Both the position numbers and the translations under genes were made by a program. This document shows positions 1 to 37,045 of a DNA stretch of 37,045 bases, one piece after another. The DNA is from Xanthobacteraceae bacterium (GTDB lineage: Bacteria > Pseudomonadota > Alphaproteobacteria > Rhizobiales > Xanthobacteraceae). The DNA lies in contig JAIELW010000016.1 of assembly GCA_019752575.1 (NCBI GenBank), positions 1 through 37,045 of the forward strand, read 5' to 3'. The notes below the pieces were generated by a model. It saw only the letters and a program-made list of their open reading frames with translations. It was not told the DNA's origin and ran no database searches. Each line of letters opens with the position of its first letter. Positions within the stretch are counted from its first letter, which is position 1.

Positions 1-106
1 CCGCGCGCCCTCGGAATTCCGGGGGCGTCCTTGGCAAACCTCGGCGCCTTCGGCGCGCGAGAACGATGGAGGCTGTTCGTTTGTATGATTATGTCGAAAC
101 TTATTT

Positions 107-328
107 GTCATTCCGGACGCCGCCAATCTCGGATTTATCCGAGATTGGAATTTCAAAGACCAAGTCGGCTAAAGCCGACTTGGTATGCGGCGATCCGGAA
201 TCCAGGGCAGTTAGCGCAAGCGGCTCTGGATTCCGGGTTCGCGAGCTTTCGCAAGTCGGATTTATCCGACTTGCGCATATTTGAATGCGAAGTCGGGTGA
301 ACCCGACTTCGCCGCGCCCCGGAATGAC
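107..328. repeat. Composite palindromic intergenic element with four hairpins
   Basis: The 222-bp stretch is bounded by the inverted repeat GTCATTCCGG (107-116) and CCGGAATGAC (319-328). Inside are four strong hairpins at 123-148, 161-182, 251-274 and 289-310, with 9 to 11 bp stems and tetraloops TTTA, TAAA, TTTA and TGAA. There is also an inner inverted pair around CCGGAATCCAG near 190-235. Three of the four stems contain the same AAGTCGG arm. No protein in this stretch looks real. It resembles intergenic mosaic repeats of Bradyrhizobium-type genomes; function unknown. Confidence 0.8.
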
Positions 329-342
329 AGCGACGAATGGCA

Positions 343-360
343 TTAACCTTTCGTTAACCA
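343..360 (+). promoter_or_regulatory. Full CtrA-box-like site upstream of flhA (distal)
   Basis: TTAA at 343-346 and TTAA at 354-357 are separated by exactly seven bases (TTAACCTTTCGTTAACCA). This matches the established alphaproteobacterial CtrA consensus TTAA-N7-TTAA. It lies 127 bp before the flhA ATG and outside the neighbouring repeat. Binding is inferred, not shown. Confidence 0.75.
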
Positions 361-407
361 CGCAAACTGTTGCGGCATAAAGATTTCCACCCCCGCGCAG
401 TTCCCGA

Positions 408-425
408 TTAACTCTTCGCTAACCA
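408..425 (+). promoter_or_regulatory. Second CtrA-box-like site upstream of flhA (proximal)
   Basis: TTAA (408-411), seven bases, then CTAACCAT. One half-site is perfect and the other has a single mismatch. It is 65 bp after the first box, so the two sites are spaced by roughly six helical turns on the same side of the flhA promoter region. Class II flagellar genes such as flhA are known CtrA targets in Caulobacter; activity here is inferred. Confidence 0.6.
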
Positions 426-486
426 TAAACTGGGCAATTCTTGCCGGGGTTTGGCGTCGGCAAGACGATTCGGGACTGGGCACTTC

Positions 487-2604
487 ATGAGCGACACGAC
501 CGCCGCTGGCGGCGTCAGTTACAAGCCGAAAATGCCGACGATGGGCGAGATCGGCGCCATGCTGCGCCGTGGCGATCTCATGCTCGCGGTCGCGGTCCTC
601 GGCATTCTCGTCATTTTGATCATGCCGCTGCCGCCGATGGCGCTCGACCTTCTGCTGGCGCTCTCGATCATCTTGTCGGTGCTGATTCTGATGACGGCCC
701 TTTTCATTCAGGGCCCGCTGGAGTTCTCCGCCTTCCCGACCGTACTCCTGATTGCGACCATGTTCCGGCTCGCACTGAACCTCGCCTCGACACGCCTGAT
801 CCTCACGCACGGGCATCAGGGCACCGCATCCGCCGGTCACGTCATCGAGGCCTTCGGCAATTTCGTGATGGCCGGCAACTTCGTGATCGGCATCATTGTG
901 TTCGCGATCCTCGTGATCGTGAACTTCATCGTCATCACCAAGGGCTCGGGCCGTATCGCGGAGGTCGCCGCCCGCTTCACCCTGGACGCGATGCCCGGCA
1001 AGCAGATGGCGATCGACGCCGATCTTTCGGCGGGCCTGATCGACGAAGACACCGCGCGCAAGCGCCGCAAGGACCTCGAAGACGAAAGCTCCTTCTACGG
1101 CGCGATGGACGGCGCCTCGAAGTTCGTGCGCGGCGACGCGATCGCCGGCCTCTTGATCGTCTTCATCAACATCATCGGCGGCATCATCATCGGCATGGCG
1201 CAGCAGGGCCTGACCTTCGCCAAAGCCGGTCAGGTCTACACGCTGCTGACCGTCGGTGACGGCTTGGTTACGCAAATCCCCGCACTGATCGTCTCGACCG
1301 CCGCCGGCCTGCTGGTTTCCAAAGCGGGCGTCTCGGGCGCCGCCGACAAGGCGCTGATGAAGCAATTGTCGAATTACCCGAAAGCGCTCGGCATGTCGTC
1401 GGGCGTCATGATCGTGCTTTCGCTCTTGCCCGGCGTGCCGATGCTGCCCTTCCTCGCGCTCGGCGCCGGCGCCGGCGCACTCGCCTTTGTCAGCACGCGA
1501 AGAAACAAGGCTGCGGCGCAGGCGGAAGCGGCCAAGGCATCCGCGAAAGAACCGAGCCTGCCGCAGGAAGAGCCGATCTCGAACGCACTCAAGATCGACG
1601 ATCTCAAGATCGAAATCGGCTACGCGCTCTTGCCGCTCGTGAACTCGCCGGACGGCTCGGATCGCCTAACCGAACAGATCAAGGCGCTGCGCCGTCAAAT
1701 CGCAAGCGAGATGGGCTTCGTGATGCCGTCGGTGCGCATCCTCGACAACGTGCAGATGGAATCGAACGCCTACACGATCAAACTGAAAGAGGTGGATGCG
1801 GGCTCCGGGAAGGTGCATCCGGGCAGCCACATGGTCATGGACCCGGCGGGCGGCCAGGTGAATCTTGCGGGCCACCACACCACCGAGCCGACCTTCGGCC
1901 TGCCCGCGACCTGGGTGGACGAGAGCTTACGCGAGGAAGCGTCCTTGCGCGGCTACACGGTGGTGGATGCCGCCACCGTCATGTCCACGCATCTCGCCGA
2001 GGTGCTCAAGGCTAATATGTCGGACCTGCTTTCCTACGCGGAAGTGCAGAAGCTCCTGAAGGAATTGCCGAAGGAGCAGGCCGAACTGCTGAAGGATATC
2101 GTGCCGAGTCAGATCTCGACCTCCGGCATTCAGCGCGTGCTGCAGCTTCTGCTTGCCGAGCGTGTCTCGATCCGCGATCTCGGCACCATCCTCGAAGGCA
2201 TCGCCGAAGCCGTACCGGCGACGCGCAACGCAACCCAGATCGTCGAACAGGTACGCGCGCGCCTCGCCCGCCAGCTTTGCGCGCAGCACACCTCGCAAAA
2301 CGGCTACCTGCCGCTCATTTCGCTTTCGCCGAAGTGGGAGCAGACCTTCGCCGAGTCGATCGTGGGCCAGGGCGACGACAAATCGCTTGCGATGCAGCCT
2401 TCGAAGCTGACCGAGTTCGTGAACGAGGTCCGCGAGCGTTTCGAACAGGCCGCGCGCATGAACGAGGCGCCGGTCCTGCTGACAAGCGCGGGTGCCCGCC
2501 CCTTCGTGCGGCAGATCGTCGATCGCTTCCGTCCGCAGACCTCCGTCATGTCGCAGGCGGAAATCCACCCGCGCGTGCGGCTGAAGACGGTGGGAAGCGT
2601 TTAA
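487..2604 (+). CDS. flhA: Flagellar biosynthesis protein FlhA
   Basis: This 705-aa inner-membrane protein is the nonameric export-gate component of the flagellar type III secretion apparatus, which accepts substrates from the FliI/FliJ ATPase complex. The N-terminal part (about 30-335) holds the hydrophobic helices. The FHIPEP-family signature lies at about 156-177 (RIAEVAARFTLDAMPGKQMA). A charged, alanine-rich linker at about 338-365 leads to the cytosolic substrate-docking domain (366-705). The ATG at 487 gives the normal family length and a conserved-looking N-terminus; an in-frame TTG at 451 would add 12 poorly conserved residues. It is convergent with fliJ and preceded by two CtrA-box-like sites. 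The intact reading frame and strong family match make the call secure. Confidence 0.97.
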   Translation: MSDTTAAGGVSYKPKMPTMGEIGAMLRRGDLMLAVAVLGILVILIMPLPPMALDLLLALSIILSVLILMTALFIQGPLEFSAFPTVLLIATMFRLALNLASTRLILTHGHQGTASAGHVIEAFGNFVMAGNFVIGIIVFAILVIVNFIVITKGSGRIAEVAARFTLDAMPGKQMAIDADLSAGLIDEDTARKRRKDLEDESSFYGAMDGASKFVRGDAIAGLLIVFINIIGGIIIGMAQQGLTFAKAGQVYTLLTVGDGLVTQIPALIVSTAAGLLVSKAGVSGAADKALMKQLSNYPKALGMSSGVMIVLSLLPGVPMLPFLALGAGAGALAFVSTRRNKAAAQAEAAKASAKEPSLPQEEPISNALKIDDLKIEIGYALLPLVNSPDGSDRLTEQIKALRRQIASEMGFVMPSVRILDNVQMESNAYTIKLKEVDAGSGKVHPGSHMVMDPAGGQVNLAGHHTTEPTFGLPATWVDESLREEASLRGYTVVDAATVMSTHLAEVLKANMSDLLSYAEVQKLLKELPKEQAELLKDIVPSQISTSGIQRVLQLLLAERVSIRDLGTILEGIAEAVPATRNATQIVEQVRARLARQLCAQHTSQNGYLPLISLSPKWEQTFAESIVGQGDDKSLAMQPSKLTEFVNEVRERFEQAARMNEAPVLLTSAGARPFVRQIVDRFRPQTSVMSQAEIHPRVRLKTVGSV

Positions 2605-2609
2605 TTAGC

Positions 2610-2654
2610 GCGTGATCCCGAAAAGTGGGTACCGGTTTTCGGACAAGATCACGC
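2610..2654. repeat. 45-bp palindromic repeat between convergent flhA and fliJ
   Basis: An imperfect dyad begins GCGTGATC (2610-2617) and ends GATCACGC (2647-2654), with inner arms CCGAAAAG and GTTTTCGG around GGTACC. This is the form of a dispersed palindrome common in Bradyrhizobium/Rhodopseudomonas-type genomes, recognised from general knowledge. It sits between convergent genes and could act as a bidirectional transcript end, although no T-run follows. Confidence 0.7.
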
Positions 2655-2674
2655 GCAGAAGATTTTAAGAGAGA

Positions 2675-3082
2675 TCAGACCCGGATGCGCTGCGCGCCGA
2701 TACGATCCATCTCGGCCTGCTCGCGCGCGGCTTCCGCGCCACGGCCGCGAACCTGATCGCGCTCCTCGAGGATCTCGACCTTCTTCAACTCTTCGAACGC
2801 GTCGGCGAGCTGCGCGCGCGCATCTTCGAGCTGAGCGTGCAGTTCCTGCGCCGAGCGCTTGAGGTTGTCGCGGCGCTGGATCGCGGCCTTGGCATAGGTC
2901 GGATAAGCGAAGTGACCGGGGTCGTTGATGCCGGCGCGGTCCTGCTCGACCGAGATCTCGCGCTCGAGATCGCTGGCCATGCGCTCGAACTCGGCGACCA
3001 TGGCCTCGATCTGGGCGACCTGACGGCGCTTTTCGTCGACCTGAAAGCGCTTCAGGCGAATGAGGGTTTCACGCGATTTCAT
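2675..3082 (-). CDS. fliJ: Flagellar export protein FliJ
   Basis: This 135-aa, highly charged, almost entirely helical protein is predicted to be a coiled coil (Glu/Arg/Lys/Gln-rich heptads over about 5-120). It has the FliJ-type N-terminus MKSRETLIRLKRFQVDEKRR. FliJ is the stalk-like partner of the FliI ATPase hexamer and touches the cytosolic part of FlhA. It starts 24 bp after the end of fliI on the same strand, so the two probably form one transcript. FliJ sequences are poorly conserved, so size, coiled-coil character and the position behind fliI carry much of the assignment. It is slightly shorter than enterobacterial FliJ (about 147 aa). Confidence 0.87.
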   Translation of the reverse strand: MKSRETLIRLKRFQVDEKRRQVAQIEAMVAEFERMASDLEREISVEQDRAGINDPGHFAYPTYAKAAIQRRDNLKRSAQELHAQLEDARAQLADAFEELKKVEILEERDQVRGRGAEAAREQAEMDRIGAQRIRV

Positions 3083-3106
3083 CCCGGCGATACTCCACGC
3101 GACCGG

Positions 3107-4432
3107 TTAGGGCTCAGTTACTGGACTCGCAACAATTTGAGCGAGTGCGCGGTAACCATCGCCTAGATTCGTTTTTTCTTCCTTACCTTGGGACAGGAAG
3201 GCTTCGAGTGCCGGTTGCAGCCGGATCGCCTCGTCCACCTCGGCCGAAGACCCCTGCCGGTAGGCCCCGAGCCGGATCAGCTCCTCCATGTCGCCATAGG
3301 TGGCGAGCAACTGCTTGGCCTTGACCACATCCGGATAGAACTCGGGGTCGGAGGATTTCGGCATGGTCCGGGAGACCGACTTCAAAACGTTAATAGCCGG
3401 GTAACGACCGCGCTCCGCGATCGCCCGCTCCATAACAATGTGCCCGTCGAGGATGCCGCGCACGGCGTCGGCCACCGGCTCGTTGTGGTCGTCGCCATCG
3501 ACCAGGACTGTAAAGAGCCCAGTGATCGTCCCCTGGTCCGGCCCCGGTCCCGCACGCTCGAGCAGCCGCGGCAGCTCGGAGAACACGGTCGGCGTATAGC
3601 CCTTCGCTGTCGGCGGTTCGCCGCCGGCAAGACCGATCTCGCGCTGGGCCATCGCGAAGCGTGTGACCGAGTCCATCAGAAGAAGGACGTCCTTGCCTTC
3701 GTCGCGGAAGTATTCGGCGATCGCCATGGAAAGGAGTGCTGCCTGACGGCGCATCAGCGCCGGCTCGTCCGAGGTCGCAACCACGACCACCGAGCGCGCA
3801 AGACCCTGCGGGCCGAGATCGTCCTGCAGGAATTCCTGCACCTCGCGGCCGCGCTCGCCGACGAGGCCGATCACCGCGACATCGCAGGCCGTGAAGCGCG
3901 CGAGCATCGAGAGCAGCACCGACTTGCCGACGCCGGAGCCCGCGAAAATGCCGAGGCGCTGGCCCTTGCAGGTCGTGGCGAAGGTGTTGAGCGCGCGGAC
4001 CCCGAGATCGAGGGGCTTGCCCACTCTCTTTCTTGTATGCGCGGCCGGAGGCGGTGCGCGAAACGGATAAGGCGAATGGCCGGGCTTGATCGGGCCCTTG
4101 CCGTCCACCGGCTGGCCGTGCGCGTTCACGACCCGGCCGAGCCAGGCGTTCGACGGCCGGACGGCAGCACCCGCCTGCGAGACGATGGCCCGGCAGCCAC
4201 GCCGGACGCCCTCGACCGCCGCAAACGGCATGACCACCGCGTTATCCCCGGCGAAACCGATGACCTCGCAGGGAACGCCGCCGTTAAGGCCTGTTTCGAT
4301 GGTGATGCGCGCCCCGACGGGCATTGCGTGCACCGGCCCGGCCACCTCGATCATGAGGCCCCGGACAGCCGCGACCCGCCCATAAATAAGGGCTCCGTCG
4401 AGTTCCGCGATCTGTTCCGCCAAGGCCTTCAT
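3107..4432 (-). CDS. fliI: Flagellum-specific ATPase FliI
   Basis: This 441-aa cytoplasmic ATPase energises flagellar protein export and unloads chaperone-substrate complexes at the export gate. The N-terminal beta-barrel domain (about 10-90) is followed by the F1-beta-like catalytic domain. Walker A is GSGVGKS (165-171), GERGREV with the catalytic Glu is at 192-198, Walker B is VLLLMD (249-254), and the type III ATPase signature [11 protein letters not shown] is at 345-355. Length is typical of FliI. The gene diverges from ctrA across a 359-bp intergenic region and is followed closely by fliJ. No strong Shine-Dalgarno is visible before the ATG. Confidence 0.97.
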
Positions 4433-4628
4433 GGAGAATCACCGCTTAACGGGCCAAGTGCTTGTTTACCCGATCTTTACCGGCTTCGTTAATGATCCGA
4501 TCACGCCTTGGATCGAAGGGCACGCAGGACGCGGGCTTAATCCGAGGGAGTCGCTTGGTCTGGCTTCTTGAAGTCGTACTTTAACCAGCCGGCCTGAGGA
4601 AAATTCCGAACGGTCAATAGCTTACGCC

Positions 4629-4746
4629 GATTCGCGAATATTTTCACGGGCCGCGCTTGTGGGACAGAATCAGAATCTGTTAACCATTGCTGGTTAGCGT
4701 CGCGAGTCGAGAAAGAGTCAGTCCAGGCACGCAGGCGGGGCGAGTC
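4629..4746 (+). promoter_or_regulatory. ctrA upstream region with six GANTC sites
   Basis: Within 118 bp there are six GANTC sequences, the CcrM methylation target: 4629 (GATTC), 4667 and 4673 (GAATC), 4704, 4715 and 4742 (GAGTC). A seventh, GAGTC, lies at 4548. By base composition fewer than one would be expected in this length. In Caulobacter a GANTC in the ctrA P1 promoter couples transcription to replication through CcrM and GcrA. The cluster suggests the same logic here; the effect is inferred. Confidence 0.65.
4680..4697 (+). promoter_or_regulatory. TTAACC dyad in the ctrA promoter, possible CtrA autoregulatory site
   Basis: TTAACCATTGCTGGTTAG contains a perfect inverted repeat (TAACCA, four bases, TGGTTA). 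It begins with the CtrA half-site TTAACCAT but lacks the second TTAA at the canonical spacing. It lies 95-112 bp before the ctrA ATG, inside the GANTC cluster. It could be a CtrA half-site or the site of another regulator. Confidence 0.5.
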
Positions 4747-4791
4747 TGGAGTGAGATTTGTCCCCCAAAGAGGCCTGGATAGGGGATTGGC

Positions 4792-5511
4792 ATGCGCGTT
4801 CTGCTAATCGAAGACGACAGCGCGACGGCGAAAAGCGTCGAATTGATGCTGAAGTCCGAAAGTTTCAACGTTTACGTGACCGACCTTGGCGAAGAAGGGG
4901 TCGATCTCGGTAAACTCTACGATTACGACATCATCCTCCTCGATCTGAATCTCCCGGACATGTCCGGTTATGAGGTTCTGAAGTCGCTCAGGGTCGCGAA
5001 GATCAAGACTCCGATCTTGATCCTCTCCGGTCTCGCCGGCATCGAGGACAAGGTGAAGGGTCTCGGCTTCGGCGCCGACGACTATCTCACCAAACCGTTC
5101 CACAAGGACGAGCTGATCGCGCGCATCCACGCGGTGGTGCGCCGCTCGAAGGGTCATGCGCAGTCGGTCATCAACACCGGCGACCTCGTCGTAAACCTCG
5201 ACCAGAAGACGGTCGAAGTGGACGGCGCGCGCGTGCACCTGACCGGCAAGGAATATCAGATGCTGGAGCTGCTCTCGCTCCGCAAAGGCACCACGCTCAC
5301 GAAAGAGATGTTCCTCAATCATCTCTACGGCGGCATGGACGAGCCGGAACTCAAAATCATCGACGTGTTCATCTGCAAGCTGCGCAAGAAGCTCGCGAAC
5401 GCTTCGAAGGCCCAGGAATGGCCGAACGGCAAGAACTACATCGAGACGGTCTGGGGCCGCGGCTATGTGCTGCGCGAGCCGACCGACGCGGACGAACGCA
5501 TCTCGGCGTAA
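4792..5511 (+). CDS. ctrA: Cell-cycle response regulator CtrA
   Basis: This 239-aa OmpR-type response regulator is the master cell-cycle and motility regulator of alphaproteobacteria. The receiver domain (1-118) has the acidic pair at residues 8-9, phospho-acceptor Asp51 (LLDLNLPD) and Lys101 (LTKPF). The winged-helix DNA-binding domain (about 125-230) ends in the conserved [16 protein letters not shown] stretch. Length and sequence are characteristic of CtrA rather than of a generic OmpR paralogue. AGGGG lies seven bases before the ATG. ChpT, its phosphodonor in the CckA-ChpT relay, is encoded about 11.7 kb downstream in this window. A rho-independent terminator follows directly. Confidence 0.97.
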
Positions 5512-5532
5512 GCCTTCCCGCATACAAGCTTC

Positions 5533-5561
5533 AAAACCCCGCCTTCGTGGCGGGGTTTTTG
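5533..5561 (+). terminator. Rho-independent terminator of ctrA
   Basis: AAACCCCGCC, loop TTCGT, GGCGGGGTTT, followed by more T residues, 22 bp after the ctrA stop. The A-run on the other side means it could also act on the opposite strand. Confidence 0.9.
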
Positions 5562-5590
5562 TTTGGGGTGACACTTTCGCTCCCTTTTTC

Positions 5591-5682
5591 TCGTCATGGC
5601 CGGACTTGATCCGGCCATCCATGAAGCGCTTCAACAGCTTGAGAGGTCCGATGGATTGCCGGGTCAAGCCCGGCAATGACGA
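5591..5682. repeat. Intergenic palindromic repeat of the GTCAT-GGCCGG family
   Basis: TCGTCAT (5591-5597) and ATGACGA (5676-5682) bound two hairpins: GGCCGG/CCGGCC around ACTTGAT, and TTGCCGGG/CCCGGCAA around TCAAG. This is the widespread alphaproteobacterial repeat seen as GTCATTGCCGGGCTTGACCC and relatives. It overlaps the last codons of the reverse-strand ORF that ends at 5664. Confidence 0.8.
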
Positions 5683-5990
5683 ATAGGATGGACTTGCGCA
5701 CGGAGCCTTTTGTCGCGACCCGGAATGACAGAAGCGTTCCACGCCGCGAACGCCCTCGCCCCTTCCCGATCCCGCCGCAGCGCTTCCTCGAACGAATAGC
5801 CAAGCTCGCGCGAATTCAGAAGATCGATGACGAATTCCCGCGCCTCTAACGGCACGGAATCTGAATAGAGAGTAAGGCAACGCTCGGCATTGCCCCTGCA
5901 CTCCTTCGCGCGCTTGCATGTGGCGCGATCGCAGAAGTGCGCGATGCAAAGAGTGTTGCTGACGAGACGAAGCGAATCCGCAAGCTTCAT
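5664..5990 (-). CDS. Small cysteine-rich hypothetical protein
   Basis: A 108-aa protein of unknown function. The N-terminal third holds five cysteines at residues 15, 20, 25, 31 and 38, spaced like a small metal- or disulfide-binding knot. A normal-looking helical stretch follows (about 45-90, with EAREFVIDLLNSRELGYSFE). The last 20 or so residues are encoded by the adjacent intergenic repeat, so the original stop may have been lost when the repeat arrived. Amino-acid composition over residues 1-88 looks like a real protein and not a GC shadow. No family is recognised. The ATG at 5990 is the only good start. Confidence 0.55.
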   Translation of the reverse strand: MKLADSLRLVSNTLCIAHFCDRATCKRAKECRGNAERCLTLYSDSVPLEAREFVIDLLNSRELGYSFEEALRRDREGARAFAAWNASVIPGRDKRLRAQVHPIRHCRA

Positions 5991-6007
5991 CGGCAGTCCA
6001 ATTTTCT

Positions 6008-6141
6008 TCTCCCTCCCCCTTGCGGGGAGGGAAGTTTGCCGAGCGAAGCGAAGGCAAACAGGGTGGGGGGTGCTGCATCACCCCACCCGGCTCCGTTCGC
6101 TATCGCGAACGTCGCCACCCTCCCCGTCAAGGGGAGGGAGA
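6008..6141. repeat. REPIN-like paired inverted repeat, type A, cargo-less
   Basis: Two hairpin units face each other. The left unit begins CCCTCCCC(CTTGC)GGGGAGGG at 6011 and runs to GGGTGGGGGGTG (6061-6072). The right unit begins CACCCCACCC and ends CCCTCCCC(GTCAA)GGGGAGGG at 6138. The centre is only about six bases. The flanking bases (AATTTTCTTCT on the left, AGAATAAATTT on the right) are also roughly inverted. The same architecture recurs at 8805-8931 and, with a gene in the middle, at 23281-23732. Confidence 0.85.
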
Positions 6142-6557
6142 ATAAATTTCGAGTTCGGGTTGCGAATGGCATACGTTCTCCTTTCCGCGGCGCGTTTCAG
6201 CCCGGATGATGAATGGAAGGGGGACGGAGCGCCGCAAGGCGCAACTTCGTCCTTTGTCGCGCGCCTCTTTAAAAAAAGCGCGCTCCGCCTTTCGGCGCTC
6301 CGTCTCGGCGTTTCTTCAGCTTCGGGCCGCGCTTTTCGTGAAGCGCTCCCGAAAGAACGCCTCTCCGTCAGCCGTGCTCCCGGCAGGCGAGCCTAGTCTC
6401 GCCGGGCGGTGCCCCGAAGCCGCTCCTGAACCTGCACTGCGAATGCAGGCGCAGAAGCGCCGCCTCCCGCTCCGCTTGTGCGACGCCTCGCGAAGCGCCC
6501 CTCGATGAGCGGGAGTGTCTAGGATTATATTCCTGCAATGTGGCGGGAGGATGGCGT
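6142..6557. other. 416-bp stretch without a supportable gene
   Basis: No credible coding frame is seen; the overlapping frames have arginine/serine-rich translations typical of GC-rich non-coding DNA. It contains an A-run (6272-6278) followed by GC-rich imperfect palindromes, for example CTCCCGCT near 6465 with AGCGGGAG near 6508. It may be decayed sequence bordering the module that follows. Confidence 0.5.
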
Positions 6558-6606
6558 ACCGGTACCCGGTCCTGAAAATTCGCCCGATGCTCGCAATGCA
6601 GCCTGC
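6558..6606 (-). pseudogene. Fragment A: copy of the 3' end of the ABC-2 permease gene
   Basis: These 49 bp align without gaps to 8008-8056 inside the intact permease gene. The first 22 bases are identical and 42 of 49 match overall. Read on the minus strand the fragment encodes AGCIASIGRIFRTGYR, compared with [16 protein letters not shown] in the permease C-terminus. The original stop is missing, and the frame runs on into unrelated sequence. The fragment ends one base before the higB promoter. Confidence 0.8.
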
Positions 6607-6635
6607 TTGACATTGTACGTAATACGTACTACATA
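6607..6635 (+). promoter_or_regulatory. Promoter and operator of the toxin-antitoxin operon
   Basis: A perfect -35 hexamer TTGACA (6607-6612) is followed after 17 bases by TACATA (6630-6635), a partial -10 match. Between them lies the inverted repeat GTACGT-AAT-ACGTAC (6615-6629), well placed to be the autoregulatory operator bound by the HigA antitoxin, as is usual for such modules. The predicted transcription start falls at or next to the GTG start codon of higB, so the message may be leaderless. Confidence 0.65.
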
Positions 6636-6640
6636 AAGCC

Positions 6641-6922
6641 GTGATCAAGAGCTTCAAAGGCCGCGCCACGGAAGCTCTGTTCCGGGGCGACGCGCCCGCG
6701 AAACATTTGCGCCCCATCGCCAAGGTCGCACGGCGGAAGCTGGACATGATCGACTATGCCGAGACGCTAGGCGATCTGCGCGTGCCGCCAGCGAACCGCC
6801 TCGAAGCGCTCAAAGGCGACCGCCGCGGCCAGCACAGCATCCGCATCAACGATCAATGGCGGATTTGTTTTATCTGGCGGGCAGACGGCGCTTACGACGT
6901 CGAAATCGTGGACTACCATTGA
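6641..6922 (+). CDS. higB: HigB-family toxin (RelE superfamily mRNA interferase)
   Basis: A 93-aa protein of the HigB/plasmid-maintenance killer family. It has the typical order: MIKSFKGRATEALFRG at the N-terminus, a central LRVPPANRLEALKGDRRGQ segment, and the conserved core HSIRINDQWRICFIWR before a DVEIVDYH end. Members cleave mRNA on the ribosome; the basic residues and the RINDQWR strand form the active face. The start is a GTG with no Shine-Dalgarno, immediately after the predicted promoter. The antitoxin gene follows 14 bp downstream, giving the toxin-first order typical of higBA. The module lies between two fragments of a neighbouring permease gene, which fits a mobile or recently inserted unit. 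Confidence 0.93.
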   Translation: MIKSFKGRATEALFRGDAPAKHLRPIAKVARRKLDMIDYAETLGDLRVPPANRLEALKGDRRGQHSIRINDQWRICFIWRADGAYDVEIVDYH

Positions 6923-6936
6923 AAACGGAGAACATC

Positions 6937-7224
6937 ATGCGCATCCGCACGTCGCCCGGCGAAATCCTGCACGAGGAATTCATGAAGCCGCTCAATCTCA
7001 GTGGAAACGCGCTGGCGCGGAATCTCAAGGTGCCGGCCAACCGCATCAACGACATCCTGCGCGACCGGCGCGAGATCAGTGCCGATACTGCACTGCGGCT
7101 CGCGCGCTATTTCGGCACCAGCGCGCGCTTCTGGCTCAATGCACAGGCGGCCTACAATCTATCTCGCACCGAAGCGGAAAGCGGCAGAAAAATCGCGTCG
7201 CAGGTACGACCGCACGCGGCCTAA
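6937..7224 (+). CDS. higA: HigA-family antitoxin, XRE-type regulator
   Basis: A 95-aa helix-turn-helix antitoxin. It shows the standard HigA pattern: RTSPGEILHEEFMKPLNLSG, then an HTH (about 20-60: NALARNLKVPANRINDILRD), then RREISADTALRLARYFGTSARFWLNAQ. It should neutralise the HigB toxin and repress the shared promoter by binding the GTACGT/ACGTAC dyad at 6615-6629. The ATG at 6937 is preceded by GGAG at a good distance. An upstream in-frame ATG overlapping higB would give an unrelated extension. The two genes form one operon. Confidence 0.95.
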   Translation: MRIRTSPGEILHEEFMKPLNLSGNALARNLKVPANRINDILRDRREISADTALRLARYFGTSARFWLNAQAAYNLSRTEAESGRKIASQVRPHAA

Positions 7225-7240
7225 GCCGAAGCAAGCGCCG

Positions 7241-7279
7241 TCAATCCTTCAACCGATATCCCGTCCTGAAATCCACCAG
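7241..7279 (-). pseudogene. Fragment B: second copy of the ABC-2 permease 3' end, with stop
   Basis: On the minus strand this segment reads [12 protein letters not shown] and then a TGA stop, matching the permease C-terminus [11 protein letters not shown] plus stop (7997-8035). The base pattern CTTCAACC, then ..CGTCCTGAAA.TCCACCAG, is shared with 8003-8036. It sits between the end of higA and the end of the PAS gene, and thus marks the border between those modules. Confidence 0.75.
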
Positions 7280-7286
7280 ACGGCCG

Positions 7287-7808
7287 CTATGACCGGCCGC
7301 GTCTCGCAGCAAGATAAGGCAGCGCGTCGATCAAACCGGGATGCTGGCTATCCTCCGCAGGGAAGCTGAAGAAATAATCGAGCGCGTCGAGAATGACCCG
7401 CACCTTCCGTTCGTCAGCCAAAACTTCGTTGAGCAACTGGTTTCTCTCGTTCACGTTCCAGACCAGCGCGACATCGAACGAGGGCTCGTCGTTCGCGTTG
7501 AAGACCACCTGACCGCGATGGGCCAGTCTCCGCGTGACGCCGCCGGGCAGCACCACGCGATACTCGCGGTCGAACAGCGTGCCGGCCCTGACATTGCCGT
7601 CGATGGTCTTGAAGTTAAGGCGGTCCTCGGGGTGCTGGGTCTCGCGCATCAACGAATAAGACCCGCGCTGCTTGTCCGGGTTCACCCCGTAGAGCCTGAA
7701 GAGGCCGAGCGACCACTCCATCTCGTCGGCGCCTACGTCGCGCTTCCAGAAGCCGCAGCCGAGCTTGTCTTCGATGGACTGAATAGCCAGCGAATCTTTG
7801 AAGGCCAT
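7287..7808 (-). CDS. Lone PAS-domain protein
   Basis: A 173-aa soluble protein dominated by a single PAS_3-type fold (about 10-135). The key features are GFWKRDVGADEMEWSLGLFRLYG, the HPEDR motif (in RETQHPEDRLNFK), and the strand pairs EYRVVLPGGVTRRL and GQVVFNANDEPSFDVALVWNV. No kinase, cyclase, HTH or other output domain follows; the last 40 residues are helical and end in the basic AARRGRS tail. It may be a sensory adaptor or the remnant of a larger sensor kinase. The start at 7808 has a strong GGGGG Shine-Dalgarno on its strand; a longer frame from 7868 is possible but less likely. It lies between permease fragment B and the intact permease gene. Ligand and partner are unknown. Confidence 0.75.
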   Translation of the reverse strand: MAFKDSLAIQSIEDKLGCGFWKRDVGADEMEWSLGLFRLYGVNPDKQRGSYSLMRETQHPEDRLNFKTIDGNVRAGTLFDREYRVVLPGGVTRRLAHRGQVVFNANDEPSFDVALVWNVNERNQLLNEVLADERKVRVILDALDYFFSFPAEDSQHPGLIDALPYLAARRGRS

Positions 7809-7996
7809 CGCCGCCCCCTTGTTGCCATTTCCCCAGGAGATCGAAGCAAGATTGGCGGCACCGGACAACCTACCACCGGTGGAGGCCGATAAAATCTTCG
7901 GTTATCTCGCCGGCATTTCCGCACTGCGAAAGCGTCAGCGCTCCTCTGAAATGGGGAGGCTTACGCGGCGGAGTTTCGCAGTAACCGGCGCCTACG

Positions 7997-8758
7997 TCAG
8001 TTCTTCAACCGGTACCCGGTCCTGAAAATCCACCAGATGATGCCGATGCAGCCTGCGAGAAATGCGAGCGTCATGGCGAGCGAAATCGCGACGTTCACAT
8101 CCGCGACTTCATAGAAGCTCCAGCGGAATCCCGAGATCAGGTAGACGATGGGGTTGAAGAACGTGACGACCTGCCAGAACGGCGGCAGCACGTTGACCGA
8201 ATAGAACGCGCCGCCGAGGAAGGTGAGCGGCGTGATGATGAGCAGCGGCACCACCTGCAGCTTCTCGAAGCCGTCGGCCCAGATGCCGATGATGAAGCCC
8301 AAGAGGCTGAAGGTCACCGCCGTCAGCACCAGGAACGAAAGCATCCAGACCGGATGCGCGATCCGCACCGGCACGAAGAGATAAGACGTCGCAAGAATAA
8401 TGAGGCCGAGGATGATCGACTTGGTCGCCGCCGCGCCGACATAACCGATCACGATCTCGACGAAGGAAATCGGCGCGGAGAGCAGCTCATAAATCGTGCC
8501 GGTAAACTTCGGAAAATAAATGCCGAACGAGGCGTTCATCACGCTCTGCATGAGTAATGTCAGCATGATGAGCCCCGGCACGATGAAGGAGCCGTAATCG
8601 ACGCCTTCCATCTTCGTGATCTGCGAGCCGATGGCCGCGCCGAACACCACGAAATAGAGCGAGGTCGAAATCACGGGCGCGAGAATGCTCTGCATCAGCG
8701 TGCGACCGGTACGCGCCATTTCGAAGCGGTAGATTGCTTTCACCGCACGCCAGTTCAT
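7997..8758 (-). CDS. ABC-2 type transporter permease
   Basis: A 253-aa membrane subunit with six hydrophobic helices of the ABC-2 family (YadH/NodJ-like). Conserved features are the [22 protein letters not shown] segment near the N-terminus (about 22-45), the [20 protein letters not shown] stretch (about 60-80) and the [17 protein letters not shown] signature (about 180-197). It pairs with the ATPase encoded just upstream on the same strand; together they should form an exporter, and the substrate cannot be told. The ATG at 8758 is preferred over 8797 because it starts the conserved [14 protein letters not shown] sequence. The operon is interrupted by a palindromic repeat (8805-8931) between its two genes. 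Two fragments of this gene's 3' end occur 0.7 and 1.4 kb away. Confidence 0.93.
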
Positions 8759-8804
8759 TGGACTGTCTCTCTCTTCGTCATGCAGTCTTTCGCACAACCC
8801 CTCT

Positions 8805-8931
8805 CTCCCTCCCCTAGATGGGGAGGGTGGTTGCGAGCGTTAGCGAGCAACCGGGTGGGGTGACGCCGCTCACCCCCACCCTGTTTGCCGTCGCTTCGCT
8901 CGGCAAACTTCCCTCCCCGCAAGGGGGAGGG
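8805..8931. repeat. REPIN-like paired inverted repeat, type A, inside the ABC operon
   Basis: The left hairpin CCCTCCCC(TAGAT)GGGGAGGG and GGGTGGGGTG face the right arm CACCCCCACCC and the hairpin CCCTCCCCGCAAGGGGGAGGG, with about eight central bases. It fills most of the 193-bp gap between the ATPase and permease genes, so it would be transcribed within the operon mRNA and form a large hairpin there. Confidence 0.85.
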
Positions 8932-8951
8932 AAAAGAGAGATGACACCCCT

Positions 8952-9896
8952 TCATTTCGCCGCTCCGTTTCTGTCCTGATGCACGAGGCCGACGAAGATT
9001 TCTTCGAGCGAGCTTTGCTTGGTGGAAAGATCCTTGAAGCGAATCCCGGCCTCGGTCAGCGAGGCGAGCAACCGCGTGATCCCGGTGCGCTCGGCCTGGG
9101 TGTCGTAGGTATACGTGAGCTCGTCGCCATCGGGGGAAAGCGTAAGCTGCGCGCCTCCGAAAAGCCCCGGCGGCAGCGCTATGAGCTTCTCCTGCAACTG
9201 CAGCGTCAACTGCTTCTTGCCGAGCTTCTGCATCAGCGCCTTCTTCTCTTCGACCAGAATGATCTCGCCATTCGAAATCACGCCGATGCGGTCGGCCATG
9301 TCCTCGGCTTCTTCGATATAATGCGTCGTCAGAATGATGGTGACGCCCGAGGCGCGCAGATTCCGCACCGCCTGCCACATGTCCTTGCGCAATTCGACAT
9401 CGACGCCCGCGGTCGGCTCGTCGAGAAACAAAATCTTCGGCTCATGCGAAAGCGCTTTCGCGATCAACACGCGGCGCTTCATGCCGCCGGAGAGCGTCAT
9501 GATCTTGTCGTTGCGCTTGTCCCAGAGCGAAAGGTCTTTGAGAGTTTTCTCGACATGCGCCGGATTCTTCGGCTTGCCGAACAGCCCGCGGCTGAAGGAA
9601 ACCGTGGCCCAGACCGACTCGAACGCGTCGGTGGTCAGTTCCTGCGGCACCAGCCCGATCAGCGCGCGCGCGGCGCGAAAGTCCGTGACGTTATCGTGAC
9701 CATCGACCGTGACTGTACCCGACGACGGATTGACGGTGCCGCAGACGACCCCGATCAGCGTGGTCTTGCCGGCTCCGTTCGGGCCCAAGAGCGCGAAGAT
9801 TTCGCCGCGGCGGATGCCGAGGTTCACGTTTTTCAAGGCGTTGAAGCCGGTCGCGTAGGTTTTCGACAGGCCGGAGATGGTAATAATGTCCTGCAT
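8952..9896 (-). CDS. ABC transporter ATP-binding protein
   Basis: A 314-aa ATPase of the ABC-2-linked (CcmA/YadG-like) family. Walker A is GPNGAGKTT (38-46), the signature LSGGM is at 135-139, Walker B ILFLDE at 155-160, and the H-loop histidine is His192 (LTTHY). The D-loop region reads [10 protein letters not shown]-terminal extension of about 100 residues, ending [13 protein letters not shown], is typical for exporters of this group. The ATG at 9896 is preceded by AAGGACG; upstream in-frame starts have no conserved sequence. It is the first gene of a two-gene operon with the permease. The exported substrate is not predictable from sequence. Confidence 0.95.
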
Positions 9897-10029
9897 GGGC
9901 GGCGTCCTTACTACGGTTCGCGCCGCCGCTCCAGAACCTGTGAGCAACTCCGCTTTGCGCTGGCCGCAGATTGGCCGCAATGCAATTCCTCACTCTCCTG
10001 CCCCATCCGGAACACCCGAGGATTCGTCC

Positions 10030-10548
10030 ATGCAGAATTTCATCCGCGCGGCCATGATTGCTCTTGCCGCGCTTGCCGTTGCGGCAGCCCCCGCGGGCGC
10101 ACAAGGCGCCCCGCAAGAAATCAAGCAGATCAAGCTCAGCGAGAAGCAGGTGCAGAGCTACATCGCGGCGCAAGGCGATCTCAACGCCGTCACCGCGAAG
10201 ATCAAGGGCGACAAGCCCGATCCGAAACTCGTCGCCGAGCTCGAGACCGCCGCGAAAAAGCACGGCTTCGCCAACCTAGAGGAACTCGACAACGTATCGA
10301 TCAATGTCGGCCTCGTGATGTCCGGCATCGATCCGAAGACCCGCGAATTCTCGCAGCCGCCGGAAGCGCTGAAGAAGGAGATCGCCACGGTCACCGCCGA
10401 CAAGTCGATTCCGGAGAAAGAGAAAAAAGAAATTCTCGCCGAACTGAACATGGCGCTCAAATTCGCGAAGCCCGTGCGGTTCCCGGAGAACGTCGAACTG
10501 ATCAAGAAGTATTTCGACAAGATCGAAGCGACCATGCCGAAAGGCTGA
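10030..10548 (+). CDS. Secreted alpha-helical hypothetical protein
   Basis: A 172-aa protein with a clear Sec signal peptide (residues 1-24, ending APAGA before QG) and a mature part that is almost wholly helical and charged. It contains IKLSEKQVQSYIAAQGDLNAV near the N-terminus and a lysine/glutamate-rich middle. The expected location is the periplasm. No domain is named with confidence; short periplasmic helical proteins of this kind occur across Hyphomicrobiales. It diverges from the ABC operon (133 bp between starts) and is followed by a repeat and a terminator. Confidence 0.85.
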   Translation: MQNFIRAAMIALAALAVAAAPAGAQGAPQEIKQIKLSEKQVQSYIAAQGDLNAVTAKIKGDKPDPKLVAELETAAKKHGFANLEELDNVSINVGLVMSGIDPKTREFSQPPEALKKEIATVTADKSIPEKEKKEILAELNMALKFAKPVRFPENVELIKKYFDKIEATMPKG

Positions 10549-10557
10549 CGTAATCTC

Positions 10558-10666
10558 ACCTCTCCCCGGCGGGGAGAGGTCGCGCCGTCAGGCGCGGGTG
10601 AGGGGGATCTGTATCAATTGATTCAGTACCCCCTCACCCCAACCCTCTCCCCGTTGGGGAGAGGGA
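10558..10666. repeat. REPIN-like paired inverted repeat, type B
   Basis: The left unit ACCTCTCCCC(GG)CGGGGAGAGGT through GGTGAGGGGG faces the right unit ACCCCCTCACCC through CCCTCTCCCC(GTT)GGGGAGAGGG. The short centre is itself nearly palindromic, with ATCAATTGAT in the middle. The same type occurs at 18002-18119. Confidence 0.85.
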
Positions 10667-10670
10667 GAAG

Positions 10671-10700
10671 AAAAAAGGCCGCCGGATGGCGGCCTTTTTT
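10671..10700 (+). terminator. Bidirectional rho-independent terminator
   Basis: AAAAAA, stem GGCCGCC, loop GGAT, stem GGCGGCC, TTTTTT. It is symmetrical, so it can serve the secreted-protein gene on the left and, on the other strand, transcripts leaving cheR. Confidence 0.9.
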
Positions 10701-10703
10701 ATT

Positions 10704-10869
10704 CCTCATGGTGAGGAGCGCGAGCGTTAGCGAGCGCGTCTCGAACCATGAGCGTTTCAAATCTCATCCTTCGAGACGGCGGCACACAAGTCGGCTTTAG
10801 CCGACTTGTGCATTGTTTATCCAGATGTCGGGCAAGCCCGACATCTGATGCCGCCTCCTCAGGATGAGG
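10704..10869. repeat. Palindromic repeat mosaic downstream of cheR
   Basis: It contains CTCATGGTGAGG ... CCATGAG (10706-10752), and CATCCTTCGAGACG ... CTCAGGATGAG (10765-10868). Inside the second part are two hairpins, 10786-10809 (stem ACAAGTCGGC, loop TTTA) and 10823-10846 (stem AGATGTCGGG, loop CAAG). These hairpins belong to the same family as those at 123-310. The stretch between the secreted-protein gene and cheR is wholly repeat and terminator sequence. Confidence 0.8.
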
Positions 10870-11721
10870 TTACGCGGTCAAAGCCGCGAGCTTCGGTTCA
10901 GGCTTCTTCGCCGCCGCGTGCACATAAAGCCCGCGCTTGTCCGGCATCGGCATGAACATATTGGTGAAGCCGACCACGGTCTCCGCAGCACCCAGAAGCA
11001 ACTGCCCATCCTTCACGAGCGAGCGCGAAATACGCGTGAGCACATCCTGTTTCGTCTTACTGTCGAAATAGATCAGCACGTTGCGGCAGAAGATCACGTC
11101 GAACATGCCGAGCGACGCGAAATCGTCTAGCAGATTGTGCTGGCGATATTGCACCATGTCGCGCAATTCCTGCGAGATGCGCCACTGGTCGCCGTCCTGC
11201 TTGAAGTATTTGAGCAGCAACTGGATCGGCAGTCCGCGCTGCACCTCGAATTGCGAGTAAAGACCGGACTTCGCCTTCTCGATCACCTCGGTCGAGATAT
11301 CGGTGGCGACGATCTCGATCTTCCAGCCTGCGAACTCGCCCCCGGCCTGCTTGAACATCATCGCGAGCGAATAGGGTTCCTGTCCGGTCGAAGCCGCCGC
11401 GCACCAGATGCGGATGCGCTTGGCCGCCGCGCGCATATTCTGCATGTAAGGCAGCACCGTATCCTGAAAGCGGTCGAACGGCGTCTTGTCGCGAAAGAAG
11501 AAGCTCTCGTTGATCGTCATCGCTTCGGTGACGCGCTGGCGCAGCGGCTCCTCCGCGAAGCTCTTGAGCTTCGCAACGAGGTCGCCGATGGAGCCGCAAT
11601 TGTTCTGGCGCGCGACCGGAAGCAGGCGGCTTTCGATCAGATATTGCTTGTCGCCTGCGAGCTGAAGACCCGAGCGCTCGTTCAGGAGTTTGCTTAGGTA
11701 AGCATAATCGTGCGGCGTCAC
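10870..11721 (-). CDS. cheR: Chemotaxis protein methyltransferase CheR
   Basis: A 283-aa SAM-dependent enzyme that methylates glutamates on chemoreceptors. The N-terminal helical domain (1-75) includes the conserved NESFFFRD segment (71-78). The SAM-binding motif WCAAASTGQEPYS is at 106-118 with Asp141 in the next strand, and the late FCRNVLIYF motif is present. Length is normal. The start codon overlaps the stop of cheB by four bases (ATGA), so the two opposing adaptation enzymes are translationally coupled. It is the last gene of the cheA-W-Y-B-R operon. No receptor (MCP) gene is in the window. Confidence 0.97.
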   Translation of the reverse strand: MTPHDYAYLSKLLNERSGLQLAGDKQYLIESRLLPVARQNNCGSIGDLVAKLKSFAEEPLRQRVTEAMTINESFFFRDKTPFDRFQDTVLPYMQNMRAAAKRIRIWCAAASTGQEPYSLAMMFKQAGGEFAGWKIEIVATDISTEVIEKAKSGLYSQFEVQRGLPIQLLLKYFKQDGDQWRISQELRDMVQYRQHNLLDDFASLGMFDVIFCRNVLIYFDSKTKQDVLTRISRSLVKDGQLLLGAAETVVGFTNMFMPMPDKRGLYVHAAAKKPEPKLAALTA

Positions 11722-12845
11722 GAGAAATCTCCTGAAAGAATGCGGACGGCCTTCGGGCCGATTTCGTTGATGGGCAGCACGGCGGCGCAGGCACCGGCAT
11801 TGGCGGTGGAACCCGGCATGCCCCAGATCACGCTGGTTGCTTCGTCCTGCGCGATCACATTGCCGCCGTTGTCGGCGATCGCGAGCGAGCCTTTCTTGCC
11901 GTCGGAGCCCATGCCGGTCAGCACGATCGCCAATGCGCGGCCGTCGAGCGCGTTCGAGGCCGAAAGAAACAGCGCATCGACCGCGGGCTTGCAGAAATGA
12001 ATCGGGGCGGAATCGTCGATCACGACTTCGACGCCATGATCGCGCTTGATCAGCGCGAGATGCTTGCCGCCGGGCGCGACATAAATCATTCCGGGTTTCA
12101 GCGGCTCGCCGTTGATCGCTTCGCGCGCGGGCTTGCCGGCAAAGCGGCCGAGATGCTCGGCAAGCGTCGCCGTGAAAATCGGCGGCATGTGCTGGACGAT
12201 CATCACCGGCACGCGGTCGATCACCGGCGCGAGCCCCTTGACCAGAACCGCCAGCGCCTGCGGCCCGCCAGTGGAAGAGCCTATCAGGATGGCGCGCGGC
12301 AGAGTTTTCGAAAAAGGCCGCAGCCCGATGTCGGTCGCGAGCGTCTTATGCGTAAGCGGCGCGGCGCGAAGTTCCTGGCGTGGCAGCGCAACGACGGAAT
12401 TGCGGCGGCCACCGAGGTGGCGGATCTTGTCGATCAGATCGCGGCGGAATTCTTCGGAAACCCCGGCAACTTGATTGATGTCGGGCTTCGGTACGCAGTC
12501 GGATGCGCCGAGCGAAAGCGCTTTCAGCGTAATTTCCGCGCCGCGTTTGGTGAGCGTCGAGGCCATGATCACCGGCAGCCGCGGCCGTTTGACCAGAAGT
12601 TCTTTCAGCGTCGCGATACCGTCGAGTTCCGGCATTTCGATGTCGAGCACGACGACATCCGGACTTGCGATCTCGAGCTGCTCCAGTGCCTCGCGCCCGT
12701 TCTTGCAGACGCGGACGACCTGCATGTCCGGCTCCAGCCCGATCCAGCGCGAGACAAGACCGCGCACGACGACGGCGTCGTCGACGATCATCACGCGCAC
12801 CGGTAGCGCGTTCTTCGTTTGCGGAAGGGGACGAAGCTGCGACAT
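11718..12845 (-). CDS. cheB: Chemotaxis protein-glutamate methylesterase CheB
   Basis: A 375-aa, two-domain adaptation enzyme. The receiver domain (about 15-135) has the acidic pair 22-23, phospho-acceptor Asp68 (VVLDIEMPELDG) and Lys120. A linker follows, then the methylesterase domain (about 183-372). The catalytic triad is visible: Ser191 in GSSTGG, His219 in VQHMPP and Asp315 in GMGSDG. CheA phosphorylation of the receiver releases the esterase to demethylate or deamidate receptors. It starts 41 bp after cheY ends and overlaps cheR by 4 bp. Confidence 0.97.
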   Translation of the reverse strand: MSQLRPLPQTKNALPVRVMIVDDAVVVRGLVSRWIGLEPDMQVVRVCKNGREALEQLEIASPDVVVLDIEMPELDGIATLKELLVKRPRLPVIMASTLTKRGAEITLKALSLGASDCVPKPDINQVAGVSEEFRRDLIDKIRHLGGRRNSVVALPRQELRAAPLTHKTLATDIGLRPFSKTLPRAILIGSSTGGPQALAVLVKGLAPVIDRVPVMIVQHMPPIFTATLAEHLGRFAGKPAREAINGEPLKPGMIYVAPGGKHLALIKRDHGVEVVIDDSAPIHFCKPAVDALFLSASNALDGRALAIVLTGMGSDGKKGSLAIADNGGNVIAQDEATSVIWGMPGSTANAGACAAVLPINEIGPKAVRILSGDFS

Positions 12846-12886
12846 TCTTGGAAGCGGACGACGTTATTCCGGCGCCCGTACCCGGA

Positions 12887-13252
12887 TCAGATCAATCCGA
12901 CTTCCTGGAACTTCGCCTCGACAATTTCCTTGTCGAACGGCTTCATGATGTATTCGTCCGCACCGGCGTGCATCGCGCGCGCGATATGCGCGAGATCGTT
13001 TTCGGTGGTGCAGAATACGACCTTCGGCTTGTCGCCAGCGGGCATCGAACGCAGCGCACGCAGGAAGTCGAAGCCGTCCATGACCGGCATGTTCCAGTCC
13101 AAGAGGATCGCTTCCGGCATTTCCTTGCCGCAAGCGTCCAGCGCCTGGCGGCCATCGGAAGCCTCGATAACGGTGAAGCCGAAATTTTCCAGAATCCGCC
13201 GCGCCACTTTGCGGATGACGCTGGAGTCGTCAACGATGAGACAGCGTTTCAT
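12887..13252 (-). CDS. cheY: Chemotaxis response regulator CheY
   Basis: A 121-aa single-domain receiver. It has the acidic pair Asp8-Asp9, phospho-acceptor Asp52 (LLDWNMPVMDG), Thr82/Thr83 and Lys104 in IMKPF. It lies inside the chemotaxis operon, 21 bp after cheW. It may bind the flagellar motor switch or serve as a phosphate sink, as is common when several CheY proteins exist; the sequence alone does not decide. Confidence 0.95.
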   Translation of the reverse strand: MKRCLIVDDSSVIRKVARRILENFGFTVIEASDGRQALDACGKEMPEAILLDWNMPVMDGFDFLRALRSMPAGDKPKVVFCTTENDLAHIARAMHAGADEYIMKPFDKEIVEAKFQEVGLI

Positions 13253-13273
13253 TTCCTAGTTCCTTCTTGAGTA

Positions 13274-13726
13274 TCACGCGGCGAGCGTGTCTTTCCTGAA
13301 ATCGAGAATCTGCTCGACGTCGAGCACGATCATCAGCCGGTCTTCGAGCCGGTAGACGCCGGCGGAGATCGCCGCCCAGTCTTTCTGCAGATTGATCGGC
13401 ACCGCATCGATCGCGTCGGAAGCGAATTTCAGCACCTCGCCCATCGAGTCGACCAACAGGCCGTAAGCCTCGCCTTCATGGTCGATGCCGATCACCATCT
13501 GTTTCTTTGCATCCTCGCGCGGCGGCAAGCCGAGCCGCTTGCGCATGTCGAGCGCGGTCACGACGCGGCCGCGCAGATTGAGTACGCCGGAAATTTCCGA
13601 AGGGGCGAGCGGCACATGCGTAATGCGCTCGGCTTCGAACACGTCATGCACGCGCGTAATCGGGATACCGAACAGCTGTCCGGCGATCCATGCGGTGACG
13701 AATTCGGTTTCAACGGCCTTGCTCAT
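13274..13726 (-). CDS. cheW: Chemotaxis coupling protein CheW
   Basis: A 150-aa CheW-domain adaptor linking receptors to CheA. Visible family features are EFVTAWIAGQLFGIPITRVHDVF at the start, the conserved GVLNLRGRVVTALDMRKRLGLP core (about 47-68) and the YGLLVDSMGEVL strand. Length is that of a single CheW domain. The ATG overlaps the cheA stop by four bases, so it is translationally coupled to the kinase. Confidence 0.96.
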   Translation of the reverse strand: MSKAVETEFVTAWIAGQLFGIPITRVHDVFEAERITHVPLAPSEISGVLNLRGRVVTALDMRKRLGLPPREDAKKQMVIGIDHEGEAYGLLVDSMGEVLKFASDAIDAVPINLQKDWAAISAGVYRLEDRLMIVLDVEQILDFRKDTLAA

Positions 13727-16332
13727 GCGGCCTCCTGCAGATCGGCAGAGGCGGTTTTGAGCGCCTGCAAAAGCCCGCGGCGGTCGAATTTCGCGACATA
13801 GGCATGCATGCCCGCGCGCTCGCTCTTGGCAACGGCAGCGCCCGAAAGCGACGAGGAAAGCGCGACGACCGGCAGATGCGCCGTGCGCGCATTGGCTTGC
13901 AGCGCCTCGCCGAAGGCATAGCCGTCCATTTCCGGCATTTCGATATCGGTGACGACGAGATCGAAGCGCGCGCCGCGCTCGATCAAGGCAAGCGCTTCTT
14001 TCGCGCCCGGAAGCGGGGTGACGTCATAGCCGGCCGCCTGCAGGACCGGCGCAAGCATATTGCGGAAGAAGGCGGAGTCGTCGACGAACAGAAGCTTCTT
14101 CTTCTCGCGCGCCGCGCCCTTGCCGTGGAACCAGTCGTTGAAACCGAGCGGCAGGAAGTATGCGACATCGATAACTTCGGTCGCCTGCTCGCGGATGATC
14201 GCTGAGCCGAGCACGCCCGGCGTTTCGCTCGCGACCTTGATCTCGAGACGGTCTTCCACGATGTCGACGATCTCGTCGACGATGAGACCGACGGAACGGC
14301 CGCCATCCGTGAATACGAGCAAGGGCTGCGTGCCGTCCTGTGCGAGCTTCACATTGGCGTCGGCGGGCACGAGCGGCATCAGGCCGCCGCGATACTGCAC
14401 CATCGGCCGGCCGCTGGAGAGTTCGATCTTCTTGGCGTCGATTTCCTCAAGGCGCGTGACCAGCGAGAGCGGCACCGCCTTGAGCGAGCCGGTGCCGGAG
14501 CGGAACACCAGCATCGAAACGGAGCGTAGCGCATCGTCATCGAGCGCGACTTCCTTCGCGGAGAAGTCGTCGATGGTGCGCTCTTCGCGCGTGGCGCCGA
14601 TCGAATCCGCGATCCCGTTCGGGTCGAGGATCATGATCACCGAGCCGTCGCCGAGAATGGTGTTGCCGCCGAGCACCTTGATGTCGCGCAGGCTCGCCGC
14701 GACCGGCTTCACGACGATTTCCTCGGTATGCAGCACGTCGTCCACGACGATGCCGAACAGACTCGCGCCGACCTGCATCACAACGACGAAGGCCTCGCTT
14801 TCCGCGACATCCCGCTTCGGCAACTTCAGGAGCTGCGAGAGCGACAGGAGCGGCAAGAGCTTGTCGCGCAGGCGCAGCACCAGCGCGCCGTTGATTTCCT
14901 CGACGAGGCTGGCGTTGGAGCCGCGATGCACGAGCTCGACCACCGCCACCTGCGGGATCGCGTAGCGCTCGCCGCCCGAGCGCACGATCAGGGCCGGCAC
15001 GATCGCGAGCGTCAGCGGAATCTTGATCGAGAAGGTCGAGCCGCGGCCCGGAGTGGAGCGCAGATCGACCGTGCCGCCGATCTGGTCGATGTTGGTCTTC
15101 ACGACGTCCATGCCGACGCCGCGGCCGGAGACGCTTGTGACTTTCTCGGCGGTCGAGAAGCCGGGCGCGAAGATCATCTTGTGCAGTTGCGCTTCGCTCG
15201 GCTGGTCGCCTTCTTCGATCAAACCCGCTTCGATCGCGCGGCTGCGAATCTTCGAAAGATTGAGACCGCGGCCGTCGTCCGCGATTTCGATGACGATCTG
15301 GCCACTCGCCTGATAGGCGGAGAGCCGGATCGTGCCTTTCGCGGACTTGCCGGCCTTGATGCGCTCTTCCGGCCGCTCAAGCCCGTGATCCGCAGAATTG
15401 CGCACCATGTGCGTCAGCGGATCGCGGATGATGTCGAGCACCTGGCGGTCGAGTTCGGTCTCGGCGCCGTGCATTTCCAGTTCGATGTCCTTGCCGAGTT
15501 CGTGACCGAGGTCGCGCACGATGCGCGGCAACTTCGCCCAGGCATTTCCGATCGGCTGCATGCGGGTCTTCATGACCCCTTCCTGCAACTCGGCGGTCAC
15601 GTTCGAGAGCCGCTGCAGCGGCACCTTGAATTCGCTTTCCGAATGGCGGCGGACGATTTCGAGGAGCTGGTTGCGCGTGAGCACCAGTTCCGAAACCATC
15701 GTCATCAGGCGTTCGACGGTATCGACCGAGACGCGCAAGGTTTGCGCGCCGTTCGGCATGGTATCCGGATGGCGGCGCTCGCCCGTGCGGCGCTCGCTCT
15801 CGCGCTTGTCGGCTTTCTTCTCTTGCGGTCCCGGCGTGTCGCGGAAAGCGCGCTCCAGATCGTCGAGCGAGACTTCGCCCGGACGCAGCGGACGCTCCAG
15901 CACCTGCGGGCTGAGCGTGCCGATCGTGATTTCTTCCTTGGGCTGCGCGGGCGCACCGCCGTCGAGCGCCATCTGCTCGAGCTGCACGATGAGGTCGCCG
16001 TCGGAGCCGGCGGGTTCGGCGCTCGTGGCTTCGAGTTCGGCGAGAATGGCTTTCAGGCGGTCGATGGTGACGAGCACGAGCGACACGGCTTCTGCTGTCA
16101 CCGGCGCGCCGTCGCGGAATTTTCCCATCACGGTTTCGGCGGCATGCGCGAGCGCCTCGAGGCGCGGCAGGCCGATGAAACCGCAGGTGCCCTTGATGGT
16201 GTGAACGAGCCGGAAGATGCGGCCGAGCACGTCGGCGTTGTTCGGCTCCTGTTCGAAGCGGACAAGCTCGTTATCGACGACGTCGAGGCTTTCGTTCGTC
16301 TCGATCAGAAATTCCCGGAGCAAGTCTTCCAT
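13723..16332 (-). CDS. cheA: Hybrid chemotaxis histidine kinase CheA with receiver domain
   Basis: An 869-aa kinase. The Hpt domain (about 1-105) has phosphorylated His44 (LVHTIKGTCGF). A low-complexity charged linker (110-195) stands where other CheA proteins have the P2 CheY/CheB-binding domain, and no P2 is evident. The dimerisation domain is at about 196-260. The ATPase domain (265-440) has an N-box around HMVRNSADHGLE, a G1 box DDGRGL (352-357) and a G2 box GRGVGMDVV (403-411). The first CheW-like domain covers about 443-575, a second about 605-730, and a C-terminal receiver 745-865 has Asp751-Asp752, phospho-acceptor Asp796 and Lys848. It heads the che operon, 152 bp downstream of chpT. 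Confidence 0.96.
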   Translation of the reverse strand: MEDLLREFLIETNESLDVVDNELVRFEQEPNNADVLGRIFRLVHTIKGTCGFIGLPRLEALAHAAETVMGKFRDGAPVTAEAVSLVLVTIDRLKAILAELEATSAEPAGSDGDLIVQLEQMALDGGAPAQPKEEITIGTLSPQVLERPLRPGEVSLDDLERAFRDTPGPQEKKADKRESERRTGERRHPDTMPNGAQTLRVSVDTVERLMTMVSELVLTRNQLLEIVRRHSESEFKVPLQRLSNVTAELQEGVMKTRMQPIGNAWAKLPRIVRDLGHELGKDIELEMHGAETELDRQVLDIIRDPLTHMVRNSADHGLERPEERIKAGKSAKGTIRLSAYQASGQIVIEIADDGRGLNLSKIRSRAIEAGLIEEGDQPSEAQLHKMIFAPGFSTAEKVTSVSGRGVGMDVVKTNIDQIGGTVDLRSTPGRGSTFSIKIPLTLAIVPALIVRSGGERYAIPQVAVVELVHRGSNASLVEEINGALVLRLRDKLLPLLSLSQLLKLPKRDVAESEAFVVVMQVGASLFGIVVDDVLHTEEIVVKPVAASLRDIKVLGGNTILGDGSVIMILDPNGIADSIGATREERTIDDFSAKEVALDDDALRSVSMLVFRSGTGSLKAVPLSLVTRLEEIDAKKIELSSGRPMVQYRGGLMPLVPADANVKLAQDGTQPLLVFTDGGRSVGLIVDEIVDIVEDRLEIKVASETPGVLGSAIIREQATEVIDVAYFLPLGFNDWFHGKGAAREKKKLLFVDDSAFFRNMLAPVLQAAGYDVTPLPGAKEALALIERGARFDLVVTDIEMPEMDGYAFGEALQANARTAHLPVVALSSSLSGAAVAKSERAGMHAYVAKFDRRGLLQALKTASADLQEAA

Positions 16333-16484
16333 GGCGGCCGCGCATATCCCAAAGGCGGGCCTCGACCCTTGCCGGGCCCGGTCCGCAATGCGGCGTAAGT
16401 ATCGGTTCGGGAGGGTTAAGATTGATTAAAACGGCCGCCGTTTCCGGCCAATCCGGAACCGCCGGAACCCCTGATTTTACTGGC

Positions 16485-17117
16485 CTATTGCGCGGTCAGG
16501 GTCGCGCTGGTGGCGCCGGCTGCGAGCGCGATCTTCATGCCCTGCTCCCGGGCCAGCACGCCCGCATAAAAAGGCTGCACGGTCTGGGCGGTAACCGGCT
16601 CGGCGGGGGTCCCCGCGAGCAGACTTTCGGTCACCGGCTGGAGCCGCACCCGCTCGGCTTCCACCTTCACCGAGAAGCCCATTGTTTCGCCTGAGCCGAT
16701 CGGATCGACCTTCATGACACCCCCGCGGGGCACCGCACCGGCGGCAATCAGCATGAGATTCAGAAGCAGCTTTACCCGGTTCTTTGCGAGCAACGTCTTC
16801 GGGATCGTGAACTCGACCTTCAGATCGGGCTCGAACAATTGCTTGCCGAGTTCGCCGGCGTCCCCGACATCGAGCTGCGCCGTGGGCGAACCCGAGGAGC
16901 CGAAAGCGATCCGCGCATATTTGAGCTTGGCGGTCGCCTGCACCGCGCTGTGGCGGATCAGCTTCATCGCCTCCTCGCGCGACTCCGGCTTCTGGTCCAT
17001 CTCCAGGAGCTGGAAGCCGTTTTCCATCGCCGCCACCGGATTGATGACGTCGTGACAGACCTTCGAGCAAAGCATCGCGGAAAGGTCGAGGGCGGTGAGT
17101 TCGACGGGAGCGCTCAT
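16485..17117 (-). CDS. chpT: Histidine phosphotransferase ChpT
   Basis: A 210-aa dimeric phosphotransferase that passes phosphoryl groups from the hybrid kinase CckA to CtrA and CpdR. The DHp-like N-terminal region (1-85) carries the phosphorylatable His22 in LCSKVCHDVINPVAAMENG. The degenerate ATPase-like domain (about 90-205) includes LLNLMLIAAGAVPRGGVMKV and lacks ATP-binding boxes, as expected. Two starts are close: a TTG at 17123 and the ATG at 17117, which is preferred. It lies directly upstream of cheA on the same strand (152 bp gap) and diverges from cysQ. Together with ctrA, two components of the cell-cycle relay sit beside motility genes. Confidence 0.93.
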   Translation of the reverse strand: MSAPVELTALDLSAMLCSKVCHDVINPVAAMENGFQLLEMDQKPESREEAMKLIRHSAVQATAKLKYARIAFGSSGSPTAQLDVGDAGELGKQLFEPDLKVEFTIPKTLLAKNRVKLLLNLMLIAAGAVPRGGVMKVDPIGSGETMGFSVKVEAERVRLQPVTESLLAGTPAEPVTAQTVQPFYAGVLAREQGMKIALAAGATSATLTAQ

Positions 17118-17197
17118 AACCAAGCCCTATGCGATTCGAAGCACTTTGGTCGAGCGGCCCCCCGCATGATAGAGGCCAAGGGCACTGGGATACGGAA

Positions 17198-17995
17198 GTG
17201 AATCGCACCGAACGCGCTCGAATTCTGACCGGCATGATCGAGGCCGCAGCCAACGCCGGGACCAAAATCCGCGAAATGGCGGCGACCGGCGTGGTCGCCC
17301 GTTCCAAGCCCGACGCGAGCCCCGTTACCGACGCCGACGAAGCCGCCGAAGCGATCATCGAGAAGCATCTATCCGCGCTTCTTCCCGGTGTGCCGATGAT
17401 CGGCGAGGAAGCGGTCGCGGGCGGCTCCGGCAAAAAGCCCGGCAGCACGTTCTTTCTGGTCGATCCGATCGACGGCACGCGCGATTTCATCGCGAAGCGC
17501 GCAGGCTACACCGTCAACATCGCTTTCCTCGCCGAAGGCACCCCCGCGCTCGGCGTGATCTATGCCCCCGCGCTCGGCGAGCTCTATGCGGGCGGTGCCG
17601 GCGGCGCCTATCGCTGGCCGCTTGTGCCGGGGATCAAGATCGAGAACGTGCCGGAGGAGAGAATTCGCGTGCGCACGCCTGCGAAGAACCTTGTCGCCTG
17701 CGTCAGCCACTCGCATCTCGATAGCGCGACACAAGACTGGCTGCGGAAGCGCAACGTCGCCGAAACGGTGAAGATCGGCTCTTCGATCAAATTCTGCCGC
17801 GTCGCCGAAGGCAAAGCCGACGTCTATCCGCGGCTGTCGCCGGTCAGCGAATGGGACATCGCGGCCGGCCACGCCATCCTGATGGCGGCGGGCGGATCGG
17901 TGAAAACGCCCGGCGGATCAACGCTGCATTACGGAAAGAAGAAAGACGACTACGAAGTGCCGAGCTTCATCGCCTCGGGCGGAGCGCAGTTTTGA
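17198..17995 (+). CDS. cysQ: 3'(2'),5'-bisphosphate nucleotidase CysQ (inositol monophosphatase family)
   Basis: A 265-aa, Mg-dependent phosphatase that most likely removes the 3'-phosphate from PAP produced in sulfate assimilation. Motifs are ARSKPDASPVTDADE (about 34-48, the lithium-sensitive phosphatase entry), GEE (69-71), the metal-binding DPIDGTRDF (89-97), GVIYAPALGELY (119-130) and the C-terminal SEWDIAAGHAIL box with the last metal Asp. The GTG at 17198 gives the usual CysQ length; an ATG at 17234 would shorten it by 12 residues. It diverges from chpT. The general inositol-phosphatase family also includes SuhB, but the GTRDFIAKRAGYTVNIAF pattern is CysQ-like. Confidence 0.9.
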   Translation: MNRTERARILTGMIEAAANAGTKIREMAATGVVARSKPDASPVTDADEAAEAIIEKHLSALLPGVPMIGEEAVAGGSGKKPGSTFFLVDPIDGTRDFIAKRAGYTVNIAFLAEGTPALGVIYAPALGELYAGGAGGAYRWPLVPGIKIENVPEERIRVRTPAKNLVACVSHSHLDSATQDWLRKRNVAETVKIGSSIKFCRVAEGKADVYPRLSPVSEWDIAAGHAILMAAGGSVKTPGGSTLHYGKKKDDYEVPSFIASGGAQF

Positions 17996-18001
17996 TTCTT
18001 A

Positions 18002-18119
18002 CTCCCTCTCCCCAAGGGGGAGAGGGTTGGGGTGAGGGGGTACTGCGTCAGAACTTTTACTCAGAACCCCCTCACCCGGCGAACTCCGTTCGCCGACCTC
18101 TCCCCCACGGGGAGAGGTG
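18002..18119. repeat. REPIN-like paired inverted repeat, type B
   Basis: The left unit CCCTCTCCCC(AA)GGGGGAGAGGG through GGTGAGGGGGT faces the right unit ACCCCCTCACCC through ACCTCTCCCC(CA)CGGGGAGAGGT, around about 24 central bases. It lies between the convergent cysQ and YHS-domain genes. Confidence 0.85.
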
Positions 18120-18140
18120 AAGTTTTCCTGAGGCAGAATT

Positions 18141-18614
18141 CTAAGGCACCAGCTTCTTCCGCACCCCGGGCCAGGCATTCGCCGCCGCATCGAACAGATT
18201 TTTCGGATTGGCGAGAAACCGGGCGAGGCTTTCCTCGCGCGCAAACAGAAACAGCTTTCCGCCGCTGACCGCGAAGAAAGCGGGATTGCCTTCGAGCGGC
18301 ACGCCTTCTCCGACGGCAAGCGGATCGTAGCCGCCGAATTCGGGCACGTAGACTTCCGGCGAGCGCATGAAGGCCGCGCGGTTCGCCTCCGAACGGAAGC
18401 GCCAGGTGAGACCCGCGAAACGGAACTCGTATTCCGTTGCTCCCTGCCGCGCGGACTTGTCGATGAAATAAGAGACGGCATCGTAGCCATAGAGCGCGAC
18501 GCCGGTGTTGGGGTCGTTCACGATCCGCTCGCTGGTCGCGGCCTTGGTGGAGAAGGCCGCCACCGTCGCCACGAACCAGACCGCCAGTAATCCGCCCAAA
18601 ATGCGCCTTTGCAT
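18141..18614 (-). CDS. Exported YHS-domain protein
   Basis: A 157-aa protein with an N-terminal signal sequence (about 1-26, ending STKAA) and one YHS-like domain. The domain contains NDPNTGVALYGYDAVSYFID (33-52), YEFRFAGLTWRFRSEANRAAF and YVPEFGGYDPLAV. YHS domains are small, often metal-associated modules; here the protein is predicted to be periplasmic. Exported proteins of this type are common in alphaproteobacteria and their role is not established. It is convergent with cysQ across a palindromic repeat and divergent from eipA. Confidence 0.85.
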   Translation of the reverse strand: MQRRILGGLLAVWFVATVAAFSTKAATSERIVNDPNTGVALYGYDAVSYFIDKSARQGATEYEFRFAGLTWRFRSEANRAAFMRSPEVYVPEFGGYDPLAVGEGVPLEGNPAFFAVSGGKLFLFAREESLARFLANPKNLFDAAANAWPGVRKKLVP

Positions 18615-18779
18615 GCTTCACGCTTCCCTAATCATCCCCGAGCGATCAAGATTCCGCGCATCGGGCTTTGATTCGGAGGCTAGGGCCCGCCGGTATGCGT
18701 CGGGTTAAGGCCGCCGTCCGGGCCTGAAAAGGGCGCAATTGCTGCGCCATCTGCCCGCGGTTTTCAGCCGGAGATGACC

Positions 18780-19346
18780 ATGACATTCCGCACCACCTTG
18801 CTCGCTTTTGCCACTCTTCTTGCGGCGCTGACGGCGGCGCAGGCGCAGCAGAACAATTACAACCAGCGCTATTCGAATAACGAGATCCTCGACACGGGCC
18901 ATCGCTTCTTCGGCACCACCTCGCGCGAACTGGCACTTCTGGTCGAGCGCGCGACCAAGCGCTGGGGCCAGCCGAACGGTTACATTCTCGGCGAGGAAGC
19001 GGGCGGCGCGATCACGGTCGGGCTGCGCTACGGCGAGGGCACGCTCTACACCCGCAACGCCGGCGACCGCCGCGTCTATTGGCAGGGTCCCTCGATCGGT
19101 TTCGACGTCGGCGGCGAAGGCGCGCGCGTGATGATGCTGGTCTACAATCTGCCCGCGCTGGAAACACTCTATAACCGCTATGTCGGCATCTCCGGCTCCG
19201 CCTATTTCGTCGGCGGCTTCGGCATGACCGCGGTAACCTGGGACCGCGTTGTCATCGTTCCGATACGAACCGGCGTGGGGTTAAGGCTTGGCGCGAATAT
19301 CGGCTACCTGAAGTTTACGCCGACCGCGACCTGGTTCCCGCTCTGA
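18780..19346 (+). CDS. eipA: Periplasmic DUF1134 protein, EipA family
   Basis: A 188-aa protein with a cleavable signal peptide (about 1-22, ending TAAQA before QQ) and a DUF1134 domain. The domain shows NNEILDTGHRFFGTTSRELALLVERA, the glycine-rich IGFDVGGEGARVMMLVYNL, and GVGLRLGANIGYLKFT. In Brucella the member EipA is an envelope-integrity protein whose gene is activated by CtrA (recalled from the literature). The second ATG (18780) is chosen because GGAG lies six bases before it; the ATG at 18774 is almost on top of it. Only TTAA half-sites, no full CtrA box, are seen upstream. Confidence 0.88.
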   Translation: MTFRTTLLAFATLLAALTAAQAQQNNYNQRYSNNEILDTGHRFFGTTSRELALLVERATKRWGQPNGYILGEEAGGAITVGLRYGEGTLYTRNAGDRRVYWQGPSIGFDVGGEGARVMMLVYNLPALETLYNRYVGISGSAYFVGGFGMTAVTWDRVVIVPIRTGVGLRLGANIGYLKFTPTATWFPL

Positions 19347-19488
19347 GCCGCCACTCTTAACCCTAATCCGCGCCGCAACGCCTTCGCGCCGTGGCGGAAT
19401 TTGCGGCCTTCCATTAAAGTGAAGGCCGTTGGGTGGCGTCTTGCGTGGGGTCGGCGTTGGTTTGCTGCAGGCATAAGGATCGCGAAGC

Positions 19489-20862
19489 ATGATCGAAGCG
19501 ATCATGTTCTTCGCCCTTGGCTTCCTCGGCGCGACATTGATCGCGCTTGTTACGTTGTCCGCGGTCTGGCATCGCGCGGTGCGGCTCACGACCAAGCGCA
19601 TCGAAGGCGCGATCCCGGTTTCGATGGTCGAAATCCAGGCGGACAAGGACCAGCTTCGCGCCGAATTTGCGATGTCGACGCGCCGTCTAGAGAACAGCGT
19701 CGAGCAACTCAAGCTCAAAACCTCCGAGCAGCTCGCCGAGATCGGCCGCAAGAGCGAGGCCGTGCGGTTACTCAAGAACGAAGTCGAGGCGAAAACCGCG
19801 CGCGCGACCGCGCTCGAGGCGCAGGAGCGCACGTTGCGCGGCAAGCTGAACTCCACCGAGGAAGAACTCTCGGCACAGTCGCGCATGCTGCACGATGCCG
19901 AAGCAGCGCTTTCCGCGAAAGAAAAGGAAATCGCCGGGGCCCAGCGGGTCATCGGTTCGGTCACGAACGAATCCGACAGCCGCCAGGTGGAAATCGTCGC
20001 ACTGCAGACGCAGCGCGACACGCTGAAAAGCCGGATCGAGATGCTGGAGCGCGAAATTTCTACGACCGAGCAGCGCATGGCAACCGAACGTGATGCCGCC
20101 GAGCGCGCAAAAGAGTCGCTGAACCTCGAACATAGCACAGCCGAAGACCTGAAAGCGCGTTTGCGCGAGATGGAAACCTTGTTCTCGAACGCGCGCCACG
20201 AAACCGAAGCGCTCGTGGCGACCATCGAAGAGATGAAACGGGAGTCGCAACACTCAGCCGCGCTTGCGAACAAGCGCGCGGAAGAATTGCAGACGCGGCT
20301 CTCAAGCCGCGAGCGGGAACTTGGGGCGCATCTTGCAAAGCGCGAAGGTGAACTGCTCGCGGCCGCGCAACAGCGTGAAAGCGAACTTCAGAAACAACTC
20401 TCCGCTACCGGCGCCAAACTGAGTGCCGCCACGGAGGACGCCGCACGCAACCGCGCTGAAGCGCAGACACTCGCCGAAGAAGCCCACGCGAAGACCGAAG
20501 CCTTCCAGGCAACCATCGAGATTCTCAAATCCGAGAAGGCGCAGCTCGAGGGCGCGCTCGCGCAGTTGCGCGAGGACCGCGACCGCATGGCGGCGGAGGC
20601 CGCTTCGCTGCGCGCACAGGCGGAAAAATCCTGGGCCGAGGAGCGCATGGAAAGCGCGCTCTTGCGCGAACGCATCAACGATGTCGCGGCCGAAGTCGCG
20701 CGGCTTGCGATCAATCTCGAAGGCGCGAATTCTCCGATCGAACAACTGCTCGCAGCCGACACCCAGGCCAACGGTCATCAGAACGGCACGCCCTCTTCGA
20801 GCGAAGAAGCCCGCGTCTCGCTCGCGCAGCGCATCCGCAACCTGCAAAGCCGGGCGCGTTAG
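19489..20862 (+). CDS. Membrane-anchored long coiled-coil protein
   Basis: A 457-aa protein with one N-terminal transmembrane segment (about 4-27) followed by a continuous, charged, Glu/Ala/Arg/Lys/Gln-rich region (about 50-410) with heptad character, and a conserved-looking end (INDVAAEVARLAINLEGANSPI, then a basic tail LAQRIRNLQSRAR). It is likely inserted in the inner membrane with the coil in the cytoplasm. Such proteins next to eipA are seen in Hyphomicrobiales, but no function is known to me. A structural or scaffolding role is only a guess. A TTAACCCT half-site lies about 130 bp upstream. Confidence 0.85.
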   Translation: MIEAIMFFALGFLGATLIALVTLSAVWHRAVRLTTKRIEGAIPVSMVEIQADKDQLRAEFAMSTRRLENSVEQLKLKTSEQLAEIGRKSEAVRLLKNEVEAKTARATALEAQERTLRGKLNSTEEELSAQSRMLHDAEAALSAKEKEIAGAQRVIGSVTNESDSRQVEIVALQTQRDTLKSRIEMLEREISTTEQRMATERDAAERAKESLNLEHSTAEDLKARLREMETLFSNARHETEALVATIEEMKRESQHSAALANKRAEELQTRLSSRERELGAHLAKREGELLAAAQQRESELQKQLSATGAKLSAATEDAARNRAEAQTLAEEAHAKTEAFQATIEILKSEKAQLEGALAQLREDRDRMAAEAASLRAQAEKSWAEERMESALLRERINDVAAEVARLAINLEGANSPIEQLLAADTQANGHQNGTPSSSEEARVSLAQRIRNLQSRAR

Positions 20863-21033
20863 GCCCCTTGCTCTGGCTTTATATTCCAGCCTAGATTTCG
20901 CGATCGCTCACGCGATCCACCGCCGAAGGTGGCCGCTCGCCGCGCCGGTTTGACGAAACCGAACGCTGGCGTTTTCCGATCAAGTCTGCCGCGTATCGAA
21001 GACGCTTTTCGCGTCCAATCCTCGTTTCATGCC

Positions 21034-21780
21034 ATGCCAGAACTGCTATCTTACGAATTCCTCCTTGCCGTATGCATGTTCCTAGGCGCGGTGCTTTACA
21101 CCTCAGTCGGGCATGCGGGAGCATCCGCCTATATCGCGTTGATGGCGCTCTTCGGTCTCGCGCCCGCCGTGATGCGCCCGACCGCGCTTGCGCTAAATGT
21201 CCTCGTCGCCTCGTTTACTTCTTTCCGCTATTGGCACGCAGGCCTGTTCCGCTGGCGGACGTTGTGGCCCTTTCTGCTGGGCGCGGCACCCTTCGCGTTT
21301 GTCGGCGGTGCGATCCAGTTGCCCGGCGCCTATTACAAACCGCTCGTCGGTGTCGTGTTGCTGATTGGCGGCGTCCGCCTGCTATTGCCGAAGGAGCTTA
21401 AAGCGAATGCTGAACCGCGCGATCCGCCGGTGTGGCTCGGGGCTCTTTGCGGCGCAGGCATTGGCCTGTTGGCAGGACTTACCGGCACGGGCGGCGGGAT
21501 TTTTTTGTCGCCGTTACTTTTATTTTTAGGCTGGTCGGCAACACGGATAGCTTCCGGCGTCGTCGCGGTTTTCATCCTTTGCAACTCAACCGCAGGCCTG
21601 CTGGGCAACGTCGCAATTCTCAAAGCACTGCCACCGGACTTGCCGCTTTACGCTGTCGCGGTTTTCCTTGGTGCAATTGTCGGCACGACCTTTGGCATAC
21701 GCTTCGCGGCTCCGATGATACTTAAGGCGCTCGGCCTCGTGCTGCTCGTCGCGGGCCTCAAGCTTATCGGCGTGTATTGA
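21034..21780 (+). CDS. TSUP (TauE/SafE) family permease
   Basis: A 248-aa integral membrane protein with about eight hydrophobic helices. Typical TSUP features are the two half-repeats, each opening with glycine-rich motifs: SVGHAGASAYIALMALFGL (about 26-44) and GLLAGLTGTGGGIFLSPLLL (about 146-165). The family moves sulfite, sulfonates or other small organic anions across the inner membrane; the substrate is not clear here. The ATG at 21034 starts at the first hydrophobic helix, whereas the longer frame from 20929 adds a basic stretch with no support. It is convergent with the oxidoreductase gene. Confidence 0.9.
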   Translation: MPELLSYEFLLAVCMFLGAVLYTSVGHAGASAYIALMALFGLAPAVMRPTALALNVLVASFTSFRYWHAGLFRWRTLWPFLLGAAPFAFVGGAIQLPGAYYKPLVGVVLLIGGVRLLLPKELKANAEPRDPPVWLGALCGAGIGLLAGLTGTGGGIFLSPLLLFLGWSATRIASGVVAVFILCNSTAGLLGNVAILKALPPDLPLYAVAVFLGAIVGTTFGIRFAAPMILKALGLVLLVAGLKLIGVY

Positions 21781-21793
21781 ACGACGTGATACG

Positions 21794-22813
21794 CTAGGCG
21801 ATCTTCACCAAGAGCTTCCCGAAGTTCTTGCCCTTCAGAAGCCCCATGAACGCCTCGGGTGCATTCTCGAGCCCGGTCACGATATCCTCGCGATATTTGA
21901 TGCGGCCTTCACGCAGCCACTGGCCCGCCTCGCGATAGAAGTCGCCGCTCTGTGCCGCGAAGTCCCACACGATGAACCCGCGCATGGTGAGACTCCGGCG
22001 CAGGATTCCACCGAGCAGCATGCCGGTGCGGTCCGGCCCCGGCGGCGGCGTCACGTCGTTGTAATGCGCGATGATCCCGCAAACCGGCACACGCGCGAAC
22101 TGATTGAGCAGCGGAAAGACCGCATCGAACACCTTGCCGCCGACATTCTCGAAATAAACGTCGATGCCTTTCGGGCAGGCCGCCGTGAGCTTCTTCGGCA
22201 TCTCCGGATCGCGGTGATCGATCGCGGCATCGAAGCCGAGCTCATCGAGCAGATATTTGCACTTGTCGGCGCCGCCGGCGATTCCGACCACGCGACAGCC
22301 TTTGAGCTTCGCGTATTGACCGACGAAGGAGCCGACCGGCCCCGAAGCCGCGGCGACCACGACCGTCTCGCCTTCTTTGGGCATGCCGATATTGCGCATG
22401 CCGAGATAAGCGGTCATGCCGGGCATCCCGAGCACGCCGAGCGCGGTCTGCACCGGCGCCTGTTTGGGATCGAGCTTGCGCAGGTCGGAGCCGTTCGAGA
22501 CCGCGTAGTCCATCCAGCCGGTATAGGAGAACACGATATCTCCGGGCACGTATTCCGGCCGGTTGGATTTGACGACCTCGCTCACCGTGCCCGCGACCAT
22601 CGGCTCGCCGATCTCGACCGGCTTGGCATAGGACTTCGCCGCGCTCATGCGCCCGCGCATGTAGGGATCGAGCGACATCCAGAGATTCCTGAGCAACACC
22701 TCGCCGTCTTTCGGCGTTGGAATCGCTGTCTTTTCCAGCCGGAAGTGCTCGGGCTTCGGCTCGCCTTCGGGACGCGAGGCAAGCACGATGCGGCGGTTTT
22801 CGTTTGCGGACAT
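21794..22813 (-). CDS. NADP-dependent medium-chain oxidoreductase (CurA/prostaglandin-reductase-like)
   Basis: A 339-aa, zinc-free medium-chain reductase. It has the family N-terminus (NRRIVLASRPEGEPKPEHFR), the LWMSLDPYMRGRM segment (44-56), the nucleotide-binding glycine motif AAASGPVGSFVG (154-165) and FENVGG in the middle of the Rossmann fold. Relatives reduce the carbon-carbon double bond of alpha,beta-unsaturated ketones and aldehydes using NADPH. Length fits. The physiological substrate cannot be fixed from sequence. Confidence 0.93.
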   Translation of the reverse strand: MSANENRRIVLASRPEGEPKPEHFRLEKTAIPTPKDGEVLLRNLWMSLDPYMRGRMSAAKSYAKPVEIGEPMVAGTVSEVVKSNRPEYVPGDIVFSYTGWMDYAVSNGSDLRKLDPKQAPVQTALGVLGMPGMTAYLGMRNIGMPKEGETVVVAAASGPVGSFVGQYAKLKGCRVVGIAGGADKCKYLLDELGFDAAIDHRDPEMPKKLTAACPKGIDVYFENVGGKVFDAVFPLLNQFARVPVCGIIAHYNDVTPPPGPDRTGMLLGGILRRSLTMRGFIVWDFAAQSGDFYREAGQWLREGRIKYREDIVTGLENAPEAFMGLLKGKNFGKLLVKIA

Positions 22814-22927
22814 GGCGGTACGCGAGGCTCCCTGCGAACTGTTTTTATGTGATGGCGCGAGTATGCGTCAGCGGCGCTGCGTTGCCAAACCGGCGATGCC
22901 GAATTCGTGGAGCGCACGAATTAGCCA

Positions 22928-22956
22928 TTGACGAAAATTTTTCGGCGCGCGCTAAT
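22928..22956 (+). promoter_or_regulatory. Candidate sigma-70 promoter of the lysine-rich protein gene
   Basis: TTGACG (22928-22933), 17 bases, GCTAAT (22951-22956). The predicted start at about 22963 leaves a leader of roughly 34 bases with AAGGGGA (22984-22990) before the ATG at 22997. Confidence 0.5.
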
Positions 22957-22996
22957 GTCCGCCATCCGATTAGCGGCAACGACAAGGGGAACGGAT

Positions 22997-23224
22997 ATGG
23001 CGAAGAAGAAGCGTAAGAAGGCAAAAGCGAAAAAGAAGAAAACCAAAAAGAAAGCCAAGAAGAAAAAGACGAAGCGCAAGAAGGGCCGCCGCACGGTGCT
23101 CTACAGCTCCAAGGGCAAGAAGCTCTACGCGGTTCGCGACGCGAGCGGAAAATTCAAGGACATCCAGTCCTACCAGCGCGCGCACAGCATGGACATCAAG
23201 CGCGACAGCAGCGACGGGAACTGA
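22997..23224 (+). CDS. Very lysine-rich small basic protein
   Basis: A 75-aa protein whose first 30 residues contain 20 lysines. The C-terminal half looks like a small ordered module: RRTVLYSSKGKKLYAVRDAS, then GKFKDIQSYQRAHSMDI. The N-terminal tail resembles histone-H1-like or other nucleic-acid-binding tails, so DNA or RNA binding is a reasonable inference, not shown. A strong Shine-Dalgarno (AAGGGGA) favours this start over an upstream in-frame ATG at 22928, which would fall on the promoter. It has its own promoter and terminator and is therefore a monocistronic gene, probably well expressed. Confidence 0.85.
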   Translation: MAKKKRKKAKAKKKKTKKKAKKKKTKRKKGRRTVLYSSKGKKLYAVRDASGKFKDIQSYQRAHSMDIKRDSSDGN

Positions 23225-23239
23225 GACTTATCGCTACGA

Positions 23240-23268
23240 AACGCCCGCTGATCCAGCGGGCGTTTTTT
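23240..23268 (+). terminator. Rho-independent terminator of the lysine-rich protein gene
   Basis: AACGCCCGCT, loop GATCC, AGCGGGCGTT followed by a run of T, 15 bp after the stop codon. Confidence 0.92.
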
Positions 23269-23280
23269 TGTTTTGCATGT

Positions 23281-23732
23281 CGCTAACCCTCCCCCATGCG
23301 GGGAGGGTCGGCGAGCGCAGCTCGCCGGGGTGGGGGAGCTGTCAGAATCAACAACAGGCGCTCCATTACGCCATCAAGATTTGCGTCTACTTCACTGTTC
23401 CAAAATCGAAGAACGCAAAAATTATGCCGCGTCAAATATTCGTCTCGCGCCATATCCTTCGAGACGAATGCACTCATTCCGTGCTGACCACCATCGACTT
23501 CGATCACCAGTCTCTGATCGAAGCAGACGAAGTCGACAATAAAATTATCGATCGGCGCTTGCCGGCGAAAATGAAATCCGTGCGAGAACCAAAGCGCTCG
23601 CAAACGTCGCCAAAGCTTCCGCTCGTGAGGCGTCAGTTCGTTTCGGAGTTTTCGCGCGACTTCGTTGGCCACACCCCACCCGGCTTCTCGCTGCGCTCGA
23701 AGCCACCCTCCCCGTCGAGGGGAGGGTTAGCG
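23281..23732. mobile_element. Inverted-repeat element (type A) carrying a DUF559 gene
   Basis: The 452-bp element starts CGCTAACCCTCCCC (23281-23294) and ends with its exact reverse complement (23719-23732). Each end continues as the type A hairpin unit also seen at 6008-6141 and 8805-8931, but here about 330 bp with a nuclease-like gene separate the two units. The gene starts in the right arm and stops in the left arm. Nearby GCAT and ATGC flank the ends. Mobility is inferred from the architecture. Confidence 0.65.
23283..23672 (-). CDS. DUF559-domain protein (Vsr/restriction-endonuclease-like fold)
   Basis: A 129-aa protein with the DUF559 pattern: ARKLRNELTPHERKLWRRLRA (about 6-26), FHFRRQAPIDNFIVDFVCFDQRLVIEVDGGQH (about 33-64) and a C-terminal helix with VLRFWNSEV (about 87-95). 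The Asp in IVDFVC and the Glu-x-Asp in IEVDGGQ are the candidate catalytic acidic residues of a PD-(D/E)xK-type or Vsr-like nuclease. The start is a GTG inside the right repeat arm, where GGGTGGGGT could act as ribosome-binding site. The last 18 or so residues and the TAG stop are encoded by the left arm. Activity is not established for the family. Confidence 0.85.
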   Translation of the reverse strand: MANEVARKLRNELTPHERKLWRRLRALWFSHGFHFRRQAPIDNFIVDFVCFDQRLVIEVDGGQHGMSAFVSKDMARDEYLTRHNFCVLRFWNSEVDANLDGVMERLLLILTAPPPRRAALADPPRMGEG

Positions 23733-23761
23733 ATGCCATATTACATTTATCACTGCCGAAT

Positions 23762-24148
23762 TTAAATCGCCGAGAGCTTGTACGCGGTTCCGTAACGCCC
23801 GAAGTCGTAGGACTTCACGTTATTGCGGATGCTACCCTGATACGCCGAAAGCGGCTGCACCACCGTGACCTTCACGACCGCGGTATCGCCGGGCTTCACG
23901 AGGCCGGCATGGACCGCCGCGACCGAAAGCAGCGAGTCCCCGGTATAGATATCCGTGCCCCAGACTTGGCCCTCGGTGTCGCCGCGCACGCGGAAGTAAT
24001 AATTCGCGCCGATGTCGTGCGCGAGCTCCAGCATGTTCGGCGGCGCGTCCGCCGCGAGAAAACCCTGATCCAAGAGCGCGCGAAGCTGCTTCTGCGAAAG
24101 CTCGCCGCGGCGGTCGAAGTAAGTCACCAGTTCCTGCACGACTTTCAT
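23762..24148 (-). CDS. LCCL-domain protein
   Basis: A 128-aa protein with a short N-terminal helical segment (about 1-35: FDRRGELSQKQLRALLDQGFLA, similar to SHOCT-type helices) and a C-terminal LCCL-like domain (about 45-125). The domain includes GQVWGTDIYTGDSLLSVAAVHAG (60-82), VVKVTVVQPLSAYQGS (91-106) and a final NNVKSYDFGRYGTAYKL. The LCCL fold is best known from eukaryotic secreted proteins and is rarer in bacteria. No signal peptide is seen, so it is probably cytoplasmic. The ATG overlaps the stop of the VWA gene by four bases, making it the third coupled gene of the MoxR operon. Confidence 0.85.
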   Translation of the reverse strand: MKVVQELVTYFDRRGELSQKQLRALLDQGFLAADAPPNMLELAHDIGANYYFRVRGDTEGQVWGTDIYTGDSLLSVAAVHAGLVKPGDTAVVKVTVVQPLSAYQGSIRNNVKSYDFGRYGTAYKLSAI

Positions 24149-25401
24149 GCGCGGCCTCCCTGCTGCATGCGGACGATCCGTCCGTAAGGCGGATTGAAGT
24201 TGGAATAGACGTTTGGCGTGACCACCCAGAGCACGTCGTAGGGCATTTCCTCCGGCGGAAAAGCGATGTCGCCGTCGGTAATCACGAGTGCGGCGGTGAC
24301 ACGCGCATCCTCGGCGAGCGCGCGCATGCCGGGGGTAAGATCGCTGCCGCCGAAGCCGCTCACCTGATAGTTTGCGAGCGCTTCGGGCGAGAGCATTTCG
24401 TCGTTCGTCACCTGCGCGTCGCATTGCAGGAGACGGATTTCGTCGACCGACAACTGCTCGCAGAAATCGGCGATTGCGCCGAGCGCGCGCGGAATTTCGC
24501 CGGTCATCGAGCCGGAGGTGTCGAGCACGATATTGAGCATCCAGGATTCGCGCTTGCGGCCCGCGAGCACGACATCGCTGCCGCTCACTTCGCGGCGCGA
24601 GGGGCGCAGATAAGTCCGCTCGCCGGGCGCTACCGACTCGATCCATTTCTGCAGCGCGGCCTCCCACGGCGTCTTGTACATTCCGCGCAGCGCCATCACC
24701 GTTTGCGTGACATCGCCCGACTCGAGCCCGCGGCCTTTCATGGCGCCCATCGCCCGCCCGAGCGCGGCGGATTTCGCCGCTTCGCGTTCGATATTCGCTT
24801 TCTGACGCGACTGCCCGTCGCGGCATTCGGGAAACAGTTCGCGCTCCTTGGCGTCGTCCATGACGTCGCCGGCGTCATCCGCGTTGCGCTGACCTTGTCC
24901 GGACGGGTTGAGCGCGCCGCGTGCGGAAGTTTCCTCTCCGTCCCAAACCTGTGTTTTCGATTTCATCTTGTCGCCGTCCTTGCGCATCTCGATCACGATG
25001 CGCTCGGCGGATTTCTCCTTGGCGCCGGGCATGTCGAGCCCGCCCGCCGGCACATGCGTGAAGCCGAGTTCGGCGCGCAGAATGTCGTTGATGATGTAGT
25101 CGTGCGCGTAATTAAACTCGAGCCGGCCCGATCCCTTGGCGCGGTCGTGCGTGCGCAGCGCGAGATGTAAGAGCTCGTGCGCGAGCACGAAGACGAGTTC
25201 GTTTTCCCGGAGCTTCGCCACGAACTGCCGGTTCGCAACCATGCGGCCCGAGGCGAAGACGCCCATGGTCGGCACGCGGTCGTCGATCGAGCAGCGCACG
25301 GCCGCCGCCAGTCCCGCGAGATGCGGCATCGGCACCGTGACCATGCGAAGCCCGCGCTCGATGCGCGCGAGCGTCTCGTCGGCGGTAGGAACGGGCTTCA
25401 T
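24145..25401 (-). CDS. DUF2201-type metallopeptidase-like protein with VWA-like domain
   Basis: A 418-aa protein. The N-terminal domain (about 1-150) has an HExxH zinc-site motif, HELLH at 75-79, followed by NYAHDYIIND (97-106), as in the DUF2201 putative metallopeptidase family. A charged linker (about 150-240) leads to a C-terminal von Willebrand factor A-like domain (about 285-410) with the MIDAS start DTSGS at 294-298 and later GGSDLTPGMRAL and ITDGD. Such proteins are regularly encoded beside MoxR-type AAA+ ATPases, which are thought to act as chaperones on them. The ATG overlaps the end of the MoxR gene by four bases. Confidence 0.9.
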   Translation of the reverse strand: MKPVPTADETLARIERGLRMVTVPMPHLAGLAAAVRCSIDDRVPTMGVFASGRMVANRQFVAKLRENELVFVLAHELLHLALRTHDRAKGSGRLEFNYAHDYIINDILRAELGFTHVPAGGLDMPGAKEKSAERIVIEMRKDGDKMKSKTQVWDGEETSARGALNPSGQGQRNADDAGDVMDDAKERELFPECRDGQSRQKANIEREAAKSAALGRAMGAMKGRGLESGDVTQTVMALRGMYKTPWEAALQKWIESVAPGERTYLRPSRREVSGSDVVLAGRKRESWMLNIVLDTSGSMTGEIPRALGAIADFCEQLSVDEIRLLQCDAQVTNDEMLSPEALANYQVSGFGGSDLTPGMRALAEDARVTAALVITDGDIAFPPEEMPYDVLWVVTPNVYSNFNPPYGRIVRMQQGGRA

Positions 25402-26432
25402 ATCGCGGTGACTTCCTTCAGGAGCTTCAGCATCGACTTGTCGGCGCCGAGCGCGCCCCATTGCTCGACGAGTTCGGTCATCAGCGTGAGCTGGTTTTCC
25501 GGCGGCAGGCTGCCGAGGAAGCGGTTCACCGTCTTCGGCTTCAGGTGCGCGAGCTTTCCTTCCCGCACGTTCTGGCGGATGCAGTTCAGGATGAACCAGC
25601 GCGCGGCGTCGGTCTTCGGAAGCAGCGCGGAGGATTCGATGTAGTCCTCGATCGGCCGCATCTTGCCGATGGCTTCCTCGGCGAGCGCGCAGAACACGGC
25701 GGCATCTTCCGCGGACAGCCGCCCGAAGGCGAGCGCGCGGCGCGTTTCGTTCGTCAGAATTCCCGACGCTTCCGCCATGTCGAGCGCTTGGCTGAGCAAC
25801 GTCCAGGCACGCGGCGTCGAGAACGGCACCGGCTCGGAAGGAACGGCGCGCATCAAGGCGTCGGGCATGTAGGAGACGAAGGCGCGAACCTCTTCGCGGA
25901 TCGAATTCTTCGCGGCCCAGGCGAGCCATTCGCCGGCGTCCACGCGCAGATGCAGGATCGTGACGCGGTTCACGAGCGCGGAACTCATGGCGCGAACCAG
26001 CGCGCGATCCTGCATGCGATTGCCGGCTGCGACAACCCACGTGCCTTGGGGTAACGCGTGTTCGCCGAGCCGGCGCTCTAACAGAAGGGAGTAGAACGCC
26101 TTCTGCACGTCCGGCGCGCAGGCCGGAAGCTCATCGAGAAAAAGACAGAACGGCTCCGGATTTTCCGGAAGCAGCACGCGCGGCGGGCAGAACACCGAGC
26201 GCTCGCCGATGATGCGCGGGATGCCGGAGACGTCCTCCGGCGCGATCTGGGTGCCGAGCAGCGAGCGGCACGGCAGGCCGGCTTCGGCCGCCGCCTGATA
26301 GACCATCTCGGATTTGCCGACGCCCGGCGGCGAAAGCAGCAGGAAGCTCTGCTCCTGCGCCATGCACTGCACGAGCTTCTTGGCCTGCTTCAGCGTGATC
26401 GTCTCTTCGCGCGGATTGACGGCGGCGTTCAT
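25398..26432 (-). CDS. MoxR-family AAA+ ATPase
   Basis: A 344-aa AAA+ protein. Walker A is SPPGVGKS (34-41), Walker B LFLDEL (97-102), sensor 1 the AAGNR motif near 145, and there is a helical C-terminal lid region (about 230-340). Size and motif order match the MoxR group, whose members remodel or activate partner proteins, often with VWA domains. It is the first gene of a three-gene set in which each start overlaps the preceding stop by four bases (MoxR, DUF2201/VWA, LCCL). A 19-bp dyad with lux-box form lies about 95-115 bp before its start, and a LuxR-type regulator gene lies just beyond it on the same strand. Confidence 0.9.
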   Translation of the reverse strand: MNAAVNPREETITLKQAKKLVQCMAQEQSFLLLSPPGVGKSEMVYQAAAEAGLPCRSLLGTQIAPEDVSGIPRIIGERSVFCPPRVLLPENPEPFCLFLDELPACAPDVQKAFYSLLLERRLGEHALPQGTWVVAAGNRMQDRALVRAMSSALVNRVTILHLRVDAGEWLAWAAKNSIREEVRAFVSYMPDALMRAVPSEPVPFSTPRAWTLLSQALDMAEASGILTNETRRALAFGRLSAEDAAVFCALAEEAIGKMRPIEDYIESSALLPKTDAARWFILNCIRQNVREGKLAHLKPKTVNRFLGSLPPENQLTLMTELVEQWGALGADKSMLKLLKEVTAI

Positions 26433-26527
26433 GGATGGCGCTCCCCCGGCCCGGAATCGGGCGATTGCGCCATCTAGGAAGGGCTTTGCGGCAGCGCTAG
26501 TGCGGCGCGCGAAGATTCATGCGCTGG

Positions 26528-26546
26528 TTGTACCCCATAAGTACAA
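26528..26546 (-). promoter_or_regulatory. Lux-box-like inverted repeat upstream of the MoxR operon
   Basis: TTGTAC, seven bases (CCCATAA), GTACAA: a perfect 19-bp dyad in the 163-bp gap between the LuxR gene end (26596) and the MoxR start (26432). Size and symmetry fit LuxR-type operators of 18-20 bp. A T-run on one side (ATTTTT, 26548-26553) also allows a weak terminator reading. The assignment is inference. Confidence 0.45.
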
Positions 26547-26595
26547 AATTTTTCCCCACAACCGGGCGTGGCGGCCGGCCGCGCGCAAGGCCGGC

Positions 26596-27321
26596 TCAGA
26601 TGATCCGGGCGCGGAGCGCCTTTGCGACCGCCGCGGTGCGCGACGAGACGCCCAGCTTGCGGCAGGCGCTCGCGACATGGGTAATCACGGTATTGGCGCT
26701 GATACCGAGAACGTCCGCGATTTCGTTCGTGGTCTTGTCCTCGCTGGACCACTTGAGCACCTCGCGCTCCCGCGGCGAGAGCGGATTGGCTTGGCGCGAC
26801 AGCGCTGTTTTCAAGCCAATAAGCTCGCTCACGCGGGTCTGCGCATAGAGCGAGATCAGGCAAAGTGCCGCGCGGTTCTCCTGCGAGAGCTCGACGCGAT
26901 CTCCCGCGAAGCCCACGGCCACCGGCCCTTGCGGCGTATGCGTGGGAACGCAGAACCCCGCCACCAGGCCATGCTCGGCGGCTTCGTTCATCATCCGCGC
27001 TGTCCTTTCGCCCGCTTCGGGCAGGAAGGATTGCGTGGTCCACTCGAACGGACGGAAGAGCGTGCTGGCCCGTTTCAATATCGGATCCACGTCGTGATAG
27101 TTCTGCGCGAGATAGTGCTCGAGCCAACCCGGCGGAAAATCCTGCGAGAAGATTCCTTGCTCGAACGGAACGCCCGGGTTCGGAAACGCGACGATCGCGC
27201 AGGCTTTAAAGCCGAACTGATTGGCGGCTTGCACAAGCGCCGCGGTGAGCTGCGCCGGCGTATTTGTGCGATCAATGACGTCGAACTGATCGAACGCGAA
27301 GTTCAAGTTTGGGCGTTTCAT
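26596..27321 (-). CDS. LuxR-family regulator with autoinducer-binding domain (paralogue 1)
   Basis: A 241-aa transcription factor. The N-terminal autoinducer-binding domain (about 10-165) keeps the residues that line the acyl-homoserine-lactone pocket in TraR/LuxR proteins: Trp66, Tyr70, Asp79 with Pro80, and Trp94. The C-terminal LuxR-type HTH (about 176-241) reads LSPREREVLKWSSEDKTTNE and ISANTVITHVASACRKLG. No luxI-type synthase gene is in the window, so it is a solo here. It is paralogous to the gene at 28646-29377, with these pocket residues at identical positions. It lies upstream of the MoxR operon on the same strand, with a lux-box-like dyad between. Confidence 0.93.
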   Translation of the reverse strand: MKRPNLNFAFDQFDVIDRTNTPAQLTAALVQAANQFGFKACAIVAFPNPGVPFEQGIFSQDFPPGWLEHYLAQNYHDVDPILKRASTLFRPFEWTTQSFLPEAGERTARMMNEAAEHGLVAGFCVPTHTPQGPVAVGFAGDRVELSQENRAALCLISLYAQTRVSELIGLKTALSRQANPLSPREREVLKWSSEDKTTNEIADVLGISANTVITHVASACRKLGVSSRTAAVAKALRARII

Positions 27322-27555
27322 TGTCTCTGGCAGACGCGAACTTTCGAAAACGACCGGCGAAAATTCACACCCCGGTCACGCGAATCGTAACCGATACTGC
27401 CATACAACCTGAAATAGGCCTCGCGGGGAACTGCTCGCGGCTGCAGCAAAGTACGCCGGTGACAAGGCGCCCCGCAGCGTGACAGGCTTCGTCACAAAGC
27501 AGAAGCCGCCAACGGCCGTTCCAGAAGGCAAGCCGGATTTCATCAGGAGGAACCC

Positions 27556-28341
27556 ATGACTCCGAACCGCCGTGACATCTTTAAAGGCGCAGCCGTTGCG
27601 GGCGCAGGCCTCGCGCTTGCGGGCACGACGCCCGCGCAAGCCCAGATCAAAACCCCGTTTCAGGTTTCCGCGACCTACATTCCGATTGCGAATTCGGACG
27701 AGCGCTTTCAGGTCCGCCGCATCTACTGCATCGGCCGCAATTACGCGGCGCATGCGCGCGAGATGGGTTCCGATCCGACCCGCGAGCCGCCGTTCTTTTT
27801 CCAGAAGCCGACCGACGCGATCCAGAACGTGCCGGTGAAGACGGTCGCGGACCATCCTTATCCGTCGCTCACCAAGAATTATCATTACGAAGTCGAACTG
27901 GTCGCCGCGCTGAAATCGGGCGGCACCAACATCCCCGCCGAGAAGGCGCTCGATCATGTGTTCGGCTACGCGGTCGGTCTCGACATGACGCGGCGCGACC
28001 TGCAGCGCAAACTCGGCGACGAGAAGAAACCGTGGGAGATCGGCAAAAGCTTCGACAAATCGGCGCCGATCGGCCCGATCCACAAGGTCGAACAGGTCGG
28101 CCACTTCCAGAAGGGCGCGATCTCGCTCGCGGTGAACGACCAGGTGAAGCAGAACTCGAATCTCACGCACATGATCTGGTCGGTTGCCGAGCAGATCGCG
28201 CAGCTCTCCACCGCGTTCGAACTCGCCGCCGGCGACATCATCTATTCCGGCACGCCGGAGAATGTCGGCCCGGTCGTGAAGGGCGACGTGATCCTGTGCA
28301 AGATCGAAGGTCTGCCGGATATGTCGGTGAAGATCGTTTGA
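27556..28341 (+). CDS. Fumarylacetoacetate-hydrolase-family protein with Tat-like signal
   Basis: A 261-aa protein in two parts. Residues 1-30 look like a twin-arginine signal peptide: NRRDIFK (4-10), a hydrophobic alanine/glycine/leucine stretch, and a PAQAQ end. The rest is the FAH fold: IYCIGRNYAAHAREM (57-71), the metal-binding acidic set Glu112 and Glu114 (YEVEL) and Asp143 (GLDMTRRD), and the C-terminal IIYSGTPENVGPVVKGD. Relatives hydrolyse carbon-carbon bonds in diketo acids or decarboxylate or tautomerise oxaloacetate-like acids, usually in the cytoplasm. A strong AGGAGG precedes the ATG by five bases, which confirms the start and so the signal. It sits between two LuxR paralogues and ends at a terminator. 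Confidence 0.9.
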   Translation: MTPNRRDIFKGAAVAGAGLALAGTTPAQAQIKTPFQVSATYIPIANSDERFQVRRIYCIGRNYAAHAREMGSDPTREPPFFFQKPTDAIQNVPVKTVADHPYPSLTKNYHYEVELVAALKSGGTNIPAEKALDHVFGYAVGLDMTRRDLQRKLGDEKKPWEIGKSFDKSAPIGPIHKVEQVGHFQKGAISLAVNDQVKQNSNLTHMIWSVAEQIAQLSTAFELAAGDIIYSGTPENVGPVVKGDVILCKIEGLPDMSVKIV

Positions 28342-28347
28342 AGAATT

Positions 28348-28387
28348 CGCGCCGCGCGGCCTGAAAGCTCGCGCGGCGCGTGTTTTT
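28348..28387 (+). terminator. Rho-independent terminator of the FAH-family gene
   Basis: A perfect 10-bp stem, CGCGCCGCGC (28348-28357) with GCGCGGCGCG (28371-28380), a 13-base loop, then TGTTTTT. The T-run overlaps the stop codon of the convergent small gene. Confidence 0.85.
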
Positions 28388-28577
28388 AAATATCTTCCGC
28401 AGGCCGGTTTGCGGCATTCGGCGTTTCGCCTTTCGTTGTGTGCTCGCGGCAGTACTCCGCCCAAGCCTCCCAGCCCTGCGCCAATGCAAGCAGCTTCTGC
28501 CTGCGCTCGTTGTCGTTCTCCTTCTTCGCGCGAAGGCGAAGCGCGATCGCGCGCTCGATGGCGTCCTGATAGTTCAT
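28386..28577 (-). CDS. Small helical hypothetical protein
   Basis: A 63-aa protein, mostly helical, with basic and acidic heptad-like residues: AIERAIALRLRAKKENDNER, then LLALAQGWEAWAEYCREH, and a polar tail. Short proteins of this pattern (a helix hairpin with an LAQxWE motif) are frequent in Bradyrhizobium-type genomes; their function is unknown. It is convergent with the FAH-family gene, sharing the terminator T-run, and lies downstream of the second LuxR gene with a 68-bp gap. Confidence 0.6.
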   Translation of the reverse strand: MNYQDAIERAIALRLRAKKENDNERRQKLLALAQGWEAWAEYCREHTTKGETPNAANRPAEDI

Positions 28578-28645
28578 GGAGATCCCGGCGAATCTGGTTT
28601 TGCGCGAACACTCTCCGAACGGACCGCGCCCGCCAATCCCTGAAA

Positions 28646-29377
28646 CTAGGGAGCCACCCTGATCAGCCCGGCGTGGACGGCTTTCGCAACGGCCGCGGTG
28701 CGCGAGCGCGTGCCGAGCTTGCGGCAGGCGCCGCCGATGTGGGTCAGCACGGTATGCGTGCTGATGCCCAATGTTTTTGCGATGGCGTCGCTGGTCTTAC
28801 CTTCCGCGCACCACTGCAATACCTCCAGTTGACGCGGCGAGAGCTTCAAAACCTCCGCGACAACTTTCAATTTGCCGGCGAGAAGTTCGGTCGCACGGAA
28901 TTGTGCATAGATCGCAATAAGATGCAGCAGACCTTTGTCTTCGCGCGACATTTCGCTGCGCTCGCCGCCGAAGGTAACGTTGATCGGGCCAAACGGCGTC
29001 ATCGCCGGCACGCAAAACCCAGCGGAGAAACCGAAGTCCGCAGCCTCGTTCATCACTTGCGCCGCCTTCGATTTCTTTTCGTAACGCGCCTCGGACCACT
29101 CGAACGGACGCAGCGACGTTCTCGAGTGGCGGAACACGGGATCGGCGTCGATATAATTTTGTGACATGTAGTGCTCGAACCAGCCATCCGGCCAGCGATG
29201 CTCGAGCACCCGCTGATCGAAAGGGATGTCGGGATGCGGGAACGCGGCAATCGCGGTGGCTTCGAAGCCAAATTCCGCGGCGGCTTTGGCGAGTGTCGCG
29301 ATCAATTCGTCTGGCGTCTGCGCTGCGTTGATACGCTCGATCCAATCGAAGGCGGCGTTTAGTCGCGAACCTGTCAT
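28646..29377 (-). CDS. LuxR-family regulator with autoinducer-binding domain (paralogue 2)
   Basis: A 243-aa regulator with the same layout as the gene at 26596-27321. The autoinducer-binding domain (about 10-165) again has Trp66, Tyr70, Asp79-Pro80 and Trp94, and the HTH (about 178-243) reads LSPRQLEVLQWCAEGKTSDA and ISTHTVLTHIGGACRKLG. The RKLG(T/V)xSRTAAVAKA end is shared by both. No synthase gene is nearby. Similarity along the whole length points to duplication, with the FAH-family gene and a small gene now between the copies. It may sense an exogenous or plant-derived signal, as many solos do; the ligand is unknown. Confidence 0.93.
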   Translation of the reverse strand: MTGSRLNAAFDWIERINAAQTPDELIATLAKAAAEFGFEATAIAAFPHPDIPFDQRVLEHRWPDGWFEHYMSQNYIDADPVFRHSRTSLRPFEWSEARYEKKSKAAQVMNEAADFGFSAGFCVPAMTPFGPINVTFGGERSEMSREDKGLLHLIAIYAQFRATELLAGKLKVVAEVLKLSPRQLEVLQWCAEGKTSDAIAKTLGISTHTVLTHIGGACRKLGTRSRTAAVAKAVHAGLIRVAP

Positions 29378-29451
29378 GCTCCCAAACTCAAAATAGAGAT
29401 TGTGCGGGTTCGCGCGGCGGCTTGCAAATCTACGAGCCGATTAGGTGGGGA

Positions 29452-29526
29452 TGGCGCTCCCTACGGGAATCGAACCCGTGTTTCAGCCTTGAGAGGGCCG
29501 CGTCCTAACCGCTAGACGAAGGGAGC
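29452..29526 (-). tRNA. tRNA-Glu (anticodon CUC)
   Basis: 75 nt including an encoded CCA. On the minus strand the acceptor stem GCTCCCT pairs with AGGGAGC. The D-arm GTCTAGCGGTTAGGAC is typical of tRNA-Glu. The anticodon loop CTCTCAA between CGGCC and GGCTG gives CUC, and the T-arm contains GGTTCGAT. It reads codon GAG. It lies downstream of the DMT transporter operon on the same strand. Confidence 0.96.
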
Positions 29527-29589
29527 GTTGGAATTGTTCTAGCAGCGCGCGGGCCGCACGAGCAAGCGGCAATACATTACCTCTCTTCT

Positions 29590-30429
29590 TTACAAGCGCA
29601 TCAAGACGATGCCCGCGAGGATGACGCCAGCGGCAAGCCAGCGTTGCAAGCTCGCCTTCTCGCCCAGAACGAAAACCGCAATCAGCATCGCAAACAGCAC
29701 ACTCGTCTCGCGCAGTGCTGCGACCAGCGCGATCGGCGCGAGCGTGAAAGCCCAGATCGCGATCCAGTAGGAGCCTAGTGACAACGCGCCCGCCGCCGTG
29801 CCGCTGACGAGATTGCCGCGCACCGCCGAAAACAGTCCGCGCCCGCGCACGAATAGCGCATAGAGCGTCATCAAGACCCCGTCGCCCACGAACATCCACA
29901 GCGTGAAGCCCGATGCCGTACCCGAGATGCGCGCGCCGAGGCCGTCGACCAGCGTATAAGTCGCGGTGAATAACGCGGTGCCGAGCGCATAAGCGAGCGC
30001 CTTTCGCGGCATCGCTTCCGCCGAGCCGAGCTTCGAAGACATCAGCATCACACCGAGCCCGATTGCGCAGACTGCCGCGAACTTCGATAACGTCATGCCT
30101 TCGGCCAGCACGAAGATGCCAACGAGTGCCACGATCAACGGCGCGGAGCCGCGCGCAAGCGGATAAACCTGGCTTAGATCGCCATGCTCATAAGCGCGGA
30201 TCAGAAAAATCTTGTAGCCGGTGTGCAAGAGCGCCGAGACCGCGATCCAAAGCCAGCTCGCCGCAAGCGGCACCGCGAAGAACGGTAACAGCGCGAGCGA
30301 GATCGCGCCCTGAATGAAAGCCAGCAGAAAGATCGAGGTCGTGCGGTCGAGTCCGGTTTTGACGAGCGCGTTCCAGCCCGCGTGCATCGCGGCACCGGCG
30401 AGCACGGCGAAAAAGACGAGCAGGTCCAT
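29590..30429 (-). CDS. DMT-superfamily (EamA) transporter
   Basis: A 279-aa integral membrane protein with about ten hydrophobic helices in two five-helix halves, as in EamA/RhaT-type drug/metabolite transporters. Recognisable stretches are AGAAMHAGWNALVKTGLDR at the start, ARGSAPLIVALVGIFVLAEGM at the end of the first half (about 91-111), and APIALVAALRETSVLFAMLIAVFVLGEKASLQRW at the matching place in the second half. Direction and substrate are unknown. It starts three bases after the DUF1697 stop and so belongs to that operon. Confidence 0.92.
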   Translation of the reverse strand: MDLLVFFAVLAGAAMHAGWNALVKTGLDRTTSIFLLAFIQGAISLALLPFFAVPLAASWLWIAVSALLHTGYKIFLIRAYEHGDLSQVYPLARGSAPLIVALVGIFVLAEGMTLSKFAAVCAIGLGVMLMSSKLGSAEAMPRKALAYALGTALFTATYTLVDGLGARISGTASGFTLWMFVGDGVLMTLYALFVRGRGLFSAVRGNLVSGTAAGALSLGSYWIAIWAFTLAPIALVAALRETSVLFAMLIAVFVLGEKASLQRWLAAGVILAGIVLMRL

Positions 30430-30432
30430 ACG

Positions 30433-30945
30433 CTACTCTCTCGCCGCCATCTGGGCGAGCTTTGCAACCGTATTCATGTTTCGCGCGGTGCCTTCGGCCG
30501 TGGCAGGGATTTTCAGTTTCGATCTGCCCTGACCGCCGACGTAATGAACGTAAATCTCACGCTTGCCGAGCTTCATCTTCTCGCCGTTGACGCCGGTGGC
30601 GCTTTTTAGCGCGTCAGCCGGCGGCTTCTTATCAAGAAAGTGGACCACGCAGAATTTCGTCGGCGCCTTCGGAAACGGATTGGCGGCAACGACTGCTTTC
30701 ATTTCCGAGGCCGTCCGAACGAGCACTGTTGCCTTGCGTCCGGAGAATTCCGCGAGGCGTTTTTCAAGCGCGGCCTTGACCTCTTTTTCCGGGAGCCGGC
30801 TTTCGAAGACGACATTGCCGCTCGCGATATAGGTCTGGACTTCCGCAAATCCCGCGTCTTCGCACATCGCCTTGAGTTTGCTCATCGGCAACTTACCGGT
30901 GCCCCCGACATTCACGGCTCTGAGCAAGACGGCGTAACGCGGCAT
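30433..30945 (-). CDS. DUF1697 family protein
   Basis: A 170-aa cytoplasmic protein with the DUF1697 pattern: YAVLLRAVNVGGTGKLPMSKLK at the N-terminus, AGFAEVQTYIASGNVVF (31-47), and the late YVHYVGGQGRSKL followed by a TARNMNTVAKLA end. The family is widespread and its biochemical role is unknown. It lies four bases after the preceding gene and three before the DMT transporter, so all three are probably co-transcribed. Confidence 0.92.
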   Translation of the reverse strand: MPRYAVLLRAVNVGGTGKLPMSKLKAMCEDAGFAEVQTYIASGNVVFESRLPEKEVKAALEKRLAEFSGRKATVLVRTASEMKAVVAANPFPKAPTKFCVVHFLDKKPPADALKSATGVNGEKMKLGKREIYVHYVGGQGRSKLKIPATAEGTARNMNTVAKLAQMAARE

Positions 30946-30949
30946 CTCG

Positions 30950-31309
30950 CTATTGCGGCTCGAGGCGCAGCGTGCCGCGCAACTGCAACGTCATGAGATC
31001 GAACACGCGCAGCTCTGTGATGCCGTCGCGTTCGATCGTGACCACGATCCGCCCGTCGCTCACCGCGGTCGAAACCACCTTGGAGCCTTTCGGCAGTGCA
31101 TTGGTGATCGCGGGGATCGCGGCCGCCTGTGGGGCTGGCGCATTCGATAGCCGGTAGGCGATCACGCCGAAGATCGCGAGAAATCCGCCGATCATCAGTA
31201 CACTAGAAAACACCGCCATCCGCTTCAGCTTCCGCACCATCGCTTCCTGCTGCGGATCGAGCGGGACTTCGGTATCTTGCGTTTGAGGATTCTTTTTCTT
31301 GGCGGCCAT
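30950..31309 (-). CDS. Small single-TM protein, possibly DUF6476-like
   Basis: A 119-aa protein. A polar N-terminus (MAAKKKNPQTQDTEVPLDPQ) is followed by a basic stretch KLKRMAVF, one transmembrane helix (about 35-56: FSSVLMIGGFLAIFGVIAYRL), an alanine/proline linker, and a C-terminal domain of about 50 residues with VVSTAVSDGRIVVTIERDG. Proteins of this shape lie beside rluD in many Hyphomicrobiales; the family name is from memory. The start codon overlaps that of the divergent rluD by two bases. The far-upstream in-frame start at 31492 would lie wholly inside rluD and is rejected. Confidence 0.75.
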   Translation of the reverse strand: MAAKKKNPQTQDTEVPLDPQQEAMVRKLKRMAVFSSVLMIGGFLAIFGVIAYRLSNAPAPQAAAIPAITNALPKGSKVVSTAVSDGRIVVTIERDGITELRVFDLMTLQLRGTLRLEPQ

Positions 31310-32309
31310 GACGAATTCAGACGGACAGCGTTTCGAAATTTCCGCGAGCGCGGAAGATAAAGGCGCGCGCCTCGACCGTTTTCTCGCGGACAGAATCAAG
31401 CAGTTGAGCCGGACCCGGCTGAAAGCGCTGATCCTCGAAGGCGCGGTCGAAGTGAGCGGCCGGACAGTAAGAGACCCGGAATACAGGGTCAACGCGGGCG
31501 ACGAAATTGCGCTCGCGATCCCCGAAGCGGAGCCCGCGAAACCGGCTGCCGAAAAAATCCCGCTCGATATCGTCTACGAAGACAAGGACGTGATCGTGAT
31601 CGACAAGCCCGCGGGCTTGGTCGTGCATCCGGCGGCGGGAAACCGCTCCGGCACGTTAGTCAACGCGCTGATCGCGCATTGCGGCGCGTCGCTCTCCGGC
31701 ATCGGCGGCGAGAAGCGCCCCGGCATCGTGCATCGTCTCGACAAGGACACGAGCGGCTTGCTGGTCGTCGCAAAAAACGACCACGCGCATCGCTCGCTCT
31801 CCGCGCAATTCGCCGATCACGGCCGCACCGGCGATCTCTCGCGCGGCTATCTCGCCTTTGCCTGGGGTGTACCGAAACCGGAGCGCGGCACCATCGACGC
31901 CCCGATCGCGCGCGACCCGCGCTCGCGCGTCAAAATGGCGGTGCGCAAAGGCGGCAAGGAAGCCGTCACGCATTACGAGGTGCTGCGGAAATACCCCGGC
32001 GCCGACGACAGGCCGGCGGCAAGCATGATCGAATGCGAACTGGAGACGGGCCGCACGCACCAGATCCGTGTGCATCTTGCGCGTGCCGGGCATCCGCTGC
32101 TCGGCGACAGCGTCTATGGCGCGGGCTTTCAGTCGAAGGCGGCGCTGCTTCCGCAGAAAACGCGAGCGGCGCTCGAAGCGCTCAACCGCCAGGCGCTCCA
32201 CGCCTTCCGCCTCGCCTTTTCACATCCGGCGACGGGCAAATTGCTCTCCTTTGAAAGCAAATTGCCGAAAGAGCTCGCCACATTGGAGAAATCTTTCAAA
32301 AAAGCCTGA
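31308..32309 (+). CDS. rluD: Ribosomal large subunit pseudouridine synthase, RluD/RluA family
   Basis: A 333-aa RNA-modifying enzyme. It has an N-terminal S4 RNA-binding domain (about 18-75: RLDRFLADRIKQLSRTRLKA ... INAGDEI-type loop) and the catalytic domain. In the catalytic domain HRLDKDTSGLLVVAK carries the nucleophile Asp145, preceded by DVIVIDKPAGLVVHPAAG and followed by ECELETGRTHQIRVHLA and GHPLLGDSVYG. It forms pseudouridines in 23S rRNA; RluD targets helix 69. The ATG at 31308 is the best start although no clear Shine-Dalgarno is seen, and it overlaps the divergent gene's ATG. Paralogues RluA and RluC are alternatives, but size and the S4 domain favour RluD. Confidence 0.9.
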   Translation: MTNSDGQRFEISASAEDKGARLDRFLADRIKQLSRTRLKALILEGAVEVSGRTVRDPEYRVNAGDEIALAIPEAEPAKPAAEKIPLDIVYEDKDVIVIDKPAGLVVHPAAGNRSGTLVNALIAHCGASLSGIGGEKRPGIVHRLDKDTSGLLVVAKNDHAHRSLSAQFADHGRTGDLSRGYLAFAWGVPKPERGTIDAPIARDPRSRVKMAVRKGGKEAVTHYEVLRKYPGADDRPAASMIECELETGRTHQIRVHLARAGHPLLGDSVYGAGFQSKAALLPQKTRAALEALNRQALHAFRLAFSHPATGKLLSFESKLPKELATLEKSFKKA

Positions 32310-32349
32310 GCCATGATGGCCGCGGGTTAAAAAAATTTCATTTGCGCAC

Positions 32350-32378
32350 CTTAAAGCCGCCAGATGCGTTCCTATATT
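32350..32378 (+). promoter_or_regulatory. Candidate heat-shock-type promoter of rpoH
   Basis: CTTAAA (32350-32355), 15 bases, CCTATATT (32371-32378), 79 bp before the rpoH ATG. The -10 part starts with C residues, as in sigma-32 promoters (CTTGAA and CCCCATNT in E. coli). Autoregulated rpoH promoters are known in alphaproteobacteria. The match is partial. Confidence 0.4.
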
Positions 32379-32456
32379 TGCGTGTTGCCGCTGGCTCATC
32401 CTCGAGCAGCGGCGGGACGGCCCGCCGAAACGGGGGCCGAGAAAGAAGGGACTTCA

Positions 32457-33362
32457 ATGGCCCGTATAGCTACCGGCAACTTGCCCGCCATCGCCGAAGG
32501 CGGCCTGTCGCACTACCTCTCCGAAATCCGCAAATTCCCGATGCTCGAGCCGCAGCAGGAATTCATGCTCGCCAAGCGCTGGCGCGAGCATGACGACCGC
32601 GATGCCGCGCATCAGCTCGTGACTTCCCATCTCCGCCTCGTCGCGAAAATCGCGATGGGCTATCGCGGCTATGGCCTGCCGATCGGCGAGGTCATTTCCG
32701 AAGGCAATGTCGGCCTTATGCAGGCGGTCAAGCGCTTCGAACCCGACAAGGGCTTCCGGCTTGCCACCTACGCTATGTGGTGGATCCGCGCGTCGATTCA
32801 AGAATATATCCTGCGCTCGTGGTCGCTCGTGAAAATGGGCACAACCGCCGCGCAGAAGCGCCTGTTCTTCAACCTGCGCAAAACCAAAAGCCAGATTTCC
32901 GCGCTCGAGGAAGGCGAATTGAAGCCCGAGCATGTGAAGAAGATTGCGACCAAGCTCGGCGTCACCGAAGCAGAAGTGATCTCGATGAACCGCCGCCTCG
33001 GCGGCGATACTTCGCTGAACGCGCCGATCCGCGCCGATAGCGAAGCCGGCGAGTGGCAGGATTGGCTGGTCGATGAGAGCGACAGCCAGGAAGCGATCCT
33101 CGCCGATCAGGAAGAGAAGTCGAACCGCCATCAGGCGCTGGAGGGTGCGCTGACCGTTCTGAACGAGCGCGAACGCCGCATCTTCGAAGCGCGCCGCCTG
33201 GCCGACGATCCGGTCACGCTCGAACAACTCGCCGAGGAATTCGGCGTGTCGCGCGAGCGCGTGCGCCAGATCGAGGTCCGCGCCTTCGAGAAGGTGCAGA
33301 AGGCGGTCGTCGAGCGAATGCAGAAGATCGAAGCGCCGGCGGCGGCGCTTCCTGCGATGTGA
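32457..33362 (+). CDS. rpoH: RNA polymerase sigma-32 factor RpoH
   Basis: A 301-aa heat-shock sigma factor. Region 1.2/2 includes LPAIAEGGLSHYLSEIRKFPML at the start and GLMQAVKRFEPDKGFRLATY (86-105) with WWIRASIQEYILRSWSLVK. The RpoH-specific box AAQKRLFFNLRK lies at 131-142. Region 4 carries LNERERRIFEARRL and the helix-turn-helix TLEQLAEEFGVSRERVRQIE. The ATG at 32457 follows AAGGGA, and a longer frame from 32364 would include the predicted promoter. It lies 147 bp after rluD and is followed by a strong terminator. Many Hyphomicrobiales have more than one RpoH; which one this is cannot be told. Confidence 0.97.
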   Translation: MARIATGNLPAIAEGGLSHYLSEIRKFPMLEPQQEFMLAKRWREHDDRDAAHQLVTSHLRLVAKIAMGYRGYGLPIGEVISEGNVGLMQAVKRFEPDKGFRLATYAMWWIRASIQEYILRSWSLVKMGTTAAQKRLFFNLRKTKSQISALEEGELKPEHVKKIATKLGVTEAEVISMNRRLGGDTSLNAPIRADSEAGEWQDWLVDESDSQEAILADQEEKSNRHQALEGALTVLNERERRIFEARRLADDPVTLEQLAEEFGVSRERVRQIEVRAFEKVQKAVVERMQKIEAPAAALPAM

Positions 33363-33385
33363 GGTTCGCACTACCCAAAAAAATC

Positions 33386-33414
33386 AAAGGCCGGGCGAAA
33401 GCCCGGCCTTTTTT
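33386..33414 (+). terminator. Rho-independent terminator of rpoH
   Basis: AAAGGCCGGGC, tetraloop GAAA, GCCCGGCCTTTTTT, 23 bp after the stop. The stable GAAA loop and the T-run make this a strong terminator. Confidence 0.93.
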
Positions 33415-33420
33415 ATTCAT

Positions 33421-33531
33421 GTCGTCCTCGCGAATGCGGGGACCCATAACCACGACTGGAAATTACTTTCGCAAAGGCTCGGAAACACCACGGGCACAGG
33501 GAGTATGGATCCCCGCTTTCGCGGGGATGAC
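33421..33531. repeat. Palindromic intergenic repeat, GTCATCCCCGCG family
   Basis: GTCGTCCTCGCGAATGCGGG (33421-33440) and a CCCATA end face TATGGATCCCCGC with GCGGGGATGAC (33504-33531). The right arm is itself a hairpin (CCCCGC, TTTC, GCGGGG). This is a dispersed repeat of alphaproteobacteria; here it separates rpoH from the convergent hypothetical gene. Confidence 0.8.
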
Positions 33532-33539
33532 AAAACCAC

Positions 33540-34823
33540 TTACCCGCCCCAGGCCGCGAAGGCCTCCGCCATCGCCTTCTCGCCAGCGGGGCCCTTCTCG
33601 AAGGCGATCACGCTGCGGCGGCCATTGTCGTAGATGAACGGAATGTCGAGCCATGGCTGCGAGCGCAGGGTCTGCAGGTTGCGCTCGCGGTCGCTTTCCA
33701 CGGCGGATAGGCCGATCAGGAATAGCCCCTGCACAATGCGGATGCTGATGCCCGCGAGCGGCACGCCCTGCGCGGCCTCGTTGTTCTTGAGCCTGACCAC
33801 CGGCACCTGCGCGATCCCGCCGAAGCTGTCGTTCCCGGTAAACTGAATCTCGATGTAGTGGCTCGCCGATCCCGAAGTTTCCGGATTGCGTCGGATCGAA
33901 AGGACCACCTTCATCTTGCGGTCGGGAATATCGATCTCCGCGCGAACGGCGAGTTCTGGCGAGCGGCCCGGACCGGGACTGATGGTTTCGGTGCGCCAGG
34001 TCACGGTGCCGTTGAGCGACGTGAATTGCTGCGTTCCCGGATTTTCCTCGAACAGGAGTGCACGCATCCCCGTGCCTGCCGGCTGCTGGGTCGGCGCGAA
34101 CGGCGTCTGCTGCTGGGTCTGTTGCGGAACGCGATCGCTCGATTTGTTTTGTGAGGGCGCCGGCGCGTCTTCTTCCTGCTGCGTACCGAGCGGGATCGTA
34201 CCCGCGACGATCGAGAGAACGCGGTCGCGATGCACGTAGCCGACCGCTCCCGCGAGCAGAAGCAGCATGAAGATAATGCCGAGAACGACAAGCTTGGTGC
34301 GCGAAGCCTTGCGCGCATCGTCGCGCGCATAATCGGCCCTGCCGCGCGCTCCGCGCGGACGCAGCGAAGGCTCAGGCCGGGCTTGCGGCGGCGCGGGCTC
34401 GCGCGGATCGGGACGGCTACCGCCGCGCGGCGGCGCACGAGGATCGCGCGGCTGCGGTTCGAAATCGTTCAGATCGTCGTAGGAAGCGTCCTGCGCACCC
34501 TGCATTCCATTCTCGGAACGCCGCGGTGTTGCCGGCGCCGGACGCGGAGGCGGTTCGCCGCGCGGCGGACGCGCATCGCGGGCGGCCGAGGGCGGCGGCG
34601 GGGCGACGGGCGCGGCAGTCGCCTCGCCCTCCACCTTGCGGATCGCTTCCTCCAGCGAAAGGCGCTGGCGCGTGATTTCGGCTTCGGCGAGCGGCGGGTT
34701 CATGCCGCGAAGCTGGTTGACCAGCGCCGTCCGCGCGCGGTCATAGACCGCACGGCGCGCCTCGCCCGTATTCGGGTCAAGTGCTGCGATCGCTCGCGCT
34801 AGCAGTGGACGGTAATCGGTCAT
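33540..34823 (-). CDS. Proline-rich single-TM hypothetical protein
   Basis: A 427-aa protein in four parts. There is a conserved N-terminal helical segment (1-68: DYRPLLARAIAALDPNTGEARRAVYDRARTAL), a proline/arginine-rich disordered region (70-172), one transmembrane helix (about 177-196), a short glutamine-rich stretch, and a C-terminal domain (about 255-427) with beta-strand character (VTWRTETI, AEIDIPDRKMKVVLSIRRN, YIEIQFTG). The topology suggests a cytoplasmic N-terminus and a periplasmic C-terminal domain. Similar proteins lie next to purA in related genomes, but no function is known to me. It is 42 bp downstream of purA on the same strand. Confidence 0.85.
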   Translation of the reverse strand: MTDYRPLLARAIAALDPNTGEARRAVYDRARTALVNQLRGMNPPLAEAEITRQRLSLEEAIRKVEGEATAAPVAPPPPSAARDARPPRGEPPPRPAPATPRRSENGMQGAQDASYDDLNDFEPQPRDPRAPPRGGSRPDPREPAPPQARPEPSLRPRGARGRADYARDDARKASRTKLVVLGIIFMLLLLAGAVGYVHRDRVLSIVAGTIPLGTQQEEDAPAPSQNKSSDRVPQQTQQQTPFAPTQQPAGTGMRALLFEENPGTQQFTSLNGTVTWRTETISPGPGRSPELAVRAEIDIPDRKMKVVLSIRRNPETSGSASHYIEIQFTGNDSFGGIAQVPVVRLKNNEAAQGVPLAGISIRIVQGLFLIGLSAVESDRERNLQTLRSQPWLDIPFIYDNGRRSVIAFEKGPAGEKAMAEAFAAWGG

Positions 34824-34865
34824 TGGCCCCGGTTATCTCAACGCAATACCCAAGAAATCGTTGCC

Positions 34866-36158
34866 TCACGATTGAAACGGATTTTGGACCAGAATCGTGT
34901 CCTCTCGCTCGGGACTGGTCGAAACCAGCGCCACCGGGCAGTCGATCAGCTCCTCGATTCTCCGCACATATTTGACCGCCGCCGCTGGCAAATCCGCCCA
35001 GGAGCGCGCGCCGCGTGTCGAAGACTGCCAGCCCTCGATCTCCTCATAGACCGGCTCGACCTGCGCCTGCGCGCCCTGACTAGCCGGCAAGTAATCCATA
35101 TCGTGGCCTTTAAGGCGATACCCCACGCAAACTTTCAGCGGGTTCAAGCCGTCGAGCACGTCGAGCTTCGTCAACGCGATGCCCTGAATGCCGCCGGTCC
35201 GCACCGACTGTCGTACAAGTACGGCATCGAACCAACCGCAACGGCGCGGGCGGCCGGTGACCGTGCCGAATTCATGCCCGCGCTCGCCCAATCTCTTTCC
35301 GATGTCGTCTTTCAACTCGGTCGGAAACGGCCCTTCGCCCACGCGCGTCGTGTAGGCCTTGGTGATGCCGAGCACGTAACCGACCGCGTTCGGCCCGAGA
35401 CCCGAGCCGGTCGCGGCCTGCGCCGCCACCGTGTTCGACGAGGTCACGAAAGGATAGGTGCCGTGATCGACGTCCAAGAGCGCGCCCTGCGCACCTTCGA
35501 ACAGAATGCGGTCGCCGCGGCGGCGCGCTTCGTCGAGCAAATGCCACACGCGATCCATGTACGGCAGCACGCGCGGCGCGACCGAAAGCAATTCCTCGCG
35601 CAGCGTTGCGCGCTTCACTTCTTCCAGATTCAGGCCGCGGCGAATGGCGTTGTGATGATCGAGCAGACGATCGAGTTTCGCATCGAGCTGCGCGGGCTCG
35701 GCGAGATCCATGAGCCGGATCGCGCGGCGGCCGACCTTGTCCTCGTAGGCGGGACCGATGCCGCGCTTGGTGGTGCCGATCTTGAGCCCCGGCCCCGCGC
35801 CTTCGCGCAGGCCGTCGAGCTCGCGGTGGAGCGAAAGAATGAGCGAAGTATTTTCCGCGATCCGCAAATTCTTCGGCGAGATTTCGACGCCCTGCCCCGC
35901 GAGCCGGTCGATTTCCGAGACCAGCGCATGCGGGTCGAGCACGACGCCGTTGCCGATGATCGCAAGCTTGTTCGGCCGCACGACGCCGGAGGGAAGCAGC
36001 GAAAGCTTGTAGGTGTTGTTGCCGATGACGAGGGTATGGCCGGCATTGTGGCCGCCCTGAAAGCGGACCACGACGTCGGCCTGCTCCGAGAGCCAGTCGA
36101 CGATCTTGCCCTTGCCTTCGTCGCCCCATTGGGAGCCGACGACCACCACGTTCGTCAC
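34866..36158 (-). CDS. purA: Adenylosuccinate synthetase PurA
   Basis: A 430-aa enzyme that joins IMP and aspartate using GTP, the first committed step from IMP to AMP. The P-loop-like [11 protein letters not shown] (8-18) has the catalytic Asp13, and His41 lies in GGHNAGHT. Other landmarks are [38 protein letters not shown] and the late [10 protein letters not shown]. The start is a GTG at 36158 preceded by GGAG, which gives the usual length; the longer frame from 36332 adds 58 residues with no similarity to the family. Confidence 0.97.
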
Positions 36159-36371
36159 CGGGATTACTCCAGACCACGCAAAAGAAACCCCGGCACAGAA
36201 CTGGCCGGGGTGTGCAAAATTACGTAGCCAATCGGACCGGATCAGGCAAGGAAAACGGGCGTCCGGCGTCCACAAGTCGCGGCGAAGTTGCCGGTTTGCA
36301 AGGGATTCCATGCAGTCGAAGCGCTTGTTCACGCAACCGAAGAACCCATCTGTTAATCAATTGAGGCAGCC

Positions 36372-37045
36372 ATGACCGGCAAACTTCCCGACGGCTTTCG
36401 GCTCGGACCCGCGGCGCTCCGGGTCTCCAATGCGGATCGCGCGCTCGATTTCTACGTGAACAGGATCGGGCTCGCATTGCGCGAGCGAACGGACACAACC
36501 GCGATGCTCGGCACGCGCGAGGCGGACGTATTGCGGCTCGACATCGTGCCCGGCATCGCGCCGCGCAACTACAAAGAGACGGGTCTTTATCATGTCGCGA
36601 TCCTCGTCCCCGACCGGCCGTCGCTCGGCGCCGCGATCGCGCGGCTCGCTGCGAGCGACGTGAGGCTTGGCGCTGCCGACCATCTCGTCTCGGAAGCGAT
36701 CTATGTCTGGGATCCCGACAACAACGGCATCGAAATCTACCGAGATCGCACCCGAGACGAATGGACGTGGCGCGGCGATCAGGTGCAGATGGCGAACCGC
36801 CCGCTCGACTTCGACGGCTTGCTTGCGCAAGCGGATGTCGAAGCGCTCGCACGGATGCCGGTGAAGGAAGGCACGCGCGTCGGCCATGTTCATCTCGAAG
36901 TGAACGATCTGGCGAAGGCGCGAAAATTTTACGGCGACGTAATCGGTTTTGCGCCGACGGCAACGTTACCCGGCGCGCAGTTTCTCGCGGCAGGCGGCTA
37001 TCACCATCACCTCGGCACGAACATCTGGGAAAGCCGCAACGGCCC
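36372..37045 (+). CDS. VOC-family protein (glyoxalase/extradiol dioxygenase-like), partial
   Basis: The frame is open to the window edge (224 residues seen), so the C-terminus is missing. Two vicinal-oxygen-chelate units are visible. The first (about 10-125) has LYHVAILVPD with His74 and NGIEIYRD with Glu121, the usual metal ligands. The second starts at about 170 (GHVHLEVNDLAKARKFYGDVIGF, His172/His174). The arrangement matches the CatE-like catechol-2,3-dioxygenase group of bacilli and proteobacteria; whether it opens catechol rings is not known. The start ATG follows GAGGCAGCC, and the gene diverges from purA across 213 bp. Confidence 0.85.
   Translation, partial: MTGKLPDGFRLGPAALRVSNADRALDFYVNRIGLALRERTDTTAMLGTREADVLRLDIVPGIAPRNYKETGLYHVAILVPDRPSLGAAIARLAASDVRLGAADHLVSEAIYVWDPDNNGIEIYRDRTRDEWTWRGDQVQMANRPLDFDGLLAQADVEALARMPVKEGTRVGHVHLEVNDLAKARKFYGDVIGFAPTATLPGAQFLAAGGYHHHLGTNIWESRNG

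Follow-up and report, generated by a model that had tools for sequence, protein, structure and literature searches.

Hairpin-armed DUF559 nuclease genes suggest a widespread jumping element that spreads alongside gene-less copies

A compact DUF559 nuclease gene and the inverted hairpin arms enclosing it co-occur in many phyla, occupy sites where relatives have no insertion, were duplicated together in one genome and share their oriented ends with cargo-less units. These observations suggest a widespread jumping element that spreads as one unit alongside gene-less copies, its likely mover being the nuclease and not a known transposase. We consider it probable that this is a small mobile element, composed of a Vsr-like DUF559 nuclease gene between two inverted composite ends, and that the nuclease moves both the unit and its cargo-less derivatives, as in the RAYT/REPIN system, whose enzyme is unrelated. 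What we infer here is that the nuclease does the mobilising.

The window unit and its gene-less relatives

The window (the whole stretch of DNA analysed, 37,045 nucleotides) is contig C20 of the source genome G000, a 3.0-Mb assembly in 34 contigs; G001 and G002 are among its congeners, and L006 is the gene-bearing unit of the window. That a nuclease-like gene lies inside an inverted-repeat element here, as an initial annotation of the DNA had claimed, proved real. The features of this unit and of the cargo-less units in the window are as follows.

23280–23733, unstranded: complete gene-bearing unit of 454 bp, with the DUF559 gene lying between one arm and its inverted counterpart; absent at the orthologous site in 7/7 congeners
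23283–23672, minus strand: DUF559 gene, 129 aa, Vsr-like PD-(D/E)XK nuclease fold (PF04480, E = 2e-34; fold matches 3hrl, 3r3p and 1vsr)
23287–23307, plus strand: L end (3' side of the gene), outer hairpin with loop CATGC (sequence, hairpin pattern and fold)
23310–23336, plus strand: L end, second hairpin (23310–23326) and then the inward G-rich tail (23327–23336), read from sequence
23673–23704, minus strand: R end (5' side of the gene), inward tail (23673–23681) and second hairpin (23682–23704), with the GTG start abutting the tail (sequence and fold)
23706–23726, plus strand: R end, outer hairpin with loop GTCGA (sequence, hairpin pattern and fold)
6004–6142, unstranded: cargo-less A-family unit, L and R ends with inward tails; folds with z −10.6
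8804–8937, unstranded: cargo-less A-family unit in the opposite orientation; absent in 5/5 congeners tested
10556–10672, unstranded: cargo-less unit of the related B family; flank anchors failed in 6/6 congeners
17996–18120, unstranded: cargo-less B-family unit between two convergent genes; absent in 4/6 congeners tried; folds with z −8.0

Each arm of the gene-bearing unit is composite, consisting of an outer hairpin (CCCTCCCC, a 5-nt loop and GGGGAGGG) followed by another hairpin and a G-rich tail that points inward. The two arms (23280–23308 and 23705–23733, 29 nt) are 86% complementary; the exactness claimed for the inverted ends holds, although over the outermost 15 bp and not 14. As single-stranded DNA the arms fold better than shuffled sequences (z −3.8 and −2.9). 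The open reading frame runs on the minus strand from a GTG start that adjoins the tail GGGTGGGGT of one arm, and its last codons and stop lie inside the other, both as first described; reading GGGTGGGGT as a ribosome site is only plausible because its spacing to the GTG is short.

The 129-aa protein scores 118.2 bits against PF04480 (curated cut-off 20.6). Its closest solved structure is 3hrl (NGO0050 of Neisseria, E = 1.8e-21), and the profile also reaches 3r3p, the homing endonuclease I-Bth0305I (E = 5e-4). An AlphaFold model (mean pLDDT 83.3) searched with Foldseek matched 3hrl (1e-6), 3r3p (9e-5) and, more weakly, 1vsr (6e-3). Through 3r3p, profile and fold both point to a catalytic domain related to that of EDxHD/PD-(D/E)XK homing endonucleases. 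Residues D47, E58, D60 and H64 are among those invariant in 56 sequences and presumably form the catalytic core. In 10/10 sequence pairs dN was well below dS, several dS values being saturated. Profile hits to enterotoxin B chain (E 0.15 or worse) were taken as chance. We also discarded a known RNA family (Rfam gives only a tRNA elsewhere in the window), a defence reading (PADLOC yields one weak DpdF domain match) and a phage origin (a distant homologue in just 2/50,697 phage records).

The cargo-less pairs initially noted near 6008–6141 and 8805–8931 are both real, and the window holds two more, of the B family (10556–10672 and 17996–18120). Throughout G000, the ends of A- and B-family pairs are constant, one on the left and another on the right, with tails facing inward and between them a short spacer that varies; the 36 pairs analysed were selected by a spacing of 40–200 bp, so the set is silent on other genes as cargo. 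Their A-R ends best match the 5' side of L006 (33.1; next L004, 31.5) and their A-L ends the 3' side of L004 (29.7; next L006, 28.7), while B-L ends match L001 and B-R ends best match the 3' side of L002. Such asymmetric, gene-oriented ends support the proposal that the cargo-less pairs are offspring of gene-bearing units, and the pairs resemble products of internal deletion. Another palindrome family (CAAGTCGGCT..AGCCGACTTG) occurs in the window at 154–182 and 10787–10815 and also at L217, L221 and L223; it appears nested within the L end of some A-family cargo-less units.

Arms, repeats and DUF559 genes across genomes

PF04480 matches G000 eight times, in seven compact genes (114–142 bits) and, weakly, in a 406-aa frame. 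To look for arms without presupposing a motif, we took 300 bp on either side of the domain and aligned the upstream stretch with the reverse-complemented downstream one. Inverted hairpin arms were found at 7/7 compact genes (z 8.7–17.9), and the eighth, weak match was negative by this test (z 1.7). Stem sequences vary among these loci and agree between the two arms of any one locus. Exact A-type hairpins (CCCTCCCCN5GGGGAGGG) number 46 in the 3.0 Mb, compared with 0 for the reversed pattern, and a looser hairpin pattern gives 129 compared with 1 for its control. The arrangement in G000 resembles a RAYT/REPtron in that inverted palindromic repeats found across the genome flank an enzyme gene, and REPINs in that gene-less inverted pairs exist in many copies (36 pairs analysed).

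In a combined run with a threshold of z > 5, we tested 75 of 76 compact loci (one lay at a contig edge): the seven of G000 and 68 from other genomes of the same order, mostly the top-scoring locus per genome. Arms were present in 67/75, or 60/68 outside G000. A cross-phylum set comprised 80 loci kept of 577 confirmed, of which one at an edge and two with runs of N went untested; here inverted arms stood at 61/77 loci, and an earlier run on the 80-locus set gave 63/79 with arms compared with 0/122 controls. Control intervals from the same loci as in the combined run showed arms in 1/276. Below the threshold fell 8/75 compact and 16/77 cross-phylum loci, and low-scoring DUF559 loci had arms in 0/7, six of the seven lying in frames of about 400 aa or more. 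Two loci are common to both sets (L085/L205 and L105/L194).

By record title, the arm-positive loci belong to Alpha-, Beta-, Gamma- and Deltaproteobacteria, Gastranaerophilales, Chloroflexi, Nitrospirae and Chlamydiae. The element is not confined to Alphaproteobacteria, the class to which the initial annotation assigned the repeat family. DUF559 genes lacking repeats elsewhere had been named as a point that would count against the proposal, and most compact ones tested do have arms. At L120 (Legionella anisa) the DUF559 locus has very long inverted flanks (score 125), unlike hairpin arms. Among seven loci hand-picked from 44 records of a plasmid collection, 2/7 pass the arm threshold and L168 has visible arms at z 4.1; the Azospirillum and Sinorhizobium loci have no clear arms by the same test. 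The L163 (E. coli) and L169 (Neisseria) loci show a degenerate or single arm at most and are perhaps domesticated relics; their records are classed as plasmids, yet are megabase-sized.

Whether a locus has A- or B-type arms tracks the protein tree. Over 112 labelled loci arm type changes 15 times, compared with a shuffled mean of 33.9 (minimum 27), and over 60 same-order loci 6 times, compared with 17.5 (minimum 12); each test used 300 shuffles and loci with z ≥ 5, with 14/126 excluded for other stems. Since gene and arms are linked, this agreement indicates joint descent and is not by itself proof of recognition.

We surveyed repeat copy number in 149 genomes of the family, many of them drafts, counting as excess the hairpins over a reversed-pattern control and taking a best E at or below 1e-25 as the proxy for a strong compact DUF559. 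The median excess was 51 in genomes with such a gene (n = 110) compared with 7 in those without (n = 39; Mann–Whitney p = 1e-9, copy-number p-values being optimistic because the genomes are related). DUF559 matches correlated with excess per Mb at Spearman rho 0.62, which fell to 0.55 once two arms were deducted for every match; the within-genus value was 0.41 (n = 103). The suspected tie between repeats and DUF559 presence therefore holds in that repeats are commoner with a strong compact gene, but not strictly, as some genomes are repeat-rich without one (G044, 137 hairpins; G016, 100; G089, 64; G079, 52; G024, 42). The congener G002 (C1, C2) has no strong compact DUF559, yet 19 hairpins occur there and many of them form B-family pairs; its repeats are possibly orphans left after loss of the enzyme.

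These repeat-rich genomes lend some weight to an explanation that we nevertheless find unlikely, in which another trans-acting enzyme moves the repeats, which have captured the nuclease gene as cargo retained for some benefit of its own; that DUF559 is the direct mobiliser is, after all, what we infer. Such a passenger would have to account for the same small gene lying between arms across phyla despite differing arm sequences, and for arm type following the enzyme tree. A search of G000 confined to the RAYT-type class (Y1 transposase, PF01797) gave 0 matches at E ≤ 0.001, which counts against the passenger view and also led us to reject a RAYT origin of the unit.

Empty sites, duplication and residence

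When 20 kb of the window was searched against seven congeners, the gene-bearing unit was missing from the orthologous site in all seven. The empty site consists of one gene's terminator, at most a short unrelated spacer and then the neighbouring convergent gene. In congener G001 a unit with 76% identity lies in the adjacent intergenic region, and the G000 site itself is empty. For the cargo-less unit at 17996, four of six congeners were empty, one had other sequence and one was not anchorable; of nine more cargo-less units, seven had hits spanning the joined flanks in one or more congeners, and the other two had hits on one side alone. Empty-site alleles in relatives, on which the initial reading had been made to depend, thus exist for gene-bearing and cargo-less units alike. 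None of the three refuting conditions attached to that reading overthrew it outright, and the evidence supports it in part. Genome G096 carries two 455-bp units that are 93.6% identical over their full length and have unrelated flanks, the shared stretch running about 20 bp beyond one arm.

The homing-endonuclease fold, and the fact that cargo-less pairs far outnumber gene-bearing units in G000, would suit the reverse order of events, in which the pairs came first and the nuclease gene inserted into them. We hold this to be quite improbable: G001 has a gene-bearing unit in a genome where the looser pattern picks out just 4 hairpins, 2 of these being the arms of the unit itself; the G000 site in congeners is wholly empty, with no pair there; and the two G096 copies are alike out to the outer arm edges. 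Spread of gene and arms as one unit remains our preferred reading.

The initial annotation had entertained a homing enzyme; homing into one fixed site is unsupported because insertion sites differ. No conserved cognate site was found, yet positions at metF–metH and beside carB recur. One orthologous region carries a DUF559 unit in many genera (L180, at 386–3314, and L027, L170, L171, L173–L176, L179, L181, L182, L187 and L190), so some copies are long-term residents; the genes beside the L180 unit we take to be metF and metH. The DUF559 loci L001, L067 and L131, from several alphaproteobacterial groups, lie just upstream of a gene that we assume from its protein start to be carB (MPKRTD.KSI at 2019, 1826 and 1933, respectively), and their arms are different or unclear. 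The region upstream of carB is possibly an insertion hotspot.

Long residence at metF–metH would fit an ordinary Vsr-like repair gene, a stable host gene whose arms are terminators or regulatory hairpins, as would the need for VsrA in the SOS response of Caulobacter without ScmA (PMC12907096). This is nonetheless the least likely of the alternatives that we weighed, given the insertion and duplication of the whole unit, the dozens of cargo-less copies that have both ends in common and the seven divergent copies in one genome, all of which speak for the mobile element.

A permutation test on the 36 cargo-less pairs gave no target duplication signal (p = 0.17). On 60 gene-bearing units it gave p = 0.001, led by L059, whose repeat is a tandem arm, but the test is not specific because inverted similarity of the same flanks was likewise raised (p < 0.001). 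At L059 (1300–1990, Robiginitomaculum) a second right arm with a 25-bp flank upstream of the unit mimics a long target duplication; we rejected its 36-bp direct repeat as such, since it is this tandem right arm with its flank. Direct repeats of at least 11 bp near the edges occur in 5/127 armed units compared with 29/3,968 cross-pairings, and three of those five, besides L059, contain arm sequence. Two window units have short repeats that leave the adjacent start or stop codons intact, too few to give a length, and further empty-site junctions were too diverged for target duplications to be read.

Candidate mechanism and known systems

Bacterial genomes abound in palindromic repeats, and RAYTs are believed to move REPINs. 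By analogy, the DUF559 nuclease would recognise the hairpin/tail motif of the arms and would nick or cut both at that motif and at new, mostly intergenic sites, where host repair would then complete a copy. Cargo-less units would be internal-deletion derivatives moved in trans by the resident enzyme, in the manner presumed for REPINs and RAYTs. A more far-reaching version, which we advance tentatively and lean slightly against, is that a Vsr-like PD-(D/E)XK nuclease by itself mobilises a phylum-spanning class of mini-transposons, moving its own unit and large numbers of hairpin repeats with no HUH, DDE, serine or tyrosine recombinase chemistry. Such a system would parallel RAYT/REPIN by independent convergence, and its nuclease would be a candidate for the dedicated enzyme that RAYT-less repeat families lack.

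Like RAYT/REP (REPtron) and REPIN, the unit has a small single-gene enzyme between inverted palindromic repeats, which also occur genome-wide as gene-less inverted pairs, mostly intergenic. Unlike them, its enzyme is a PD-(D/E)XK nuclease and not an HUH/Y1 transposase, its stems are of CCCTCCCC or CCTCTCCCC types and its ends are asymmetric. The unit may work like RAYT/REPIN but is not a member, because the enclosed enzyme is not a Y1 transposase. PMC3733652 gives a GTAG tag as the mark of RAYT-linked REPs, and reports one large REP superfamily without a dedicated transposase, noted there as a puzzle. One passage of a 2025 REP survey (PMC12306157) makes no mention of RAYT or endonuclease, and among the open-access literature matches listed, subscription journals being outside this scope, there was no report of an association between DUF559 and hairpin repeats. 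Repeats of this kind enclose a nuclease gene again and again, from Alphaproteobacteria to Gastranaerophilales and Chloroflexi, which makes that nuclease a concrete candidate for the enzyme behind palindromic repeats; one small protein and short DNA substrates would be enough to test the question.

The gene for Vsr, a repair enzyme, classically stands beside one for a methyltransferase. The window protein shares its fold with Vsr, Caulobacter VsrA and NGO0050 (3hrl); unlike Vsr, the DUF559 gene here is enclosed in mobile repeats. VsrA has a DUF559 domain and is tied to DNA damage in vivo, the SOS response requiring it in cells that lack the ScmA methyltransferase (PMC12907096); this fits DUF559 as an active nuclease. 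Were our reading true, DUF559/Vsr-like nucleases would be recast, and members studied as repair enzymes may reside in a selfish element.

The window protein is likewise related, by profile (3r3p) and fold, to the EDxHD/Vsr-like homing endonuclease I-Bth0305I; unlike that enzyme, the DUF559 unit comes without an intron, an intein or a fixed homing site, and its enclosing repeats spread without the gene. The cargo-less copies resemble MITEs in being short non-autonomous units whose inverted ends match gene-bearing relatives, and differ in that the DUF559 unit has no classical transposase. As for transposons and MITEs, the site of the window unit is empty in relatives, here in 7/7 congeners.
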